Below are positions 1-64,000 of a stretch of DNA of 64,000 bases, one piece after another; position 1 is the stretch's first letter, and every line of letters begins with the position of its first letter. A program made the translations under genes and the position numbers. The notes under the pieces were generated by a model. The model worked only from the letters and a program-made list of their open reading frames with translations, ran no database searches and had not been told where the DNA came from. Where the stretch lies: the NCBI GenBank assembly GCA_018302985.1, contig JAGVZA010000004.1, positions 1-64,000 of the forward strand, written 5' to 3'. The stretch is from Candidatus Woesearchaeota archaeon. GTDB lineage: Archaea; Nanobdellota; Nanobdellia; SCGC-AAA011-G17; UBA489.

Positions 1-288
1 GGCTAGGACTTCCATCCCCCCTACTGATCTTAGGTTTGGTGAGCCGTTACCTCGCCAACAGCCTAATCAGCCGCCGACTCATCTTACGGCATTACTTTTG
101 AAAACAACGACCTTCCAGTGCGTAGTTTTTATCCGGGTTTAACCTCAGTTTCCCGAGGATATCCCAGACCGTAAGGCAGATTATCGACGTGTTACTGAGC
201 CTTGTGCCAGTACTCTTGCGAGCCTGTGACTTGCATGCCTTGAGTGGAACTCCACTAGCAGCGACCTCCCGCAGGATCAACGGGAATT
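1..288 (-). rRNA. 16S ribosomal RNA, 5' portion (gene continues beyond window start)
   Basis: Reverse complement reads ATTCCCGTTGATCCTGCGGGAGGTCGCTGCTAG...GGCATGCAAGTC...GGTAACGGCTCACCAA, the conserved archaeal 16S 5' region. Confidence 0.96.
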
Positions 289-314
289 GTTCTGGACCGC
301 TAAAGACTTTTCCA

Positions 315-321
315 TTATATA
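315..321 (-). promoter_or_regulatory. Candidate TATA box for 16S rRNA
   Basis: TATATAA on the minus strand about 27-33 nt upstream of the 16S 5' end. Confidence 0.4.
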
Positions 322-661
322 CATGATTTATTGAATAGTTGGTTGTCGCACCATGCGACATGTCATCCATCATACGTTGGTACGTACTCATGACCAACAT
401 GCTCATCATTTGCTCAGAGCACGTTGTTTTTGAGCATAAAAAATTGAGAAGAATAATTGTTTTTATGATTGATACTTATTCTTCATGCATGGTAGGAGTT
501 GGAGCAAAAAACGGATTTATAAAGCTATCGTTTTATTTCGCTCTTTTGGAAATTATTTTAATGTTCCTGAGACTGTGAGCACTAAATTATTTTTTAGTAA
601 CTGAGAAAATTTTTATCTTTGTACTTATTTTCTAGATAAAGAATATAAAAAAATAAAAGGA

Positions 662-769
662 TTATGAAGCTTGCGCTTTACGTCTGCGCTTCTCTCTTCT
701 AATACGCTTTCTTTGCCACTTCCAGCGCATCTGTCTCTTTTTCTTCCAACGTCTAGAACTGCGTTTCAT
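662..769 (-). CDS. Ribosomal protein eL41-like micro-ORF (35 aa from ATG at 769; or 22 aa from ATG at 730)
   Basis: Manual translation MKRSSRRWKKKRQMRWKWQRKRIRREKRRRKAQAS*; C-terminal part resembles eL41 ([25 protein letters not shown]). Absent from ORF track. Confidence 0.75.
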   Translation of the reverse strand: MKRSSRRWKKKRQMRWKWQRKRIRREKRRRKAQAS

Positions 770-920
770 GTAGTCTTCTTGCTCTTTTTTTCTTCTTTTA
801 AAGGTTGTGGTCTCTCTTTTTCCAGGCTAAATTATTCTTCTTTTGTTTTGTTTGTTTTTCTTTTGACTTCTTTTGCTTTTTTTCACAACTCTTATAAGGG
901 ACTTCTGTTATAGTTGTTGT

Positions 921-1160
921 ATGGTGTTAGCAGAATTATTTCCGAGAATGCCTGAAGTGAGCTGGTTAGATAACATTTGTTTTATCATTCTTGTTTTGTC
1001 TGCTTTTAACTGGGTTGCATTTGCTTTTTGGGATATTAATATTGTTACCTTTATTCCTGATCTTACTTTACAGAAATTTGTTTATGTTATTATTGGACTT
1101 TCTGGATTCAAAGCCTTATTTTTTTGGAAGAAATGCCTAGCTTGCTCCAGAGTTGAGTAA
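921..1160 (+). CDS. DUF378 family small membrane protein
   Basis: LDNICFIILVLSAFNWVAF...LQKFVYVIIGLSGFKALF pattern; start refined to in-frame ATG at 921. Confidence 0.7.
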   Translation: MVLAELFPRMPEVSWLDNICFIILVLSAFNWVAFAFWDINIVTFIPDLTLQKFVYVIIGLSGFKALFFWKKCLACSRVE

Positions 1161-2051
1161 TTCTTTTACTCTTTTAATATAGTTTTTTAAGTTTATTATC
1201 TCTTGATTGTAAGGATCAATTTTTTCTGCTTCCTCCACTGTTTTTGCAGCTTCTTCTATCTGTTTATTTTTCATATAAGCAATCGCTAATCCAAGATAGG
1301 TCTTGATATTGTTGGGGTTTAAGAGCAATGATTTTTTATAATACTGGATTGCCTTGGGATAATCTTCCTTGAAATTGTAATGGATAATTCCCATGTCCCT
1401 GTAGACTTTTGCTTTGTTTTCAAATTGATCTATTTTTTCTTCGTAGATTTTCAAATACTGCAGTTGTTTAGCCTTATGGACGCGTTCTCCTTTTTCGAAT
1501 TGATAATGATGGATTACTATTGCAGTTTGCTGTATTCTTTTTTTGTCTTTAATGGATGCATCTACGGATTCATGGACTGGACTAGAGAATTTTATTTCTT
1601 TAGTATTTCTAAATAAGCGAATGATATTACAACTGATGAACCCCATAAACTCTTTAGCCTCTGGAATTTTCTGATTGACTAGCTTAAAGCCTAATAATTT
1701 TCTATCGTTAGTATAACTGACTTGGACAAAAGTATAAGCATCATATCCTTTGCTCTTTGTTAACTCTTTGATGACTAGATGGTCTTCTTTGCTGAGTACT
1801 TCATCCGCATCTAAGACTAAAATCCATTCTTTTGTTGCTTTTGACAGCGCAAAATTTCTCGCTTTACTGAAATCATTGTCCCATTTGTAGGAAAACACAT
1901 TCGGAGTATATTTTCTTGCTACTGCAACTGTTCTATCTAAGGATCCAGCGTCAACAATAATAATTTCATCTACTAGTTCTTGTACAGATTTGATTGCTTG
2001 CTCTAGATATTTTTCTTCATCACGAACAATCATACATAAGGAAATACTCAT
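1137..2051 (-). CDS. Glycosyltransferase family 2 with C-terminal TPR repeats
   Basis: SLCMIVRDEEKYLEQAIKSV..DEIIIVDAGSLDRT...WILVLDADE; TPR-like C-terminus. Confidence 0.9.
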   Translation of the reverse strand: MSISLCMIVRDEEKYLEQAIKSVQELVDEIIIVDAGSLDRTVAVARKYTPNVFSYKWDNDFSKARNFALSKATKEWILVLDADEVLSKEDHLVIKELTKSKGYDAYTFVQVSYTNDRKLLGFKLVNQKIPEAKEFMGFISCNIIRLFRNTKEIKFSSPVHESVDASIKDKKRIQQTAIVIHHYQFEKGERVHKAKQLQYLKIYEEKIDQFENKAKVYRDMGIIHYNFKEDYPKAIQYYKKSLLLNPNNIKTYLGLAIAYMKNKQIEEAAKTVEEAEKIDPYNQEIINLKNYIKRVKELLNSGAS

Positions 2052-2165
2052 GTGTTTGCTAATTTTTTCATCCCTATAAATTTTTCTGTCGTTAGCTTTA
2101 TATAGAAGTTCTGCTTCAAGAATTCTATGAGTTTAGGTTGTGTAAACATTATAACTATTTCTACT

Positions 2166-2268
2166 CAATTCTTGAGGGGGGACTATCTGTAACCCAATCA
2201 TTATTCTGCGGGAAAAAGAGGTGTCTTTTCTACTCGCTTTTAATGACCAGCTGTCTCCCTCAAGATTG
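2166..2268. ncRNA. Candidate structured intergenic RNA (family and strand unknown)
   Basis: Long rod: CTTGAGGG(G)GG/..CTCCCTCAAG, TCATTA/TAATGA, GCGGG/CTCGC, AAAAGA-GGTG-TCTTTT. Confidence 0.45.
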
Positions 2269-2308
2269 CATTGCTAACCTTTATTAATCTCATTTTCTTT
2301 ACACCAAC

Positions 2309-2596
2309 ATGGTTACTCAAGAACAAGTTATTACTCAATTGAAAAAAGTGCAAGATCCAGAATTAGGTTTAGATGTCTGGACTTTGGGACTCATTTATAC
2401 TATTACTATTGAGAAAACTAAGATTCTTATTAAAATGACTTTGACTACGCCTATGTGTCCTTTTGGTCCGATGATGATTGCTGATGTAGAAAAACGAGTT
2501 AAAGAATTAAAAGGGGTTAAAGTTGCAAAAGTTGAAATTACTTTTAATCCTCCTTGGAAACCGACGGAAGAAATTCGTGAATTATTAGGTGTTTAA
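2309..2596 (+). CDS. DUF59 / MIP18-SufT-like iron-sulfur assembly protein
   Basis: VQDPELGLDVWTLGLIYTI...MTLTTPMCPFGPMM. Confidence 0.9.
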   Translation: MVTQEQVITQLKKVQDPELGLDVWTLGLIYTITIEKTKILIKMTLTTPMCPFGPMMIADVEKRVKELKGVKVAKVEITFNPPWKPTEEIRELLGV

Positions 2597-2598
2597 TC

Positions 2599-3894
2599 TT
2601 ATTCTACTAAGAACATATCAGGATCTACTAGATGTGTCATGACTTCATTTAAGAAACGAGCAGCTTCAGCACCATCGATAATTCTATGATCAAAAGATAA
2701 GGATAAAGTCATCATGTGTCTGATTTCTATTTTTCCATTTCTGACTACTGGTCTTTCTTGGATTTTTCCTAAGCCTAGATTAGCAACTTCTGGATAATTG
2801 ATAATGGGGGTAGCATAAGTGCCTCCTAAACTTCCTACATTGGTAATAGTGAAGGTTCCTCCTTTCATATCTGCTAAGTCTATAGTTCTCTTTCTTGCTC
2901 CTATTGCTAGTGTTGTTATTTCTTTAGCTAAATCAATAAGCTTTTTCAGTTGCACATTTTTTATCACTGGCACAATGAGTCCTTCTTCAGTATCTACTGC
3001 GATACCAATATTATAATATTTTTTAATAATGATCTCTTGATTTACGTCATCAATCATAGCATTGAGCAAGGGATGTTTTTCCAATGCAGGAATTAATGCT
3101 TTGATAATGAAAGGCAAATAAGTCAAGTGTACTCCTTCTTTTTCACATTTGTCTTTTTCCTTTTCTCTAATTTCTACTAAATGTGTGACGTCGCATTCAT
3201 CCATGTGCGTGACTAAAGCAGTGGACATTTGTGACTTAATCATATTATTGGCAATAGTTTTTCTTAAACCATGCAATGGAACGTGCTCTACATATCCATA
3301 GAAATCATACTTCTTGACGACTTTAATGTCTGAATGTGTAACTATTTTCTTTTCTGTTGGAGCTGCACTATTGACATCCTCTTCAGTAATTTGACCATGG
3401 CTTCCAGAACCTTTAATGTCTGATAAATCTACTCCTAATTCTTTTGCTAATTTGCGTACTGCTGGCAATGCAAGAATATCTTCCTGTTTTGTTGTTTGGA
3501 CTTCAGTTTTTACTTCTAGTGTTGGAACTGGAATGTCTTCAGCTTCTTCTAACTCACCTACAACTCCTACAGATTTGAATTTCTTTTCTGTTCTTATTTC
3601 TTTTTTAGGAGCAGCAGTTTCTTTTTTTGCTGGCGTTGTTGGTTTTGCTGTAGATGCTTTTCCTTTTTCGTCAATAACAATCATGACTTGTCCTACATTG
3701 ACTACTTTTCCTTGAGCGACTAGAATTTTTGCAACTTTTCCTGCAACTGGAGAGGGAATATCTACTACTGCTTTATCAGTTTCTACTTTTACTAGGACTT
3801 GATCTTGCTTGACCATGTCTCCTTCTTTGACCAGCCATTGGACTATCTCTCCTTCAGTGATACCTTCTCCAACGTCTGGGAATTTGAAATCCAT
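2599..3894 (-). CDS. Dihydrolipoamide acyltransferase (E2) of 2-oxoacid/pyruvate dehydrogenase complex
   Basis: N-terminal lipoyl domain with ETDKAVVDIPSP, E3-binding region, catalytic SFDHRIIDGAEAARFL. Confidence 0.95.
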   Translation of the reverse strand: MDFKFPDVGEGITEGEIVQWLVKEGDMVKQDQVLVKVETDKAVVDIPSPVAGKVAKILVAQGKVVNVGQVMIVIDEKGKASTAKPTTPAKKETAAPKKEIRTEKKFKSVGVVGELEEAEDIPVPTLEVKTEVQTTKQEDILALPAVRKLAKELGVDLSDIKGSGSHGQITEEDVNSAAPTEKKIVTHSDIKVVKKYDFYGYVEHVPLHGLRKTIANNMIKSQMSTALVTHMDECDVTHLVEIREKEKDKCEKEGVHLTYLPFIIKALIPALEKHPLLNAMIDDVNQEIIIKKYYNIGIAVDTEEGLIVPVIKNVQLKKLIDLAKEITTLAIGARKRTIDLADMKGGTFTITNVGSLGGTYATPIINYPEVANLGLGKIQERPVVRNGKIEIRHMMTLSLSFDHRIIDGAEAARFLNEVMTHLVDPDMFLVE

Positions 3895-3913
3895 TAGAAC
3901 ATCATGACCTCAT

Positions 3914-4792
3914 CTATGGCTTTGCAAATACGAGCAGGATTTGTAAGATAGCTTTTTCTTGGATACGAGTTGCAATTTCTGCTCCCCATCCACCAGATCT
4001 AGGAGCTTCATGGACTATAATACAACGACCTGTTTTTTTGACAGATTCAATAATTGTTTCCGAATCTAAAGGACAGATAGTTCGTACATCAATAATTTCA
4101 CAAGAGATACTTCTTTCTTTCATCTTTTCTGCAGCACGCTGACATTCTCTAATCATGGAACCCCAAGCAACTAAAGTTATATCCTTTCCTTCTTGCAGTA
4201 TTTTTGCTTTTCCTAAAGGGATTACATATTCTTTTGTTGGCACTTCTTCTTTGATAGCACGATAAATTCTTTTTGGTTCGAAGAAAATAACTGGATCTGG
4301 ATCACGAATTGCTGCAATCAATAATCCTTTTGCTTCTGCAGGAGAAGAGGGAATAACTACTTTTAATCCTGGGATGTGTGCATACAACGCTTCCATACTT
4401 TCTGAGTGATGTTCTAAAGCTCTGATGCCACCACCATAGGGAACACGCAAGACCATAGGACAAGTAAATCTTCCCCGAGAACGATTTCGTAAACGAGCAG
4501 CATGTGATATTAACTGATTGAATGCTGGATAGACAAAACCATCGAATTGAATTTCTGCTACTGGTTTTAATCCATAAGCTGCCATGCCTATAGAAGTTCC
4601 AACAATACCTGACTCTGCCAGAGGTGTATCCATGACTCTTGCTGTTCCAAATTTCTTTTGCAACCCCGTTGTAACTCTAAATACACCACCTTCATGACCA
4701 ACGTCTTCACCTAAAACGACAACACTTTTATCTTTAGCCATTTCTTGATGCAACGCAAGATTGATTGCTTCGACGATGTTAAGCTGGGACAT
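3914..4792 (-). CDS. Pyruvate/2-oxoacid dehydrogenase E1 beta subunit, C-terminus apparently damaged
   Basis: ALHQEMAKDKSVVVLGEDVGHEGGVFRVTTGLQ...MDTPLAESGIVG; abrupt atypical C-terminus IQEKAILQILLVFAKP. Confidence 0.92.
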   Translation of the reverse strand: MSQLNIVEAINLALHQEMAKDKSVVVLGEDVGHEGGVFRVTTGLQKKFGTARVMDTPLAESGIVGTSIGMAAYGLKPVAEIQFDGFVYPAFNQLISHAARLRNRSRGRFTCPMVLRVPYGGGIRALEHHSESMEALYAHIPGLKVVIPSSPAEAKGLLIAAIRDPDPVIFFEPKRIYRAIKEEVPTKEYVIPLGKAKILQEGKDITLVAWGSMIRECQRAAEKMKERSISCEIIDVRTICPLDSETIIESVKKTGRCIIVHEAPRSGGWGAEIATRIQEKAILQILLVFAKP

Positions 4793-5614
4793 CTAACTCA
4801 CTACCTCTGCACGATATGCCCCTAAGGGTGCTCCTTTTGGTAGCCAGCATAATCCTCTTTCACCAACTCCTTGGAACCAGCTTGGATCATGATACTGTTG
4901 TTTTAATCTTTCTATTTCTGTTTGTTCATCTACTGTGAAACTCTGCACTTTATATCTTCCTTCTGTTAATCCTACTGCTAGAGTTTCATGTAATTTTTGC
5001 AATGTAATATTTGAGCTGTGCTGTGTAATCCATGTTATTTGTCCTTCTAATTCTCTTACATCAGCTTCATCATATAATCCTTTTTTCATAAGTGCAACCA
5101 TTCTTTCTGCAAGATTGTATACTGGACGATCGTAGAGAATAATTCCTTGTTGCATCACACATCCGTTACTAATTCTTTGTGCATTTCCTGAAACTTTTTT
5201 ACCTTCTATATAGAAATCATTTTTATTAGTAATAGTAACTGGTAAACCTAAACTTGCAAGCGCTGTTGCTATTTTTCCGCAAAACAACTCATACAGCATT
5301 GTAGTATCTATAGCTGGTGTTGGAAAAAAAACACTATAAGAAAAATCATATTTTGTATCATGATACACTGCTCTTCCCCCACTTGTTGCTCTTACAACCC
5401 TTACTCCATGTTGTATACAGGCTTCCTGATTTACATCTTCGATTGCTTGGGGTTTAGCTATTGATAGTGCAGGTTCCCAATGATTAAATATTAAGGTAGG
5501 TGGGCTTTTTTTTGTAGCTACTTGCTGATGCAATACTTCATCTATAGCAATAATCTCTGCAGGATCACGTACTTTTGCTTCAATTACTCTCCACATCATT
5601 TGTTCCAAACTCAT
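4793..5614 (-). CDS. lplA: Lipoate-protein ligase A-like
   Basis: RATSGGRAVYHD...NDFYIEGKKVSGNAQRI; embedded between E1 alpha and E1 beta genes. Confidence 0.88.
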   Translation of the reverse strand: MSLEQMMWRVIEAKVRDPAEIIAIDEVLHQQVATKKSPPTLIFNHWEPALSIAKPQAIEDVNQEACIQHGVRVVRATSGGRAVYHDTKYDFSYSVFFPTPAIDTTMLYELFCGKIATALASLGLPVTITNKNDFYIEGKKVSGNAQRISNGCVMQQGIILYDRPVYNLAERMVALMKKGLYDEADVRELEGQITWITQHSSNITLQKLHETLAVGLTEGRYKVQSFTVDEQTEIERLKQQYHDPSWFQGVGERGLCWLPKGAPLGAYRAEVVS

Positions 5615-6690
5615 TCCTCCTTCGCCTCTAGATTTTTTTGGAGATATTCGAATTGCTCTTTGAGTTCTGAAGTCATTTCAGCATACATGTATTTGAACAT
5701 GTCCTCTGGTTTTGTTGCTGCTGCAACTTTTTCTGCTTTTGCAATAGCTGCTTCTATTTGTTTTGCACATCTTTTTACTAAATCCTCTTCATATTTTTTA
5801 TTCCAGATTCCTTTTTTCTGTAAATAAATTTTGAATCGTTTAATGGGATCACGTTCTTGCCAATATTTGACTTCTTTATCAGAACGATAGAGTGTTGGAT
5901 CATCAGCTGTTGTATGTGGACCAATTCTGTAAGTTAAGGATTCAATCAATGTTGGGCCTTTTCCTTTTCTTGCATTTTCCACAGCCTCTTTTGTTGCTGC
6001 ATACAATGCTAAAGCATCATTACCATCTACCTGAATACCTGGAAAACCATAAGCAATTGCTTTTTGAGCGATAGTTTTACTTGCAGTTTGGATATGTCTT
6101 GGTGTAGAAATAGCCCATTGATTGTTTTGACAAAAAAGAATACAAGGTGCTTTGAAAACTCCAGCAAAATTCATTGCTTCATGGAAATCTCCTTCTGAGG
6201 TTCCACCATCACCGAGAGCTGCTACTGCAACTACTTTATGGCCTTTGATATTGGCTGCCATAGCTACTCCAACACCATGTAATGTTTGTGAACCTACTGG
6301 GACTGAAAGAGGAAAGTTATTGATGCCTTTGGGAGATCGATTTCCTTCTTCACATCCCATGAATGTTAAGTAAAATAATTCTAGGGGAGCATCACGCGCT
6401 AATAGAATTCCTAATTCTCTGAATGATGGAAAGAACCAATCTTGTTTTTGCATAGCAAACCCAACTGCTACTTGCGCTTCTTGTCCTAACACTTGCGCGA
6501 ATGTTCCCATGCGACCAGAACGTTGCAAAGCTAATGCCTTAGTATCTGCCATGCGAGTTAAGACCATACACTCATACATCTTTTTTAACTCAGTAACAGA
6601 GAGTTTTGGCTCTAATAACTTATCAACATTTCCCTCTTTATCTAGAATCTGTAAGAATTTTCCTTCTAATGGATTGAAGTGTTCAATCAT
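5611..6690 (-). CDS. Pyruvate/2-oxoacid dehydrogenase E1 alpha subunit
   Basis: ThDP-binding GDGGTSEGDFHEAMNFAGVFKAPCILFCQNNQWAIS; TYRIGPHTTADD. Confidence 0.95.
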   Translation of the reverse strand: MIEHFNPLEGKFLQILDKEGNVDKLLEPKLSVTELKKMYECMVLTRMADTKALALQRSGRMGTFAQVLGQEAQVAVGFAMQKQDWFFPSFRELGILLARDAPLELFYLTFMGCEEGNRSPKGINNFPLSVPVGSQTLHGVGVAMAANIKGHKVVAVAALGDGGTSEGDFHEAMNFAGVFKAPCILFCQNNQWAISTPRHIQTASKTIAQKAIAYGFPGIQVDGNDALALYAATKEAVENARKGKGPTLIESLTYRIGPHTTADDPTLYRSDKEVKYWQERDPIKRFKIYLQKKGIWNKKYEEDLVKRCAKQIEAAIAKAEKVAAATKPEDMFKYMYAEMTSELKEQFEYLQKNLEAKEE

Positions 6691-6745
6691 CCTCTTTTTT
6701 CACCTGCTTTTTAACTTCTTTTTCTTCTCTTAAATGTTATCTTTT

Positions 6746-7033
6746 TTATCCTATTCTTGTTCCTTTACTGATTGCTTTTCTTAACTTAGAGTTATTGTTA
6801 TAAGTCCACAATACTTTTTCATCATGAACTATAATTTTTCCACTATACTCGAGATAGTCAATGATGCTCATCAATGTTTGATGCATAACTTGTTTAGGTA
6901 ATCTTCTTTTTAGTTCAGCGATAGTTAACATTTCATCAGCATTCATGAGTGTTTCCTCTACCATAAGTAAAGTATTTAGTGTTGGTGATCTTTGTTCACT
7001 ATATTCGCGTTTGCGTAGTTTTATCTCTAACAT
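6746..7033 (-). CDS. Small winged-helix-like protein
   Basis: MLTIAELKRRLPKQVMHQTLMSIIDYLEYSGKIIVHDEKVLWTY wHTH-like pattern. Confidence 0.55.
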   Translation of the reverse strand: MLEIKLRKREYSEQRSPTLNTLLMVEETLMNADEMLTIAELKRRLPKQVMHQTLMSIIDYLEYSGKIIVHDEKVLWTYNNNSKLRKAISKGTRIG

Positions 7034-7075
7034 ATCAACTGATATAATATCAAGTGATATATAAACTTAACTCTT

Positions 7076-7381
7076 TTACTTTCCTACTGCCCATTTCTTG
7101 AAGGTTGCATAATCACAACTACCACACAACCATTTCTTTGTTGCAGTGTTGTAGAAGAAAGGAACTCCGCCACATTTGCCATTGTCCAATTGCTCGAATA
7201 ATTTTTGATTTTGGGAGTTATGCCATACTTCTAATTTAGTCACTTTTACTTTTTCTTCTTTTTCTAGACGGGCAATTAAGGGATTCATCTCTATACAGTG
7301 TGGACACTCAGTACCATAGAAATCATAGAGAATTGCTTCTTCTTGTTTAGCTTTAGGAGCTGCTTTTTTAGCTGCTGGCAT
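7076..7381 (-). CDS. Thioredoxin-fold protein (CPHC active site)
   Basis: AILYDFYGTECPHCIEMNPLIARLEKE...CGGVPFFYN. Confidence 0.75.
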   Translation of the reverse strand: MPAAKKAAPKAKQEEAILYDFYGTECPHCIEMNPLIARLEKEEKVKVTKLEVWHNSQNQKLFEQLDNGKCGGVPFFYNTATKKWLCGSCDYATFKKWAVGK

Positions 7382-7433
7382 ACGATCACCTCTTTCTTAA
7401 ATGAAGATATTAAGTAATTTAAAAAGGTATCTT

Positions 7434-7844
7434 TTATAATTTCTGAGCTAACTGCAGATATCTTTGATAGTTTTCTTGACGTGCTTTTAATCTACTTGGT
7501 AAATGAGCACAGTTTTCATCATGTAGTAACTGCTGCATGAGTTTATCAGTTATTTTTCTATGCGTGAGGAAACCAGTAGTTAGTTCTGTAAATGTATAGC
7601 TCATAGTATGATTATCGCTTACATCTATTGCCAACAATTTTGGTTCTTCAAATCTTAAAGTTCCTAAATGAGGTATAAATTGTACATAGGGATTAAGATA
7701 AAATGTGACTTCTTCTCTCAGAGCAATTACGTCTGCTTGTTGCACGTAACCTGCAATAAATTCTGGTCTTCCTAGATTTACTACGCATATTTTTATTCTT
7801 TCTTCTTCTTTTCTTATTCTTTCTACTAAAGTTGCAATTTGCAT
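7434..7844 (-). CDS. Hypothetical protein
   Basis: Intact ORF in gene-dense context. Confidence 0.6.
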   Translation of the reverse strand: MQIATLVERIRKEEERIKICVVNLGRPEFIAGYVQQADVIALREEVTFYLNPYVQFIPHLGTLRFEEPKLLAIDVSDNHTMSYTFTELTTGFLTHRKITDKLMQQLLHDENCAHLPSRLKARQENYQRYLQLAQKL

Positions 7845-7883
7845 GTCTTTTCTTCCTTCATGCTTCTATAAATAGTTATCTTT

Positions 7884-8570
7884 TTAGATTTTCTCTAAGT
7901 CTATAATTCTTTTTTTATTTTTCTCAAATACTCGATTATCAATTAAACCAAAAACACCCTGTAAACCATCTTTAAACTGCTTTGAGGTAATCTCTTTTAT
8001 TACTTTTTCTAATCTTTCTTTAAAATTATATCTAGCAGCAACTTCTTTCTTTATCCAAATCGCATCTTGTATAAAACTAATTAAAAGAAATAAATCTCTA
8101 ATGTCAGTTAATCGACAACTGAGCATTTTCATCACAAATAGAGCATCACTGTTAATAATTCTTATTTTTAACTCTTCACTTATGGTTTTTCCTTTTAGAC
8201 TTCTTATGGTAGAATTATCAAATATCCACTCTGCAGATAGTTTAGCGTTTGTTTGTCTATCAACCACTTCTTCAATAAGTATATCCATACTTACTCTAAA
8301 ATTATGTTGAATCTTTTTTTCATATCTCTCAAAATTTCCATTATAGGGTATTTCATTACTATTGTTTACCTTTTGATATCCTAATTCAAGCAATGCTTCC
8401 TCAATAGACTCTAATTCTTCATGATCTTTGATCACAATGTCACAATCTACAGAGAATCTAGGAAAGGTATAAGCATTGACAGCATAGCCACCTATAACAA
8501 CAAAACTATTTTTCTTTATTTTCTTTAAAGTTTCAAATATCTCTTTTTCTCTAAGCTGCAGCTGTTCCAT
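7884..8570 (-). CDS. Nucleotidyltransferase-like protein (AbiEii/MNT-type toxin candidate)
   Basis: FVVIGGYAVNAYTFPRFSVDCDIVI: GG...A then D-x-D nucleotidyltransferase motif. Confidence 0.75.
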   Translation of the reverse strand: MEQLQLREKEIFETLKKIKKNSFVVIGGYAVNAYTFPRFSVDCDIVIKDHEELESIEEALLELGYQKVNNSNEIPYNGNFERYEKKIQHNFRVSMDILIEEVVDRQTNAKLSAEWIFDNSTIRSLKGKTISEELKIRIINSDALFVMKMLSCRLTDIRDLFLLISFIQDAIWIKKEVAARYNFKERLEKVIKEITSKQFKDGLQGVFGLIDNRVFEKNKKRIIDLEKI

Positions 8571-9153
8571 ATTTTTTCCTCATATAGTTATAGGGATATG
8601 TATAAAAGCTATTCCCCCTTGCGATCTTCTCAGTTTCTTTTCTTGTTTCAACATATATACCTTCTTTTTCTTCACTGATTATTGCTTGGACTGGAATCAA
8701 GATAACAAATTCTCCAATTGTTGCTCCAGTATTTACATAATTAGGTATTTTATATTTATTGAAAAATCCTTTCCAATATTTCATGTCTTTTTTCAAAATT
8801 TTAATATAATAAGGAGATTTTTCTCTTCCTCTTTGCATATAAACATAATCTGACCAAATCTCTACTGCTGATAACCCTGTAAAAGCATACAATTTAGTAG
8901 CTTTTTTTATGATGTTTTGGACTTTGAACTCTAATAATCCCTTTATAATTATTTCAGGAGTTATACATTGATAGGTGTTATGAGTTACTTTTTTTATCCA
9001 GCCATTGTTTACCAATACAGAGAATATTTTTTTCTTCATACTTTCTCCGACTATCCAATCTAAATCTGCCTGTGTAAATGCTTCTTTTATGCCGTGTCTT
9101 GTGAAAAACAAAGCATATGCACGCAACCCATAGTTTGGAATCTCGTTATACAT
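8551..9153 (-). CDS. AbiEi-like antitoxin/transcriptional regulator candidate
   Basis: Overlaps nucleotidyltransferase by 20 bp; wHTH-like N-term, LYAFTGLSAVEIWSDYVYMQRGR. Confidence 0.65.
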   Translation of the reverse strand: MYNEIPNYGLRAYALFFTRHGIKEAFTQADLDWIVGESMKKKIFSVLVNNGWIKKVTHNTYQCITPEIIIKGLLEFKVQNIIKKATKLYAFTGLSAVEIWSDYVYMQRGREKSPYYIKILKKDMKYWKGFFNKYKIPNYVNTGATIGEFVILIPVQAIISEEKEGIYVETRKETEKIARGNSFYTYPYNYMRKKYGTAAA

Positions 9154-9154
9154 A

Positions 9155-9171
9155 GTTACCTATTGAGTAAC
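9155..9171. promoter_or_regulatory. Inverted repeat GTTAC-CTATTGA-GTAAC, candidate operator
   Basis: Between start codon (9153) and TATA-like CTTTAAATAG of the AbiE-like operon. Confidence 0.45.
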
Positions 9172-9244
9172 TAACTATTTAAAGCTTTCTTTTGCTAGTT
9201 CTTACTAGAGCTCACATTTTTTAGAATTCTTTTGCTGTTCTGTC

Positions 9245-9604
9245 TTAAAAAAAGCTTTTTCCTTCTGGTGCTTCATTTCTAGTCATTGATCGCTGATAGT
9301 CTGGGTCATAAATCTTTACGATCTCAAATGATCCACTGGTTTTTCCAGCACTTATAGTTTGCCGCAGTATATGCACATGACCCCAATATAACCAGTCTCC
9401 TTTAGGTCCTTCTTCCACTAGGAACACGCGAGTTGGATATCTATGATACAACCTTTCTCCAGTATTCCAAAAATTAAATGTTCTGCCTACAAATCTTTGT
9501 GATTCTGCAGGTGTTTTTAGATGATCTTCCAAATTAAGTCCTTCAGGAAATCCTCTTGCTTTAGAAATTTTTAAGGTGTCATTTATTTCGATGTTGCTTC
9601 CCAT
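9245..9604 (-). CDS. Hypothetical protein
   Basis: Intact 119 aa ORF. Confidence 0.6.
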   Translation of the reverse strand: MGSNIEINDTLKISKARGFPEGLNLEDHLKTPAESQRFVGRTFNFWNTGERLYHRYPTRVFLVEEGPKGDWLYWGHVHILRQTISAGKTSGSFEIVKIYDPDYQRSMTRNEAPEGKSFF

Positions 9605-9705
9605 AGGCTTACTCTTTTTTCTTTCCTTTAATAATCTTCTTTATTCTAAGAGAGTAGTTACTTTTCCTGAGTAAACTTTATTAAGGATATTCACAGCGAT
9701 AAACT

Positions 9706-10275
9706 ATGACTTCCTCAACAGAAACCTTATCTGAAGCTAGCATTACTAAAGCAGTAAATAGAACCATAAATAAAAGACTTTTAACAGGTCTTTCTCTTAT
9801 GCTAACTGGAGCTGCTGTTACAATAGGTTTTGGTTTGGCTTCACAACGAGATAATCCTTATGCACAGATCCCAGAAGTACAGACTTATCAATGGGTTCGA
9901 AACTCTTTAGCAGATATTAGTCGATCACAATTTTCTGCACATTCTTATTCACTTCCAGATCCTCCACATCAAGATCAATCTTTAAGCAGCTTAGTTCAAG
10001 ATCATAATACTCAAATCTCTCAAGGCGAAGTTAAGCTCTCAACTAGTTTGTCTACTACTGCTGGCTTACTTGAACAACAATTAACTACCTTACAAGAAAA
10101 AGAACCAGTTATTAGCTATAATGCTTTTCAACATGAAAGTCAAGCTTTAGCTCTTCATGGTTTTTGGGGCATTGCTGGAGTAATAGGTGGTTTGCTCTAT
10201 CTTATGCCTGTCTTTAATCTCACTCATAGGGAAAGAGTACGCTTGAATGTTATTGAATCTTTGAGCCCTGCATAA
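9706..10275 (+). CDS. Hypothetical two-TM protein (paralog of next gene)
   Basis: TM near N-term and near C-term with a Gln/Ser-rich loop between. Confidence 0.65.
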   Translation: MTSSTETLSEASITKAVNRTINKRLLTGLSLMLTGAAVTIGFGLASQRDNPYAQIPEVQTYQWVRNSLADISRSQFSAHSYSLPDPPHQDQSLSSLVQDHNTQISQGEVKLSTSLSTTAGLLEQQLTTLQEKEPVISYNAFQHESQALALHGFWGIAGVIGGLLYLMPVFNLTHRERVRLNVIESLSPA

Positions 10276-10363
10276 TTTTTTCTCTTGATTTTTAATACTG
10301 TATTCTCTTAAGAGTAGTTACTAACAGCAAGATTTATATATCCCTCATCTTCTTTGTTTTTCT

Positions 10364-10918
10364 ATGACTGAACAAACTAAATCTCTTTGGGAAAGAGAAT
10401 CTGCAATTAGAGAAGTATATCATAAACACTATATGCGTCGTACTAAAAGATGGATAATTGCTTCAGTTCTTGCTTTGGGTGCTGCAGTAACTTCAAAAGT
10501 TACTAATCAAAACTTCTATGTTGATCGCCCAGCAGTTTTAGCTTATACAGAAACTAATAGGCATCTCTCTTATCTTAAGAATTATCAACAAAATACACAA
10601 TCTATTTCACAATCTATTCCCTCTCTCGACCAACTCTTACCTGAAAATGCTCCATTTTATACTTCCTTAGAGACTTATGTTGCCTCTCTTGAACAAACTG
10701 CAGCGAAACTCCAGCAACATCCTGATGTTGTTCAGTATCATAATCAAGCTTCTCAGAATATATTTAATAATTATTTTATTGGTGGAGCTGCTCTGGGTCT
10801 TTGTTTAGTTGCATTTGCTAGAGTACTTCAGCTTAGCCGTCAAAAAAGGAACTCCATACAAATAGAACTTGCTACTCTTCGTGCTTCTGAACCTTCTGAT
10901 CCAGTACTCTTCGCCTAA
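10364..10918 (+). CDS. Hypothetical two-TM protein (paralog-like of preceding gene)
   Basis: Same architecture and size as 9706..10275. Confidence 0.65.
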   Translation: MTEQTKSLWERESAIREVYHKHYMRRTKRWIIASVLALGAAVTSKVTNQNFYVDRPAVLAYTETNRHLSYLKNYQQNTQSISQSIPSLDQLLPENAPFYTSLETYVASLEQTAAKLQQHPDVVQYHNQASQNIFNNYFIGGAALGLCLVAFARVLQLSRQKRNSIQIELATLRASEPSDPVLFA

Positions 10919-12189
10919 ATAAATACTTGAATAATATTTTGAATACTAAAATAGAGCAACACTGCAGAAGTTATTATTCCCAGCACAGGAATTACAGGTA
11001 TACGAGCAATAGTTCCAGAAACTTGGAATATTCTTTTCATATTTGGCTCTTTGAAGCGCAAAACAATGACTGCTAAGTTAATCATGATAAATGTGATAAA
11101 CAAAGTAGCTGTGGCAATGTTAGCAACTAAATTGAGATCTTTGACAAATACAAAGACTATAGTCAACAACAATAATAACTCTATAGCTCGATAAGGAGTA
11201 CTGGTTTTAGGATCTATTTGCGCTAAGAATTTAGGCAATGCTTTTTCTCCTGCAATACCATAAACAAAACGAGATGCAGTTACGATTTCCATCAATGCTG
11301 TGCCTGCTGTAGAAATCAAAGCGATTAATGCTAACAAAATAAATGCTCCTTTTCCCCATAAAGTTTCTGCAACTAATGCCATGGGTGCTTCAGATGCTCC
11401 AAGCTGCTGCCAAGGAACAATGGCTACGACTGCTAGCGCGACTAAAATATAGATCACTGAAGAAATTACCACGGATAAAATCATAGCTCTTGGAATTGTT
11501 TTCTTTGGATTTTTTGTTTCCTCTGTCAGACGAGCAACATTTTCAAAACCCATGTAAGCAAAAAACATTAACGCTGATGCACTTAAGACTCCTGACAAAC
11601 CATAAGGCATTTCCAGCAGATTTATTTTTGTAATATTCTTGAACCCTGCCGCTATAATCATGAGGAGACCACCAACACCAACAATAGTTAAGACAGTATT
11701 TACAGAACAGGATTGTCTGAGACCACAATAATCTATAGAAGCAATACCAATGACTAAAATAATCGCTGTCATTACAATAGGGATATTAGTAAGACTATGG
11801 AGATACTGCGCAAAACTTAAGGAGACTGTCGCGATGGCAACTACTGCTGTAATAATCAACATGCAACCAATAATTAAAGCAATTCTTTTTCCGAAGGCAT
11901 GCTTGGCATAATCATATTCTTCTGCATCTCTTGGAAACATAGAAGCTAATTCTCCATAACTTAATCCCGTGAAGATAGCAATACAAGCGCCAATGACGAA
12001 TGCCAGCCATAGAGCATTACCAGCAGTTTGTGTTCCAATGCCTATTAATGCGTAAATACCTGCACCGATAATGATTCCTACACCAGAGATAGTTGTTTGC
12101 CCAAGATTGAGATTTCTATGCAGACAAGGCTTATGAGGAGGACATGCTTTATGCTGAAGAAATTGATGACTCTTTTCACGACGTAGCAC
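10915..12189 (-). CDS. APC family amino acid permease
   Basis: TTISGVGIIIGAGIYALIG...FAYMGFENVARLTEETKNPKKTIPRA. Confidence 0.93.
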   Translation of the reverse strand: MLRREKSHQFLQHKACPPHKPCLHRNLNLGQTTISGVGIIIGAGIYALIGIGTQTAGNALWLAFVIGACIAIFTGLSYGELASMFPRDAEEYDYAKHAFGKRIALIIGCMLIITAVVAIATVSLSFAQYLHSLTNIPIVMTAIILVIGIASIDYCGLRQSCSVNTVLTIVGVGGLLMIIAAGFKNITKINLLEMPYGLSGVLSASALMFFAYMGFENVARLTEETKNPKKTIPRAMILSVVISSVIYILVALAVVAIVPWQQLGASEAPMALVAETLWGKGAFILLALIALISTAGTALMEIVTASRFVYGIAGEKALPKFLAQIDPKTSTPYRAIELLLLLTIVFVFVKDLNLVANIATATLFITFIMINLAVIVLRFKEPNMKRIFQVSGTIARIPVIPVLGIITSAVLLYFSIQNIIQVFI

Positions 12190-12243
12190 TGTTTACACCC
12201 CTTGAAAAGAAGCTTGATTTTTGCAATTAATAAAGATATTGCT

Positions 12244-13263
12244 TTATGCGACGAACGCTACAGCACTAGTCACCATACCAGAACCAATGCAAGCCATAAT
12301 AACGCGAGAACCTTCTTTGATTTTTCCTTGTTCATATGCTTCTGACAATGCAACAGCTGCAGATGCCGAAGACATGTTTCCATATCTGTCTATATTTCTG
12401 AAAACTTGTTGATCTTTTAACCGTAATCTTTTTTGTACGCCTTCAAGAATACGAATATTTGCTTGATGGAAAATTCCCATATCCAACAATCCTTCATCAT
12501 CCCATTTTCCACCAGAAGGTGTACGCAATGTGCTTAATCCTTCACGACATATCTCTGTTAATTCTCGAGTTGCCTCTTTCAACACTTGATTTCCGCAAGG
12601 CATACGCAACTTTCCTTGATCATCTCGATAGATCCAATCTTTGCGACCTTCATGAGGATTTGATTTTCCTTTTGCCCACATGATTCCGCGATGAGGATCT
12701 TCTTCTCTTTGTAAAATAACTGCACCTGCACCATCACCAAACAATGGACTGTTTTTATCTTTGTAATCAACCATCTTAGAGAGTCTTTCTACACCAACTA
12801 CTGCAACTGGACCAAGTTGATATTTTCCCATTAGTGCATCTGCAATAGCCATAGCTGTAGTATATCCAGCACAGGCGGCTCCAACATCAAAAGCATATCC
12901 CACATTATTCGCTCCTATCATTTCTTGCACTTGACAAGCTACAGATGGAAATTGTCGAGGATTTTCTTGAGTTACTGTAGCAACAATAACTGCTTCTAGA
13001 TCATTGGGTGTTAGTTTTGCATTTTCTAAAGCCATGGTCAGAGCATTTTTCGCCATGTGATGCACTTCTTCTCCTGGAGCAGCACAACGTCTTTCTTTAA
13101 TACCCATCATTTGCTGAATCCATTCGTCGGTTGTTTCTACAGGATTTTCAAGATCATATCCTTGCGGAGTCCACTCATAGAACGGATTTTTATCTACGAA
13201 GAATTGATTTGTTAGAACTTTTGCTGGAAGATAGTGTCCTGCACCTAAAATGATATTTCCCAT
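12244..13263 (-). CDS. 3-oxoacyl-ACP synthase III (FabH)-like thiolase-fold enzyme
   Basis: TTDEWIQQMMGIKERR; DVGAACAGYTTAM; LFGDGAGAVIL; FHQANIRI; NIDRYGNMSSAS. Confidence 0.92.
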   Translation of the reverse strand: MGNIILGAGHYLPAKVLTNQFFVDKNPFYEWTPQGYDLENPVETTDEWIQQMMGIKERRCAAPGEEVHHMAKNALTMALENAKLTPNDLEAVIVATVTQENPRQFPSVACQVQEMIGANNVGYAFDVGAACAGYTTAMAIADALMGKYQLGPVAVVGVERLSKMVDYKDKNSPLFGDGAGAVILQREEDPHRGIMWAKGKSNPHEGRKDWIYRDDQGKLRMPCGNQVLKEATRELTEICREGLSTLRTPSGGKWDDEGLLDMGIFHQANIRILEGVQKRLRLKDQQVFRNIDRYGNMSSASAAVALSEAYEQGKIKEGSRVIMACIGSGMVTSAVAFVA

Positions 13264-13346
13264 GTCTTTTTGCTTGTTTAAACCCTATTTAACTATTTCT
13301 CTTGAGCAGAGGTTCTTACCGAGAAATGACAAAAAGGTTGATTTTT

Positions 13347-14090
13347 TTAAGGATTTTGTTCAATATCATCTCTATACACAAATTCTATAAGTTCGATGCC
13401 TAATCGCGTAATAAAATATCTTTTATGACCATCCATTGCTGGAGCACTGTCCAGAAAACCGATCACATCTAAATCTTTTTCAAAACTAGGGTAATATTCA
13501 GACACTTGATCTTTAAGTCTCGTTTTATTTGTATCATAATCAGCTCTTACAGAATGAAGAGCAATAACATCATAATCAGCCCCTATAGAATGAGGAGTAA
13601 TATACTTATTGTCCTTATACCATTTGAGAATTTCAAAATGTCCAATATCTAATGATTCTAACTTATTCAAGATATACACGATAGAAATTTTTTGTCTTGG
13701 ACATGTTATCGAATTTAACAAGACATTTCTAAATAATTTCAATTTTTCTTCTGTATGCTCAAAACGTACTAACTCAAGGATTTTTTTAAAGATACAGTAA
13801 AATTCAAAGGACTCCAAAAATTTCTTGTCCATTGATTCTTCTTTTAAATCTTCAAGTTGTTTAGATAAATCTTCCAGAAATCTTAATATTTGTCTTACTT
13901 CTTCTTTATCTTTATTTGAAAACAAAAGATTTTCTAGAGCAGGCACCGCACTTACTATTGCTCTTATTTTTGTTTCAGTGTTACTTATGTTTTTAGGTAC
14001 ATCCTTTAATAATCTAAAAAAATCTTGAAGATTATACACTTCTTTTATAGGAACTATATTTTTTTGAGCCATGTTGTTGGTTGTTTTCAA
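13347..14090 (-). CDS. Hypothetical protein, first member of overlapping two-gene module
   Basis: Intact ORF; overlaps 14087..15163 by 4 bp. Confidence 0.6.
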   Translation of the reverse strand: MKTTNNMAQKNIVPIKEVYNLQDFFRLLKDVPKNISNTETKIRAIVSAVPALENLLFSNKDKEEVRQILRFLEDLSKQLEDLKEESMDKKFLESFEFYCIFKKILELVRFEHTEEKLKLFRNVLLNSITCPRQKISIVYILNKLESLDIGHFEILKWYKDNKYITPHSIGADYDVIALHSVRADYDTNKTRLKDQVSEYYPSFEKDLDVIGFLDSAPAMDGHKRYFITRLGIELIEFVYRDDIEQNP

Positions 14091-15163
14091 TTTTCAATGG
14101 ACATAGTTCTATTTATAGTTACACTATCAGTTATTAAATGGAATATAATCACACAGGGGAAATTTTTAGGAGATTGATCCAAATCACTTGTATAGAAGTT
14201 ACTAGCTTCTTGCCTGACTTCCCCAGACTTTAAGATAATGGGTGGTTTGTTATATTCTATATCATACCAACCCCTAGTAAGCCTAGAGTCTAAAACGCCA
14301 TCGTTACAAAGAGCTGAAGATGCTATTTCATTTACTTTGAGAGTTGTTTGACCAAAATTGCCTATATTAAAAAATATAGCCGTATTTTTCATTAACTTTG
14401 TACGATTTACCTTTATGGTTTCTCTTTCGAAATAAGCAACACCATTATCAAGATTAATCGAGAAATATACTCCTTCAGTTGTTTGAGCCTCAATAAGCTT
14501 TTCTGAATTAATAATTTCTTTTTCATGTAAATCTATTTCTTTTTGTTGTATTGTAGAAGTAAATTGAAGGTTGTCGTAAGTTATTTTTGCAATAAATATT
14601 GTTGCAATTGCCATTATGATGGTCGCAATAGTCATCCACTTGTTTGTTTTATTTTGCTCTATTTGTAAATTGTCTCTTTTTATGTTGTCTACTTTATTCT
14701 CTAATTCTCTTATTCTGTTAGAAAAGTTGCTAAATTTTTTATATTTTTTTTCACGAGCTGCGTATAATATAGGGGGTATTGAGCCTGCATGTGATTGTCC
14801 TTCTCTTTTTAAATACTCATTGATATCAACTCCATATTTCTTAATTACTTCATTTTCCATACTTTCATCCTTATAGAATAAATCTCTGTAAAAATCAAGG
14901 AGTTTTTGATAATCAATATTAAAGTCGTTATCTTTTTTCTCTGATTTCTCTTGTTCGGTTTGTGGGAGTAGCTCTTTGTTTCTATGGAATAAAAATGCTA
15001 AAAGCACACCGCCTACAATAAACCAAAAAAGACCAAATATAAATAAACTCCAGTTATTTATTTGTCCATCTTTCATTGATAAAACGACAACTATAGCGGT
15101 ATAAATTCCAGAAAAATAACTAATAATATAATCCTTAAGCCATGACAAATTGAGTTTTTTCAT
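14087..15163 (-). CDS. Membrane-anchored coiled-coil hypothetical protein
   Basis: N-terminal TMs, coiled coil, another TM (WMTIATIIMAIATIFIAKITYDNLQFTSTIQQKE), beta-rich C-terminal part. Confidence 0.6.
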   Translation of the reverse strand: MKKLNLSWLKDYIISYFSGIYTAIVVVLSMKDGQINNWSLFIFGLFWFIVGGVLLAFLFHRNKELLPQTEQEKSEKKDNDFNIDYQKLLDFYRDLFYKDESMENEVIKKYGVDINEYLKREGQSHAGSIPPILYAAREKKYKKFSNFSNRIRELENKVDNIKRDNLQIEQNKTNKWMTIATIIMAIATIFIAKITYDNLQFTSTIQQKEIDLHEKEIINSEKLIEAQTTEGVYFSINLDNGVAYFERETIKVNRTKLMKNTAIFFNIGNFGQTTLKVNEIASSALCNDGVLDSRLTRGWYDIEYNKPPIILKSGEVRQEASNFYTSDLDQSPKNFPCVIIFHLITDSVTINRTMSIEN

Positions 15164-15190
15164 TCATATCCTCGTGAAATATGAGCGGGA

Positions 15191-15263
15191 CGCTCTCACC
15201 GGGATTTGAACCCGGGTTTAAGGCTCGAAAAGCCTTCGTCCTTGACCACTAGACGATGAGAGC
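15191..15263 (-). tRNA. tRNA-Glu(UUC)
   Basis: Cloverleaf: acceptor GCTCTCA/TGAGAGC; anticodon arm AAGGC-TTTTCGA-GCCTT; T arm CCGGG-TTCAAAT-CCCGG; no encoded CCA. Confidence 0.95.
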
Positions 15264-15375
15264 TTAGAGAAAACAACCTCGAAGATGATTTATAAAGTTA
15301 ACTCCATTCTGTTTATCTTCACTACTGCTCTTGAATAAGAAACTTATATAAAGAAACCTTTTCCAATTTACTTTT

Positions 15376-16599
15376 ATGACTGATTTACAAGCACCGACTC
15401 CTGAAACTTCGGGTGATACTCTCTCTTCTTTATCTGTAGAAAGAGGCAGATGCTTAGTTGATCATGAGATTGAAGATTTGATTAGACAAGGCCATATCTT
15501 GTTTCCTTCTGGAATTACTCACTCTCCCAAAGATATTCAACCTGCTTCCTTTCAACCTACTTTAAGTGGAGAAGCCTATGTCATTGATACGGAGACGAGC
15601 GGCTCTCTTCGCCCACATCGTGATTTTACTCTTGAACAAATGGTTTTACAACTTCCTCGCTATAGAAAAAGACAAATAGATGTTAGCAGTGGCGCAGAAT
15701 TAAAAAAAGGACATACTTATTTAGTGCGTCTTCAAGAACGATTTGATCTTGATCCTAACATTCGCGTTAAATGTTCTCCTCGTAGCAGTACTGGCAGAAT
15801 TTTTTTAAGAACCCGTTTGTTGGCAGACTACAGCGATTGTTTTGATGAAGTAAAATATGCACCCCAAAGTAAAGGTAAATATTTGGGACTTTGGCTTTTG
15901 GTGCAACCTCTTGCTTTTGATACTATAGTCAGAGCTGGACAATCTTTAACACAAGCACGATTTTTTACTGGTTATGATTCACTTCTCACTGAATCTGAAC
16001 TTAAGGCACTTGATCAACAAAAACCTTTATTGCTTATGCCTCCTCTTCAAGCAGAAATTAAAGACTCTGATACTCGGGATGGTTTACAGATCAATCTTGA
16101 TCTTGAAGGATTCCATACTAAAAAATTAGTTGGTCTCCGCACTCGCCATACTACAAACACAGTTGATCTACAGCATGTTGGAGTGTATGATCCTCATGAA
16201 TTTTATGAACCTGTTTTTGTTCAAGATCAAGGAGATACTTTAGTTATTCCGCCTGGCCAATGTTACTTACTTTACTCTAGAGAAATTGTTCGCATACCTC
16301 CTACTCATAGTGCAGAACTACAAGGAAGAACTCACATCTCTTTAGATGGTGATTTACACTTGGCTGGATTTTTTGATCCTGGCTTTGAAGCACATGCTGT
16401 GTTTGAAGTACGATCGAATGAACAAGGTTCTATAACTCTTCATCATGGCATGCCTATGTCTCGCTTCCACTTTTTCCGCAATACTATTCCTAAACATCCC
16501 TATGGCAGCGGAACTTTGGGATCTCATTTCCAGGGACAAGTTGGACCGCAACCACCTAAATGTTTTAAACCCCTAAAATACGAATACGTCAGACCTTAA
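15376..16599 (+). CDS. Bimodular 2'-deoxycytidine 5'-triphosphate deaminase (DCD family)
   Basis: Two dUTPase-fold halves: PRSSTGRIFLRTRLLADY and ELQGRTHISLDGDLHLAGFFDPGFEAHAVFEV. Confidence 0.85.
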   Translation: MTDLQAPTPETSGDTLSSLSVERGRCLVDHEIEDLIRQGHILFPSGITHSPKDIQPASFQPTLSGEAYVIDTETSGSLRPHRDFTLEQMVLQLPRYRKRQIDVSSGAELKKGHTYLVRLQERFDLDPNIRVKCSPRSSTGRIFLRTRLLADYSDCFDEVKYAPQSKGKYLGLWLLVQPLAFDTIVRAGQSLTQARFFTGYDSLLTESELKALDQQKPLLLMPPLQAEIKDSDTRDGLQINLDLEGFHTKKLVGLRTRHTTNTVDLQHVGVYDPHEFYEPVFVQDQGDTLVIPPGQCYLLYSREIVRIPPTHSAELQGRTHISLDGDLHLAGFFDPGFEAHAVFEVRSNEQGSITLHHGMPMSRFHFFRNTIPKHPYGSGTLGSHFQGQVGPQPPKCFKPLKYEYVRP

Positions 16600-16621
16600 T
16601 TTATTTATTTTAAACAAGCAT

Positions 16622-17113
16622 TTATTCTAAGAATTTATTTTGCTTTACTAGTTTTGTCTGTGACCATAGTTTTCCAAAGCCAATCCAATGGCCTACTTTC
16701 ATCTGCGTGAAGGCAAGCAAAATCAATGCATAAATAATATGATCATCGAATAAGGGATTATTTTTTGGAGGAATCATAGCTGCATACATTAACACCATTA
16801 AGAGCGCTCCACTATAGCCAGCGATTTTTATTCCAATGCCTAGAATTAAGGAAAGACCAATACCTAAGAGACCTAGCATGAATAGCCAATCTATTACAGG
16901 ACTACCTGCAAAACTTTGATAGATGGAAGCGAAAGGACCATAAGTACTTTTAGTCAAAAAACCAAGTGTAGGAGCGTTGCCCAAAAGCCAAGCCTTATCT
17001 GGAGGGGTGGCAAAGCTTAGACCAAAGAGCTTATCTATAAATGCCCAGAAAAAAATACATCCGAGACTAATTCTTGCAACTCCTAAGAACACCTGGTCTT
17101 TTTTTAATCCCAT
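16622..17113 (-). CDS. DoxX/TQO-like membrane protein
   Basis: Four-TM pattern with RISLGCIFFWAFIDKLFGL N-terminus. Confidence 0.7.
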   Translation of the reverse strand: MGLKKDQVFLGVARISLGCIFFWAFIDKLFGLSFATPPDKAWLLGNAPTLGFLTKSTYGPFASIYQSFAGSPVIDWLFMLGLLGIGLSLILGIGIKIAGYSGALLMVLMYAAMIPPKNNPLFDDHIIYALILLAFTQMKVGHWIGFGKLWSQTKLVKQNKFLE

Positions 17114-17219
17114 TTTATTTTCTTTATCTTAGTATTATATAAATTATAACTATCGAAAAAGAAAGTAACTTTTAGTTATATGACTTAATTGATTTTCTGA
17201 TTTAACTGAAAACTTTCTG

Positions 17220-18110
17220 TTATTTTACTAAATCTTCTAATTTATTGTCTACTTTATGTTGCCATACACTATCTTTTATTTTCCATGTAATTTCCTGATT
17301 ATCCGGAGAAATTTTTAAATCTTTAACATCATGAATAGAAGTTGTTGATATATCACCTAACACTTTAATAATGCCACTTTGGGTATTATAAACAAAAAGT
17401 TCTACTCTTTTATTTCTGTCAGACAAAAATAAAATCACCTTACCATCTCGAGAAATAACTGAACCTTCATCTTTTGCAGAATTGTCAGATATATTCTTTA
17501 ATTTATCTTTCTCTACATCAAACATATACACTTCTCTGTTTAATTCTCCATCCCACAAGGAAGAAATCCATGCATCAAATACTATTTTTTCTCCATTATC
17601 AGACATACCCTTGTAAGCTGCTGAAGCACTTATACTCTCTGCCTTTGAAAATGAACAATGATTAAAATTATTTTTAACTAATCCTCTTACCTCCTCTTTT
17701 TCTACATCGAATAAATAATAATTACCTGAGCCTTCTAATACTACTTTTGCCAAATCTTTTGACATATCTTTAAAAGTAAATGCTATTGCACCATATTCAC
17801 GTCCAATATCATATTCAATACTTCCCCCACGTCTATCCTTAATCGTAAATTTTTCTACCCAATTTCGCTCTGGAAACATTTCTTTAAAATATAAACTTCT
17901 TCCGTCAGTAGTTTGACCGACTAATCTTAGTTGCGACTGCTCAATGTGATCTCGGTCTTCAATTCTTTTGGTTACAGCCCATTTCCTATTATTTTTTTCA
18001 ATCTGCAGATAACCAGGTCCTAAGGTAAAAGCATACACCATACTGCCGAATAGACCTATTCCAATTATGCCTGCTGTTGCTGCTAATATAATCTCTTTGA
18101 TTTTTCTCAT
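17220..18110 (-). CDS. Membrane-anchored TolB/PD40-like beta-propeller protein
   Basis: N-terminal TM, repeated DNGEKIVFDAW / RDGKVILFLSDRNKRVELFVYN / SPDNQEITWKI motifs. Confidence 0.75.
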   Translation of the reverse strand: MRKIKEIILAATAGIIGIGLFGSMVYAFTLGPGYLQIEKNNRKWAVTKRIEDRDHIEQSQLRLVGQTTDGRSLYFKEMFPERNWVEKFTIKDRRGGSIEYDIGREYGAIAFTFKDMSKDLAKVVLEGSGNYYLFDVEKEEVRGLVKNNFNHCSFSKAESISASAAYKGMSDNGEKIVFDAWISSLWDGELNREVYMFDVEKDKLKNISDNSAKDEGSVISRDGKVILFLSDRNKRVELFVYNTQSGIIKVLGDISTTSIHDVKDLKISPDNQEITWKIKDSVWQHKVDNKLEDLVK

Positions 18111-18174
18111 ACGTGTATAATTTTTCTTCTTAATATAAATCTTGTTTACTATGATTAAGAGACAAGAGAAATAG

Positions 18175-18280
18175 TGGGCCCGAGCAGATTTGAACTGCCG
18201 ACCACCAGCTGTCTTAGGATATGTTTTAGCTGATATCGTCTTATAAGACTGGTACTCTAACCAGGCTGAGCTACGGGCCC
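18175..18280 (-). tRNA. tRNA-Ile, anticodon reads UAU, 31-nt intron at canonical 37/38 position
   Basis: GGGCCCG/CGGGCCC acceptor; CCAGT/GCTGG anticodon stem; spliced loop CTTATAA; BHB: CTTA pairs with intron TAAG, 3-nt bulges TAA and ACA. Intron about 18211..18241. Confidence 0.85.
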
Positions 18281-18387
18281 TTAGAGAAGATGCACTTCAG
18301 ATTATATATAAAGCTTGTTCTGAGTGATCATACCTCTCTTAGTCATTAGTTGGAAACTCTTATAAATCGACTTTATTTCCTGCTTTT

Positions 18388-18675
18388 ATGGGCTTTTTAA
18401 CTGCTACAAATAAACTCTTAACTACTACTGGTTATACTCTATCTGCAGGTTTGTATTTTGAATCTTATAGACATGTTGTAACTGCTCTGCTTACTGATAA
18501 TGCTCCCCAACATATTCTCGGCATTGGATATATGGTCTTAACTACTTTAGTTTTAGGAACAACCACTCGTCTTCATGCACTTCAACCTAAACTAGAGCAT
18601 CGTCTTGCATCTTTACAACTTCAAAAAACTTCTTCTTCAATCAGAAATTTATTAGACAGCGGAGAAATTGTATAA
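18388..18675 (+). CDS. Small hypothetical membrane protein
   Basis: Intact ORF with upstream TATA-like TTATAAATCG. Confidence 0.6.
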   Translation: MGFLTATNKLLTTTGYTLSAGLYFESYRHVVTALLTDNAPQHILGIGYMVLTTLVLGTTTRLHALQPKLEHRLASLQLQKTSSSIRNLLDSGEIV

Positions 18676-18683
18676 GTTAATTA

Positions 18684-20921
18684 TTAAGCAAACCAATTTG
18701 TAATTGTCTTCCACATCTTTTTTATCCATGCACTGAAACCTGTAGGCTGCTCTTCGTAGTATATTTTTGCTTCTGGTATTTCTGGAAGAATTGTTGGTTC
18801 ATCTTGTGCTTGGATTGTCTTTGGTACTACTGCAGGTGCTTGCTCAGAAAATTTCTTAGTAGAAGGTTGGATTGTTGCTCCTTGTTCTTGTTGTGCAAAA
18901 ACTATTTCAATATGACCTACAGCTTGCTGTAGTGGATAGTCTATACTTAGTTCATCAGGATTATCGGTTTCTTGCTTGAGGAAAACACCATAGGTACTCA
19001 TAGCTAGTTTTTTTCCAGTTCTGGTTTCTATAGTCAGAGTATTTTGTGCTGGCAGATCTAAATCTACTCCTGCCTCTGTTTCTTGGACATTAATAGTTAT
19101 AGTTTCATCACTGGATGCTCCATCAAATTGACTTGCTTCTGTTGTGAGTGTTAGAGAAAAATCATTATTGGGAGTTATTGTTGTTCCAAGATCTAGCATT
19201 CCTCCGCCTTGTACTATGATGTTTACTTCATCACTGTTGACATCACCATCTTGATTGAGATCTATGGCTAGATTATAATTAGGTGCTCCACCAATATGCA
19301 CTTGATAACTATTTCCATTAATAACTAGGTTTGCAGCAGCATCAGTTCCTTCTGTGCCTGTATACTGGACATCTTTTCTTCCTTCAGCAAGATCTTCAAA
19401 AGCTAATTGTTTATTGGTGGTGTCAATGGAATTATATTGGACAATATTAGTGATGCCTTGCCTGTTGTTTTCTGTGGTCAATATGAACTGATCGTCTCTT
19501 GCTATGATAAAATTAGTTATACTGGTTCCTTCTATGAAGTGCAATGCTTGATTTTCTTTTCCGATTTTTAAATTGTTATTCTCATTGGTGATGAGTGTTG
19601 TATCTATTTGTTGTCCTTTAGTATTTACAAATTCCAAGTCATAGCGACTATTGCCTGGATCAAATTTTATTTTTGTTCTTGCTGCATCCAAACCCCTATA
19701 CAAAATATCCCAGTCTCCTAAGAGTGCTTGTTCATATCTAGTCATTTCTCTTAAACCTTTTCCTGCAGGAATAAAGACATTGTCTCCGGAAAGACTTTCT
19801 GCTCGCAAACGATATTGTAAAGAAGAGATACTATATTCTGTGTCGTCACCAGATCCTTTTATTTTAACAAAAGTATTAGCTAAGGAACGTCCATCAATAC
19901 TCACTCCTTGGGAAAAACTGTCATCAGCAACATTTCTATCAGTAAATTCTAAAGTTTGTGCTCCTAGTGTAAAAGTTACTTGATCTTCCTGCTCTGCTGC
20001 TTCACTGACTAGCATTTTAGTAATGCCTACAGGTATTCCTGCGAGTGTTTCTACATCGCCCACACTTCTTCTTCCTGAAATTTGCTTATTGACTTCGAGC
20101 GTGACAGCTCTTGCTTCATCTTCTATGAGTTTTACTTTTACTGTATATTCTTGGCCATTAAGCGTGTATATTTTCTCTTCACCTTCACGCAAAGTATCAC
20201 TGATTGCTCCAGAAAGTAAACGCAAGGTAAGCTGATCACTATTTTTCGTTGCTTCTGTTATAGTATAAGTTCTTCCCAACATGAATATTTCCTCATTTGC
20301 CAGATCAGTTAGTGTAGTACTTGCAAGTGTGGATGCTAATCCAGGAACAAATTCTAATTCATATTCAAAAGTGTCATTATTTTCTTCAAACACTAAGAAA
20401 TCTGCTACTTCATTTTTATTATCTTCTGTAAAAAGAATACGTCCGGACAACAAGTCTGTTCCTTTAAATCTTAAATATTGGTTAGCTAAGGTTGTTGCTC
20501 TACCTGTACTAATGGTTGTGCTTCTTAAAGAAGGAGTTTTAGCATTAGTGACTGTATCAATTACATCACCTAAATATTCTCCTATTTCTATTCTATTAGT
20601 AGTTGTTCCTAAGCGAAGACTTTCTTGAGGAGTAGTTGTTAGTTGTTGAGTACATCTGCCTTGTTCACAGGATTCTGGACAGGAATACACTTTGATGCGC
20701 ACTTGATTTTGACTACAATAATATTCTGTTAAGATCTGGTCTTCACAACTATCCACTAAAACCTCATTTCCTGCCGTGACTGTTCCTTTGGTTGCATAGA
20801 TCATGCCATTATCAGAGTCTGTACACTCATGAATCACATTCCCTGTCAATTGTTCTTGCGCAGCAAAGAAAGAGACCATGGTTAACATCAAAGCAACTAG
20901 AATTGTTATGTCTTTTTTCAC
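18684..20921 (-). CDS. Large secreted/cell-surface protein
   Basis: Signal peptide MKKDITILVALMLTMVSFFAAQEQL; N-terminal Cys-rich motif; EF-hand/dockerin-like DLNQDGDVNSDEVN. Confidence 0.75.
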   Translation of the reverse strand: MKKDITILVALMLTMVSFFAAQEQLTGNVIHECTDSDNGMIYATKGTVTAGNEVLVDSCEDQILTEYYCSQNQVRIKVYSCPESCEQGRCTQQLTTTPQESLRLGTTTNRIEIGEYLGDVIDTVTNAKTPSLRSTTISTGRATTLANQYLRFKGTDLLSGRILFTEDNKNEVADFLVFEENNDTFEYELEFVPGLASTLASTTLTDLANEEIFMLGRTYTITEATKNSDQLTLRLLSGAISDTLREGEEKIYTLNGQEYTVKVKLIEDEARAVTLEVNKQISGRRSVGDVETLAGIPVGITKMLVSEAAEQEDQVTFTLGAQTLEFTDRNVADDSFSQGVSIDGRSLANTFVKIKGSGDDTEYSISSLQYRLRAESLSGDNVFIPAGKGLREMTRYEQALLGDWDILYRGLDAARTKIKFDPGNSRYDLEFVNTKGQQIDTTLITNENNNLKIGKENQALHFIEGTSITNFIIARDDQFILTTENNRQGITNIVQYNSIDTTNKQLAFEDLAEGRKDVQYTGTEGTDAAANLVINGNSYQVHIGGAPNYNLAIDLNQDGDVNSDEVNIIVQGGGMLDLGTTITPNNDFSLTLTTEASQFDGASSDETITINVQETEAGVDLDLPAQNTLTIETRTGKKLAMSTYGVFLKQETDNPDELSIDYPLQQAVGHIEIVFAQQEQGATIQPSTKKFSEQAPAVVPKTIQAQDEPTILPEIPEAKIYYEEQPTGFSAWIKKMWKTITNWFA

Positions 20922-21031
20922 CTGAACACCTTGTTATTCTTATATCCTCATCTTTTTAAGGATTTGGTTGGTTTTTGCACTGGTATTTTTTCACCATAAA
21001 CTATTTAAATCACTCTTAAGGGTATTGTAGT

Positions 21032-21580
21032 ATGGCCTTGCTTTGGATTTTACTGATTATAGTTGCAGTTTTTGTACTTTACTTTATTCTAGCTTACAAT
21101 AGACTAGTTTCTTACAAGCATAGAATTAATAATGCATGGTCACAAATTGACGTGCAACTCAAACGAAGATATGATTTGATTCCTAATTTAATCAATACTG
21201 TTAAAGGCTATGTCAAGCATGAGAAAGAAACCTTGAAAGAGCTTACTGATGCACGTACTCGTTTGATGGGTGGATCTCTAGCAGACAAAGCCAAGGCTTC
21301 GAATCAAGTAACTGATGCATTGAAGACGATCTTTGCAGTTGCTGAAAACTATCCTAACTTAAAAGCAAGTGACAATTTCAAGATGTTGCAAGAAGAACTC
21401 TCAGGCACTGAAAGCAAGATAGCTTATGCACGACAATTTTACAACGATAATGTTCTGTCTTTAAACCAGTCTCTGGAATCTTTCCCTACTAATATTGTTG
21501 GTAACTTTTTTGGCTTTAAACCTAGGGAATATTTCAAAGTGAGTGAAGCTGAAACTAAACATATTAAGGTAGACTTCTAA
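21032..21580 (+). CDS. LemA family protein
   Basis: YNRLVSYKHRINNAWSQIDVQLKRRYDLIPNLINTVKGY. Confidence 0.97.
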   Translation: MALLWILLIIVAVFVLYFILAYNRLVSYKHRINNAWSQIDVQLKRRYDLIPNLINTVKGYVKHEKETLKELTDARTRLMGGSLADKAKASNQVTDALKTIFAVAENYPNLKASDNFKMLQEELSGTESKIAYARQFYNDNVLSLNQSLESFPTNIVGNFFGFKPREYFKVSEAETKHIKVDF

Positions 21581-21582
21581 TC

Positions 21583-22464
21583 ATGTATGATGCAATTGCT
21601 TCAAACAAGCGGAAAACCTATCTTCTTATTTTCTTATTTTTTATCTTTATTGTCTTTTTAGGTTATATTCTAGGATCTCTCTATAGCAATCCTGTGTTTG
21701 GATTAAGCATTGCGTTTATTATTTCTTTTGTTTATATCCTGTTTAGCTTATTTGCTGGAGACTCTGTTATTTTAACTTTGAACTCTGCCAAACCTGCAGA
21801 TAGACAGCATTATCCTCATTTAGTTAATACGGTTGAAGGACTAGCAATCGCTGCCGGGATTCCTACGCCAAAGATTTATGTAATTGATGATACTGCAATT
21901 AATGCTTTTGCAACTGGGAGAGATCCGAAGCATGCTGCTGTAACTGTTACTACAGGAACTTTACAACGCTTAAAACGTGATGAACTGGAAGGAGTCTTAG
22001 CACATGAATTAAGTCATATCAAAAATTATGACATTAGGTACATGCTAGTTGTTGTGATGATGGTTGGGATTACCTTAGTATTGAGTGATTTTTTATTACG
22101 TTCTTTATGGATGCGAGGCGGTGGAAGAGATGATAGTAAAGGCAACGCTATTCTGATTGTTATTGGATTAGCATTGGCTATTTTAGCACCGATTGCCGTA
22201 CGTCTTATTCAACTAGCTGTCTCCAGACAACGAGAATACTTAGCTGATGCCTCTGGAGCGATGCTGACGAGATATCCTCAGGGACTAGCAAATGCCTTGA
22301 AGAAGATTAGAGACGATAAAGAACCTCTAATAGAAGCTGCTGACAGATCTACTGCTCATTTATACATTGAGAATCCTTTGGCTAAAACTAGAAAGAAATT
22401 ATCTAGCGTCTGGTCTACTCATCCTGATGTTAATCTAAGAATTCAACGCTTAGAGAAGATGTAA
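21583..22464 (+). CDS. htpX: HtpX-like M48 zinc metalloprotease
   Basis: LEGVLAHELSHIKNYDIRYM, SRQREYLADASGA. Confidence 0.97.
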   Translation: MYDAIASNKRKTYLLIFLFFIFIVFLGYILGSLYSNPVFGLSIAFIISFVYILFSLFAGDSVILTLNSAKPADRQHYPHLVNTVEGLAIAAGIPTPKIYVIDDTAINAFATGRDPKHAAVTVTTGTLQRLKRDELEGVLAHELSHIKNYDIRYMLVVVMMVGITLVLSDFLLRSLWMRGGGRDDSKGNAILIVIGLALAILAPIAVRLIQLAVSRQREYLADASGAMLTRYPQGLANALKKIRDDKEPLIEAADRSTAHLYIENPLAKTRKKLSSVWSTHPDVNLRIQRLEKM

Positions 22465-22465
22465 C

Positions 22466-23218
22466 TTATTTATGAGAAGATTTCCAGAGATCATTAAAAT
22501 ATTCTTTATACTTCTTTGCCACTTCTTTGCTTTTCATGACGAACACTATTGGTTTGTCTTCCCATACTAAGGTAAGCACATTGTTTTTCCAGAGAGCAAT
22601 ATTTGTTGGAAACTTGATATCTGTAAATCTATAGTGATAATATTTTAGTTTTGAAAACTTCTCCATCTTTTTTCTTGTCTCTGGATGCATTATTATTTTC
22701 GCACTGACTTTCTTTTCAGCTCTTTTCATGTGGAATTTCTTGATGAATAAAGCAATCTCCTCATTTTCGATCTCTTTTTCTCCTACTCCAAACGCAAGAT
22801 ATTCATCCCCTTTCTTCAAATCATCCAAAATTTCATTGTACACTGTTTTTAATCCCTCAATCCCAGTATACACTTTGACTTCTTGCCTTTCTAACTGGAG
22901 ACTTCTTACTTTATTGAGCTCTTGAACAATTTTCTGAGAGCTTGTAATCTTCTTCTCTATATCCTCTTTCTTGACCTGTAGATACTCTATAATTCTTTTT
23001 GGATCTGCAGCTTCAAAATATCTTACGTTTTGTTTGGTTACTTCTGTTACCATTCCTTTTTGTTTTAATCTTTCTAGAACATCATAGACTTTACTTCTAG
23101 ATACTTTTGAAGTTTTGATTATGTTTCCTGAGCTAGTATTTCCTAGTTTAACCAGTGTCAGGTATACATCTGCCTCTCCTTTAGTTAATCCTATGCTCAC
23201 TAATGTATCGGTGTCCAT
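22466..23218 (-). CDS. TrmB-family transcriptional regulator
   Basis: LVSIGLTKGEADVYLTLVKLGNTSSGNIIKTSKVSRSKVYDVLERLKQKGMV. Confidence 0.92.
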   Translation of the reverse strand: MDTDTLVSIGLTKGEADVYLTLVKLGNTSSGNIIKTSKVSRSKVYDVLERLKQKGMVTEVTKQNVRYFEAADPKRIIEYLQVKKEDIEKKITSSQKIVQELNKVRSLQLERQEVKVYTGIEGLKTVYNEILDDLKKGDEYLAFGVGEKEIENEEIALFIKKFHMKRAEKKVSAKIIMHPETRKKMEKFSKLKYYHYRFTDIKFPTNIALWKNNVLTLVWEDKPIVFVMKSKEVAKKYKEYFNDLWKSSHK

Positions 23219-23391
23219 ACTCTTCTATTTATTGATCAGTATATAAATTATTCTAAAGTATTCCCCTCGGGGGGAGATTAAAATTATATATTCTAATGAT
23301 TAACTACTCTTAAGTAATTGTATTGAACGACGAACGATGAACAAAAACAAAACATTATGGTTAGGAAAAGACGACAAGGAGTGTATTTTCA

Positions 23392-24474
23392 ATGAAAACT
23401 AAATCTATTTATTTCTTAATGGGGCTAATTGTTATTTTAATTATTGGCGGATTAATCTTTCAAACTTATTCAATTTCTGAAGCAAATGCGAACATCAATG
23501 TAGCAGTACTTCTTCCCTTGACTGGCATTGGTGCTGCTGTGGGCAATGATTTTTTACAGGGCATGAATCTTGCGAGAGAAGAAGCTGGAAATACTAATAT
23601 AGCCTATTTCATTGAAGATACTCAAACTTCTCCAAAGGAAGCAGTAAACGCCTTGAATAAACTTCTTGCTGAGAGAGATATCGACCTTGTTGTTGCTTTA
23701 CAAGCACAAGTTGTAGCTCCCATTTCAGCTATAACTGAAGCGAAAAACATTCCTCTTATAGCAGGACTTACTTCTATAGAGAATCTCACGAGAGTAAACA
23801 ATTATGTTACTTTAGTTTATCCTTTACCGGAAGATGAACTGCAGAAAACTAAGGAATTTATTCAATCGCAAGGACATACTAGAATTGCAACGCTCACAAT
23901 CATGGATGAATTTGGTCAAACTATGAAAACCAAAATGGAAAAAGCTTATGGCACTCAAATCGTAGCCAGTGAAACCTATCCTCTTTCTGAAACTGACTAT
24001 AGAACTTACCTGAGCAAAATACAAGAGCAAAATCCCGATATCATTTTTGTTATAGGCTATCCTACGCATTTAATTAATATCCTTAAACAAAGAACTGAAT
24101 TGGGAATGGCTGTTATTCCTTTACTTTCAACGATTCATATGCAAAGCGACTTTGTAAGAAACGCTACTTCTTCATTGATGAGTGAAGTTTATGCAATCAC
24201 ACCAGCTGCTCTTAGTAAGGGAAAAAATCAGGCTTTTGTCACCCAATTTGAAACTACCTTCTCAAGAAAACCAGATTTCATAGCACCTTTTGGATATGAT
24301 ATAGCTAAGATTATAGATGCTGCAGCACTGTCTAATGGCGCTTCAATTCATGATAACTTGAGAAGTGTTTCTCTTACAGGACTAAGTGGAGAACTAAGCT
24401 TTAATGAGTATGGAGAACTCAATATGCCATTGGTCATTGTTAAGGCAAGCGATAGAACAATTGTTCTTCAATGA
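23392..24474 (+). CDS. ABC-type branched-chain amino acid/periplasmic ligand-binding protein (LivK-like), membrane-anchored
   Basis: N-terminal TM; INVAVLLPLTGIGAAVGNDFLQGMNLAREEAG; Leu/Ile/Val-binding fold pattern. Confidence 0.9.
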   Translation: MKTKSIYFLMGLIVILIIGGLIFQTYSISEANANINVAVLLPLTGIGAAVGNDFLQGMNLAREEAGNTNIAYFIEDTQTSPKEAVNALNKLLAERDIDLVVALQAQVVAPISAITEAKNIPLIAGLTSIENLTRVNNYVTLVYPLPEDELQKTKEFIQSQGHTRIATLTIMDEFGQTMKTKMEKAYGTQIVASETYPLSETDYRTYLSKIQEQNPDIIFVIGYPTHLINILKQRTELGMAVIPLLSTIHMQSDFVRNATSSLMSEVYAITPAALSKGKNQAFVTQFETTFSRKPDFIAPFGYDIAKIIDAAALSNGASIHDNLRSVSLTGLSGELSFNEYGELNMPLVIVKASDRTIVLQ

Positions 24475-24507
24475 GAGGATTCAAGAAGCTCTATCGATCT
24501 AAACTTT

Positions 24508-25335
24508 TTAGGTCAGTCTTTTTCTTTTTTCTTGTTCTGGTTCTGTAAGATAATTTTCTTTTGTGACTATTGGTTTTCCTATTTTCTTTTCTGCTTCACG
24601 ACGAGCATTACCTGCTACAGTTCCACCATCTTTCGCAGCTTCTTTATTTTCTACAAATCCTTGAGCATCTTTACTTTTGGCAACTTCTGTTGTCACTTTC
24701 TCACCGAGCATAGCAAATATCAGTTCTAAATCATTCATATGATCACGCAAATTTTGTTTGTCTAGTTGTTTGTGTTCTTTGTATTCTTCGACAGTTTTTC
24801 CAAATGTTGCTTTACTTATCTCATTAGTTAGAATAGCATATTCTCTTTTTTCATCTACGCCACGTTCTTTCCATTCGTTGGTCAATTCGTTTCTGATGAT
24901 AATACCTCTCACTCTTTTTTCAATCCACTCCTCTGAATATCCTTTGGCTCGATAAATATTCCTCATGCGTTGTTGTGCTAATTCTGGATTTTCTATTTCT
25001 TGCATGCGTTCATAGCCTGTTTTAGCCAGCCAGAGTTTGAAGGGCTCAGCCTTTGGAGAGGGAATTGATTGGATGATTCTGAAAGCTCCTTCTGTATTTA
25101 CACAGTCAGTTTCCCTTAATTTATTGTCTTCAGCAAGTAATTTCAACTGTACGATTTTCTCGTACGCTTCAGATCCCTCTTCATTAAGTTTAATTTTCAA
25201 GTCTGCCCAATATCTTTTAGGGATAGTGCTTCCTGTAAGCACAGCAACAATATCAACAACAGAAAACCACCATTCCTCGTTATGCCATGTTTTTCTGATC
25301 TCTTTTCCTTCAAAGAGTGCGAGTTTATTTGTCAT
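24508..25335 (-). CDS. Bro-N domain (phage antirepressor-type) protein
   Basis: ALFEGKEIRKTWHNEEWWFSVVDIVAVLTGS...IQSIPSPKAEPFKLWLAKTGYERMQEIENPELA. Confidence 0.92.
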   Translation of the reverse strand: MTNKLALFEGKEIRKTWHNEEWWFSVVDIVAVLTGSTIPKRYWADLKIKLNEEGSEAYEKIVQLKLLAEDNKLRETDCVNTEGAFRIIQSIPSPKAEPFKLWLAKTGYERMQEIENPELAQQRMRNIYRAKGYSEEWIEKRVRGIIIRNELTNEWKERGVDEKREYAILTNEISKATFGKTVEEYKEHKQLDKQNLRDHMNDLELIFAMLGEKVTTEVAKSKDAQGFVENKEAAKDGGTVAGNARREAEKKIGKPIVTKENYLTEPEQEKRKRLT

Positions 25336-25494
25336 AGACGAGAGATTATCTTGTTCTTTATAAATACTCTGAGGGTGTTTGAGAAGTAAACTGCTCTTCT
25401 GAACTATATTTAGAAGTTTTCCGGAAATTCCGAAAGATTTTCGAATAATAGAGGTTCAAATTAATCAAAGTAATCTTTAAATATAAGCTCTTTA

Positions 25495-25821
25495 TTGTTT
25501 TCTCTGATGGCAGAACGAAAATTAGAAATTATTTATCATTCAGTAATGTGTCTTATTTTTGGTATCCTTGCTTCTATTAGAATTATTTATGCAACTATAT
25601 TCCCATTTCCTAATTCACAATTATTTCTCGTTCTAGGCTTTGTCTTTTTGCTATTTGAACAACTCTTTGCAATCGCAGCAATTATATCAGGATCTTACGT
25701 TTTATGGAAAAATAATAAAAAACAAGCTCATTATCAATCGATAAAAGTTATGGCTATTATAGGACTACTACTTGGTATTCTCTATTTTATTCATATATTC
25801 TTTCTTCAGATATTCTTTTAA
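25495..25821 (+). CDS. Small hypothetical membrane protein
   Basis: Three hydrophobic stretches; promoter TTTAAATATAAG at about 25475. Confidence 0.6.
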   Translation: MFSLMAERKLEIIYHSVMCLIFGILASIRIIYATIFPFPNSQLFLVLGFVFLLFEQLFAIAAIISGSYVLWKNNKKQAHYQSIKVMAIIGLLLGILYFIHIFFLQIFF

Positions 25822-25845
25822 ACTCTTCTAATAACCTGTTTTTCT

Positions 25846-27030
25846 ATGCAAATTGGAGTTGTAGGCAAACCATCGACAGGAAAAAGCACCTTATTCAAGG
25901 CCGCGACTTTAGCAGATGTAGCGATAGCCGCTTATCCTTTTACAACTATTAAACCTAACAGTGGAATTGGTTTTGTCAAGATTGATTGTATTGATGTTGA
26001 GTTTCATGTGCAGTGCAATCCTAAAGAGGGCTTTTGTAGCAAGGGACAACGTTTCTTACCTGTACAATTGATTGATGTAGCTGGATTAGTTCCTGGAGCT
26101 CATGAAGGCAAAGGCATGGGCAATCAATTTCTTTCTGACTTGAACCAAGCTGATGCATTAATTCATGTTGTTGATATGGCTGGAGCTACTAATGAAAAAG
26201 GAGAAGCTGTCCAACCAGGCAGTTATGATCCTGCACGAGATGTACAATTTTTAGAAATTGAATTAGACATGTGGTATCTAAGTATTTTAAAAAAGGGATG
26301 GGAAAAACTCTCTAGAAAAGTTACTTCTGGCAAAGGCAATGTAGCTGTCGCAGTTGCTGAACAGATGAGCGGATTACGAGTTACTGAAGCCATGGTCAAA
26401 GAGATTATTCGAGAGTATCCAGAAACTATGGACAAATGGGATGAAACTTTATTGATTCAACTAGCACGAGCTTTACGACAAAAAAGCAAGCCTATGATTG
26501 TTGCTGCGAATAAAATGGACTTATCGACAGCTGAAGCTAATCTCAAAAGAATGCAAACTACTTTTCCTTCTGTCTTATTTATTCCTTGTGCTGGTGATGC
26601 AGAACTAGCATTACGAGAAGCACTTAAGAAAGGATTGATAGAGTATGTTCCTGGCGAAGATCATTTTGTGATGAAGGAAGGATTAAGTGCGCAACAGAAA
26701 ACCGCTTTAGAACATATTAACAAAACTGTTTTGCAGAAATTTGGATCTACAGGCGTACAAGATGCTTTGAATAAAGTTGTTTTTGATCTGCTTCATTATG
26801 TAGCTATTTATCCTGGAGGAGCGAATAAGCTCGAAGATAGAGAAGGACATATTTTATATGATTGTTTCCTTATGCCTCCTGGCAGCACTGCTATTGATTT
26901 TGCTTTTAGATTACATACTGACATTGGCAGGAATTTTGTGAAGGCCATTGATGTCAAAACTAAAAGAGTTGTAGGCAAAGATCATATCTTAAAACATAGA
27001 GATGTTATTGAGATTGCGATTAAGAAATAA
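25846..27030 (+). CDS. YchF/Obg-type redox-regulated GTPase
   Basis: Walker A GVVGKPSTGKSTLF; IDVAGLVPGAHEGKGMGNQFL; NKMD; TGS domain C-term. Confidence 0.96.
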   Translation: MQIGVVGKPSTGKSTLFKAATLADVAIAAYPFTTIKPNSGIGFVKIDCIDVEFHVQCNPKEGFCSKGQRFLPVQLIDVAGLVPGAHEGKGMGNQFLSDLNQADALIHVVDMAGATNEKGEAVQPGSYDPARDVQFLEIELDMWYLSILKKGWEKLSRKVTSGKGNVAVAVAEQMSGLRVTEAMVKEIIREYPETMDKWDETLLIQLARALRQKSKPMIVAANKMDLSTAEANLKRMQTTFPSVLFIPCAGDAELALREALKKGLIEYVPGEDHFVMKEGLSAQQKTALEHINKTVLQKFGSTGVQDALNKVVFDLLHYVAIYPGGANKLEDREGHILYDCFLMPPGSTAIDFAFRLHTDIGRNFVKAIDVKTKRVVGKDHILKHRDVIEIAIKK

Positions 27031-27031
27031 C

Positions 27032-28729
27032 TTATTGATGTAAATCTGTTTCTTCCATCTGTACTCGTAATAACTTCTTTAAGGGAGCATTAGCGTACAC
27101 TTCTGCAAATGATTTTCCTTCTGGATATTGTTCATATCCTAATAACCATGGTTGCACTTTAGCTGCAGCTTCTGCTAAATTTATTGCATCTTGACGATAG
27201 GAGAAATGTCCTTGTGGCGTAGATCTAGTCCAAACTAAATATTGTAACTGATCCATTCCTAAAGACATTGTTAGTGTGTGATTGGCTGCCATAGGAACTA
27301 GATATTGTGCTTCGAATGGGAATTGTCGCGCGACTCTTGCTTCTCCTTCTGCTGCTCTTTCCATAGCTTCTCTAAATCTTCTCTGTACTTCTGGATGCAT
27401 CTCTTGAATAGTAGCCGGAGTACTATATCCAGAAGCTAGTGTTAGTAGAGGTTCAGACCTATCATTTTTCTGATGTCTTCTTAGATCTCGAATTGCACCC
27501 ACATCTGAACGAATTTCAACCGTCATTTTTACCAAATCAAATTCTTCATCTGTTTCTAATTTTTCATCAGTTCTTTCTCTATTAGCAACTATTCTTTCTA
27601 ACATCGCTAATTTTTCTCTAAACTGCATTGTTGCGATTCTCTCTCGACATTCTCTGAATGTACCACCCATTTCATGACGCTTTAGTACATGTGCCAATAC
27701 ACTATTTAGACCGTCAGCATTATATTCAAGAATATCTACTCCTTTTCCAAAGTGAGATGATCCTGGTCTGAATGGTAGATCGCCTCTTAACTTTCTCTCT
27801 TTGAAATCATATCCAGCTAATTTATCAGCATAGTAAGGATTCTTACCAGTATATTTTAATAATGATGGGGCAATCTGTCCCGCGTTTCTTTCAATGGCAG
27901 CTGCAGCTTCTTGCAATTCTGTTAATGGGTGTCCTTTCCAAGCAGCAATATCGAATTCTAATGATCGCGCATCTACAATCCAAGCAATATTTGTCTGGAT
28001 AGCTTGTGGTAGTAAATACCGAGAGACATCAAATGCTTTAGCTCGTAGTTCGCGAGTATACTTCACTTCTTGTTTCGCTTTTTCTTCCGCTCTTACTTTT
28101 ATATCCTGTCTTTCTAGCCATTTATCAAAAGGTATTTGTTGTTTGAAATGTTCTATAACTGCTTGAGTTGTCTCTTTATTAGCTCCTAACAATGCTTCTA
28201 AACTTTGTTCATATATTGCAGCTACTGTACTAGCCATAACTCTTGGATCTTTTTGTACTTTACTTTTATCAAAATCTACATACCGTGTTGATTGCTCAAT
28301 GAAAAATGCAAGCTGATCATATGCTAATTCTCTTGCAAATAGTTGACTTACATGAGTTCCTACCATTGGAATCCAGACAGTATTTGCAATACTTTTATGA
28401 CTATATTTTCCATAAAAATCTCTAAAGAATGCTTGTGATTTAGCAAGACCTGAAAGTATAGCTAAATGTGGTGGGCTAAATTCACCTGCTGCTAACTTTC
28501 TTAGATTCTCTTCTCCACCTTCACTTTCATACCCTGAAATTCTTCCAAGAATAGCATCTAGTAAATGAGCGCGAAAATCTTTAGGGTTACGACTGAAAAA
28601 CGAACCAAGTGCACCAAATACTTCTGAAGGTAAGGTATTTTTAACTCCATAGAATTGATCGCTAGCACTGGTAACAAAGACTTCTAATCCTTTTTGCTCT
28701 AGCTCTGTAAATGCTTGCACCACTTTCAA
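27032..28729 (-). CDS. Tandem ThyX-like protein (flavin-dependent thymidylate synthase homolog, two domains)
   Basis: YSHKSIANTVWIPMV...QLAFFIEQSTRYVDF and EIRSDVGAIRDLRRHQKNDRSEPLLTLASGY. Confidence 0.7.
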   Translation of the reverse strand: MKVVQAFTELEQKGLEVFVTSASDQFYGVKNTLPSEVFGALGSFFSRNPKDFRAHLLDAILGRISGYESEGGEENLRKLAAGEFSPPHLAILSGLAKSQAFFRDFYGKYSHKSIANTVWIPMVGTHVSQLFARELAYDQLAFFIEQSTRYVDFDKSKVQKDPRVMASTVAAIYEQSLEALLGANKETTQAVIEHFKQQIPFDKWLERQDIKVRAEEKAKQEVKYTRELRAKAFDVSRYLLPQAIQTNIAWIVDARSLEFDIAAWKGHPLTELQEAAAAIERNAGQIAPSLLKYTGKNPYYADKLAGYDFKERKLRGDLPFRPGSSHFGKGVDILEYNADGLNSVLAHVLKRHEMGGTFRECRERIATMQFREKLAMLERIVANRERTDEKLETDEEFDLVKMTVEIRSDVGAIRDLRRHQKNDRSEPLLTLASGYSTPATIQEMHPEVQRRFREAMERAAEGEARVARQFPFEAQYLVPMAANHTLTMSLGMDQLQYLVWTRSTPQGHFSYRQDAINLAEAAAKVQPWLLGYEQYPEGKSFAEVYANAPLKKLLRVQMEETDLHQ

Positions 28730-28846
28730 TTTTTTATATGATACTTATATAAACATTTATCTTCTCTATCACTTATTTTTCTTTCTTACTGATAAGTCAC
28801 ATATTTTTACCAGAAGTTATATAAAGAAATTCAATAAAATCCTTTT

Positions 28847-29554
28847 ATGACTGGTCATTATTTTATCACCTTTGAAGGCATCGATACTTGTGGAAAAACT
28901 ACTCAACTGAAAAAAGCAGCAGCGTTTCTTGCTCAGCATCAAATTTCTCATGTTGTAGAAAAAGAGCCTGGATCTACAGCACTTGGAGGAACCTTACGAA
29001 GAATTTTGAAAGAACCAGCAGAAATTTATCATGCCATGAATCTTTTCTTTACTAACAATCCAGATTTCACTCATTTAAATATTCATCAAGAAAGAACTCC
29101 TGAAGCTGAACTTTTTCTCTTTTTAGCATCACGTGCAGATTTTTTAAATCATATTGTATGTCCTCAACTTCAACAAAATAAAAGTGTTCTTGCCGATCGA
29201 TTTTTTGATAGTACAAGAACTTATCAAGGTGGAGGATTATATCATAATGACCCAGAAGATCTAGCTTTTATTCAATTAGCTCACGAATTTCTTTTTAGGA
29301 AAAATAATGTACGACCCGATCTAACTTTTGTTCTTGATATTCCTGTTCCAGTTATGAAACAAAGATCTCGAGGCCAAAGACTTGATGCTATAGAACAACG
29401 AGGAGATGCCTATTTTGAGAGAGTTAGACAAGCATATCTTGATATTGCTCGAAATGAATCTGAACGTGTTATCTGCATTGATGGTACTCAATCTATAGAC
29501 ACTATTTTTTGTGGAGGTATTCTACCACATCTTCAGAGATTATACTCTTTATAG
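28847..29554 (+). CDS. tmk: Thymidylate kinase
   Basis: FITFEGIDTCGKTTQLKKAAAFL; VLADRFFDSTRTYQGGG. Confidence 0.95.
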   Translation: MTGHYFITFEGIDTCGKTTQLKKAAAFLAQHQISHVVEKEPGSTALGGTLRRILKEPAEIYHAMNLFFTNNPDFTHLNIHQERTPEAELFLFLASRADFLNHIVCPQLQQNKSVLADRFFDSTRTYQGGGLYHNDPEDLAFIQLAHEFLFRKNNVRPDLTFVLDIPVPVMKQRSRGQRLDAIEQRGDAYFERVRQAYLDIARNESERVICIDGTQSIDTIFCGGILPHLQRLYSL

Positions 29555-29589
29555 AAAATTACTTAAAGAACCCCCTAACTTTCGTTCTT

Positions 29590-30300
29590 ATGACAAAAAT
29601 GCTTTATTTAGAGGATAGTTATCTGAAAACTTGCACTGCCGTAATCACTGCTGTCCAGGGCACTGTCATTACTTTAGACAAAACTCTTTTTTATCCTGTT
29701 GGTGGAGGACAAGCCTGCGACACTGGAACACTCTTAGCTAATAACACTCTTTACAAAGTTATTTCTGTACAAAAAGTCAGCGGAGAAATTTATCATCAAG
29801 TTGATCGAGAAGGATTAGACGTAGGAGATCAAGTGACTTGCACTTTGAATTGGGATAGAAGACATCGACTTATGAGATCGCATACTGCAGCTCATTTGTT
29901 GGCTGGATTATTGAGCAAACACCTAGGAGCACAAATCACAGGCAATCAACTAGAACCTGATAAAAGCAGAATGGATTTTAGTCTAGAAACTTACAGCCCA
30001 GAAGCATTTTCTAACACTTTTAGAGAAGCTAATAAACTCATTAAAGAAAACATTCCTGTTAAGGTTTCCACTTTGACCAAAGAGGAAGCACTGCAAGATA
30101 CTACTTTGTTTAAGCTAGCAAATAAACAATACATAGAACATTTACAAGATGTTAGAGTAGTTGACATCGTTGGTGTTGACAGACAAGCAGATGGCGGAAC
30201 TCATGTCAAATCTTTGGGAGAGATAGGATTACTAGTCATGGGAAAATTAGACAATAAAGGAAAAAATAATAGAAGAATTTATTTTAGTGTAAGCCCTTAG
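29590..30300 (+). CDS. alaX: Alanyl-tRNA editing protein AlaX
   Basis: HRLMRSHTAAHLLAGLL (HxxxH); ADGGTHVKSLGEIG (CxxxH variant region); start refined to ATG 29590. Confidence 0.93.
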   Translation: MTKMLYLEDSYLKTCTAVITAVQGTVITLDKTLFYPVGGGQACDTGTLLANNTLYKVISVQKVSGEIYHQVDREGLDVGDQVTCTLNWDRRHRLMRSHTAAHLLAGLLSKHLGAQITGNQLEPDKSRMDFSLETYSPEAFSNTFREANKLIKENIPVKVSTLTKEEALQDTTLFKLANKQYIEHLQDVRVVDIVGVDRQADGGTHVKSLGEIGLLVMGKLDNKGKNNRRIYFSVSP

Positions 30301-30929
30301 ACATAATAACTTCTGTTTCTCTGCTCTTTTTTACCTTCCTGCATTCTTGCATCTGCACGTCTCTGCGCAGCTTCGAAGTCTTCTTTCTCTACATCCCATT
30401 TTGTGAAACCGAAGGTTGCTGTGACTTTGTATCCTGCTTTTTCTACACTCTTCTTTTCTAAATCTTTTCTGAGACGCTCAACGATCAATGCTGCAACTTC
30501 CTTGCTTGGAGCCTGGAGAATGACTTGCAATTCTTCCCCATGTAAATGATAGCCTTTGCCTACAATATCATACTCTCTGGTTCCTTCCTCGAGAATTTCT
30601 GTGGTTGCCTTTAACACTTGATCTCCCACATGCTGACCATATTTCTTGTTGAAGTCACCGAATTTATCAATATCTATCATGACTACGAAAAAGTCAAAAT
30701 CCTTATTATAATTTCTTCGTGTTTCTTTAATTGCTTTAACATCATAGTCACGTCTTGGAATACCTCGATATTTAGTCACTGGATTTGCTGCAGCATCTTC
30801 TGCTAATCTCTCTACACCTGATGCAATCTGCTCTAATAAAGAACGATCTTCTGCGTCTTTTGCTTTTCTTCTGAGAAATTCTAGACGAGATGCAATTGCT
30901 TGATAATTTTCTACAGGATTGTAAGTCAT
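30297..30929 (-). CDS. GGDEF-like nucleotidyl cyclase domain protein (HGEEL variant)
   Basis: VVMIDIDKFGDFNKKYGQHVGDQVLKATTEIL...GYHLHGEELQVIL. Confidence 0.88.
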   Translation of the reverse strand: MTYNPVENYQAIASRLEFLRRKAKDAEDRSLLEQIASGVERLAEDAAANPVTKYRGIPRRDYDVKAIKETRRNYNKDFDFFVVMIDIDKFGDFNKKYGQHVGDQVLKATTEILEEGTREYDIVGKGYHLHGEELQVILQAPSKEVAALIVERLRKDLEKKSVEKAGYKVTATFGFTKWDVEKEDFEAAQRRADARMQEGKKEQRNRSYYV

Positions 30930-31240
30930 TTTTCTTCTATTTTATCTAGAATGAACTTCTTTTTAAAGGTGCCTTTTTCCTGTGCTTTCTTCTGCCTTAT
31001 TTTTTCTAGATCTTCCTTGGAGAGGTTCTGGAGTTCAGCAAGGGCATTAATTACCTCTAACATGTCTGCAAGTTCTTCAGGATTTTCACTGAGCAGATAT
31101 TCTTGTAGTTCTTCTTGGAGTTTTTCTTTGAGCTTTACTTTATATTCTTCTGGTGTTGCGATATGTGTTGCTGCTGTTTTTTCTTCTCTTGTTATTCTTT
31201 CTCCAATCTTGTCTCGTATGAGCTTTGATCTTCCTTCCAT
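30926..31240 (-). CDS. MazG-like nucleoside triphosphate pyrophosphohydrolase
   Basis: KLIRDKIGERI...KLKEKLQEELQEYLLSENPEELADMLEVINAL. Confidence 0.88.
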   Translation of the reverse strand: MEGRSKLIRDKIGERITREEKTAATHIATPEEYKVKLKEKLQEELQEYLLSENPEELADMLEVINALAELQNLSKEDLEKIRQKKAQEKGTFKKKFILDKIEEK

Positions 31241-31362
31241 ACTGATTATTCATTTGCCTTTCTTTAAAAAAGCTTCTTTTTGTTTCACATTATGACTAAT
31301 TATTGTCCAAACTCTTATAATCTTTGTAAGATATATTTTACTTAAGAAAAAATATGCATAAC

Positions 31363-31623
31363 CTAGTCTCTTCTTCTAAAAACATTATAGCCAATAGCAC
31401 CAACATCAAAATTAACTAAAGTAGCACGTATCAAAAAATAATATTGATTTTTCTGACGTTCTGCCTTTTTTTTAAGTTCAATTGATCCTAGAACTGCAGC
31501 TTGATCGTTTTCATAAACCTCAACATGGAGTGTTGGTTTTCCTAATCGTACGACTTTCTTGCTTCCTACAATCATTCCTTCTAATCCAGAATTTCCATTC
31601 ATAATTTTACTTAGCAGTGGCAT
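31363..31623 (-). CDS. Hypothetical protein
   Basis: Intact 86 aa ORF. Confidence 0.55.
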   Translation of the reverse strand: MPLLSKIMNGNSGLEGMIVGSKKVVRLGKPTLHVEVYENDQAAVLGSIELKKKAERQKNQYYFLIRATLVNFDVGAIGYNVFRRRD

Positions 31624-31734
31624 TTTAACACATTATATTCTATAATATACACTTTATAAACATACCTTTTTTGTCTTTCTAAATTTATTATTATTCTCCA
31701 AATCTTTAAATATAACTCTCCATTTACTATATGC

Positions 31735-32640
31735 ATGCCTTTGCAAGACTTACAACTGAAAGATGCTTTACAACCTGCAGGCTATTTGGATGTTCTTTAT
31801 TATTATGCACGAGTTGCTCCTTTGTTAAGAACTTTTTTAAAAGGAAAATCCTTAGCTACTAAGATTCATTTACCTAAAGGCAATATTCCTTTTTTTCTTC
31901 GGCGAGCAACAACTGATGGACTTCTCAAGGTTGATGATTTACTTACTGATGTTGATTTGAACTTACTTAAATTACGCATTAATGCTTTAGCAGATGTTCG
32001 AGGACAATTGACAGAGAAGCAACAACGTATTTGGAGTTATTTTGTTCCCAGAAAATTCATTGACTTTTTTTATGCAACTAATGGAGAAAGTGCAGGAGCT
32101 TCTTTAGAGAGATTATTTTTTGACATTGATAGAAAAGGCGTTGATCCGGATATTGCACAACAAGTTACGGCTGCATTACTGGATGTGATTGCTCATGACA
32201 CTCAATTTCGTGATATAGTTGGATCGTTCAAGTTTTATGTTCAATGGACTGGTGCTAGTTTTCACGTCTATTTGCTCTTGAATAAAACTCTTCCGGCTTC
32301 TTTTTATGAACGTTTTATTAGCTATAGCAAAACTGATCCCTTACGTAGTTTTACAGGAAGATGGGTAGCACATCTAGCGAAAGAAGTATACCCTAAGACT
32401 CAAGCTGGACATGAGAAAAAAGAAGGATGGATAACTATAGATCCCAGCCAAAGCCCCTCTGGAAAATTAGCAAGATGCCCCTTCTCCTTACATGTTAACA
32501 GTCCTGGGGGATTTGATGGAATAGCTCTTCCTGTGGACATTAAGAGGCTCTCTGACAAAACCCTTATAAAGGATCTCCAGAGTTTTACTCCTAAGAAAGT
32601 ACTGGACAACTTAGATCACTTTAAACAATTCCTGCCATGA
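31735..32640 (+). CDS. Archaeo-eukaryotic primase (PriS/LigD-Pol)-like protein
   Basis: RLFFDIDRKG (DxD), ...PFSLHVNSPGG (SxH), WITIDPSQSPSG. Confidence 0.75.
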   Translation: MPLQDLQLKDALQPAGYLDVLYYYARVAPLLRTFLKGKSLATKIHLPKGNIPFFLRRATTDGLLKVDDLLTDVDLNLLKLRINALADVRGQLTEKQQRIWSYFVPRKFIDFFYATNGESAGASLERLFFDIDRKGVDPDIAQQVTAALLDVIAHDTQFRDIVGSFKFYVQWTGASFHVYLLLNKTLPASFYERFISYSKTDPLRSFTGRWVAHLAKEVYPKTQAGHEKKEGWITIDPSQSPSGKLARCPFSLHVNSPGGFDGIALPVDIKRLSDKTLIKDLQSFTPKKVLDNLDHFKQFLP

Positions 32641-33026
32641 AAGATGTCATCCTAGCTGTAGAAAAATTAAGCCTCAGTCAGTTTGATCCTAAACAAGGAA
32701 CTGGTACTTTTAAGATTCATTTTCGTAAAGATAGCGAACAACAAACCTTTGAGAAACAATATGCCTTATCACAGCCAGAACCTATTGTTGCAGATATCTT
32801 GAAAGAAATAAAACATCGCGGCAAAATGGAAATTCAAGATTATGATGATCTCATTGGCAGCATTTTTGTAGTTCGTCTCTTGGATGAAGACAATGTCGAT
32901 GAGAAATTATTTAACTTTATTGCTCGCCTCTGTGAAAAAATAAAAACTATGAAACATATGAAAAGCCACGGAGAATATATGAAACTGTATGATGAAATTA
33001 AAATCAAGGAGTTACGCTTAACATGA
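32637..33026 (+). CDS. Hypothetical protein in primase-Kae1 cluster
   Basis: Overlaps upstream (ATGA) and downstream genes. Confidence 0.7.
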   Translation: MKDVILAVEKLSLSQFDPKQGTGTFKIHFRKDSEQQTFEKQYALSQPEPIVADILKEIKHRGKMEIQDYDDLIGSIFVVRLLDEDNVDEKLFNFIARLCEKIKTMKHMKSHGEYMKLYDEIKIKELRLT

Positions 33027-33340
33027 AACCAGCCTTACTTTCTTCTCGAGATCTTGGAATGACTGTAGGTGCTGCTCTTGCTCGACTTCAACATCTGCAA
33101 CTTCCTGGTGAACAAGCAGTTACTTTTTTACAAAAATACCTTCCTCCTAGATTTAGAGTAGTTCTTGATCCGCCTTCACAACAAGATATTGCTCAAGATT
33201 CTTATGCTTCCCTCTCTATGAGATATATCTATCGTCGTCCTAGTAAAGAAGGGATGCAAGCTCGTACTGTGGATGTTACTGTCTATCTCAGACAATCTCC
33301 TGAACTTATAACTTCTTTATCCTCCTCTTTAGGTGCATAA
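33023..33340 (+). CDS. Hypothetical protein in primase-Kae1 cluster
   Basis: Overlapping start with preceding gene. Confidence 0.65.
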   Translation: MKPALLSSRDLGMTVGAALARLQHLQLPGEQAVTFLQKYLPPRFRVVLDPPSQQDIAQDSYASLSMRYIYRRPSKEGMQARTVDVTVYLRQSPELITSLSSSLGA

Positions 33341-33343
33341 ACT

Positions 33344-34333
33344 ATGTTAGTCTTAGGCATTGAATCTACTGCGCATACTTTTGGAGCAGCTGTTCTTAAT
33401 CTGAAGGGGGAAATTTTAAGCGATGTACGAGATGTTTTTACTACAGTAGAAGGCGGCATGATCCCGAAACTAGTTGCCAGACATCATGAACAAATTGCTG
33501 ATACAGTTATCAAAAAAGCACTAGCAGATGCGAAAGCAAATCATATTGATCTAGTTGTTTATTCACGCGGACCCGGCATGAGTCCTTGTTTACGAATTGG
33601 ATTAGCAAAAGCAAAAGAGTATGCTCAAGCATTCAAGTGCGATATTATTGGAGCTCATCATCCTATGGCACATCTAACTTCTGGCTTATTATTTACTGCA
33701 GCACAAGATCCTGTTATGCTTTATTTGAGCGGAGCTAATACCCAAATTATTGCTCTAGAAGCTGGCAAGTATAGAGTGTTTGGAGAAACTGAAGATGTTG
33801 GCTTGGGAAATGCCTTAGATAAATTTGCACGAGCACTAGGTTTAGGTTTTCCAGGTGGTCCAAAGATTGAACAACTAGCACTTCAAGGGAAATGGACTGA
33901 ATTACCTTACACTGTGAAAGGCATGGATGTTGCTTTTTCTGGAATCATTACCAGAGTAACTCAATTAGCAAACAAAGGTGTTTCTAAAGAAGATCTTTGT
34001 TATTCTTTGCAAGAAGTTTTCTTTAGCATGATCACAGAAGTGACTGAAAGGGCTATGGCACATTTACGCAAGAAAGAAGTGTTGCTTATAGGCGGAGTAG
34101 CTGCGAATAAACGTCTTTGTGCTATGCTGGAAATTATGTGTAAAGCTCGAGGAGCGAAGTTTTTTGCAGTACCTATGCAATATGCTGGAGATAATGCTGC
34201 CATGATTGCTTGGCAAGGGTTGTTAGAATATCATGCTGGTAGACGAGAAACAACATTAGATATTTATCCTTTTGAACGCTGTGATGATATTGATGTGATT
34301 TGGGAAACTGCTAAAGCACCTTTGTCAAAGTGA
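33344..34333 (+). CDS. kae1: Kae1/TsaD/Qri7 tRNA N6-threonylcarbamoyladenosine synthesis protein
   Basis: LGIESTAHTFGAAV; MIPKLVARHHEQ; IIGAHHPMAHLTSGLL; LIGGVAANKRL. Confidence 0.97.
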   Translation: MLVLGIESTAHTFGAAVLNLKGEILSDVRDVFTTVEGGMIPKLVARHHEQIADTVIKKALADAKANHIDLVVYSRGPGMSPCLRIGLAKAKEYAQAFKCDIIGAHHPMAHLTSGLLFTAAQDPVMLYLSGANTQIIALEAGKYRVFGETEDVGLGNALDKFARALGLGFPGGPKIEQLALQGKWTELPYTVKGMDVAFSGIITRVTQLANKGVSKEDLCYSLQEVFFSMITEVTERAMAHLRKKEVLLIGGVAANKRLCAMLEIMCKARGAKFFAVPMQYAGDNAAMIAWQGLLEYHAGRRETTLDIYPFERCDDIDVIWETAKAPLSK

Positions 34334-35444
34334 ATTTTGCTGGCGTTGTTGCTGTTTTTAATGATCCTTCTACACGATAGCCATTAGCAGTAAATTCTAC
34401 TACTGGTGTTTTTTCCGAGAGTTTTTTGTAAGCGCGCTCTGCAAATCTCATTAAAAATTTATTGATATGCTCAGCAGATGGATACATAATATTTGTTTTG
34501 TATGTTTTGTCTTTACGAACAATGGTGATTGGATTATTTTCTCCTTCGCAACTTATTTTGGTAATTGCACCATCATGGAATAAGGGTTCGATCCAACCAA
34601 ACTGCAATAGATGTTTAACCAAATAATATTTCATCTTGAGATATTCATTTTCATCATTTTTTTGCATGGGGAAATGGGATTTTTTAGCAGCCTTTTTTAT
34701 TTTTTTCATCAGTTTTTTCTTCTTAGCTAATTTTTTCTCTTTGCCTGCGAATTTTTTTCTTAACCAGGTAAGCATATTGATTTCTTCTGGTACTAAAAGC
34801 GGTTCAGTAACTGTGTAAATATCATTTTGCATGCTTACTGTGACAATGGGTCTTTTTGATTCAGCATCAACGATTAATGCAATCGGAGGTTCTATGCCCA
34901 CAGGAACTGTGACTGCAATAGGTGGAAGTGGAAGAGGTGTGGTAGGTTTTGGAGCTTCACCAAACTGGGGATTTGCTGCTGCTTTTTGTATCTCTGCTGA
35001 CAGAGCTGGCTTGAACTGTGAAAATGATTCTGGAGTACCTGTTAGTGTTTCATCTGTTGGTAAACGTAGCATAGGTTGTGCTTCTGGAGGTTTAGTAGGA
35101 AGACCAGAGGGGAGAAAAGTATCTTTAGCAACTTCTTTTTGCGGAGATTCTATAACTGGTGTATAATAAGTTGGACTAATAGGTGTTTCTCTCACTAGAG
35201 GACGGCGCTCTAAATTTTTGAGTTGCGCGAAGGTAGTATCTGTTTGTCTTTGCTGTTGTTGCTGTATTGGTTGTGGACGATACATGCGACGCGCGGTTGC
35301 CTGCACCAAGGCTCGGGTGAATTTATTGATAATAACTTTATCTTTTTTTTGTAAAGGCTTTTCTAAGTCTCTAAGAATATTTTGTACTTTAGTGTGCAAT
35401 TCACCTTCTAACTCATTCACCAGAAAATGAATCTCGTCTTCCAT
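34311..35444 (-). CDS. Protein with C-terminal secretion-ATPase (CpaF/GspE) N-domain-like region, no ATPase domain
   Basis: YYLVKHLLQFGWIEPLFHDGAITKISCEGENNPITIVRKDKTYKTN...; no Walker A. Confidence 0.6.
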   Translation of the reverse strand: MEDEIHFLVNELEGELHTKVQNILRDLEKPLQKKDKVIINKFTRALVQATARRMYRPQPIQQQQQRQTDTTFAQLKNLERRPLVRETPISPTYYTPVIESPQKEVAKDTFLPSGLPTKPPEAQPMLRLPTDETLTGTPESFSQFKPALSAEIQKAAANPQFGEAPKPTTPLPLPPIAVTVPVGIEPPIALIVDAESKRPIVTVSMQNDIYTVTEPLLVPEEINMLTWLRKKFAGKEKKLAKKKKLMKKIKKAAKKSHFPMQKNDENEYLKMKYYLVKHLLQFGWIEPLFHDGAITKISCEGENNPITIVRKDKTYKTNIMYPSAEHINKFLMRFAERAYKKLSEKTPVVEFTANGYRVEGSLKTATTPAKFTLTKVL

Positions 35445-35776
35445 TATGGATAGCCTGGTTTTTGTTGGAATGCTGACAATGAGGCTGGCTGTTTTTCACG
35501 GATATATTTCTCAATGGATAATAAACCGCGTGCAATAGTTTTATTTTGCTCTAGCAAGTCCTGCAATTGTGTCTTTAATCCAGAAGTTTCTTCGGGTGTG
35601 TTCCCTATGGTTCTTGCTGCATCTTCAAACAGAGAAAGCATACGGTCCATACGTGTCGTTAAGTTATTCATCTTATCAATAAGCTCAACGGTTATTTTTT
35701 GGAGCTCAATATTCATTGTTGCAAGCTCTTTTATAGCAGAACTAGATGGATTTACTGCTCCTTTTTGAAATGTCAT
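35444..35776 (-). CDS. Coiled-coil hypothetical protein
   Basis: ELQKITVELIDKMNNLTTRMDRMLSLFEDA; translationally coupled to next gene. Confidence 0.65.
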   Translation of the reverse strand: MTFQKGAVNPSSSAIKELATMNIELQKITVELIDKMNNLTTRMDRMLSLFEDAARTIGNTPEETSGLKTQLQDLLEQNKTIARGLLSIEKYIREKQPASLSAFQQKPGYP

Positions 35777-35884
35777 TGTATCACCCTCTGTTTTTCTTCA
35801 CGGGTTAGTTGTATAAAAAGCTTTTGTTAACGATACCTTTTAAAAGCTTACTTCATTTGATCCTCTTATGCTCTATGCCCAAAC

Positions 35885-36163
35885 ATGGATAGTTTTATCC
35901 ACTATAATGCACAGCATCCAACTGGTTTAACACGTGCAGATTTAGTTGCAAAAATTCAACCAAAGAAAGAGGATGATCTAACTAGACAACTTCTTTGTTT
36001 ACCTGATTCCGGGATACTGACAGATATTCTTCAGGAATTAAGCCCTTCTGTCAGCTGTCAAGACGGAGTTTACCAATTTCATCCTGACTCTGAACACTAT
36101 CATGCAGATAATGGACTATTTGATTCATCTATCAGACGTTTTTTACAAAAAAGATCATCTTAA
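35885..36163 (+). CDS. Hypothetical protein
   Basis: Intact ORF, convergent with GNAT gene. Confidence 0.5.
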   Translation: MDSFIHYNAQHPTGLTRADLVAKIQPKKEDDLTRQLLCLPDSGILTDILQELSPSVSCQDGVYQFHPDSEHYHADNGLFDSSIRRFLQKRSS

Positions 36164-36718
36164 TCGTAATTTCATTAATCTGTCAGTGGTTTCTGATTCT
36201 ATTTCTTGTAGCTGCTGCTCATCTTCTAACTTTTTTTTGAGATCTACTTGCTTGTCTTCTTTTTCTTTGAGCTTTTTACTCATGATTAACATATGTTCTC
36301 CTTCTTTGAAATGATCTTTCAAGAATCCTTCTAAAGTGAAACCAAATTTTTCATAGAAACTGCGAAGATTTGGAACTGTTACAATGCTTATCTTTCTTAT
36401 TTCATTTCTTTTGGCATGATCTATAATAAATTCTGTGAGTTTTCTTCCCCATCCTTTTCCTCTTGCTTCTTTTTTTACTATACAGTCTTTAATTTCTGCT
36501 ACATTTCCTTCATAAACCACTAGTGCAATCATCCCTACTATTTTGTCTTTCTCTTTTATAACAAAAGATTGGTCTTTGGTGATTTCTGTTTTATGACCAT
36601 TAGTTAGATAATTCAATGCAAAATCTTGAGCATAATTATCACCACGCTCTTTCCAATAAGAACGAAGCAAATTAGCAGTTGCCTGCAAATCTTCACTCTC
36701 TATTTTTTTTATTTCCAT
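36155..36718 (-). CDS. GNAT family N-acetyltransferase
   Basis: IKDCIVKKEARGKGWGRKLTEFIIDHAKRNEIRKISIVTVPNLRSFYEKFGF. Confidence 0.92.
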   Translation of the reverse strand: MEIKKIESEDLQATANLLRSYWKERGDNYAQDFALNYLTNGHKTEITKDQSFVIKEKDKIVGMIALVVYEGNVAEIKDCIVKKEARGKGWGRKLTEFIIDHAKRNEIRKISIVTVPNLRSFYEKFGFTLEGFLKDHFKEGEHMLIMSKKLKEKEDKQVDLKKKLEDEQQLQEIESETTDRLMKLRLR

Positions 36719-36741
36719 TGGTTTCCTCTTTTAGAATACTC

Positions 36742-37044
36742 TTAATAACAAACATCGCCAGGATATTGACAACGTGGTTCTGGATAATAGTTGTAACGAT
36801 AATATCTTGGTGGTGGATAGTGATAATATTGATTATATTGGCGGTAATGATCTCGATAAGCAATCACATGATATTGATGATGGGTATAATAGGATTGACC
36901 AGCGTAATATCTTCCAGAGTAATACTGAGGATCATCGTAAAATGTTCTGTGTTCATGATATGCTTCTGCTGTTTGCAGAGTTGCAAGGAAAGTTAGCGCT
37001 AACATAACATAGGCAAGTACTTTCATAGCTTTAGTAGAAGCCAT
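36742..37044 (-). CDS. Tyr/His-rich secreted protein
   Basis: Signal peptide VLAYVMLALTFLATLQTAEA; following 72 residues contain 22 Tyr. Confidence 0.75.
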   Translation of the reverse strand: MASTKAMKVLAYVMLALTFLATLQTAEAYHEHRTFYDDPQYYSGRYYAGQSYYTHHQYHVIAYRDHYRQYNQYYHYPPPRYYRYNYYPEPRCQYPGDVCY

Positions 37045-37345
37045 ATCGCTTACCTCCAGTGAAGGTGTTTAAGGTATAATATTTCCAATTAGGATCGTTG
37101 TAATAATTCGAGTAGTAATGTCCCATATAGGAATAAGTATAAGGGTTATAGTTGTATCCATAATAACTTGGGCCTTGATAATAATCCATCATATAATAAT
37201 TTCTTGTTGGGTAATAAGGTTGATTATAGGAATTACCATACATCATATAGGCATGAACTGCTTCAGCTCCCAGAAGCAACGCTAGAACAATGATACTCAT
37301 ACTTAACCATTTAAGCTGTTTCATATCTGTATCCCCCGCCTCCAC
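37031..37345 (-). CDS. Tyr-rich secreted protein
   Basis: Signal peptide WLSMSIIVLALLLGAEAVHA; last 71 residues contain 23 Tyr. Confidence 0.75.
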   Translation of the reverse strand: MEAGDTDMKQLKWLSMSIIVLALLLGAEAVHAYMMYGNSYNQPYYPTRNYYMMDYYQGPSYYGYNYNPYTYSYMGHYYSNYYNDPNWKYYTLNTFTGGKRYGFY

Positions 37346-37375
37346 CTATAGTCTGGAGTATATAAATTTTGCTTT

Positions 37376-38003
37376 TTAGACTGGTATTTGGACTGGGGCT
37401 TGTGCAGGAGTTCTTCTGTAAAATTGTTCTGAACAATATTCTACTTCATATCTTACTCTTGTTGGCAGTGCTGTAACAACCATAACTTTTCCATCCTCTA
37501 ATCTTTGTTTTAACTTGTCAAAAGAAATTGCCGTTGCTGGTTGATTTGTTGCTCTTAACATATAAGGAATATCCATAGTTTGCAGTGCTCGCTGTGTTTT
37601 TATTAAAATAGTTTCGATTCGACTATCTGCTGTAATAATTGCTACATACTTATCTTGTTTTACTGCCAAAGCCAATGCAGCAGCAACCATTTTTTCATCA
37701 TTTCTATTTTTTTGCATAATCTGCTGTTAATCTGACTTTTTCTTCTAATTCAGAAAGAACCTCTGCAGTAACTCCTATTTGCGTATAGCGTTGTAGAAAT
37801 TCTAAGCTTCTTCTGCTATAACTTACTGCCTCTCTTAACTTTTTTGTATTAACATTATTTTGTCTGGCATTGTCCCCACTCCAAGTAATCATTCTTTTTC
37901 CTACGTTCAAGAATTCTACTCCTAACTCACAATTATCTATAAGTCCAAGATCAGCAACGCCATCATCAAAAAGATCAGTAAGTGATTTTAAGTCAATTTC
38001 CAT
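37376..38003 (-). pseudogene. PIN-like domain protein split into two ORFs (37704..38003 and 37376..37717) at A7 homopolymer
   Basis: Removing one A from A7 at 37707-37713 fuses ..LTADYAK-NRNDEKMVAAALALAVKQDKYVAIITADSRIETIL.. Confidence 0.55.
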
Positions 38004-38011
38004 TTTCTTTC

Positions 38012-39628
38012 TTACATGTCTTGCATGCCGCCCATTCCTGGAGGCATAGATGACTGCTTGTTAGATCCTGAGCCTGCAATGACATCGTCAATTCTGAGAA
38101 TTAATTCAGCGACTTCTGATGCAGATTTGATTGCTTGTGTCTTGATTTTTAAAGGTTCAATAACGCCAGCTTTCCAAGCGTCTGTTACTTTTCCAGTAAA
38201 GACATCAACACTTGCCCATTTGTTGCCTTTATCATGCTGCGCTTTTAATTCTGTTAATAGATCAATAGGATCAAGACCTGCGTTTTCTGCTAGAGTTCTT
38301 GGGATAATCTCCAAAGCGTCCGCGAAAGCCAGGACTGCGAATTGCTCACGTCCTGCTAATTGAGTTGCATACTGTCTGATTTCTCTGGCAACGGCGATTT
38401 CAATAGCACCAGCACCACCCACTGCTTTTCCTACTTTTAAAGTTGCAATGATGTCGCCTAATGCATCTTTAACTGCACGTTCTACTTCATCTACAACGTG
38501 TTGTGTACCGCCACGCACTAAGAAAGTGACAGCTTTAGGATTTTTACATTCACGAACATAAGTCATTTGTTCATCGCCGACTTTGAGTTCTTCTACAAGT
38601 CCAGCATGACCTAAATCTTTTTCTGACAAGTCTTCGAGAGACATAATAATAGAAGCACCAGTTGCCTTTCCTAATTTTTCCATATCTGATTTTTTTACAC
38701 GGCGACAGGCATAGATGCCTGCTTTGGACAAATAATGTTGAGCTAAATCATCAATGCCTTTTTGACAGATAACGACAGTTGCTCCAGATTTAATGACTTT
38801 GTTGGTTTTGTCACGAATCATTTTTTCTTCCTGCATGAGGAATCCTTCCATTTGGTCTGGAGAAGAAATTTGAATTTTAGCATCAGTTTCGGTGTTTTTA
38901 ATTTCTAAAGCAACATCTAGTAAAGCAATTTTAGCATTTTTTACTTTTGTTGGCATACCAGGGTGGACACGTTCTTTGTCTAAGACAATACCTTCAATTA
39001 ATTCCGCGTTTTCAATACCGCCACCTACTTTCTTTTCGATTTTGATATTGTCCATTTCTATATTGTCGCCATCAGTGATTTGTTTAACTGCTCTTACTAA
39101 CAGATCTGCTAGGATTTCACGAGATGCTTCTGCACCTTTACCAGTCATAGCAGTCATAGCAATTTGCTTTAATATTTCTTCATCTTTTGCTGTCACTGGC
39201 ACTGCTAATCGATTGAGAATTTCCTGTGTTTTTTCTGCAGCCATATGATAGCCACGAGCGATAACTGTTGGATGAATTTCTTGATCGAGTAATGCTTCAG
39301 CTTTCTTTAAAAATTCACCCGCGAGGACTACTGCTGTAGTAGTACCATCACCAACTTCATTTTCTTGAGTTTTAGCAACTTCTACCAACATTTTAGCAGC
39401 TGGGTGCTCAATTTGCATTTCTTCTAGAATAGTAACTCCATCATTAGTAACAATAATATCACCTATAGAATCAACAATCATCTTGTCCATGCCTTTGGGA
39501 CCTAGAGTAGTTCTTACAGTTTCAGCCACTAGCTTAGCAGCCATAATATTATTTCTTTGCGCATCACGTCCTAATTGACGCGTATAGCCTTCTGGTAATA
39601 TATAGATTGGTTGTTGTTGATTTGCCAT
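38012..39628 (-). CDS. Thermosome / group II chaperonin subunit
   Basis: [43 protein letters not shown]. Confidence 0.98.
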
Positions 39629-39713
39629 TATAAGCCCCCGAAATATATAGGGATTTTTCTTATTTTAGCTTATAAAGTTAACGGTAAGGTCAAGCTCTCT
39701 TACTGATACTTTT

Positions 39714-40472
39714 TTATCTAAATGGTTTACTCTGTTTCCAAAATGCATCAAAATAAGCTTTAAAGGAATCAGCAATTTCTTTATTCACAATTTCAAGAGT
39801 TATAGGATTGGCAGAGGGAAACCCGATGACTGTGATGTCTTTATACCCCATAATCCATGCAGGAGTATTGATTGCTGTTGGCATATATCTCGAATCACAA
39901 AGTTTGTAGCTATTTCTGTTTTTCAATATTTTTGGATCTGTATCTGGATGGAATAATAATTTACAGGAGATTCCTGCTTTTGCTCTTCTGAGATGATCTC
40001 TTTGCCAGTAGGCGTGAAAGTGAGCTGGTTGTTCTGGAGCAATACCTAGATAAAAAAATTCATCTCCTTTCTTGAGTTTCTGATAAATATGCTCATGTAC
40101 AGTAATCATTCCATTAAAACCTTCAAAGAGATTTGCTGTTTGCTGCTTTGATTTTCCTTGTTTGGAAATAAGAGTTGGTAAAAGGTTTTCAATCTTTTTT
40201 TTATTTTCTTGGAGCTTTTTCTCATTTGTTTCTATATATTCAATTAATTTATGAGGATCTGAAGCTTGAAAGTATTTAGTTTTCTCCTTAGTAATATAAG
40301 CCACAAGTCCTTTTTGGATTAGCTTATCAAGCAATTGATAGATGATGGATTTTGCTACGTGCGCTTTTTCAATGATGGGGCCGGTTGTAGACGATCCTAG
40401 CTCCATAAGTGCAAGATAGACTTTGGCTTCTCCTTCTGTTAGTCCTGCTTCCTGCATTGCGTGGATGTCCAT
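39714..40472 (-). CDS. TrmB-family transcriptional regulator
   Basis: AGLTEGEAKVYLALMELGSSTTGPIIEKAHVAKSIIYQLLDKLIQKGLV. Confidence 0.92.
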   Translation of the reverse strand: MDIHAMQEAGLTEGEAKVYLALMELGSSTTGPIIEKAHVAKSIIYQLLDKLIQKGLVAYITKEKTKYFQASDPHKLIEYIETNEKKLQENKKKIENLLPTLISKQGKSKQQTANLFEGFNGMITVHEHIYQKLKKGDEFFYLGIAPEQPAHFHAYWQRDHLRRAKAGISCKLLFHPDTDPKILKNRNSYKLCDSRYMPTAINTPAWIMGYKDITVIGFPSANPITLEIVNKEIADSFKAYFDAFWKQSKPFR

Positions 40473-40608
40473 ATCATCCTACAACTAACCTATCTTCTTA
40501 AATCTTTCTTTTTGGTACACCAGTAGTGGTGAGGTAGATATTATATTCACTAATTAATAGTTATTACTCTACAGTAATTATATTTACTACGATTGGAGAA
40601 CAAGAACA

Positions 40609-41334
40609 ATGGAAAGTGAAAAAAGATTCAAGGGTTCAATTGGAACCGAGTATGCTCTTTTTGAAAAATCTTATCCTCACTTCAGAGAGCTTCAAGATGG
40701 CGTTGCTGACGAGATTAGCAAGTATACTATTGGAAGAAAAAATGTAAGAGTATTAGAGATTGGTTGCGGGCCTGGTCCTACTAGTGATAGAATTCTTGCA
40801 AAGAATGTAGGAGTTACACTTACTGCTATTGATAATGAGCAAGTTATGATTAATCAGGCACGAGATCACCTTAAAGACTATGGCGAAAGGGTTGAACTTT
40901 TTGAAAGAGATGCTCTAGATTTTCTTAAAGAGACTTCTGATTCATCTTTTGATATTGTTGTTAGCGCTTGGACTCTTCACAATTTTGATCAGGATTATAG
41001 GAAGAATATTTTAAGGGAGATTATTAGGGTGTTAAAATCTTCAGGAGTATTCGTGAATGCTGATAAATATGCTCAGGACGATGAGAAAAAACATTTTGAA
41101 GATTTTAATTGGTCAATAAAACAGTTTATTGAATGCATGGGTGAGGTTGGTTATCCTAAGATTTGTTATGAATGGATTTTGCATATGGTTTTAGATGAAT
41201 CAAAAAACTCGCTAATGAAGGAGAAGGACTCATTAGTTCAATTACTAGAATTGGGATTTCTTAATCCAAGGATTATTTGGAGGAAAAGGATGGAGGCTAT
41301 GATAATAGCACAAAAAAGAGGGATGGGAGACTAA
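40609..41334 (+). CDS. SAM-dependent methyltransferase
   Basis: VRVLEIGCGPGPTSDRIL; SFDIVVSAWTLHNF. Confidence 0.9.
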   Translation: MESEKRFKGSIGTEYALFEKSYPHFRELQDGVADEISKYTIGRKNVRVLEIGCGPGPTSDRILAKNVGVTLTAIDNEQVMINQARDHLKDYGERVELFERDALDFLKETSDSSFDIVVSAWTLHNFDQDYRKNILREIIRVLKSSGVFVNADKYAQDDEKKHFEDFNWSIKQFIECMGEVGYPKICYEWILHMVLDESKNSLMKEKDSLVQLLELGFLNPRIIWRKRMEAMIIAQKRGMGD

Positions 41335-41335
41335 C

Positions 41336-41986
41336 ATGAAAAAGATATTTAAGAATATTTTGACTGCAGGAACTCTAGCCCTTGTCAGTGCCTGTTCGAA
41401 TTTTGGTTCACATGCTGGTTTTAATGCTGCCTATGTAGGTGTTAACTCTAAGCAGGAAGAGGGATATACTAGAGTATTTACAAACCTTGATGTAGGCAAT
41501 GATTTTGCTCGAGTGCATGCTCACGGATTAAATGAGATAAGTGGTAGTGATGATAGTAAGTATTTTGGAAGAAATAGTCTCGGGATTGAATTAGGTAATG
41601 GGGGTATTGAGGCTATTGTTGAAGCTAGAGGAGATAATGCAGGTCTCTTTAGCGGTCAACCTCAGTATGGTCTTAGGGATAATATATCTCCTAAAATGCT
41701 TGGAGTTGATTATGGTTTCTTTCAAGCTACGACTAATGGCGAGGATGGCAATCTTACTATTTTTTGTGGCAAGAATCTTGGTGGGATAGCTGAAACTCTA
41801 AAACCTTTATCTTTTGAAATATTCAACTCTTATGATTATCGAAATGATTCGACGGATAGTAATCTCACAGAGTTTACTGTTGATTGGTCCATTAGTAAAA
41901 ACTTGAGCTTTTTTATAAGACAAGATACTCATGACTTGAATTTTGATGATTCCAACTACATTATAGGAGGTGCAATAAGGTTTTAA
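41336..41986 (+). CDS. Secreted lipoprotein-like, beta-strand-rich protein with C-terminal Phe
   Basis: MKKIFKNILTAGTLALVSACSN lipobox-like; alternating beta pattern ending YIIGGAIRF. Confidence 0.6.
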   Translation: MKKIFKNILTAGTLALVSACSNFGSHAGFNAAYVGVNSKQEEGYTRVFTNLDVGNDFARVHAHGLNEISGSDDSKYFGRNSLGIELGNGGIEAIVEARGDNAGLFSGQPQYGLRDNISPKMLGVDYGFFQATTNGEDGNLTIFCGKNLGGIAETLKPLSFEIFNSYDYRNDSTDSNLTEFTVDWSISKNLSFFIRQDTHDLNFDDSNYIIGGAIRF

Positions 41987-42053
41987 GTTTTTTATTTTTA
42001 TCAGAGAATTTTTTAGTAGGAATGTTTATTAATCCCTCCAACTCTATCTTTTT

Positions 42054-42341
42054 ATGGGAAAACCGAGCGATACCAAGAGCATTCTTTTTTGGATTATTGG
42101 CGGAACCTTTGTCTATTATCTTTTATCACAATTGTATTTTGCTTATCTCTCTTCAGTTACTTTTTTCTCCATTATCTTTGGATGGTTTTTTTCTTTACCT
42201 AATTATGTAAATTTTATTGCAACACTGCTTGATCTAGTGACTAAAATTATCTTAGTTCTTGCAACTCCTTTGATGTATTTGATTATTGGTGGTCTTCTGG
42301 GATTGTTAGTGAGATTTTTGTATCAAAAGTATAGGAAATGA
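42054..42341 (+). CDS. Small membrane protein
   Basis: Two to three TM segments. Confidence 0.55.
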   Translation: MGKPSDTKSILFWIIGGTFVYYLLSQLYFAYLSSVTFFSIIFGWFFSLPNYVNFIATLLDLVTKIILVLATPLMYLIIGGLLGLLVRFLYQKYRK

Positions 42342-42427
42342 ATTTAGGATTCTATTATTGTTTGAACTCATTTTTTAATAGCATATGTACTCTTAGTATA
42401 TAATTATGTACCAAAAGCGTATAAATT

Positions 42428-42751
42428 TTATTTTCTCTCTTTACTTAACGCAAATTGTTCATTTTCTTTTCTCTGATGTACAATCGCTCTCCATTTTTTT
42501 CTCAAACCAGCATAGCGCCTACTGAGAATCTTAATAGCAATCAGATATTTTTCTACTGTGTAGTCTTCGGCGCACTCATTGACCAGCATTTTATACAATA
42601 TAACCTCATTTTTGGTCATCATTTCCTCGTAGCTCTTTACTAAGGACTGCATATATTCCTGTATGTCTGTTTGGAGTTCGTTGTTTTGTGCCATAATCGA
42701 GTAAATAGCAGGGAGTTTATATAGCTCTGGAGGGTCTTTGAGAAGTAACAT
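42428..42751 (-). CDS. Hypothetical protein (start refined to ATG at 42751)
   Basis: MLLLKDPPELYKLPAIYS...; upstream part of track ORF overlaps PLD gene. Confidence 0.5.
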   Translation of the reverse strand: MLLLKDPPELYKLPAIYSIMAQNNELQTDIQEYMQSLVKSYEEMMTKNEVILYKMLVNECAEDYTVEKYLIAIKILSRRYAGLRKKWRAIVHQRKENEQFALSKERK

Positions 42752-42771
42752 TGTTCTACAATCTCTGTCTT

Positions 42772-43836
42772 CTAATATAAACTTCTGAAACGCGCATACC
42801 AGAATTCCATCAAGCGACGCCTGAAAGAACGATGATGCCATTCCTCTTTGGTGACTTGTTTGCACTTGCTCAAATTTTTTAAGAAGATTTCTCGCAATTC
42901 TTGTGCAACTTTTTTATCTGAAGAAAATACGTTGAGCTCATAACTATGGGCAAAACTTCGATGTGTGAGATTTGCGCTGCCTATAGTAAATTCTCTATCA
43001 TCACAGACCATTGTTTTTGCATGAATCATATTAGGATACTGAAAGATTTTCACACCGCTTCTTAGAATTCTTGCAAACAAATATTGACTTCCATAATGGA
43101 GGAATCTTAAGTTTCCCTGCTTTGGAACGATGACACGAACATCTACACCTCGTCGGACTGCTTTCTTGAGAGCAGTACGCACATCTTGCTTGGGCAGGAA
43201 ATATGCGTGCGTCAAATAGATGTACTGTTTTGCATTATTGATCACTTCTAAATATTCATCACGAATAAATTGACGTGTTAAAGATGGAACTCCAGCAATA
43301 GCACGGTAAATTCCCTTTTGATGCTGCTGCCAACGCAATTGTTTTGTTAATTGGAAAGCGTTCAAATAGAGATTTCCTTGGATAATCATCAACGTCTGAA
43401 AAAATATCTCCCTGAGTTCTGGAGCTAAAGTCTTTTCTAAGCGTAAATGTGTATCTTTCCATTCCAAGAATGAACGTCCAATGTTCATGCCACCTATATA
43501 ACTTATTTTACTGTCAATCAATGCTAGTTTTCGATGGTTTGCACGGAAGGAGAATTTCTTGAAATGGATGGATTTAAATTTAAATGTTTTCACACCAGAA
43601 ATTTCTAACTCATTAATAAATCTGCGAGATAACTTTGTGGTGAACCCATCGTAGACAAAACGAACATCCACTCCTTTTAATGATTTTTGAATGAGCTTCT
43701 TTTTGAGTTGATGACCTAATTTATCCTGAACAACAATGGCAAACTCCAGATAGACTGATTTGGTAGCTTTCTCTATGTCTTTTAAGAGATCGTGATAGAA
43801 CTCCTTATAGCCTGTGTAGATCATCACCTTTTTCAT
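42772..43836 (-). CDS. Phospholipase D / cardiolipin synthase-like protein
   Basis: Two HKD motifs: NHRKLALIDSKISYIGGMNIG and IHAKTMVCDDREFTIGSANLTHRS. Confidence 0.94.
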   Translation of the reverse strand: MKKVMIYTGYKEFYHDLLKDIEKATKSVYLEFAIVVQDKLGHQLKKKLIQKSLKGVDVRFVYDGFTTKLSRRFINELEISGVKTFKFKSIHFKKFSFRANHRKLALIDSKISYIGGMNIGRSFLEWKDTHLRLEKTLAPELREIFFQTLMIIQGNLYLNAFQLTKQLRWQQHQKGIYRAIAGVPSLTRQFIRDEYLEVINNAKQYIYLTHAYFLPKQDVRTALKKAVRRGVDVRVIVPKQGNLRFLHYGSQYLFARILRSGVKIFQYPNMIHAKTMVCDDREFTIGSANLTHRSFAHSYELNVFSSDKKVAQELREIFLKNLSKCKQVTKEEWHHRSFRRRLMEFWYARFRSLY

Positions 43837-43899
43837 AGTCTTTTAACCTAACAAGACTCTATGCTTTTCTACTTATATAAATATTCGCTTCATTTGCTC

Positions 43900-44583
43900 T
43901 TATAAGAAATTACCTAAATCGATATCAGGAGTATCTCTAAAACAGTCTTCTGCATATTGACAAGAACGACACATCCATCGCTTGTCTTGATCTAAGCGTG
44001 ATTCTGGCAAAGGCAATTTTCCATCGATTAATTTTTTATGCAATAACCTGAAACGCTCGATGACTTGATTGAATACATTTTCATCATAGACAACATGAAA
44101 TGTTTTACTCTTGAGCGTGTTTTTTTCCAGATAGAGGAGGATACCTTCCTTGACTTTTCGAGCATGCAAATATAGTTGGAGCTGCATGATGTGACTCTCT
44201 GATGCTTCTTCCATATATCTGAGATCTTTTGTAGATTTGACTTCTACTAATGCTTCTCTGCTGCCTATCTTGACTCTGATAAGATCATCAATTCTTCCAG
44301 AAATAGTGAAGTCATCAAAAACTAACTCAAAAGGTACTTCTTTTTCCACCAACTCTACTTCTTCGACTTTGTCTGACTTGAAAACATCAGCGACGAATTC
44401 ATGCAAACGATTGCCTGCTTCGAAGACTTTTTTTAATTCTTTATCCACTGGCTTGGGATTGCGAAAAGTATACCAAGTTTTCCTCATGCACTGACCTACT
44501 TCAGAGGGATAATAACGACCTATACTTCTGATGCGTATTTCTGACTGGAGAAAACGATCCACCATGTCATCAAAGTTAATCAT
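43900..44583 (-). CDS. Cas4/RecB-like PD-(D/E)XK nuclease with putative Fe-S cysteines
   Basis: VGQCMRKTWYTFR; GRIDDLIRV..EALVEVKSTK; RWMCRSCQYAEDCF. Confidence 0.85.
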   Translation of the reverse strand: MINFDDMVDRFLQSEIRIRSIGRYYPSEVGQCMRKTWYTFRNPKPVDKELKKVFEAGNRLHEFVADVFKSDKVEEVELVEKEVPFELVFDDFTISGRIDDLIRVKIGSREALVEVKSTKDLRYMEEASESHIMQLQLYLHARKVKEGILLYLEKNTLKSKTFHVVYDENVFNQVIERFRLLHKKLIDGKLPLPESRLDQDKRWMCRSCQYAEDCFRDTPDIDLGNFL

Positions 44584-44706
44584 CTTGATTTCTTGACTAT
44601 GATCACTTAAAAAGGTTCTGGGGGAGTTTGAGAAGTACAATCTCTCATCCCCAATATTTATAAATTAGTACTTCTTCCTTTCTCTACAATTATTTGAGGT
44701 GAAAAC

Positions 44707-45135
44707 ATGGGTTTGTTTAGCATTGTAGATGTTAATTATTGGGCAGTTTTAGTAGCTGCTTTAGTTGCTTTTGTGATTGGAGGTTTATGGTATTCTCCGG
44801 TTCTCTTTGGCAAATTATGGATGCAATTGATGGGCATTACTCCCAAGATGATGACTGAGGCAAAGAAAAAAAGCATGACTTTGAGTTATGTTTTACAATT
44901 TATAGCTCTTCTAGTGATGGCATGCGTTGTAGCTCATTTTATCAGCCTTTTGGGATTAACGACACTTCCAGAGATCTTACAATTAGTTTTCTGGTCTTGG
45001 TTAGGGTATCAAGCTACTTTAGAATTGAGCAGCACTTTATGGGGTTGTAAATCGTGGAGTTTATTTTTATTGAACTCAGCGCATAACCTTGTTAGTTTCG
45101 TTGCTATGGGCCTAGTCTTTTTCTGGATGCTCTAA
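44707..45135 (+). CDS. DUF1761 family membrane protein
   Basis: NYWAVLVAALVAFVIGGLWYSPVLFGKLWMQLMG. Confidence 0.85.
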   Translation: MGLFSIVDVNYWAVLVAALVAFVIGGLWYSPVLFGKLWMQLMGITPKMMTEAKKKSMTLSYVLQFIALLVMACVVAHFISLLGLTTLPEILQLVFWSWLGYQATLELSSTLWGCKSWSLFLLNSAHNLVSFVAMGLVFFWML

Positions 45136-45217
45136 TTTTTTCTTTTTTTCTTTATTCTTTTTTAGGGACGAATTTCATTCCAACATATTTTTAAATAGTT
45201 ATTTAATATAATCCACT

Positions 45218-45682
45218 ATGCAACCCGTAACCATCCCTTTACTTGTACATGATATTTCATTACTTCAAATCTATACAAGATTATTTTCACAAGAAAAGCT
45301 AGCTTTAGTTGTTCATAGATCTCCAGATACAGCATTACCCTTGCTCTTATCAACACCTTTCCCCGTTATTTTGATGGATGTAACTTCGGTTCCAGGACTG
45401 AAATGCCTTGATGCAGGTTTAGAAGAATTTTCTGTTCGTAATGTTCATGCGCCTGATTTCTATCACAGGCTTACCTTCTATATCTTGGATCGTTTACGAT
45501 CTCCAACTTCCGCTAATAGTAAGACTCCTCTAGTTGTTAGTGGACTCTTTGGTGCTGAACATGATAACTTATCTCCCAGACTAGAGAGACGACTTCTTGA
45601 ACATGGAGCGACAGCATATGTTGATATCACCCAACTAGATCATCAACTTGTACACCAAGTTATAACTTACCTCGAGAAATAA
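45218..45682 (+). CDS. Hypothetical protein
   Basis: Intact 154 aa ORF with upstream TATA-like ATTTAATATA. Confidence 0.6.
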   Translation: MQPVTIPLLVHDISLLQIYTRLFSQEKLALVVHRSPDTALPLLLSTPFPVILMDVTSVPGLKCLDAGLEEFSVRNVHAPDFYHRLTFYILDRLRSPTSANSKTPLVVSGLFGAEHDNLSPRLERRLLEHGATAYVDITQLDHQLVHQVITYLEK

Positions 45683-45808
45683 TTATTTGCTTATTTTTTT
45701 ATTTGTTGCCCCGTGTCTATGCTTTGGTTCATAAGGACAATTAGTACATCTAGAACCACAACAACTTCCCTGCTGGAGCAAGAATTTTTTACTTAAGGGA
45801 TCAATCAT
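45683..45808 (-). CDS. Cys-rich micro-protein (41 aa), DUF5522-like
   Basis: Manual translation MIDPLSKKFLLQQGSCCGSRCTNCPYEPKHRHGATNKKISK*; GxCCGxxCxxCPY signature; absent from track. Confidence 0.75.
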   Translation of the reverse strand: MIDPLSKKFLLQQGSCCGSRCTNCPYEPKHRHGATNKKISK

Positions 45809-45892
45809 TCTTTTTTGCTGTACATTTAGGTTATATAATTCTTATCGTCTCTTGTCCAAACCTTTTTATAGCACTACTTCCATCTCCATATT

Positions 45893-46741
45893 ATGAAGCA
45901 CACACGTTCTGTTACTTTACTTTTAGTTCTTCTCTTTATTGCTGCTCAAATAGTAGGATTATATGTTGTCTCAGAATATGTAACTTTTGAGACTGTTACT
46001 GTTGGCAATATGACCTACCAAGAAGAAGTATTCAAGCCCCTACCCTATGACTTAGAACGACCTCAATTTGCAAAAGAAACTTCTTATCTGCCTATTATTG
46101 CGATTATTCTGATTAGTACTCTCTTGGTTTTACTTATTGTCAAATTTGGAGCGCGTCTTTTATGGAAAGTTTGGTTTTTCTTATCTGTTTGGTTTTGTAT
46201 GATGATTGCTTTTGGTGCATTCTTAGACAAACATTGGATTGCTCTACTTATAGCTCTTATTTTAGCACTCTTGAAAGTATTTCGCATTCATCCCTTTATC
46301 CATAATCTTACAGAACTTTTTATCTATGGAGGACTAGCTGCAGTCTTTACTCCTGTCTTAAGTCTTTTTAGCATTTCCATTTTATTAGTCATTATTTCCA
46401 TCTATGATTTCATTGCTGTTCGCAAAACAAAACACATGGTTGACATGGCAGAATTCCAATCGAAAATGCAATTGTTTGCTGGACTCTTAATTCCTTATGG
46501 CAAGAAAGGAGAAAAAACTGCTATCTTAGGTGGAGGAGATATTGGATTTCCTTTACTCTTTGCAAGTGTTGTTTTAATGGACTATTCTTTTTGGGCTGCT
46601 ATGCTAGTAGTTTTAGGAGCTGCTTTAGCCTTAAGTTATTTGCTAGTAACTAGCGAGAAAAATAAATATTATCCAGCAATGCCTATTTTATCTGCCGGTT
46701 GCTTTTTGGGATTGGGATTGGCCTATTTATTCTTATTATAA
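45893..46741 (+). CDS. Presenilin/signal-peptide-peptidase-type intramembrane aspartyl protease
   Basis: SIYDFIAV (YD) and GGGDIGFPLLF (GxGD) in TM context, YYPAMPIL near C-term. Confidence 0.9.
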   Translation: MKHTRSVTLLLVLLFIAAQIVGLYVVSEYVTFETVTVGNMTYQEEVFKPLPYDLERPQFAKETSYLPIIAIILISTLLVLLIVKFGARLLWKVWFFLSVWFCMMIAFGAFLDKHWIALLIALILALLKVFRIHPFIHNLTELFIYGGLAAVFTPVLSLFSISILLVIISIYDFIAVRKTKHMVDMAEFQSKMQLFAGLLIPYGKKGEKTAILGGGDIGFPLLFASVVLMDYSFWAAMLVVLGAALALSYLLVTSEKNKYYPAMPILSAGCFLGLGLAYLFLL

Positions 46742-47461
46742 TTATTGCATCCTAATTCTTAAGAGATGTCTTTTCTTATCTTTGAATTCTGTCCTTCCAT
46801 GCAACATTTCATCGTTTTTCATGATAATTATCTCTCCTCTCTGTAACAGTACTTTTCTTACCTCTTTATGTCTATTACAATATTGTTCAAAATATTCTAC
46901 AGCTCTTTGCATCTCTTCATTTTCCATAGTACAGGCAAATCCCCTCATAATGGTATCTTTTCTGAATCTTAGCAAAGGCCTTTTACTAATCACTGGACAC
47001 CAGATTACTTCTGGATTATCTTCCTTTCTTTTCTTTGTATAGACTGTTGGAACACGAAATGGAAATTTATTTTTTTGCAATATTTTCAGACAAGCCCTTC
47101 CTCTTTTAGTTCTCTTTAATTGTTTGAGTATCTTTTTCCCATCTAAGAGCAAGGTATCTCCACCACTTATTGCTTTTCTGATTACTGCGAGAAGCACATA
47201 TCTTTCTGGGTGCATTTTATACTGCGTATCGGTATGCAATGTTGCCTTAACTGCGTTTTCTGAGAATGTTGTAGTGTATTCCTCGATATCTCTTGCTTTA
47301 ACGTCCCAGATTACTTTCTTGTCACGAATATCAGTTGGCGTCGGCTGACCAAAAATTCCTGCTAATGCTATGAGAAGTATCTTTCCTATTGCCTTTCCGT
47401 ACTTTGTGAAGGGATATCCCTTAAGAATAATATACTTTTCCTTTATTACGCTTCTTTTCAA
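46742..47461 (-). CDS. TauD-like 2-oxoglutarate/Fe(II) dioxygenase-family protein
   Basis: TLHTDTQYKMHPERYVLL; IIIMKNDEMLHGRTEFKDKKRHLLRIRMQ. Confidence 0.75.
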   Translation of the reverse strand: MKRSVIKEKYIILKGYPFTKYGKAIGKILLIALAGIFGQPTPTDIRDKKVIWDVKARDIEEYTTTFSENAVKATLHTDTQYKMHPERYVLLAVIRKAISGGDTLLLDGKKILKQLKRTKRGRACLKILQKNKFPFRVPTVYTKKRKEDNPEVIWCPVISKRPLLRFRKDTIMRGFACTMENEEMQRAVEYFEQYCNRHKEVRKVLLQRGEIIIMKNDEMLHGRTEFKDKKRHLLRIRMQ

Positions 47462-47728
47462 CTCTCTAAAAAAATTAATCCCTTCTTTCCACTCTTTCTC
47501 TACACACGTCTCGATATCACGAAATACATTTTTGTTAACATCATTCTTCTTCCATTGTTGTGCAATCTTTTTTATTTGATTAAGGAATGGAGAAGGAATA
47601 ATAATCCTCTTTAGTACAATTCTCTTTCCTTTTATTTGCCACTGTAGTGTTGTTGTTACTTTACTTCACCCTATGAGGTTATAAAAAACTTCTATTTAAA
47701 GAATATGTTTCTTGTAGTTTATCTTTTA

Positions 47729-47956
47729 TTACTCTAATCTTGTAAGAGGTATTCTTTCTTGACAACCTCTGTCCTGTACTTCTTTTTCTTGATACTCTGG
47801 ACTTTTCTTTTTTAGGCTTCTCAGGAGATCATCATCAAAATCTGGACCTACAAATACTGCACCACTTCCTTGATAAGGAAATATCAGATATTCTTTAATT
47901 TGTGGCAGTGCTTTTAAGTTCTTTCTTTTGCTTTGATATGGATCGTTATTGTTCAT
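47729..47956 (-). CDS. Hypothetical small protein
   Basis: Intact ORF. Confidence 0.45.
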   Translation of the reverse strand: MNNNDPYQSKRKNLKALPQIKEYLIFPYQGSGAVFVGPDFDDDLLRSLKKKSPEYQEKEVQDRGCQERIPLTRLE

Positions 47957-48003
47957 TTTTAGTCTTCTCAGAAATCATTCTCTTCAACTACTGCTTGGTT
48001 TAC

Positions 48004-48123
48004 TTAAGCAACAGTCAAAATTTCAAATTGTTTACTTTGACACATACATTCAACACAGTCAGGAACTTCTGGCTGATCTAGGGTGAATATAGCGCCACAG
48101 TCTTTGCATTCAGCTTGGTACAT
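48004..48123 (-). CDS. Zinc-ribbon micro-protein (39 aa)
   Basis: Manual translation MYQAECKDCGAIFTLDQPEVPDCVECMCQSKQFEILTVA*; CxxC...CxxC; TATA-like TATATAATG upstream; absent from track. Confidence 0.7.
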   Translation of the reverse strand: MYQAECKDCGAIFTLDQPEVPDCVECMCQSKQFEILTVA

Positions 48124-48239
48124 TGTTTCTCAACCTATAGATTATATAATGTATATACTTTTAAGTGATGAACTTCTATATAAATGTTGGCTTTTTTGAA
48201 AGGTGCACCTAAGCTGTTAGATTGACTAGAATTAGAGGC

Positions 48240-48530
48240 TTATTCACTTGCCAATATTGCTTCTAAAACTGGCTCTTCTACTGGAGGAATCTCCATGATT
48301 GAGGCGTTCTCAGTAACCAAAGCGCCTATTTCAGACTCTTGCCCCATAACTTTAACTGAAAATCCTCTTTGTTGTAATCTGACTGCTAATCTCTGCATTT
48401 GTCTAACTAACTCTGGTTCGCTCCTTTTTTTCATTCTTTGGAGAAAAGTCCCTAGTGATTTGTATCTGCCAGTATATTCGGCTACTTTGGTGATTCCCGG
48501 TATGAATCTATAGAGGTGTCTCATTTGCAT
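48240..48530 (-). CDS. Hypothetical protein
   Basis: Intact ORF. Confidence 0.5.
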   Translation of the reverse strand: MQMRHLYRFIPGITKVAEYTGRYKSLGTFLQRMKKRSEPELVRQMQRLAVRLQQRGFSVKVMGQESEIGALVTENASIMEIPPVEEPVLEAILASE

Positions 48531-48676
48531 TGCTTCCGTAGAACAGAGAAGGTTCTCTGAATTTACTTAGGTCTATTTAGAGAATAGAGTATATAAACTT
48601 TTCTTTTTATCTCTTTTAAGTGGTTACAAAAGAAATCTTTAAATAGTATTTTAGAATGGACAAATGAACATACACC

Positions 48677-49216
48677 ATGAGCAGCATAGTAACTGAATAT
48701 GAAGCACTATCTTTAATTGAAGGAGAAAATTCTTTACGAGAGATAGGGAATCAATCACCTAGTTTATACTTAACTATTTTTCGAAGTCTTGAAAAAATTC
48801 GGCAAATTGATCCTGAAAAGGCAGAAGGAAGAAGAGATTATGTTTCAACAGACGATCTCTCAAAAGCTAGACTCTCCATGCCTGCAGAAATTCATGCAGT
48901 AATCTATGGTTTACAAGGTTTTAAGTCATTTGAGGCTCGTAAACGCAGTATAAATAGTTTTACTGGCTCTTTGGTTGGACTTAGTCTTTCTCTTGGATTA
49001 GTAGCACAAAACTACATTGAAAATACTTCTACTTATGTTGCTGCTGGAGCGTTGGGAGTGATGGCACTAGCACTTCAACTTAGAGGTTTTTTCTATATTG
49101 GGAAATGGATTCATAATGAATACAGACGAAAACAAGATGAACGATTTACAAGACCTCTTGATCAAAGAGAATCAAAATTAGTGCAATATATCTTTATGAA
49201 CGATCATTCTTCGTAA
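48677..49216 (+). CDS. Hypothetical membrane protein
   Basis: Central hydrophobic hairpin; promoter TTTAAATAG at about 48638. Confidence 0.65.
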   Translation: MSSIVTEYEALSLIEGENSLREIGNQSPSLYLTIFRSLEKIRQIDPEKAEGRRDYVSTDDLSKARLSMPAEIHAVIYGLQGFKSFEARKRSINSFTGSLVGLSLSLGLVAQNYIENTSTYVAAGALGVMALALQLRGFFYIGKWIHNEYRRKQDERFTRPLDQRESKLVQYIFMNDHSS

Positions 49217-49242
49217 GCATCTAGAACTTTACCTATTGTTAA

Positions 49243-50334
49243 TTATTTTTCCTTTTCTCTTAACATTATTCGCTGCGGATCTTTATTGACTTGGAATTCA
49301 GCAACCCTTTGCTTCTGCTGCAAGTCTACAATAGAAATAGTGTTAGATTGACTATTGCTGACATAAGCTGTTTTTGCATCTGCGGTAATGACTACATCAC
49401 TAGGTGCGACACCGACGTCTATTGTTGCTAGGAGCATTTCCCGAGTTAAGCTTGTAAGAGATAGTGTATTGTCATCAGTATTTGTAATAGCACTTAACAC
49501 ATTGTTTGGCGAAAATGCAATTTGTGAAGCGCCAAGACCTACACGCATTTCCCTATATTCTTTAGGCTGCCTGATAGGAAGAATAGTAACTACACCAGTT
49601 GGGCTAGTCACATAGATATATCTTTCATGAGGACTCATCGCGAATTGTTCTGGCTGATCACCAGCAAACCAAGTGTCTATGAATGCGTCAATGGCAGTGT
49701 TGATAATAGTAATATCATCTGAGCCTCGATTAAGCACATAAATTTTTCTTTCATCTTCACTTAAAATCATTGGACCGGGATCTGATCCTACTGCGATTTC
49801 CTTATTGATGAATCCTAATTTCTTATCTATTACAACTACTGTATTTTCTGAAGGATTTGTTACATAAATATTCTTTTCTGTGACTACTATGCCTTCTGGA
49901 CTATTGCCTGCCTTGAATGTTTGCATGACCTCTTCTTTTTTGAGATCTATGACTGTGATAGTATTGCTTATTTGATTAGTGATATACATACTATCTGTTG
50001 TTTTATCAAAGAACATTTCCTGAGGACTTTTTCCTACAGCAATTTCTTTTCTAGTTTCGTTTTTCTCTCCATCAATAATACCAAAGAGATTTTCTGTTCT
50101 ATACAAGACATAGAGTATTTTTTGCTGTGTTCCTGTTTTTACTTCTGGAACAACTGTTTCATTTTCGGTGTTGTTTACCTTGATTGTCTCATTTGCTTCT
50201 GCAGGCAGCACATCTGGGTTTACTGTTGCTGGTTCTTGCAGTAATGTCCATGTGATTAAGGCTACGGCTAATATACAAAGAATTACACCTATACTTCCTA
50301 ATATTTTTGTTCTTCGAGTATCTCTTCTAACCAT
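49243..50334 (-). CDS. Membrane-anchored YVTN-type beta-propeller protein
   Basis: Repeats: DSMYITNQISNTITVIDLKK, KNIYVTNPSENTVVVIDKK, KTAYVSNSQSNTISIVDLQ. Confidence 0.92.
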   Translation of the reverse strand: MVRRDTRRTKILGSIGVILCILAVALITWTLLQEPATVNPDVLPAEANETIKVNNTENETVVPEVKTGTQQKILYVLYRTENLFGIIDGEKNETRKEIAVGKSPQEMFFDKTTDSMYITNQISNTITVIDLKKEEVMQTFKAGNSPEGIVVTEKNIYVTNPSENTVVVIDKKLGFINKEIAVGSDPGPMILSEDERKIYVLNRGSDDITIINTAIDAFIDTWFAGDQPEQFAMSPHERYIYVTSPTGVVTILPIRQPKEYREMRVGLGASQIAFSPNNVLSAITNTDDNTLSLTSLTREMLLATIDVGVAPSDVVITADAKTAYVSNSQSNTISIVDLQQKQRVAEFQVNKDPQRIMLREKEK

Positions 50335-50455
50335 TATATTGTAGACTAGAGATTGGTTTAAAAGGGTTTTGGCTCTTTTCTTTGCAATCTACTACTGTCT
50401 TAGGAATATAGTTTTCTCACTAGGGTTATGATTCTTTAGAACTTATTTAGTATAT

Positions 50456-50599
50456 GTCAAGGAAGGGGTAGATGGGAAAAGAGGTGTTAGGGAAAAGACA
50501 TAGCAGAAACCCACCTACCCGTTCCGATGACTGTGAATGGAACAGAGTCTTGACTTTTCAATCTTAGTTGACTGTCTCAACCCCCCTAGAGGTTCTAAG
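50456..50599. ncRNA. Candidate structured intergenic RNA (two domains, family and strand unknown)
   Basis: P1 GTCAAG/CTTGAC; P2 GGGTAGATGGG/CCCACCTACCC; P3 GTTCC/GGAAC; second domain CTTAG/CTAAG with GTTGA/TCAAC hairpin. Confidence 0.5.
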
Positions 50600-50739
50600 A
50601 TACACTCGTATAAAAACTTATCGATGGTCTTTGAGAAATTCCTTTTTTAACCTTTATTTTATCATTGGAAGCCATATTTTGGATTTCTCATGTTAGGGTT
50701 AGTGGTATCTTTATAAATTTCCTTGTTTCTTTCACTCTT

Positions 50740-51411
50740 ATGGGCAAACTTGAGATGTATGTAGGCTGCATGTTTTCAGGCAAAACAGAAAAATTACGTG
50801 ATAGAATTCATCGTGAACGTTTTCGTTTCAGCCATACAGAACAACATCCAACTGTTCAGCTTTTCAAGCCAGCTATAGACAATCGTTTTGGAACTGGAAC
50901 TGAAATTGTTTCCCATAATGGTACTACAACTCCTTGTGTTCTTGTCTCTTCTGCAGCTGACATTGCACAGTATGTTGCATTACATTCTACTCTTCGAGTT
51001 GTAGGCATAGATGAAGTCCAATTCTTAGACGACACTATTATTGACTGGTGTGTGTATACTTTTAGACATACTCCTCTTCACATTATTGCCAGCGGATTAA
51101 ACACAGATTTTCGCGGAGAACTTTTTCGTTTTCGCAACTCAGAACGAAACATGGGTGAACTTATAGGTCATGCTCAAGCAGAACCGCTTACTGCTTTTTG
51201 TGCTTACCGCTTACCTAATACTAACCTTCTCTGTGGAAATGATGCTACCTGCACTCAACGTCTGAAAATCGATGGCACTCCTGTTCCTTATTTAGATCCT
51301 TTAGTGCATGTCGGTGGCAAAGATCCTTCAGGTGAACGACGTTATGAAGCACGCTGTGTGGAACATCACTTTGTTCCTGGCCGTAATGATCGTTCAGTAA
51401 CTTTTAAATAG
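50740..51411 (+). CDS. tdk: Thymidine kinase
   Basis: KLEMYVGCMFSGKTEKL; VVGIDEVQFLD; start refined to ATG 50740. Confidence 0.93.
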   Translation: MGKLEMYVGCMFSGKTEKLRDRIHRERFRFSHTEQHPTVQLFKPAIDNRFGTGTEIVSHNGTTTPCVLVSSAADIAQYVALHSTLRVVGIDEVQFLDDTIIDWCVYTFRHTPLHIIASGLNTDFRGELFRFRNSERNMGELIGHAQAEPLTAFCAYRLPNTNLLCGNDATCTQRLKIDGTPVPYLDPLVHVGGKDPSGERRYEARCVEHHFVPGRNDRSVTFK

Positions 51412-51434
51412 TTGTTGCTGTTTTTTTCTGTTAT

Positions 51435-52305
51435 GCATTTAACATTGTTAGGGAAATTTGATCAGTTTTATTTTTTACGCACCTTGAAACGCATCCAACA
51501 TGTTTTACCTGTGCCTAGAGATGTCCAACTCTATATTTTAGATGACAAATCAAATTGCAAGACGATTATTCAACGCTTACCGCCCTCAGAAAAAGCTGCT
51601 TTCAAGAATATTTGCAGAGTTGACAAAGTCTCATTTTCTTATCAGCACAATAAACAAAGATTGATTGTTCTTACACTTACTGGAACTAACAAGTATCTCT
51701 TAAAAGACCAACAAGCCTTAATAGGATTATTAATTCATGAGATTATCCATTTAGAACAGATGCGCAAAGGAAATTATAAACTGTTACAACAATCTTATCG
51801 CAAAGTTTTTTCTTTGTATACTCAACTCTTAACTAATTTACGCCAGAAACCTTTATTGCCTGTGCTTGATGCTATTGGACAAAATGCTCTCTTATTGTTA
51901 AAAGATCTGTATACTAATGGTGCAGTCATTAAGCGCGGTTTTAGTCATGAGCTGTTACACTACTACGAATGTGAATTCTCTTTGAAGAAGACTTGCCCAC
52001 GACCAGTTTTTTATGACAAGCTCAAAAAGGAAGTACAGAAAGATCCTCAAGTGCTAGTGATTGTTTTTGCTTTTGAATTTGCACTTTTATCCATGATTTT
52101 ACCTTTCAAAAAATATAAAGAACGACATGCCAAAGAATTATTGAAATATCTTGCTACCTGCTATAACCTCAATATGCGAGAAACTTTACGCAAATGTGGC
52201 CCGTTTATAGATTATTATCTAGCGCATTATAAAAAACCAAACCGAGATTTCCAAGAGAAATATTTCCATTTAATTTTTACAAAAGTTATTGAATTATTAA
52301 CATAG
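51435..52305 (+). CDS. Putative zinc metallopeptidase-like protein
   Basis: LLIHEIIHLEQMRKGNY (HExxH); start refined to ATG 51435. Confidence 0.6.
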
Positions 52306-52362
52306 CAGTCTTTATATATCAGCATCGTTATCTTTTTTCTAAGCAATTTGGAGGTGTTTATT

Positions 52363-52728
52363 TTGACAACAACTACAGAAACTACACTTAGACGACCATT
52401 GATCTATCAAAGACAGGAAGTTGGTTATGTTCAAGATGGAAAAATTGTACCTGTTATTTCAGAAGTTGAATTAACTGATCTTATTCATGATTTAGAGCCG
52501 CATGAAATTACTCATTTACCTCAATATGCTCCTGTGTTAGCTATTCTTGCAAGACACTATCGTCTCAAACTTAAAGATTATACGAGTCTTCCAGATTGTG
52601 GAATTACTGCTTTAGAAGAAGGGTGTCGTAGTCTCAAAGAAGTGAAGGCAAGGGACACAGATTTAGCACACCTTATACTCAAAATGCATATTGCAAGATC
52701 TTTCGATAGAGGAATGAGGCCTGTATAA
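52363..52728 (+). CDS. Hypothetical protein (TTG start with strong SD GGAGGTG)
   Basis: GGAGGTGTTTATTTTG. Confidence 0.6.
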   Translation: MTTTTETTLRRPLIYQRQEVGYVQDGKIVPVISEVELTDLIHDLEPHEITHLPQYAPVLAILARHYRLKLKDYTSLPDCGITALEEGCRSLKEVKARDTDLAHLILKMHIARSFDRGMRPV

Positions 52729-52740
52729 TTTTTTTCACTG

Positions 52741-53946
52741 TTGCATTACAGCACAGCCATTATAAACTACTTTCTTCTTCTTTTTTCTATGGTTCATATC
52801 TCTGAACGAGAAGTAGAATTACCTGATGCAGTCATTGGTAAACTCTTAAAAGTTGCTGCAGAGGACAAAAGTGTTATATCACTTGGTCCTGGCGAGCCTG
52901 ATTTTCCTGCTCCACCGCCTATTGTTGAATATACCAAACAATTTGCAGACAAATGCAATCATTATAGTCCTCCTGGCGGCAGAAAAGAATTAAAAGAAGC
53001 TCTTATCAAAAAATTAAAAAAAGAAAATGGTATTACTGCTCATCCAGACAATATTATTGTTACTTGCGGCAGTCAAGAAGCACTTTTATTAGCAACAGCT
53101 TGCACTTGTGATGTTTCTGAACAAATTATTATTCCTAATCCTAGTTACTTGGGCTATTTACCTTTGTTTCAACTCTTCAATGCTTTTCCAGTACCTTTGC
53201 AATTGCATGAAAAAGATGATTGGAATATTAATCCTGATGATTTGAAACACTTGATTGATCCTAAAAAAACTAAAGCCATTATGATTAATACGCCTGCTAA
53301 TCCTACTGGGAATGTTCTTAGCAGAAAATTGTTGGAAGAAATTGCTGATCTTGCTGTGCAACATAATTTGTATGTCTTTAGCGATGAAGCATATGAAAAA
53401 TTAGTCTACAATAAGCCTCATGTGAGCATGGCAAGCTTAAATGGGATGGAAAAATATACTGTCACCTTTCAAACTTTCAGCAAGAGTTATGCTATGTGTG
53501 GTTATAGAGTTGGATATGCAGTTGGACCTAAATTATTAATTGAAGCCATGACTAAAACTCATATTTATACTACTACAGCTGCGCCTACCATTAGTCAGAT
53601 GGTTGCTGCAAAAGCGCTAAGCATGGATCCCAAGTATACAGAAGCTATGAGAAAAGAATATGATCAACGAAGAAAATACATTGTCAAACGATTGAATCAA
53701 ATGGGACTACCAACTACAACTCCTAATGGTGCATTTTATACCTTCTCTAATATCAAGGACGTTATGGATGATAGCTTTAGGTTCGCATTCCAGCTTCTCA
53801 AAGAGGCGAAGGTCGCTGTTGTGCCTGGCAAGGAATTTGGCACCTATGGTGAAGGCTATATTCGTTGTAGTTATGCTACTGCTTTACCAAAAATTGAAAC
53901 AGCTATGGATAGAATGGAAAAGTTTGTCAAGAAATATAAAAAGTAA
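52741..53946 (+). CDS. Class I/II PLP-dependent aminotransferase
   Basis: TPANPTGNVLSRKLLEEIADLA; SDEAYEKLVY; FSKSYAMCGYRVGYAVG; true start probably ATG 52789. Confidence 0.95.
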   Translation: MHYSTAIINYFLLLFSMVHISEREVELPDAVIGKLLKVAAEDKSVISLGPGEPDFPAPPPIVEYTKQFADKCNHYSPPGGRKELKEALIKKLKKENGITAHPDNIIVTCGSQEALLLATACTCDVSEQIIIPNPSYLGYLPLFQLFNAFPVPLQLHEKDDWNINPDDLKHLIDPKKTKAIMINTPANPTGNVLSRKLLEEIADLAVQHNLYVFSDEAYEKLVYNKPHVSMASLNGMEKYTVTFQTFSKSYAMCGYRVGYAVGPKLLIEAMTKTHIYTTTAAPTISQMVAAKALSMDPKYTEAMRKEYDQRRKYIVKRLNQMGLPTTTPNGAFYTFSNIKDVMDDSFRFAFQLLKEAKVAVVPGKEFGTYGEGYIRCSYATALPKIETAMDRMEKFVKKYKK

Positions 53947-55146
53947 TTATTTTTTCTTTGGATCTATTTTCCAATAAAAGTATATTGCAGGAACTAAAAA
54001 TAAACCTCCGAATACAATGGTGCTTTGTGTCCCAAATGTATCTGCAACGAAACCAGCAATAGGATAACTTATAGCATAAGCTAAAGAGATTATCATGCTC
54101 TTAAAAGAAAGAATTGTTGCTCTTGTCTTACTGGGGATAAACTTTTGAGTAAAAGCATCTCCGACGGGAAGAGATAAGTCGATGAGAAATAAGATAGCGA
54201 GCATAAATAGAATACCAGCAAGAGAACTCTTAACAAACAACACTCCGAAGTTAAGCAACATTCCTACCACTAATAATATTATCAAATAATTTTTCTCATG
54301 TTTACATATTTTTAGAAGAGGTTTTGCAATTAATGGTGCTATACTACCTAAGATCATAGATGCAGAAAATAAAAATCCAAAGGTGTATTGAGGAATTCCT
54401 AAGCCTTGCAGTAATGGTTGCCACACCAAATGCCCACCGAATGAGTCTCTGAACATAATGAAAAATGTGGCTAATAAAATAAAAACTAATGCAGCATGCT
54501 TAACTGAGTAACGGATTGCTTCTTTTGACTGTCGATATAATTGTTTGAAAGAGATCTTCTTTTCTTTTGTTAGTTTATGCTCCTCCATAGGCAATAGAAT
54601 TACCAATGAAATTATCCAAGAGAGGCTAGCAAATATCCAAATTGCATTTAGACCTAACTTAACAACTACAAAAGACCCCAATAATCCTGAAAAAAACAAT
54701 GCAATACTTTGTATTGAATATTCTTTAAGATAATAACTCTTGATCAGATCATCTCTTTTATAATACTTTAAGTTGTCTATAGTCCAAGCTTCTCTTGCTC
54801 CTGAATAGAACGTTCCAGCTATTCCCCATGCAATAAACAATATTAATAACAGATAGAAATTATGAATTACTATAAAAAATGGAAATATTATCCCCATCAT
54901 CAGATAAGAAAAAAGTGTTGATACTTTTCTTCCAAATAGATCTGCAAAAGCACCTGTAGGTACTTCAAAAATAAATGTTGCTATGGCAAGTGCAGAAAAT
55001 AATATCCCTATCTGTGCTAAGCTTATCGTTTCATTAAAGAAAATAACCCAAAAGGCAGGAGCAAAATATACTAAATGAGAGATAAATCTTTCTATATAGA
55101 ACAATCCTAAAATCTTAAATTCATCTTTAGCAAATATTTTTTTCAT
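53947..55146 (-). CDS. MFS transporter
   Basis: 12-TM pattern; EVPTGAFADLFGRKVSTL. Confidence 0.93.
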   Translation of the reverse strand: MKKIFAKDEFKILGLFYIERFISHLVYFAPAFWVIFFNETISLAQIGILFSALAIATFIFEVPTGAFADLFGRKVSTLFSYLMMGIIFPFFIVIHNFYLLLILFIAWGIAGTFYSGAREAWTIDNLKYYKRDDLIKSYYLKEYSIQSIALFFSGLLGSFVVVKLGLNAIWIFASLSWIISLVILLPMEEHKLTKEKKISFKQLYRQSKEAIRYSVKHAALVFILLATFFIMFRDSFGGHLVWQPLLQGLGIPQYTFGFLFSASMILGSIAPLIAKPLLKICKHEKNYLIILLVVGMLLNFGVLFVKSSLAGILFMLAILFLIDLSLPVGDAFTQKFIPSKTRATILSFKSMIISLAYAISYPIAGFVADTFGTQSTIVFGGLFLVPAIYFYWKIDPKKK

Positions 55147-55153
55147 TGTCTTC

Positions 55154-55894
55154 TTACTTTTTAGCCTGCTTCCAAAAGTTTTCGAAAATTAACTTTTGTG
55201 TTTCACTTGTTTCTTTGTTTTTAATTAAAATAGCCAGTAATTCTCTCTCTAAAGGTATGATTCCTACTTTGTCCCCAGCAACTAAAGTTACTGAAGGGAA
55301 TTTTCTCATCTCTTCTAGAAATTTCATAGAGGTTACTTTTTTTATTTGAGGATCATTCAATCGAAATTCAGCTTCTTCTGAGTGCTCAAAGATAACACGC
55401 ATATAGATCTTTTCTCTGGCACGTTTGAGAGCGAATGCCTTGGGAATATGTCTGAGCACTTGAGCAACTTTTTCAGCACTTCCATATAAGAGAATTTCTT
55501 TTTCCTTATAGAGTTCTTCCAACATGGTAAGTATTCCTTTAAATCCCTCGAATAGTCCTATTTCTGGTTTTTTGGTTATGCTTAATTTTATTTTTTCCAG
55601 CGAGGGGATGATCTCTGCCAATCTCCTTCCCTTTTCCTTGAGCAAGACTAACAGTTCTTTTGGTTCTGTAGCTTGAAAATGAGACTTCTTTCCACTTTTG
55701 AATGAACTGATGAGTCCTTTTTCCTTTAGAGATTCAAGAATATCATAAGTAGTTCCTCTTCTGAGGTCTGCTAATTCACTGATTCTGTTTGCTGTGCAAG
55801 CTCCGGCTTTAAGGCATGCTATATAGACTTTGATCTCTTTCTCTGATAGTCCATAATCTCTAAGCTCGTCTTCCATGTTTTTTTGTAGTTGCAT
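55154..55894 (-). CDS. TrmB-family transcriptional regulator
   Basis: YGLSEKEIKVYIACLKAGACTANRISELADLRRGTTYDILESLKEKGLI. Confidence 0.92.
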   Translation of the reverse strand: MQLQKNMEDELRDYGLSEKEIKVYIACLKAGACTANRISELADLRRGTTYDILESLKEKGLISSFKSGKKSHFQATEPKELLVLLKEKGRRLAEIIPSLEKIKLSITKKPEIGLFEGFKGILTMLEELYKEKEILLYGSAEKVAQVLRHIPKAFALKRAREKIYMRVIFEHSEEAEFRLNDPQIKKVTSMKFLEEMRKFPSVTLVAGDKVGIIPLERELLAILIKNKETSETQKLIFENFWKQAKK

Positions 55895-55975
55895 GGTTAT
55901 TTAAATATTGTTATTTGTCGAAGAAAATCGACGGCACTATTCTATATACTCTAGCAACTATGTCTTTGTAGAGAA

Positions 55976-56536
55976 GTGATGACCATGACTATTGATGACA
56001 CCAAACCAACTTATTCCTTGAAAGACAGATGGAACAATCATTGCAAGGCAAATGCTGATCGATGGTTCTATAAATATTCTGTAGATGTTTCCAGCGGATG
56101 GATCTATTATACTACTATGTACGGTCTTCAAGAACTTCTTGCACAAACAGATCATGACACTCTTGTCGAAACTAGAAAATTAGGTGTTTTAGTTCATGCT
56201 GCAGTTATGCCTCTTGTTGGCTGGCTTCGTAATACCATTGCAGAAAAAAGACACGTAACCAAAGAAAGTCCTCTTGTAGATAGAATGAAAGTTAATGCAC
56301 TCGCAATTTTACCTCTTCAAGCAGTTGTTTATGCAGGCATGCTTATGGGGGGAATGTATAGGACTGGCAATTGGGATTTGAAATCAGCAGCTGCTGCTTG
56401 GGGAATAGGCATGCTTACTGCTGTCCCTCATTCACTCATTTATGGTCCCCTTCAAGACTGTTATAGAAAATTCTTTGGCGTACAACCCGCGATAAAGAAA
56501 ACACAAGGAACTTCTCTTGAAACTTATGTTGGTTAG
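55976..56536 (+). CDS. Hypothetical membrane protein (weakly AlaE-like)
   Basis: VNALAILPLQAVVYAGMLMGG...VPHSLIYGPLQDCYRKFFG. Confidence 0.5.
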   Translation: MMTMTIDDTKPTYSLKDRWNNHCKANADRWFYKYSVDVSSGWIYYTTMYGLQELLAQTDHDTLVETRKLGVLVHAAVMPLVGWLRNTIAEKRHVTKESPLVDRMKVNALAILPLQAVVYAGMLMGGMYRTGNWDLKSAAAAWGIGMLTAVPHSLIYGPLQDCYRKFFGVQPAIKKTQGTSLETYVG

Positions 56537-56573
56537 AAATAATAAGAAATAAAATAAAAAAGAAAAAATTGGA

Positions 56574-56936
56574 TTAAGCTTTGAAGCCAACCCAAGTAGT
56601 GACTACACCAATTACTAAGTGTAACCAGTTGTCTTCAGTGTTTAATGCCAATAGGCTAACGATACTGCCTACACCGATAAAGCCTAAGATTGCTACTAAT
56701 AAATATACAATACCAAAGACTTTATTGAATGTTCCTGCATAAGCACCTGCTGCTGTTAAGCCTGCAAGTAAACCTAAAATACCGGATATTAGATGTACCC
56801 AAGTATGTGTGCCGTTTACTGAGAACAGTCCTAATAAGTCACTTTCACCCATGAATAAGCCTAAAAGACCTACTACGAGCAAGATAACTCCTAACCATGT
56901 TGCAAATTGTTTTTGTGAAATTGTCTTCACCCCCAA
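56574..56936 (-). CDS. DUF4383-like membrane protein
   Basis: Repeated THTWVHLISGILGLLAG... / DNWLHLVIGVVTTWVGF. Confidence 0.65.
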   Translation of the reverse strand: MGVKTISQKQFATWLGVILLVVGLLGLFMGESDLLGLFSVNGTHTWVHLISGILGLLAGLTAAGAYAGTFNKVFGIVYLLVAILGFIGVGSIVSLLALNTEDNWLHLVIGVVTTWVGFKA

Positions 56937-57094
56937 ATTTCTTAGAAAATGAGATCTTTTTTATCTATATAAAGTTGAGTTACCACTGGTTGAATAAGAC
57001 GAATGGACTTTTTACCCTCTACATTGTAAATATTCTTTGTAAAGGGTATAACATTTCCAAAATCCATAAATACTTCTTCTGATTTCTTATTTGT

Positions 57095-57304
57095 ATGCAC
57101 GATCCGAAGATGTGTCCTGTTTGCAGTTCTAAGAACATTGCACTTCAATCAAAAAATGGATTTACCTATGTCTGCTGCAAAGATTGTGAGTATGATGAGG
57201 GAGAAGATTACGATGCTGCTTATCCTGGTGAAAGATTAACACAGAAAGGCAAAACAAAACATACTCCTTACAAACGTGGTGGCAGCCAGAGAACTAGAAA
57301 GTAA
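57095..57304 (+). CDS. Small zinc-finger-like protein
   Basis: MHDPKMCPVCSSKNIALQSKNGFTYVCCKDCEYDEGEDYD. Confidence 0.7.
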   Translation: MHDPKMCPVCSSKNIALQSKNGFTYVCCKDCEYDEGEDYDAAYPGERLTQKGKTKHTPYKRGGSQRTRK

Positions 57305-57359
57305 TTTTTTCGTCTCCCAAAAGCGATAACTTCTTATTGTCTAAAAACACCCTATTTCC

Positions 57360-58013
57360 ATGAGATTTCGCCATTTAAGTGAAGGTAGCTTGGATCAAAC
57401 AGTTACTGCAGTAGAAAAATCTGATGAGAAAACTGTAGCGAAAGTACAACTTTTACACTCCAAAGAATGGAAAGAACATGTTGCTGAACATCATGATGCT
57501 GGATCACAAGCACAACTAGTTACTGTCAATACTGCTGAAGAAGAAAGTGACCTCTTAAAAAAAACTGCAGAGAAAAAAGAAGAACCTAAACCAGAGGAAA
57601 AGTTAGTACCTCAACATTCTGTTGATCATGGACAAGACTTAGGTAATTCTAAGGGAGGAAGTTATCTAGCAAAAGGAAGTGGCTCTCAAAAATCTGGACC
57701 TGGCAGTTATTTTGGTGCAGATTCAGCACGAGGCAAAGCCATGGTTAGTGGCCAATGCAGCTGTGGCATGGAAGTCAGCACAGGATGGGAACCAGAACAG
57801 ACTTTAGGACAACCGAATGCATTACAAACTGCCTACAATAAAGGATCAGAAACTGATGCTGATAAACGAGAGGAAAATTCTCTATATAGTACTGGTATGA
57901 CATCACCAAATTCATTAGCACAAGAACAACGACCTCTGTATAATTCTACACAGCCAACAGGCGCTACTAGCGGCTTTGGGGATCAAAAACGTCGCAGAAC
58001 TAGCTCTTTATAA
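57360..58013 (+). CDS. Low-complexity hypothetical protein
   Basis: Glu/Lys-rich then Gly/Ser/Gln-rich. Confidence 0.55.
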   Translation: MRFRHLSEGSLDQTVTAVEKSDEKTVAKVQLLHSKEWKEHVAEHHDAGSQAQLVTVNTAEEESDLLKKTAEKKEEPKPEEKLVPQHSVDHGQDLGNSKGGSYLAKGSGSQKSGPGSYFGADSARGKAMVSGQCSCGMEVSTGWEPEQTLGQPNALQTAYNKGSETDADKREENSLYSTGMTSPNSLAQEQRPLYNSTQPTGATSGFGDQKRRRTSSL

Positions 58014-58095
58014 AGACCTTCTTATTATTTACTTCATAGTAGTAACGCATAGCAAAGCTTAAAAAGAGATGCAACTTTACTTTTTAGGGGCACTT

Positions 58096-59046
58096 ATGAT
58101 AACTATACATCCTATTCCAAGAAAAGTTATTCGTTGGGGAGAATTATGTGCAACACACCCTCCTTTTTCTATAGCGTTAGATGGCTATGTTTTTGGTCAA
58201 CCTCGCTATTTAGAACCTTTACAAGGAGGACCAAAAGCAAATTTTAATCATCATGAAGAAGTGGATAGACTAGGCACTCGATGCACTACTGCTCAAGTTT
58301 ATATGGCTATTAAAAATGGATTATTCTCTACTTTTAGAAAAGATGGACAACCCCATGCAGAACTTTATGTAAATGATCCTGATCAAGATGTCGGAGGAAG
58401 CACTTGGCTTTTTCTGAACCATGAACGTATCAAAGATACAAAAAGCGAGCCTCTTATCAACAAATTAATTAATTTACTTGATTTCTTAGATGTTACTGGG
58501 GGTTGTTTTCCTTTAGATCCTGATTCTACTACTATACGCCAATATAACTGGATTTTTGAACCTTATACTGAGGCACGTAAATTGGGTCGTCTTCCTTCTA
58601 TGACTTCTGTTGAAATGCGCAATATTCTTGATGCTGTTCATAGTCGTATTAGTCATTATACTCTTGGCAGAGCGCAAGAAATTCCTAGTGAAACAGGCTA
58701 TGAAGTGCTTGGCGGCAACCATCGCTGGAAAATTGTTCAAGAAAAGGGAACTCAGACTCGTATGCAGCTTATGAAAGACGGCATTACAGCATTTGCCTCA
58801 CTTTTAGGACAGAGACAAGATGGCAATTGGACCTATACTTTATGCAGACAATCAGTCTTTATTCCTTTTCCACTTCTTCAGTTATATGAACATCTTAATA
58901 CTCTGGAGGGAATCACTGACTCAGTTTTAGGTTGGGGTGGTGGAGATACTATTGGCGGATCACCTCGAGAAGCTGGTAGCAAACTCAATCCACAAAAGCT
59001 TGAAGAAGCTATTACTCAATTTTTACGTGAAACTAATAGATTATAA
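58096..59046 (+). CDS. Hypothetical protein
   Basis: Intact ORF; start refined to ATG 58096. Confidence 0.65.
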   Translation: MITIHPIPRKVIRWGELCATHPPFSIALDGYVFGQPRYLEPLQGGPKANFNHHEEVDRLGTRCTTAQVYMAIKNGLFSTFRKDGQPHAELYVNDPDQDVGGSTWLFLNHERIKDTKSEPLINKLINLLDFLDVTGGCFPLDPDSTTIRQYNWIFEPYTEARKLGRLPSMTSVEMRNILDAVHSRISHYTLGRAQEIPSETGYEVLGGNHRWKIVQEKGTQTRMQLMKDGITAFASLLGQRQDGNWTYTLCRQSVFIPFPLLQLYEHLNTLEGITDSVLGWGGGDTIGGSPREAGSKLNPQKLEEAITQFLRETNRL

Positions 59047-59091
59047 TTTATCATCCAAATATTTATATAGCTCATCTCCCGGATTATTTTT

Positions 59092-60051
59092 ATGCCTAAA
59101 AAGAGTGCTTCTGTAGTTCGTAATGTGATTATCATTGGTGGAGGGATAGCAAGCCATACTGCTGCCCTGTATACTAGTCGTGCAACTTTACAACCCTTAG
59201 TTATAGCAGGCATCGAACCTGATCAATTGAGCACTACGTCTATTGTTGAAAATTTTCCAGGGTTTCCTGAAGGCATTAATGGACCAGACTTAATTACTAA
59301 TTGTAAAAAACAAGCTGAACGTTTTGGCGCTGAATATATGGATGGCAAAGCTGACAGTTGCGTGAAAACTAAAGAGGGATTTTTTGAAGTTGGTGTAGAT
59401 GGCAAGAAGTTTTTGACGAGAACAGTTATTATTGGAACAGGTGCTAGTGCACGTTCTTTAGGTATTCCAGGAGAAAAAGATTATTGGGGCAGAGGAGTAA
59501 GTACCTGTGCTACTTGTGATGCAGCCTTGTTTAGAAATAAAACTGTCGCTGTTATAGGTGGCGGAGACTCTGCTATGGAAGAAAGCTTAGCTTTGTACAA
59601 GTTTGCAGCTAAGATCTATATTGTGCATAGAAGAGACGAATTCAAAGCCAGCAAGATTATGCAAGATCGTGTTTTAAAACTTAAAGACAAAATAGAAGTT
59701 ATCTGGAACACTTTACCTACTAAAGTTCTTGGCACTGGCAAATTAGTCTCTGGTCTTACCTTACAAGAGGTCAATACTAAAAAAGAACGAGAGTTGAAAG
59801 TTGATGGTATGTTCTTAGCTATTGGTCATACTCCTAACACAGCAATTTTCTCTAAGCTCATTGCTTTAGATGAGCATGGCTATGTTGTTACTGACAAACG
59901 ATCAAGAACAAGTCAAGAAGGAATTTATGCTTGTGGCGATGTGCAAGATCCTATTTTCAAGCAAGCGATTACCTCTGCAGGCACTGGTTGTCAAGCTGCT
60001 CTAGAAGCTGAGAAATACATAGAACAATTGAAAGCGACTGGTAAATATTAA
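59092..60051 (+). CDS. trxB: Thioredoxin reductase
   Basis: VIIIGGGIASHTAALYTSRA; CATCDA; GGGDSAMEE; ACGDVQDP. Confidence 0.97.
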   Translation: MPKKSASVVRNVIIIGGGIASHTAALYTSRATLQPLVIAGIEPDQLSTTSIVENFPGFPEGINGPDLITNCKKQAERFGAEYMDGKADSCVKTKEGFFEVGVDGKKFLTRTVIIGTGASARSLGIPGEKDYWGRGVSTCATCDAALFRNKTVAVIGGGDSAMEESLALYKFAAKIYIVHRRDEFKASKIMQDRVLKLKDKIEVIWNTLPTKVLGTGKLVSGLTLQEVNTKKERELKVDGMFLAIGHTPNTAIFSKLIALDEHGYVVTDKRSRTSQEGIYACGDVQDPIFKQAITSAGTGCQAALEAEKYIEQLKATGKY

Positions 60052-60608
60052 TTTAGTAATTGCTGAAGGGAAATAGATCTACTAAGGGCTTGTGCCTCTT
60101 GTTGTCTTTGTTGTCTTAACTTTTCTATTCTTTGTTCTAATATTCCTATTTCATCTTCACATCTTAAATGTCCTTCTACATTTTGTGCCATAATTGCTTG
60201 GTATCTGTCCATCCATTCTCTTATTTTTGCATCAGCAACATTTTCTCCACTTACTACTTCAAATCTTCCTCTCCCAATTATTAGATGCCTATCTTCTACT
60301 TTCAAGGTATTCGCTGGGTCTATTTTTACTATAAGATCTACAATGGTTCCCGGACTGTATAATCTACAGCTTTCTTCTACTTTTGACCCATCATATTCTC
60401 TTACTCCCACATCATAATTTCTTGTGAATATTCGAAGGGATTCTACCAGCCATTGTCTCCTTATTACCTCTCTTGAAAATCTAAGATTAGACTCTCCAAT
60501 TGCTTGATCTACAAGTAAATTATTATTTTCATCAGCAACAACTAGCACTTGCTCAGCTTTATCCTTTCTGTTTTTAAGAGTGTAGAGTCTTAGATCTGTC
60601 ATTGTCAC
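60048..60608 (-). CDS. Hypothetical protein
   Basis: Intact ORF. Confidence 0.6.
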   Translation of the reverse strand: MTMTDLRLYTLKNRKDKAEQVLVVADENNNLLVDQAIGESNLRFSREVIRRQWLVESLRIFTRNYDVGVREYDGSKVEESCRLYSPGTIVDLIVKIDPANTLKVEDRHLIIGRGRFEVVSGENVADAKIREWMDRYQAIMAQNVEGHLRCEDEIGILEQRIEKLRQQRQQEAQALSRSISLQQLLN

Positions 60609-60679
60609 TACTATTAAGTTATATATTACTTATAAAGCTTTCCATCATTTTTATATATAATGTTGATTCCTGCCTTCTT

Positions 60680-61075
60680 ATGCTTACTCTTCAAATCCTG
60701 GCATTCTTGGGATTTCTAGTTTCCCTCTATGCTTACACTGTAGAACGCAATGCTAGAAATCCTGACTACAAAGCTTTCTGTGATTTTAAAGATTCTATGT
60801 CTTGTACCAAGGCTTTTACTAGCCCTTATGGAAAACTCTTTGGAGTTTCGAATGCTTTAGGAGGATTAGTGTTTTATGCAGTGACTTTTCTTCTTACTTT
60901 CTTTGGACAAACTACTTTTATTTTTATTCTTTCTCTGGTTTCCTTCTGGGGAACACTCTACTTAGCATATCTTTCTTATTTCAAAATGAAGAACTTCTGT
61001 GTGGTGTGCCATATTATTTATGTGATTAATCTTCTCTTATTTATTTTTGCAATACGCGTTTTACTTGCGGCTTAA
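60680..61075 (+). CDS. VKOR-family membrane oxidoreductase
   Basis: FCDFKDSMSCTKAFTSPYGKLFGVSNALGGL...FCVVCHIIYVINL; start refined to ATG 60680. Confidence 0.9.
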   Translation: MLTLQILAFLGFLVSLYAYTVERNARNPDYKAFCDFKDSMSCTKAFTSPYGKLFGVSNALGGLVFYAVTFLLTFFGQTTFIFILSLVSFWGTLYLAYLSYFKMKNFCVVCHIIYVINLLLFIFAIRVLLAA

Positions 61076-61830
61076 CTTTTACTAGAAGTCCATAATAAGT
61101 TAAAGTACTCAATAAAGCTCTTTGCAACATCAGCAGACTTAATGGAGATCGCACTCATTTTCCTGCCAAAAATAATAATAATTGTTTTATTTTTATAGAC
61201 ATTAATAGCAACTGGCGAAGTATGCTGGATATATCTTGTTGTAGTATCTGGATATTTTTTTGAAGAATAGAGTTGTTCAGTAGACTCTTTTTGGCTTAGA
61301 TTAAATAACATTTTTGTTTTTATTCCTTTCTCTCTTCTCCAGATATGTACTTTTTCAAAGAATGCTTGCACTATTTCTTCATCAACTCCTTTAGTGCCAC
61401 CAATAACATAGCAAGTATCTCCCTTATGCATAGCCTCAATCTGCTCCTTGAAAATGAGCTCTAATCCTTTTAATCCACTGATGAGTTCTACTTCTTGTTC
61501 CTCTTTTGATGATCCATAGAGACTTAGTAAATTAGGAAGAATTGATTTTACTTCTGCTTCTGTCCTGGAAATCTGTTGTTTTTTATCTTCCAAATATCCT
61601 AAAATCTGCTTGGGATTAGTGGGTTTAAAATGTTTAATGTTATTCTGCATGTATATAGAGACTAGACCTTTTCCCTGGAGTTTTTCTAGAATCTCATAGA
61701 CTTTTGATCCTGAAATTCCTGATTTATTTACTATTTCTCCTCTGGTTGAGTCTCCTAATTCTAAAAGCGCCAGATAGACTTTGGTTTCAGACTCTGTTAG
61801 TCCTATTTCCTTCAGTATTTCAGTTCTCAT
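61072..61830 (-). CDS. TrmB-family transcriptional regulator
   Basis: IGLTESETKVYLALLELGDSTRGEIVNKSGISGSKVYEILEKLQGKGLV. Confidence 0.92.
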   Translation of the reverse strand: MRTEILKEIGLTESETKVYLALLELGDSTRGEIVNKSGISGSKVYEILEKLQGKGLVSIYMQNNIKHFKPTNPKQILGYLEDKKQQISRTEAEVKSILPNLLSLYGSSKEEQEVELISGLKGLELIFKEQIEAMHKGDTCYVIGGTKGVDEEIVQAFFEKVHIWRREKGIKTKMLFNLSQKESTEQLYSSKKYPDTTTRYIQHTSPVAINVYKNKTIIIIFGRKMSAISIKSADVAKSFIEYFNLLWTSSKS

Positions 61831-61915
61831 TAGTCCCCCATAAGGGTACCCTAATATTTAAATATTATTGTTTTAATATACTATTAATTAGTAGTTACAT
61901 ATTACCAAAATTAAA

Positions 61916-62689
61916 ATGAAAGAAAAATTAGTATATGACCGAAAAGAAGGGGAAGAGGATATTTACGCAGCCTGGCTTAGAAATGCTGATGAAAGGCAGG
62001 TACTTGAAAGAGCGTTAGAGGAAAGACTTGATGAATGGTGTTTGACTCAGAGCGATAAACCTTTTGAAATTGTAGACATAGGTTGTGGAAGAGGCTCTGC
62101 AGCAGCAAAACTGTTTAAAGTACTAGAAAAAAGAGGCATAGTATATCAATATACAGGAGTTGAACCTTCACAAATTCAGTTAGATCAGTTTAGGAGCAAA
62201 CTTGGAGAAGATAAAAATAAGAGATTAGTATGTTCTACCTTGGAAGAATTTGACCCAACTGAAACCTTTGATCTGACTTATGCAGTTCATCCTCTTTACT
62301 ATGTCCCAGATATGGTTACTGCACTAAAGAAAATGCTCTCTTTTTCTAGAAGATTATTGATTGCACATCATGGAGTAAAGGGAATTAACGAAGCTCACCA
62401 ACAATTTAGACAATATGTAAGGAAGGGTCCACATATTATTAGCACTCACGAAGATGTAACTAGAGCACTTGATGAACTAGGGGTTGATTATATGCTACAA
62501 GTTTACCCAACTAGAACTAATATTCAATCTTGTAAAGACCCTAATAATCCTGAAGGGAGAAACATGATAAAATTCTTCTTAGAGCAACCAGACTTACCAG
62601 AAAGTGTCATTGAAGAGGTAAGCAAATATTTTTCAAGAACTAAATTAGATTATATGATTCATGATTTAGGATTGATTATAACAAAATGA
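61916..62689 (+). CDS. SAM-dependent methyltransferase
   Basis: FEIVDIGCGRGSAAAKLF; TFDLTYAVHPLYYV. Confidence 0.88.
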   Translation: MKEKLVYDRKEGEEDIYAAWLRNADERQVLERALEERLDEWCLTQSDKPFEIVDIGCGRGSAAAKLFKVLEKRGIVYQYTGVEPSQIQLDQFRSKLGEDKNKRLVCSTLEEFDPTETFDLTYAVHPLYYVPDMVTALKKMLSFSRRLLIAHHGVKGINEAHQQFRQYVRKGPHIISTHEDVTRALDELGVDYMLQVYPTRTNIQSCKDPNNPEGRNMIKFFLEQPDLPESVIEEVSKYFSRTKLDYMIHDLGLIITK

Positions 62690-62711
62690 GATTTAAGGAG
62701 GAACAACAACA

Positions 62712-63140
62712 ATGACAACCATCAAACAACGACTTATGAACTTAGGAAAAACTATTAAAGATGCTGCTTACTGGACTACTTATTATACAGTAGGATTTAG
62801 CAGCGTAAACGGCTTAGGAAACGGTCTTGCAAATTACCAGCAAGGAAAGGATTTTAGTGATGGTTTTGGTGAAGCTTATGTTAATAACTTTGCACCAGGA
62901 TTAGCAATCAACTTACTTTACCCTATGGCACACAACCTTATGCAGAAGACAGATCATTATCGTCTCTTTGCAAACTTATTTAATGTAGCAGTTGGAGCAG
63001 CATTTGTAGGTCTACATGCACATTTGGGAACAGAGAATCCTTTGACAGCAGTTCTTCCCTCAATAGGTGCTGGAGCTGTTATGACTAATGCACAAGTAAG
63101 CCAAGTGCAACGAACTCTTGAAAAGAGAATACAAGAATAA
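62712..63140 (+). CDS. Hypothetical protein
   Basis: Intact ORF preceded by AAGGAGGA Shine-Dalgarno. Confidence 0.6.
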   Translation: MTTIKQRLMNLGKTIKDAAYWTTYYTVGFSSVNGLGNGLANYQQGKDFSDGFGEAYVNNFAPGLAINLLYPMAHNLMQKTDHYRLFANLFNVAVGAAFVGLHAHLGTENPLTAVLPSIGAGAVMTNAQVSQVQRTLEKRIQE

Positions 63141-63165
63141 ATAGGGTATTTGACAGATAATTTTT

Positions 63166-63561
63166 CTATTTGTAGACTATTTCTAATTTTATTCTTTCTG
63201 GATCTTCAAAGAACACTGCATAATAGTCTTTTGTGTATTCTGGAAATGCTTTTGGAGTGTTATAGAGAGTTTTTATTTTTCTTTTTGCTAGAAACTCTTT
63301 GGTAAATTTATCTACCTCTTCTTTTTTCTCTACTTTGAATGCAATATGATTTAAACCAGGATCTTTTCTATGGAATTTTTTTATTTGATGCTTTTCCTCT
63401 GTTTTCATTATCCAAAAATCTACTGTCCCATTAGTCATCCCTAGATATTCTTCATCCTCATCGATGATTCTATACTCAAAATACTGCAGCAACTCTTTAT
63501 AGAAATGAATTGCACTTGGAGTAGTAACATTAATTTGTAAGTGATAGACTGATGCTTTCAT
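63166..63561 (-). CDS. VOC/glyoxalase-family protein
   Basis: LNHIAFKVEKKEEVDKF...YAVFFEDPERIKLEIVY. Confidence 0.88.
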   Translation of the reverse strand: MKASVYHLQINVTTPSAIHFYKELLQYFEYRIIDEDEEYLGMTNGTVDFWIMKTEEKHQIKKFHRKDPGLNHIAFKVEKKEEVDKFTKEFLAKRKIKTLYNTPKAFPEYTKDYYAVFFEDPERIKLEIVYK

Positions 63562-63625
63562 ACCTTATCCACTAAAGATATATTTAAATACCTTTTCTTC
63601 TTTCCAAATCAAAAGGTGTTACAAA

Positions 63626-64000
63626 GTGGTTGAAGTTGATGATTTTGGTCCTGAAAAAATTCTAGAAGTGTATAATCCTAAAGTAGGTTTGCACGGCTAT
63701 CTTGTAATCGATAACACTGCGTTAGGTCCAGGCAAGGGTGGCATTAGAATGACTCCTTCAGTTTCTATGGATGAAGTTGCTAAATTAGCTAGAACTATGA
63801 CTTGGAAATGTGCGTTAGCAGACTTGCCTTTTGGCGGTGCTAAGTCAGGTATTATCGCAGATCCCAAAGTGATTACTAAACAAAAAAAGATGGAATTAGT
63901 TAAAGCTTTTGCAGAAGCATTGAAACCTCTTTGCCCTTCACAATATATTGCTGCTCCAGATATTAATACAGCAGAAGAAGAAATGAAAGTGTTTGTTCAA
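63626..64000 (+). CDS. Glu/Leu/Phe/Val dehydrogenase, N-terminal part (runs off window)
   Basis: GTG start; manual translation ALGPGKGGIRMTPSVSMDEVAKLARTMTWKCALADLPFGGAKSGI; not in ORF track. Confidence 0.95.
   Translation, partial: MVEVDDFGPEKILEVYNPKVGLHGYLVIDNTALGPGKGGIRMTPSVSMDEVAKLARTMTWKCALADLPFGGAKSGIIADPKVITKQKKMELVKAFAEALKPLCPSQYIAAPDINTAEEEMKVFVQ

Follow-up and report, generated by a model that had tools for sequence, protein, structure and literature searches.

Genes A and B, which lie in tandem on the minus strand of the analysed window (the whole 64,000-nt stretch of archaeal DNA), encode two short proteins with predicted signal peptides and mature parts that are about one-third tyrosine. 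Judged by comparison with related genomes, both are real genes under selection, and their Tyr content is beyond chance. In our estimate, the chances are roughly even that the two products are exported, disordered, self-associating structural proteins that form a surface coat or an adhesive.

Layout, conservation and composition of genes A and B

Gene A (37031..37324, minus) encodes a 97-aa protein and gene B (36742..37044, minus) a 100-aa protein, both taken from the open reading frames and their translations. The putative signal peptides, assessed by eye, carry a positive charge, a hydrophobic stretch, and an AxA-type end, with predicted cuts after VHA (residue 25) in A and after AEA (residue 28) in B. 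The first mature residue is Tyr in both cases. Mature A contains 24 Tyr in 72 residues (33%), lacks Cys, and ends with KRYGFY. Mature B contains 22 Tyr in 72 residues (31%), along with 7 His, 7 Arg, and a CX5C motif at the C-terminus. An earlier note on this DNA had counted 23 Tyr in the final 71 residues of A and 22 in the final 72 of B, and had remarked on the many His and Arg residues and the two Cys of B; all of this was reproduced.

The stop of A and the start of B overlap by 14 nt (ATGGCTTCTACTAA, 37031..37044, minus), as had been described before, and the same 14 nt is found in G001, a genome of the same genus. This arrangement suggests that the translation of A and B may be coupled. 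An archaeal TATA-box-like element (AAATTTATATACT, 37357..37369, minus), recognized by eye, lies approximately 35 nt before the A start, and the same kind of inspection placed TTTATATA or TTTATAAA at the corresponding position in G001, G002, and G004. The earlier note had started A at GTG 37345. We dropped this position in favor of ATG 37324, which is probably the start, because a purine-rich RBS-like stretch and the TATA box lie upstream and the resulting signal peptide is clean. The sigma-70 and terminator scans yielded chance-level results and are uninformative for an archaeon.

The same-genus genomes examined alongside that of the window (G000) were G001 and G002, and both contain homologs of A and B. 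The two genes are adjacent in tandem with the identical overlap in G001, and they are located on two contig ends in G002. The comparison of G000 with G002 gave dN/dS values of 0.14 for A (49 codons) and 0.16 for B (83 codons), with substitutions commonest at third codon positions. The antisense and shifted frames of A and B show stops and mostly more amino-acid changes in the relatives. The third-position changes, the dN/dS values, and the stops in the other frames argue against a reading-frame artefact. The antisense hydrophobic ORF at 36679-36996 (+) was rejected as a true gene on the basis of the stops and the more frequent changes in the antisense frames of the relatives. The earlier note had taken unconserved frames as the outcome that would speak against A and B; the frames are kept in both G001 and G002, at a dN/dS of about 0.15.

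Between G000 and G001, Tyr was retained at 22 of 24 positions in A, as compared with 27 of 47 for the other residues (p = 0.003), and at 19 of 21 aligned positions in B, as compared with 28 of 48 (p = 0.011); these figures are somewhat inflated, since the alignment itself favors Tyr matching. The CX5C motif and the His clusters are present in B of all three genus genomes, and the MM motifs of A (YMMYG and RNYYMMDYY) are invariant across the genus. A low-complexity by-product, with a relaxed, drifting composition and no specific role, would explain the variable length and sequence of these proteins, the lack of a similarity match in most of the family, and the empty locus in three genomes. We consider it highly improbable, because the selection test disfavors it: the low dN/dS, the Tyr retention, the conserved overlap and promoter, and an ortholog in another genus all stand against it.

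The Tyr background in the window is 3.7%, and the binomial tail at this frequency is 6e-17 for A and 9e-15 for B. The next-highest Tyr fraction among the approximately 76 window genes is 9%. We also scanned about 1 Mb of sequence, most of it related, which contained over 5,000 open frames with 60 or more codons. Among the frames not belonging to the Tyr-rich exported group, the maximum was 12 Tyr per 60 residues, except that one antisense frame of a gene of this group had 13. The group itself reached 18–26 Tyr per 60 residues, and protein D of G000, described below, had 14. A and B are high in Tyr, Asn, Gly, Ser, Pro, Gln, and Arg, with His added in B, and Ile, Leu, Val, Lys, and Glu are nearly absent from both. 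The Arg:Lys count was 9:2 for A and B together (p = 0.004) and 29:11 across six Tyr-rich proteins (p = 1e-5), both relative to the window Arg share of 0.38; taken singly, A has 2:2 and B has 7:0. The Tyr spacing in A and B displayed no convincing period.

The locus across the family and further tyrosine-rich exported proteins

Two genes on the minus strand served as syntenic anchors: a thermosome subunit gene (38012..39628) on the upstream side and a GNAT acetyltransferase gene (36155..36718; Pfam PF00583, E = 1.7e-17) on the downstream side. The gene order with GNAT is the same in G002 and in G004, which belongs to another genus of the same family. In G004, the thermosome gene is followed by that of a 105-aa putatively exported protein, the mature part of which is 25% Tyr. 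The similarity search alone found nothing in G004, and this ortholog of A came from synteny. Its local score against A of G001 was 115, as compared with a shuffled mean of 68.6 (sd 9.4), and none of the 5000 composition-matched shuffles reached it. The two proteins have a DPY(W/F)KY..LDSF.R motif at the C-terminus in common, and the MM motifs of A are absent from the G004 ortholog. Counting this syntenic ortholog, A occurs in two or more genera of the family; B was seen in the one genus only.

In three other members of the family, G003, G006, and G008, a GNAT-like gene comes directly after the thermosome gene, with no Tyr-rich gene at the locus. The search for a wider B family in the class, covering 378 genomes, gave nothing past the genus and G024. 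Weak matches of the A, B, and C queries elsewhere were discarded after a composition scan, which showed no Tyr-rich protein there except an aromatic-rich one in G019. In that genome (C10, L165 251-781), we noted an exported protein in which QYTHNECD motifs recur and a stretch rich in Tyr and Trp has 12 Tyr in 60 residues. A viral origin was also rejected, B being without relatives in IMG/VR contigs and A without relatives in phage records.

Where the window has two short ORFs, of 113 and 99 aa, at positions 37376-38003, G002 has a single ORF of 291 aa. Compared with this G002 ORF, the window misses about 245 nt at 37714/37715, which splits the frame. The intact 291-aa ORF of G002 had no Pfam match. 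At 34311-35444, the window encodes a 377-aa protein whose C-terminal part matches positions 107-217 only of the 527 in the FlaI archaellum ATPase model (E = 3e-12). Genes similar to this one adjoin the GNAT gene across the family.

An archaeal 16S fragment occupies positions 1-287 of the window, and the thermosome gene has matches of up to 73% among MAGs of Woesearchaeota and Nanoarchaeota; the two features identify the DNA as archaeal. A 106-nt tRNA at 18175-18280 was detected by Rfam and missed by ARAGORN; its length indicates that it perhaps contains an intron. The genome is small (1.04 Mb, 24 contigs), and the lineage is thought to be symbiotic. This small size would suit episymbiont adhesins that use Tyr-rich tails to stick to the surface of a host or partner cell, as would the fast divergence and patchy presence of the genes, which are usual for surface proteins. 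We regard such an attachment role as unlikely, given that an adhesin domain, an anchor, and a known partner are all absent. For charge transfer, which the earlier note had raised as speculation, the analysis turned up nothing in favor and nothing against.

We found three further Tyr-rich exported proteins, one in the genus (D) and two in another family. Protein D (G000 C18:80288-80746, L097 16288-16746) is encoded outside the window; it is membrane-anchored and has a tail rich in Tyr, and its clear matches are confined to the three genus members. A gene for a VIT-family metal transporter adjoins D in G000 and G001. It is not beside D in G002 and was therefore rejected as a constant neighbor. 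The proteins of the different family, from G024 and G039, are 163 and 153 aa long and contain 26 Tyr in their last 60 residues (L156 2745-3233 and L157 1036-1497, respectively). G024 has a second Tyr-rich exported protein of 81 aa, which matched B with a phmmer E-value of 0.0018, yet shuffling of the mature parts resulted in z values of 0.5, -0.9, and 1.2. In their mature parts, neither the 163-aa nor the 81-aa protein matches B better than composition-matched shuffles do. Compared with A, the 81-aa protein was borderline (z = 1.9 and 2.8). For the mature parts of A and B themselves, composition-matched shuffles gave z values of 3.0 (A0-B0), -1.2 (A1-B1), and -0.4 (A1-B0). As far as these alignments can tell, the further Tyr-rich exported proteins resemble A and B in composition, without demonstrable homology.

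Fold, proposed assembly and candidate chemistry

AlphaFold yielded mean pLDDT values of 51.5 and 50.0 for the two proteins, with confidence for the signal peptides alone. The pLDDT was below 50 across nearly all of both mature parts; with input alignments of 3-4 sequences, this is weak evidence of disorder, and a fold may have been missed. Pfam and NCBIfam matches of A and B were all sub-threshold and mostly covered the signal peptide. A PDB sequence search at E-values up to 1 returned no match for either protein.

In the explanation that we favor, A and B would form a two-gene operon, and their products would be exported by the Sec route and then lose their signal peptides. Outside the cell, the mature chains would self-associate through Tyr–Tyr and Tyr–Arg contacts acting as stickers, and the Asn, Gly, Ser, Pro, and Gln residues would serve as spacers between them. 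The product may be a thin surface coat, an adhesive, or a pericellular gel. The CX5C pair of B would probably close a disulfide loop, or it may bind metal together with the His residues. Some covalent Tyr–Tyr cross-linking could take place afterwards, given an oxidant. Several points weigh against this coat. Homology between A and B could not be demonstrated, so the two might act differently, and A by itself has no more Arg than Lys (2 each). The sticker idea derives from cytoplasmic eukaryotic proteins and silks, and no secreted archaeal example was found. The structural or adhesive role suggested in the earlier note was supported insofar as the proteins are Tyr-rich, conserved, structural-looking, and, from their signal peptides, apparently secreted; for cross-linking, there is one candidate enzyme only.

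A check for peroxidase or tyrosinase partners had also been suggested. The PF00141 heme peroxidase was not found in five genomes, with controls that gave a signal. The tyrosinase model had no match either; as it also missed its controls, this result is uninformative. The one candidate is a three-domain laccase/CueO-type multicopper oxidase (G000 C11:5220-6707), which is also present in G002 and has the motifs HWHG, HPH, HPIHLHG, and HCHIAEH and an N-terminal membrane anchor. Facing outward, it could couple Tyr to dityrosine (or turn it into DOPA) in the extracellular space, as in the oocyst walls of Eimeria. Its presence in G000 and G002 speaks for this chemistry. The multicopper oxidase domain is rare, occurring in 6 of the 103 genomes of the order, and 5 of these 6 belong to the family of the window. 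We still rate oxidative coupling as rather unlikely. The neighbors of the oxidase in G000 encode a P-type ATPase, an HMA-like chaperone, and ArsR-type regulators. These copper-resistance neighbors and a Met-rich segment in the oxidase make copper detoxification the simpler role. The same cluster (L127 1400-12100, G000:C11) also encodes Met-rich small exported proteins.

The distribution of the laccase-type oxidase overlaps that of A and B only partly. No multicopper oxidase was found in G001 (70% complete), G024, or G039. G007 has the laccase type, with A and B undetected, and the G004 counterpart (L132 1105-2283, C5) is a membrane-anchored two-domain multicopper protein that appears nitrite-reductase-like from its motifs.

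Extracellular copper or iron binding by the His, Tyr, Met, and Cys residues of A and B is a doubtful alternative. The His clusters and CX5C of B, found in three genomes, and the genus-wide MM motifs of A could provide ligands. The VIT-family gene beside D in G000 and G001, a weak VIT-like gene two genes from A in G004, and the Met-rich small proteins of the copper cluster point in the same direction. The G004 ortholog, however, lacks the MM motifs, and in G002 there is no VIT gene next to D. Moreover, A lacks Cys and contains 0-1 His, and dense Tyr alone is atypical as a copper or iron site. Oxidative cross-linking, metal binding, and partner attachment are not all mutually exclusive.

Known analogues and meaning

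By analogy of composition, the closest described counterparts of A and B are the Tyr-rich oocyst and sporocyst wall proteins of Eimeria. These are predicted to be disordered and thought to be cross-linked (PMC4776368). GAM56, GAM82, and EtSWP1 (PMC4776368) resemble A and B in having Tyr concentrated in one region and in their restriction to a lineage, and they are structural wall proteins; disorder, predicted for them, has weak evidence in A and B from the low AlphaFold confidence on shallow alignments. They differ in being eukaryotic and in having support for dityrosine cross-linking, and their likeness to A and B is in composition only. In their predicted secretion and tyrosine-dense region, A and B agree with the Eimeria type. 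The Eimeria wall proteins are longer than A and B.

Bacterial spore coats contain Tyr/Gly/His-rich proteins, e.g., YeeK, which are not known to be Sec-exported. Like A and B, they are short and aromatic-rich, with a coat-type composition, but they belong to sporulating bacteria, and nothing hints at sporulation in the present archaeon. The literature search found no paper on the spore-coat comparison. FUS-type prion-like low-complexity domains are sticker-and-spacer proteins, and they share with A and B the Tyr and Arg residues (putative stickers in A and B), the Gly/Ser/Asn/Gln residues that would be spacers, and the scarcity of aliphatic residues and Lys. They occur in cytoplasmic or nuclear eukaryotic RNA-binding proteins, whereas A and B are predicted to be exported, contain His and Pro, and have no RNA-binding domain. 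The sticker-and-spacer composition (Tyr and Arg up, Lys and aliphatics down) is clear for B, with few Arg in A. The literature search revealed no paper joining tyrosine-rich proteins and DPANN archaea, and no direct match to A or B.

A broader proposal, which we deem improbable at present, is that several unrelated, fast-evolving Tyr-rich exported proteins build a Tyr-based adhesive or cross-linked coat in some Woesearchaeota-type archaea, partly matured by an exported copper oxidase. If true, this would be the first archaeal counterpart of the hardened tyrosine-linked walls of eukaryotes; comparable material has so far been described mainly from parasite cyst walls. Very little is known about the surface of Woesearchaeota-type archaea. 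The recurrence across families of exported proteins with one-third Tyr, without detectable homology, and the selection that acts on A and B point to surface material that ordinary homology searches miss. A and B offer a concrete, cheap test for dityrosine-type or condensate-type coats in archaea.
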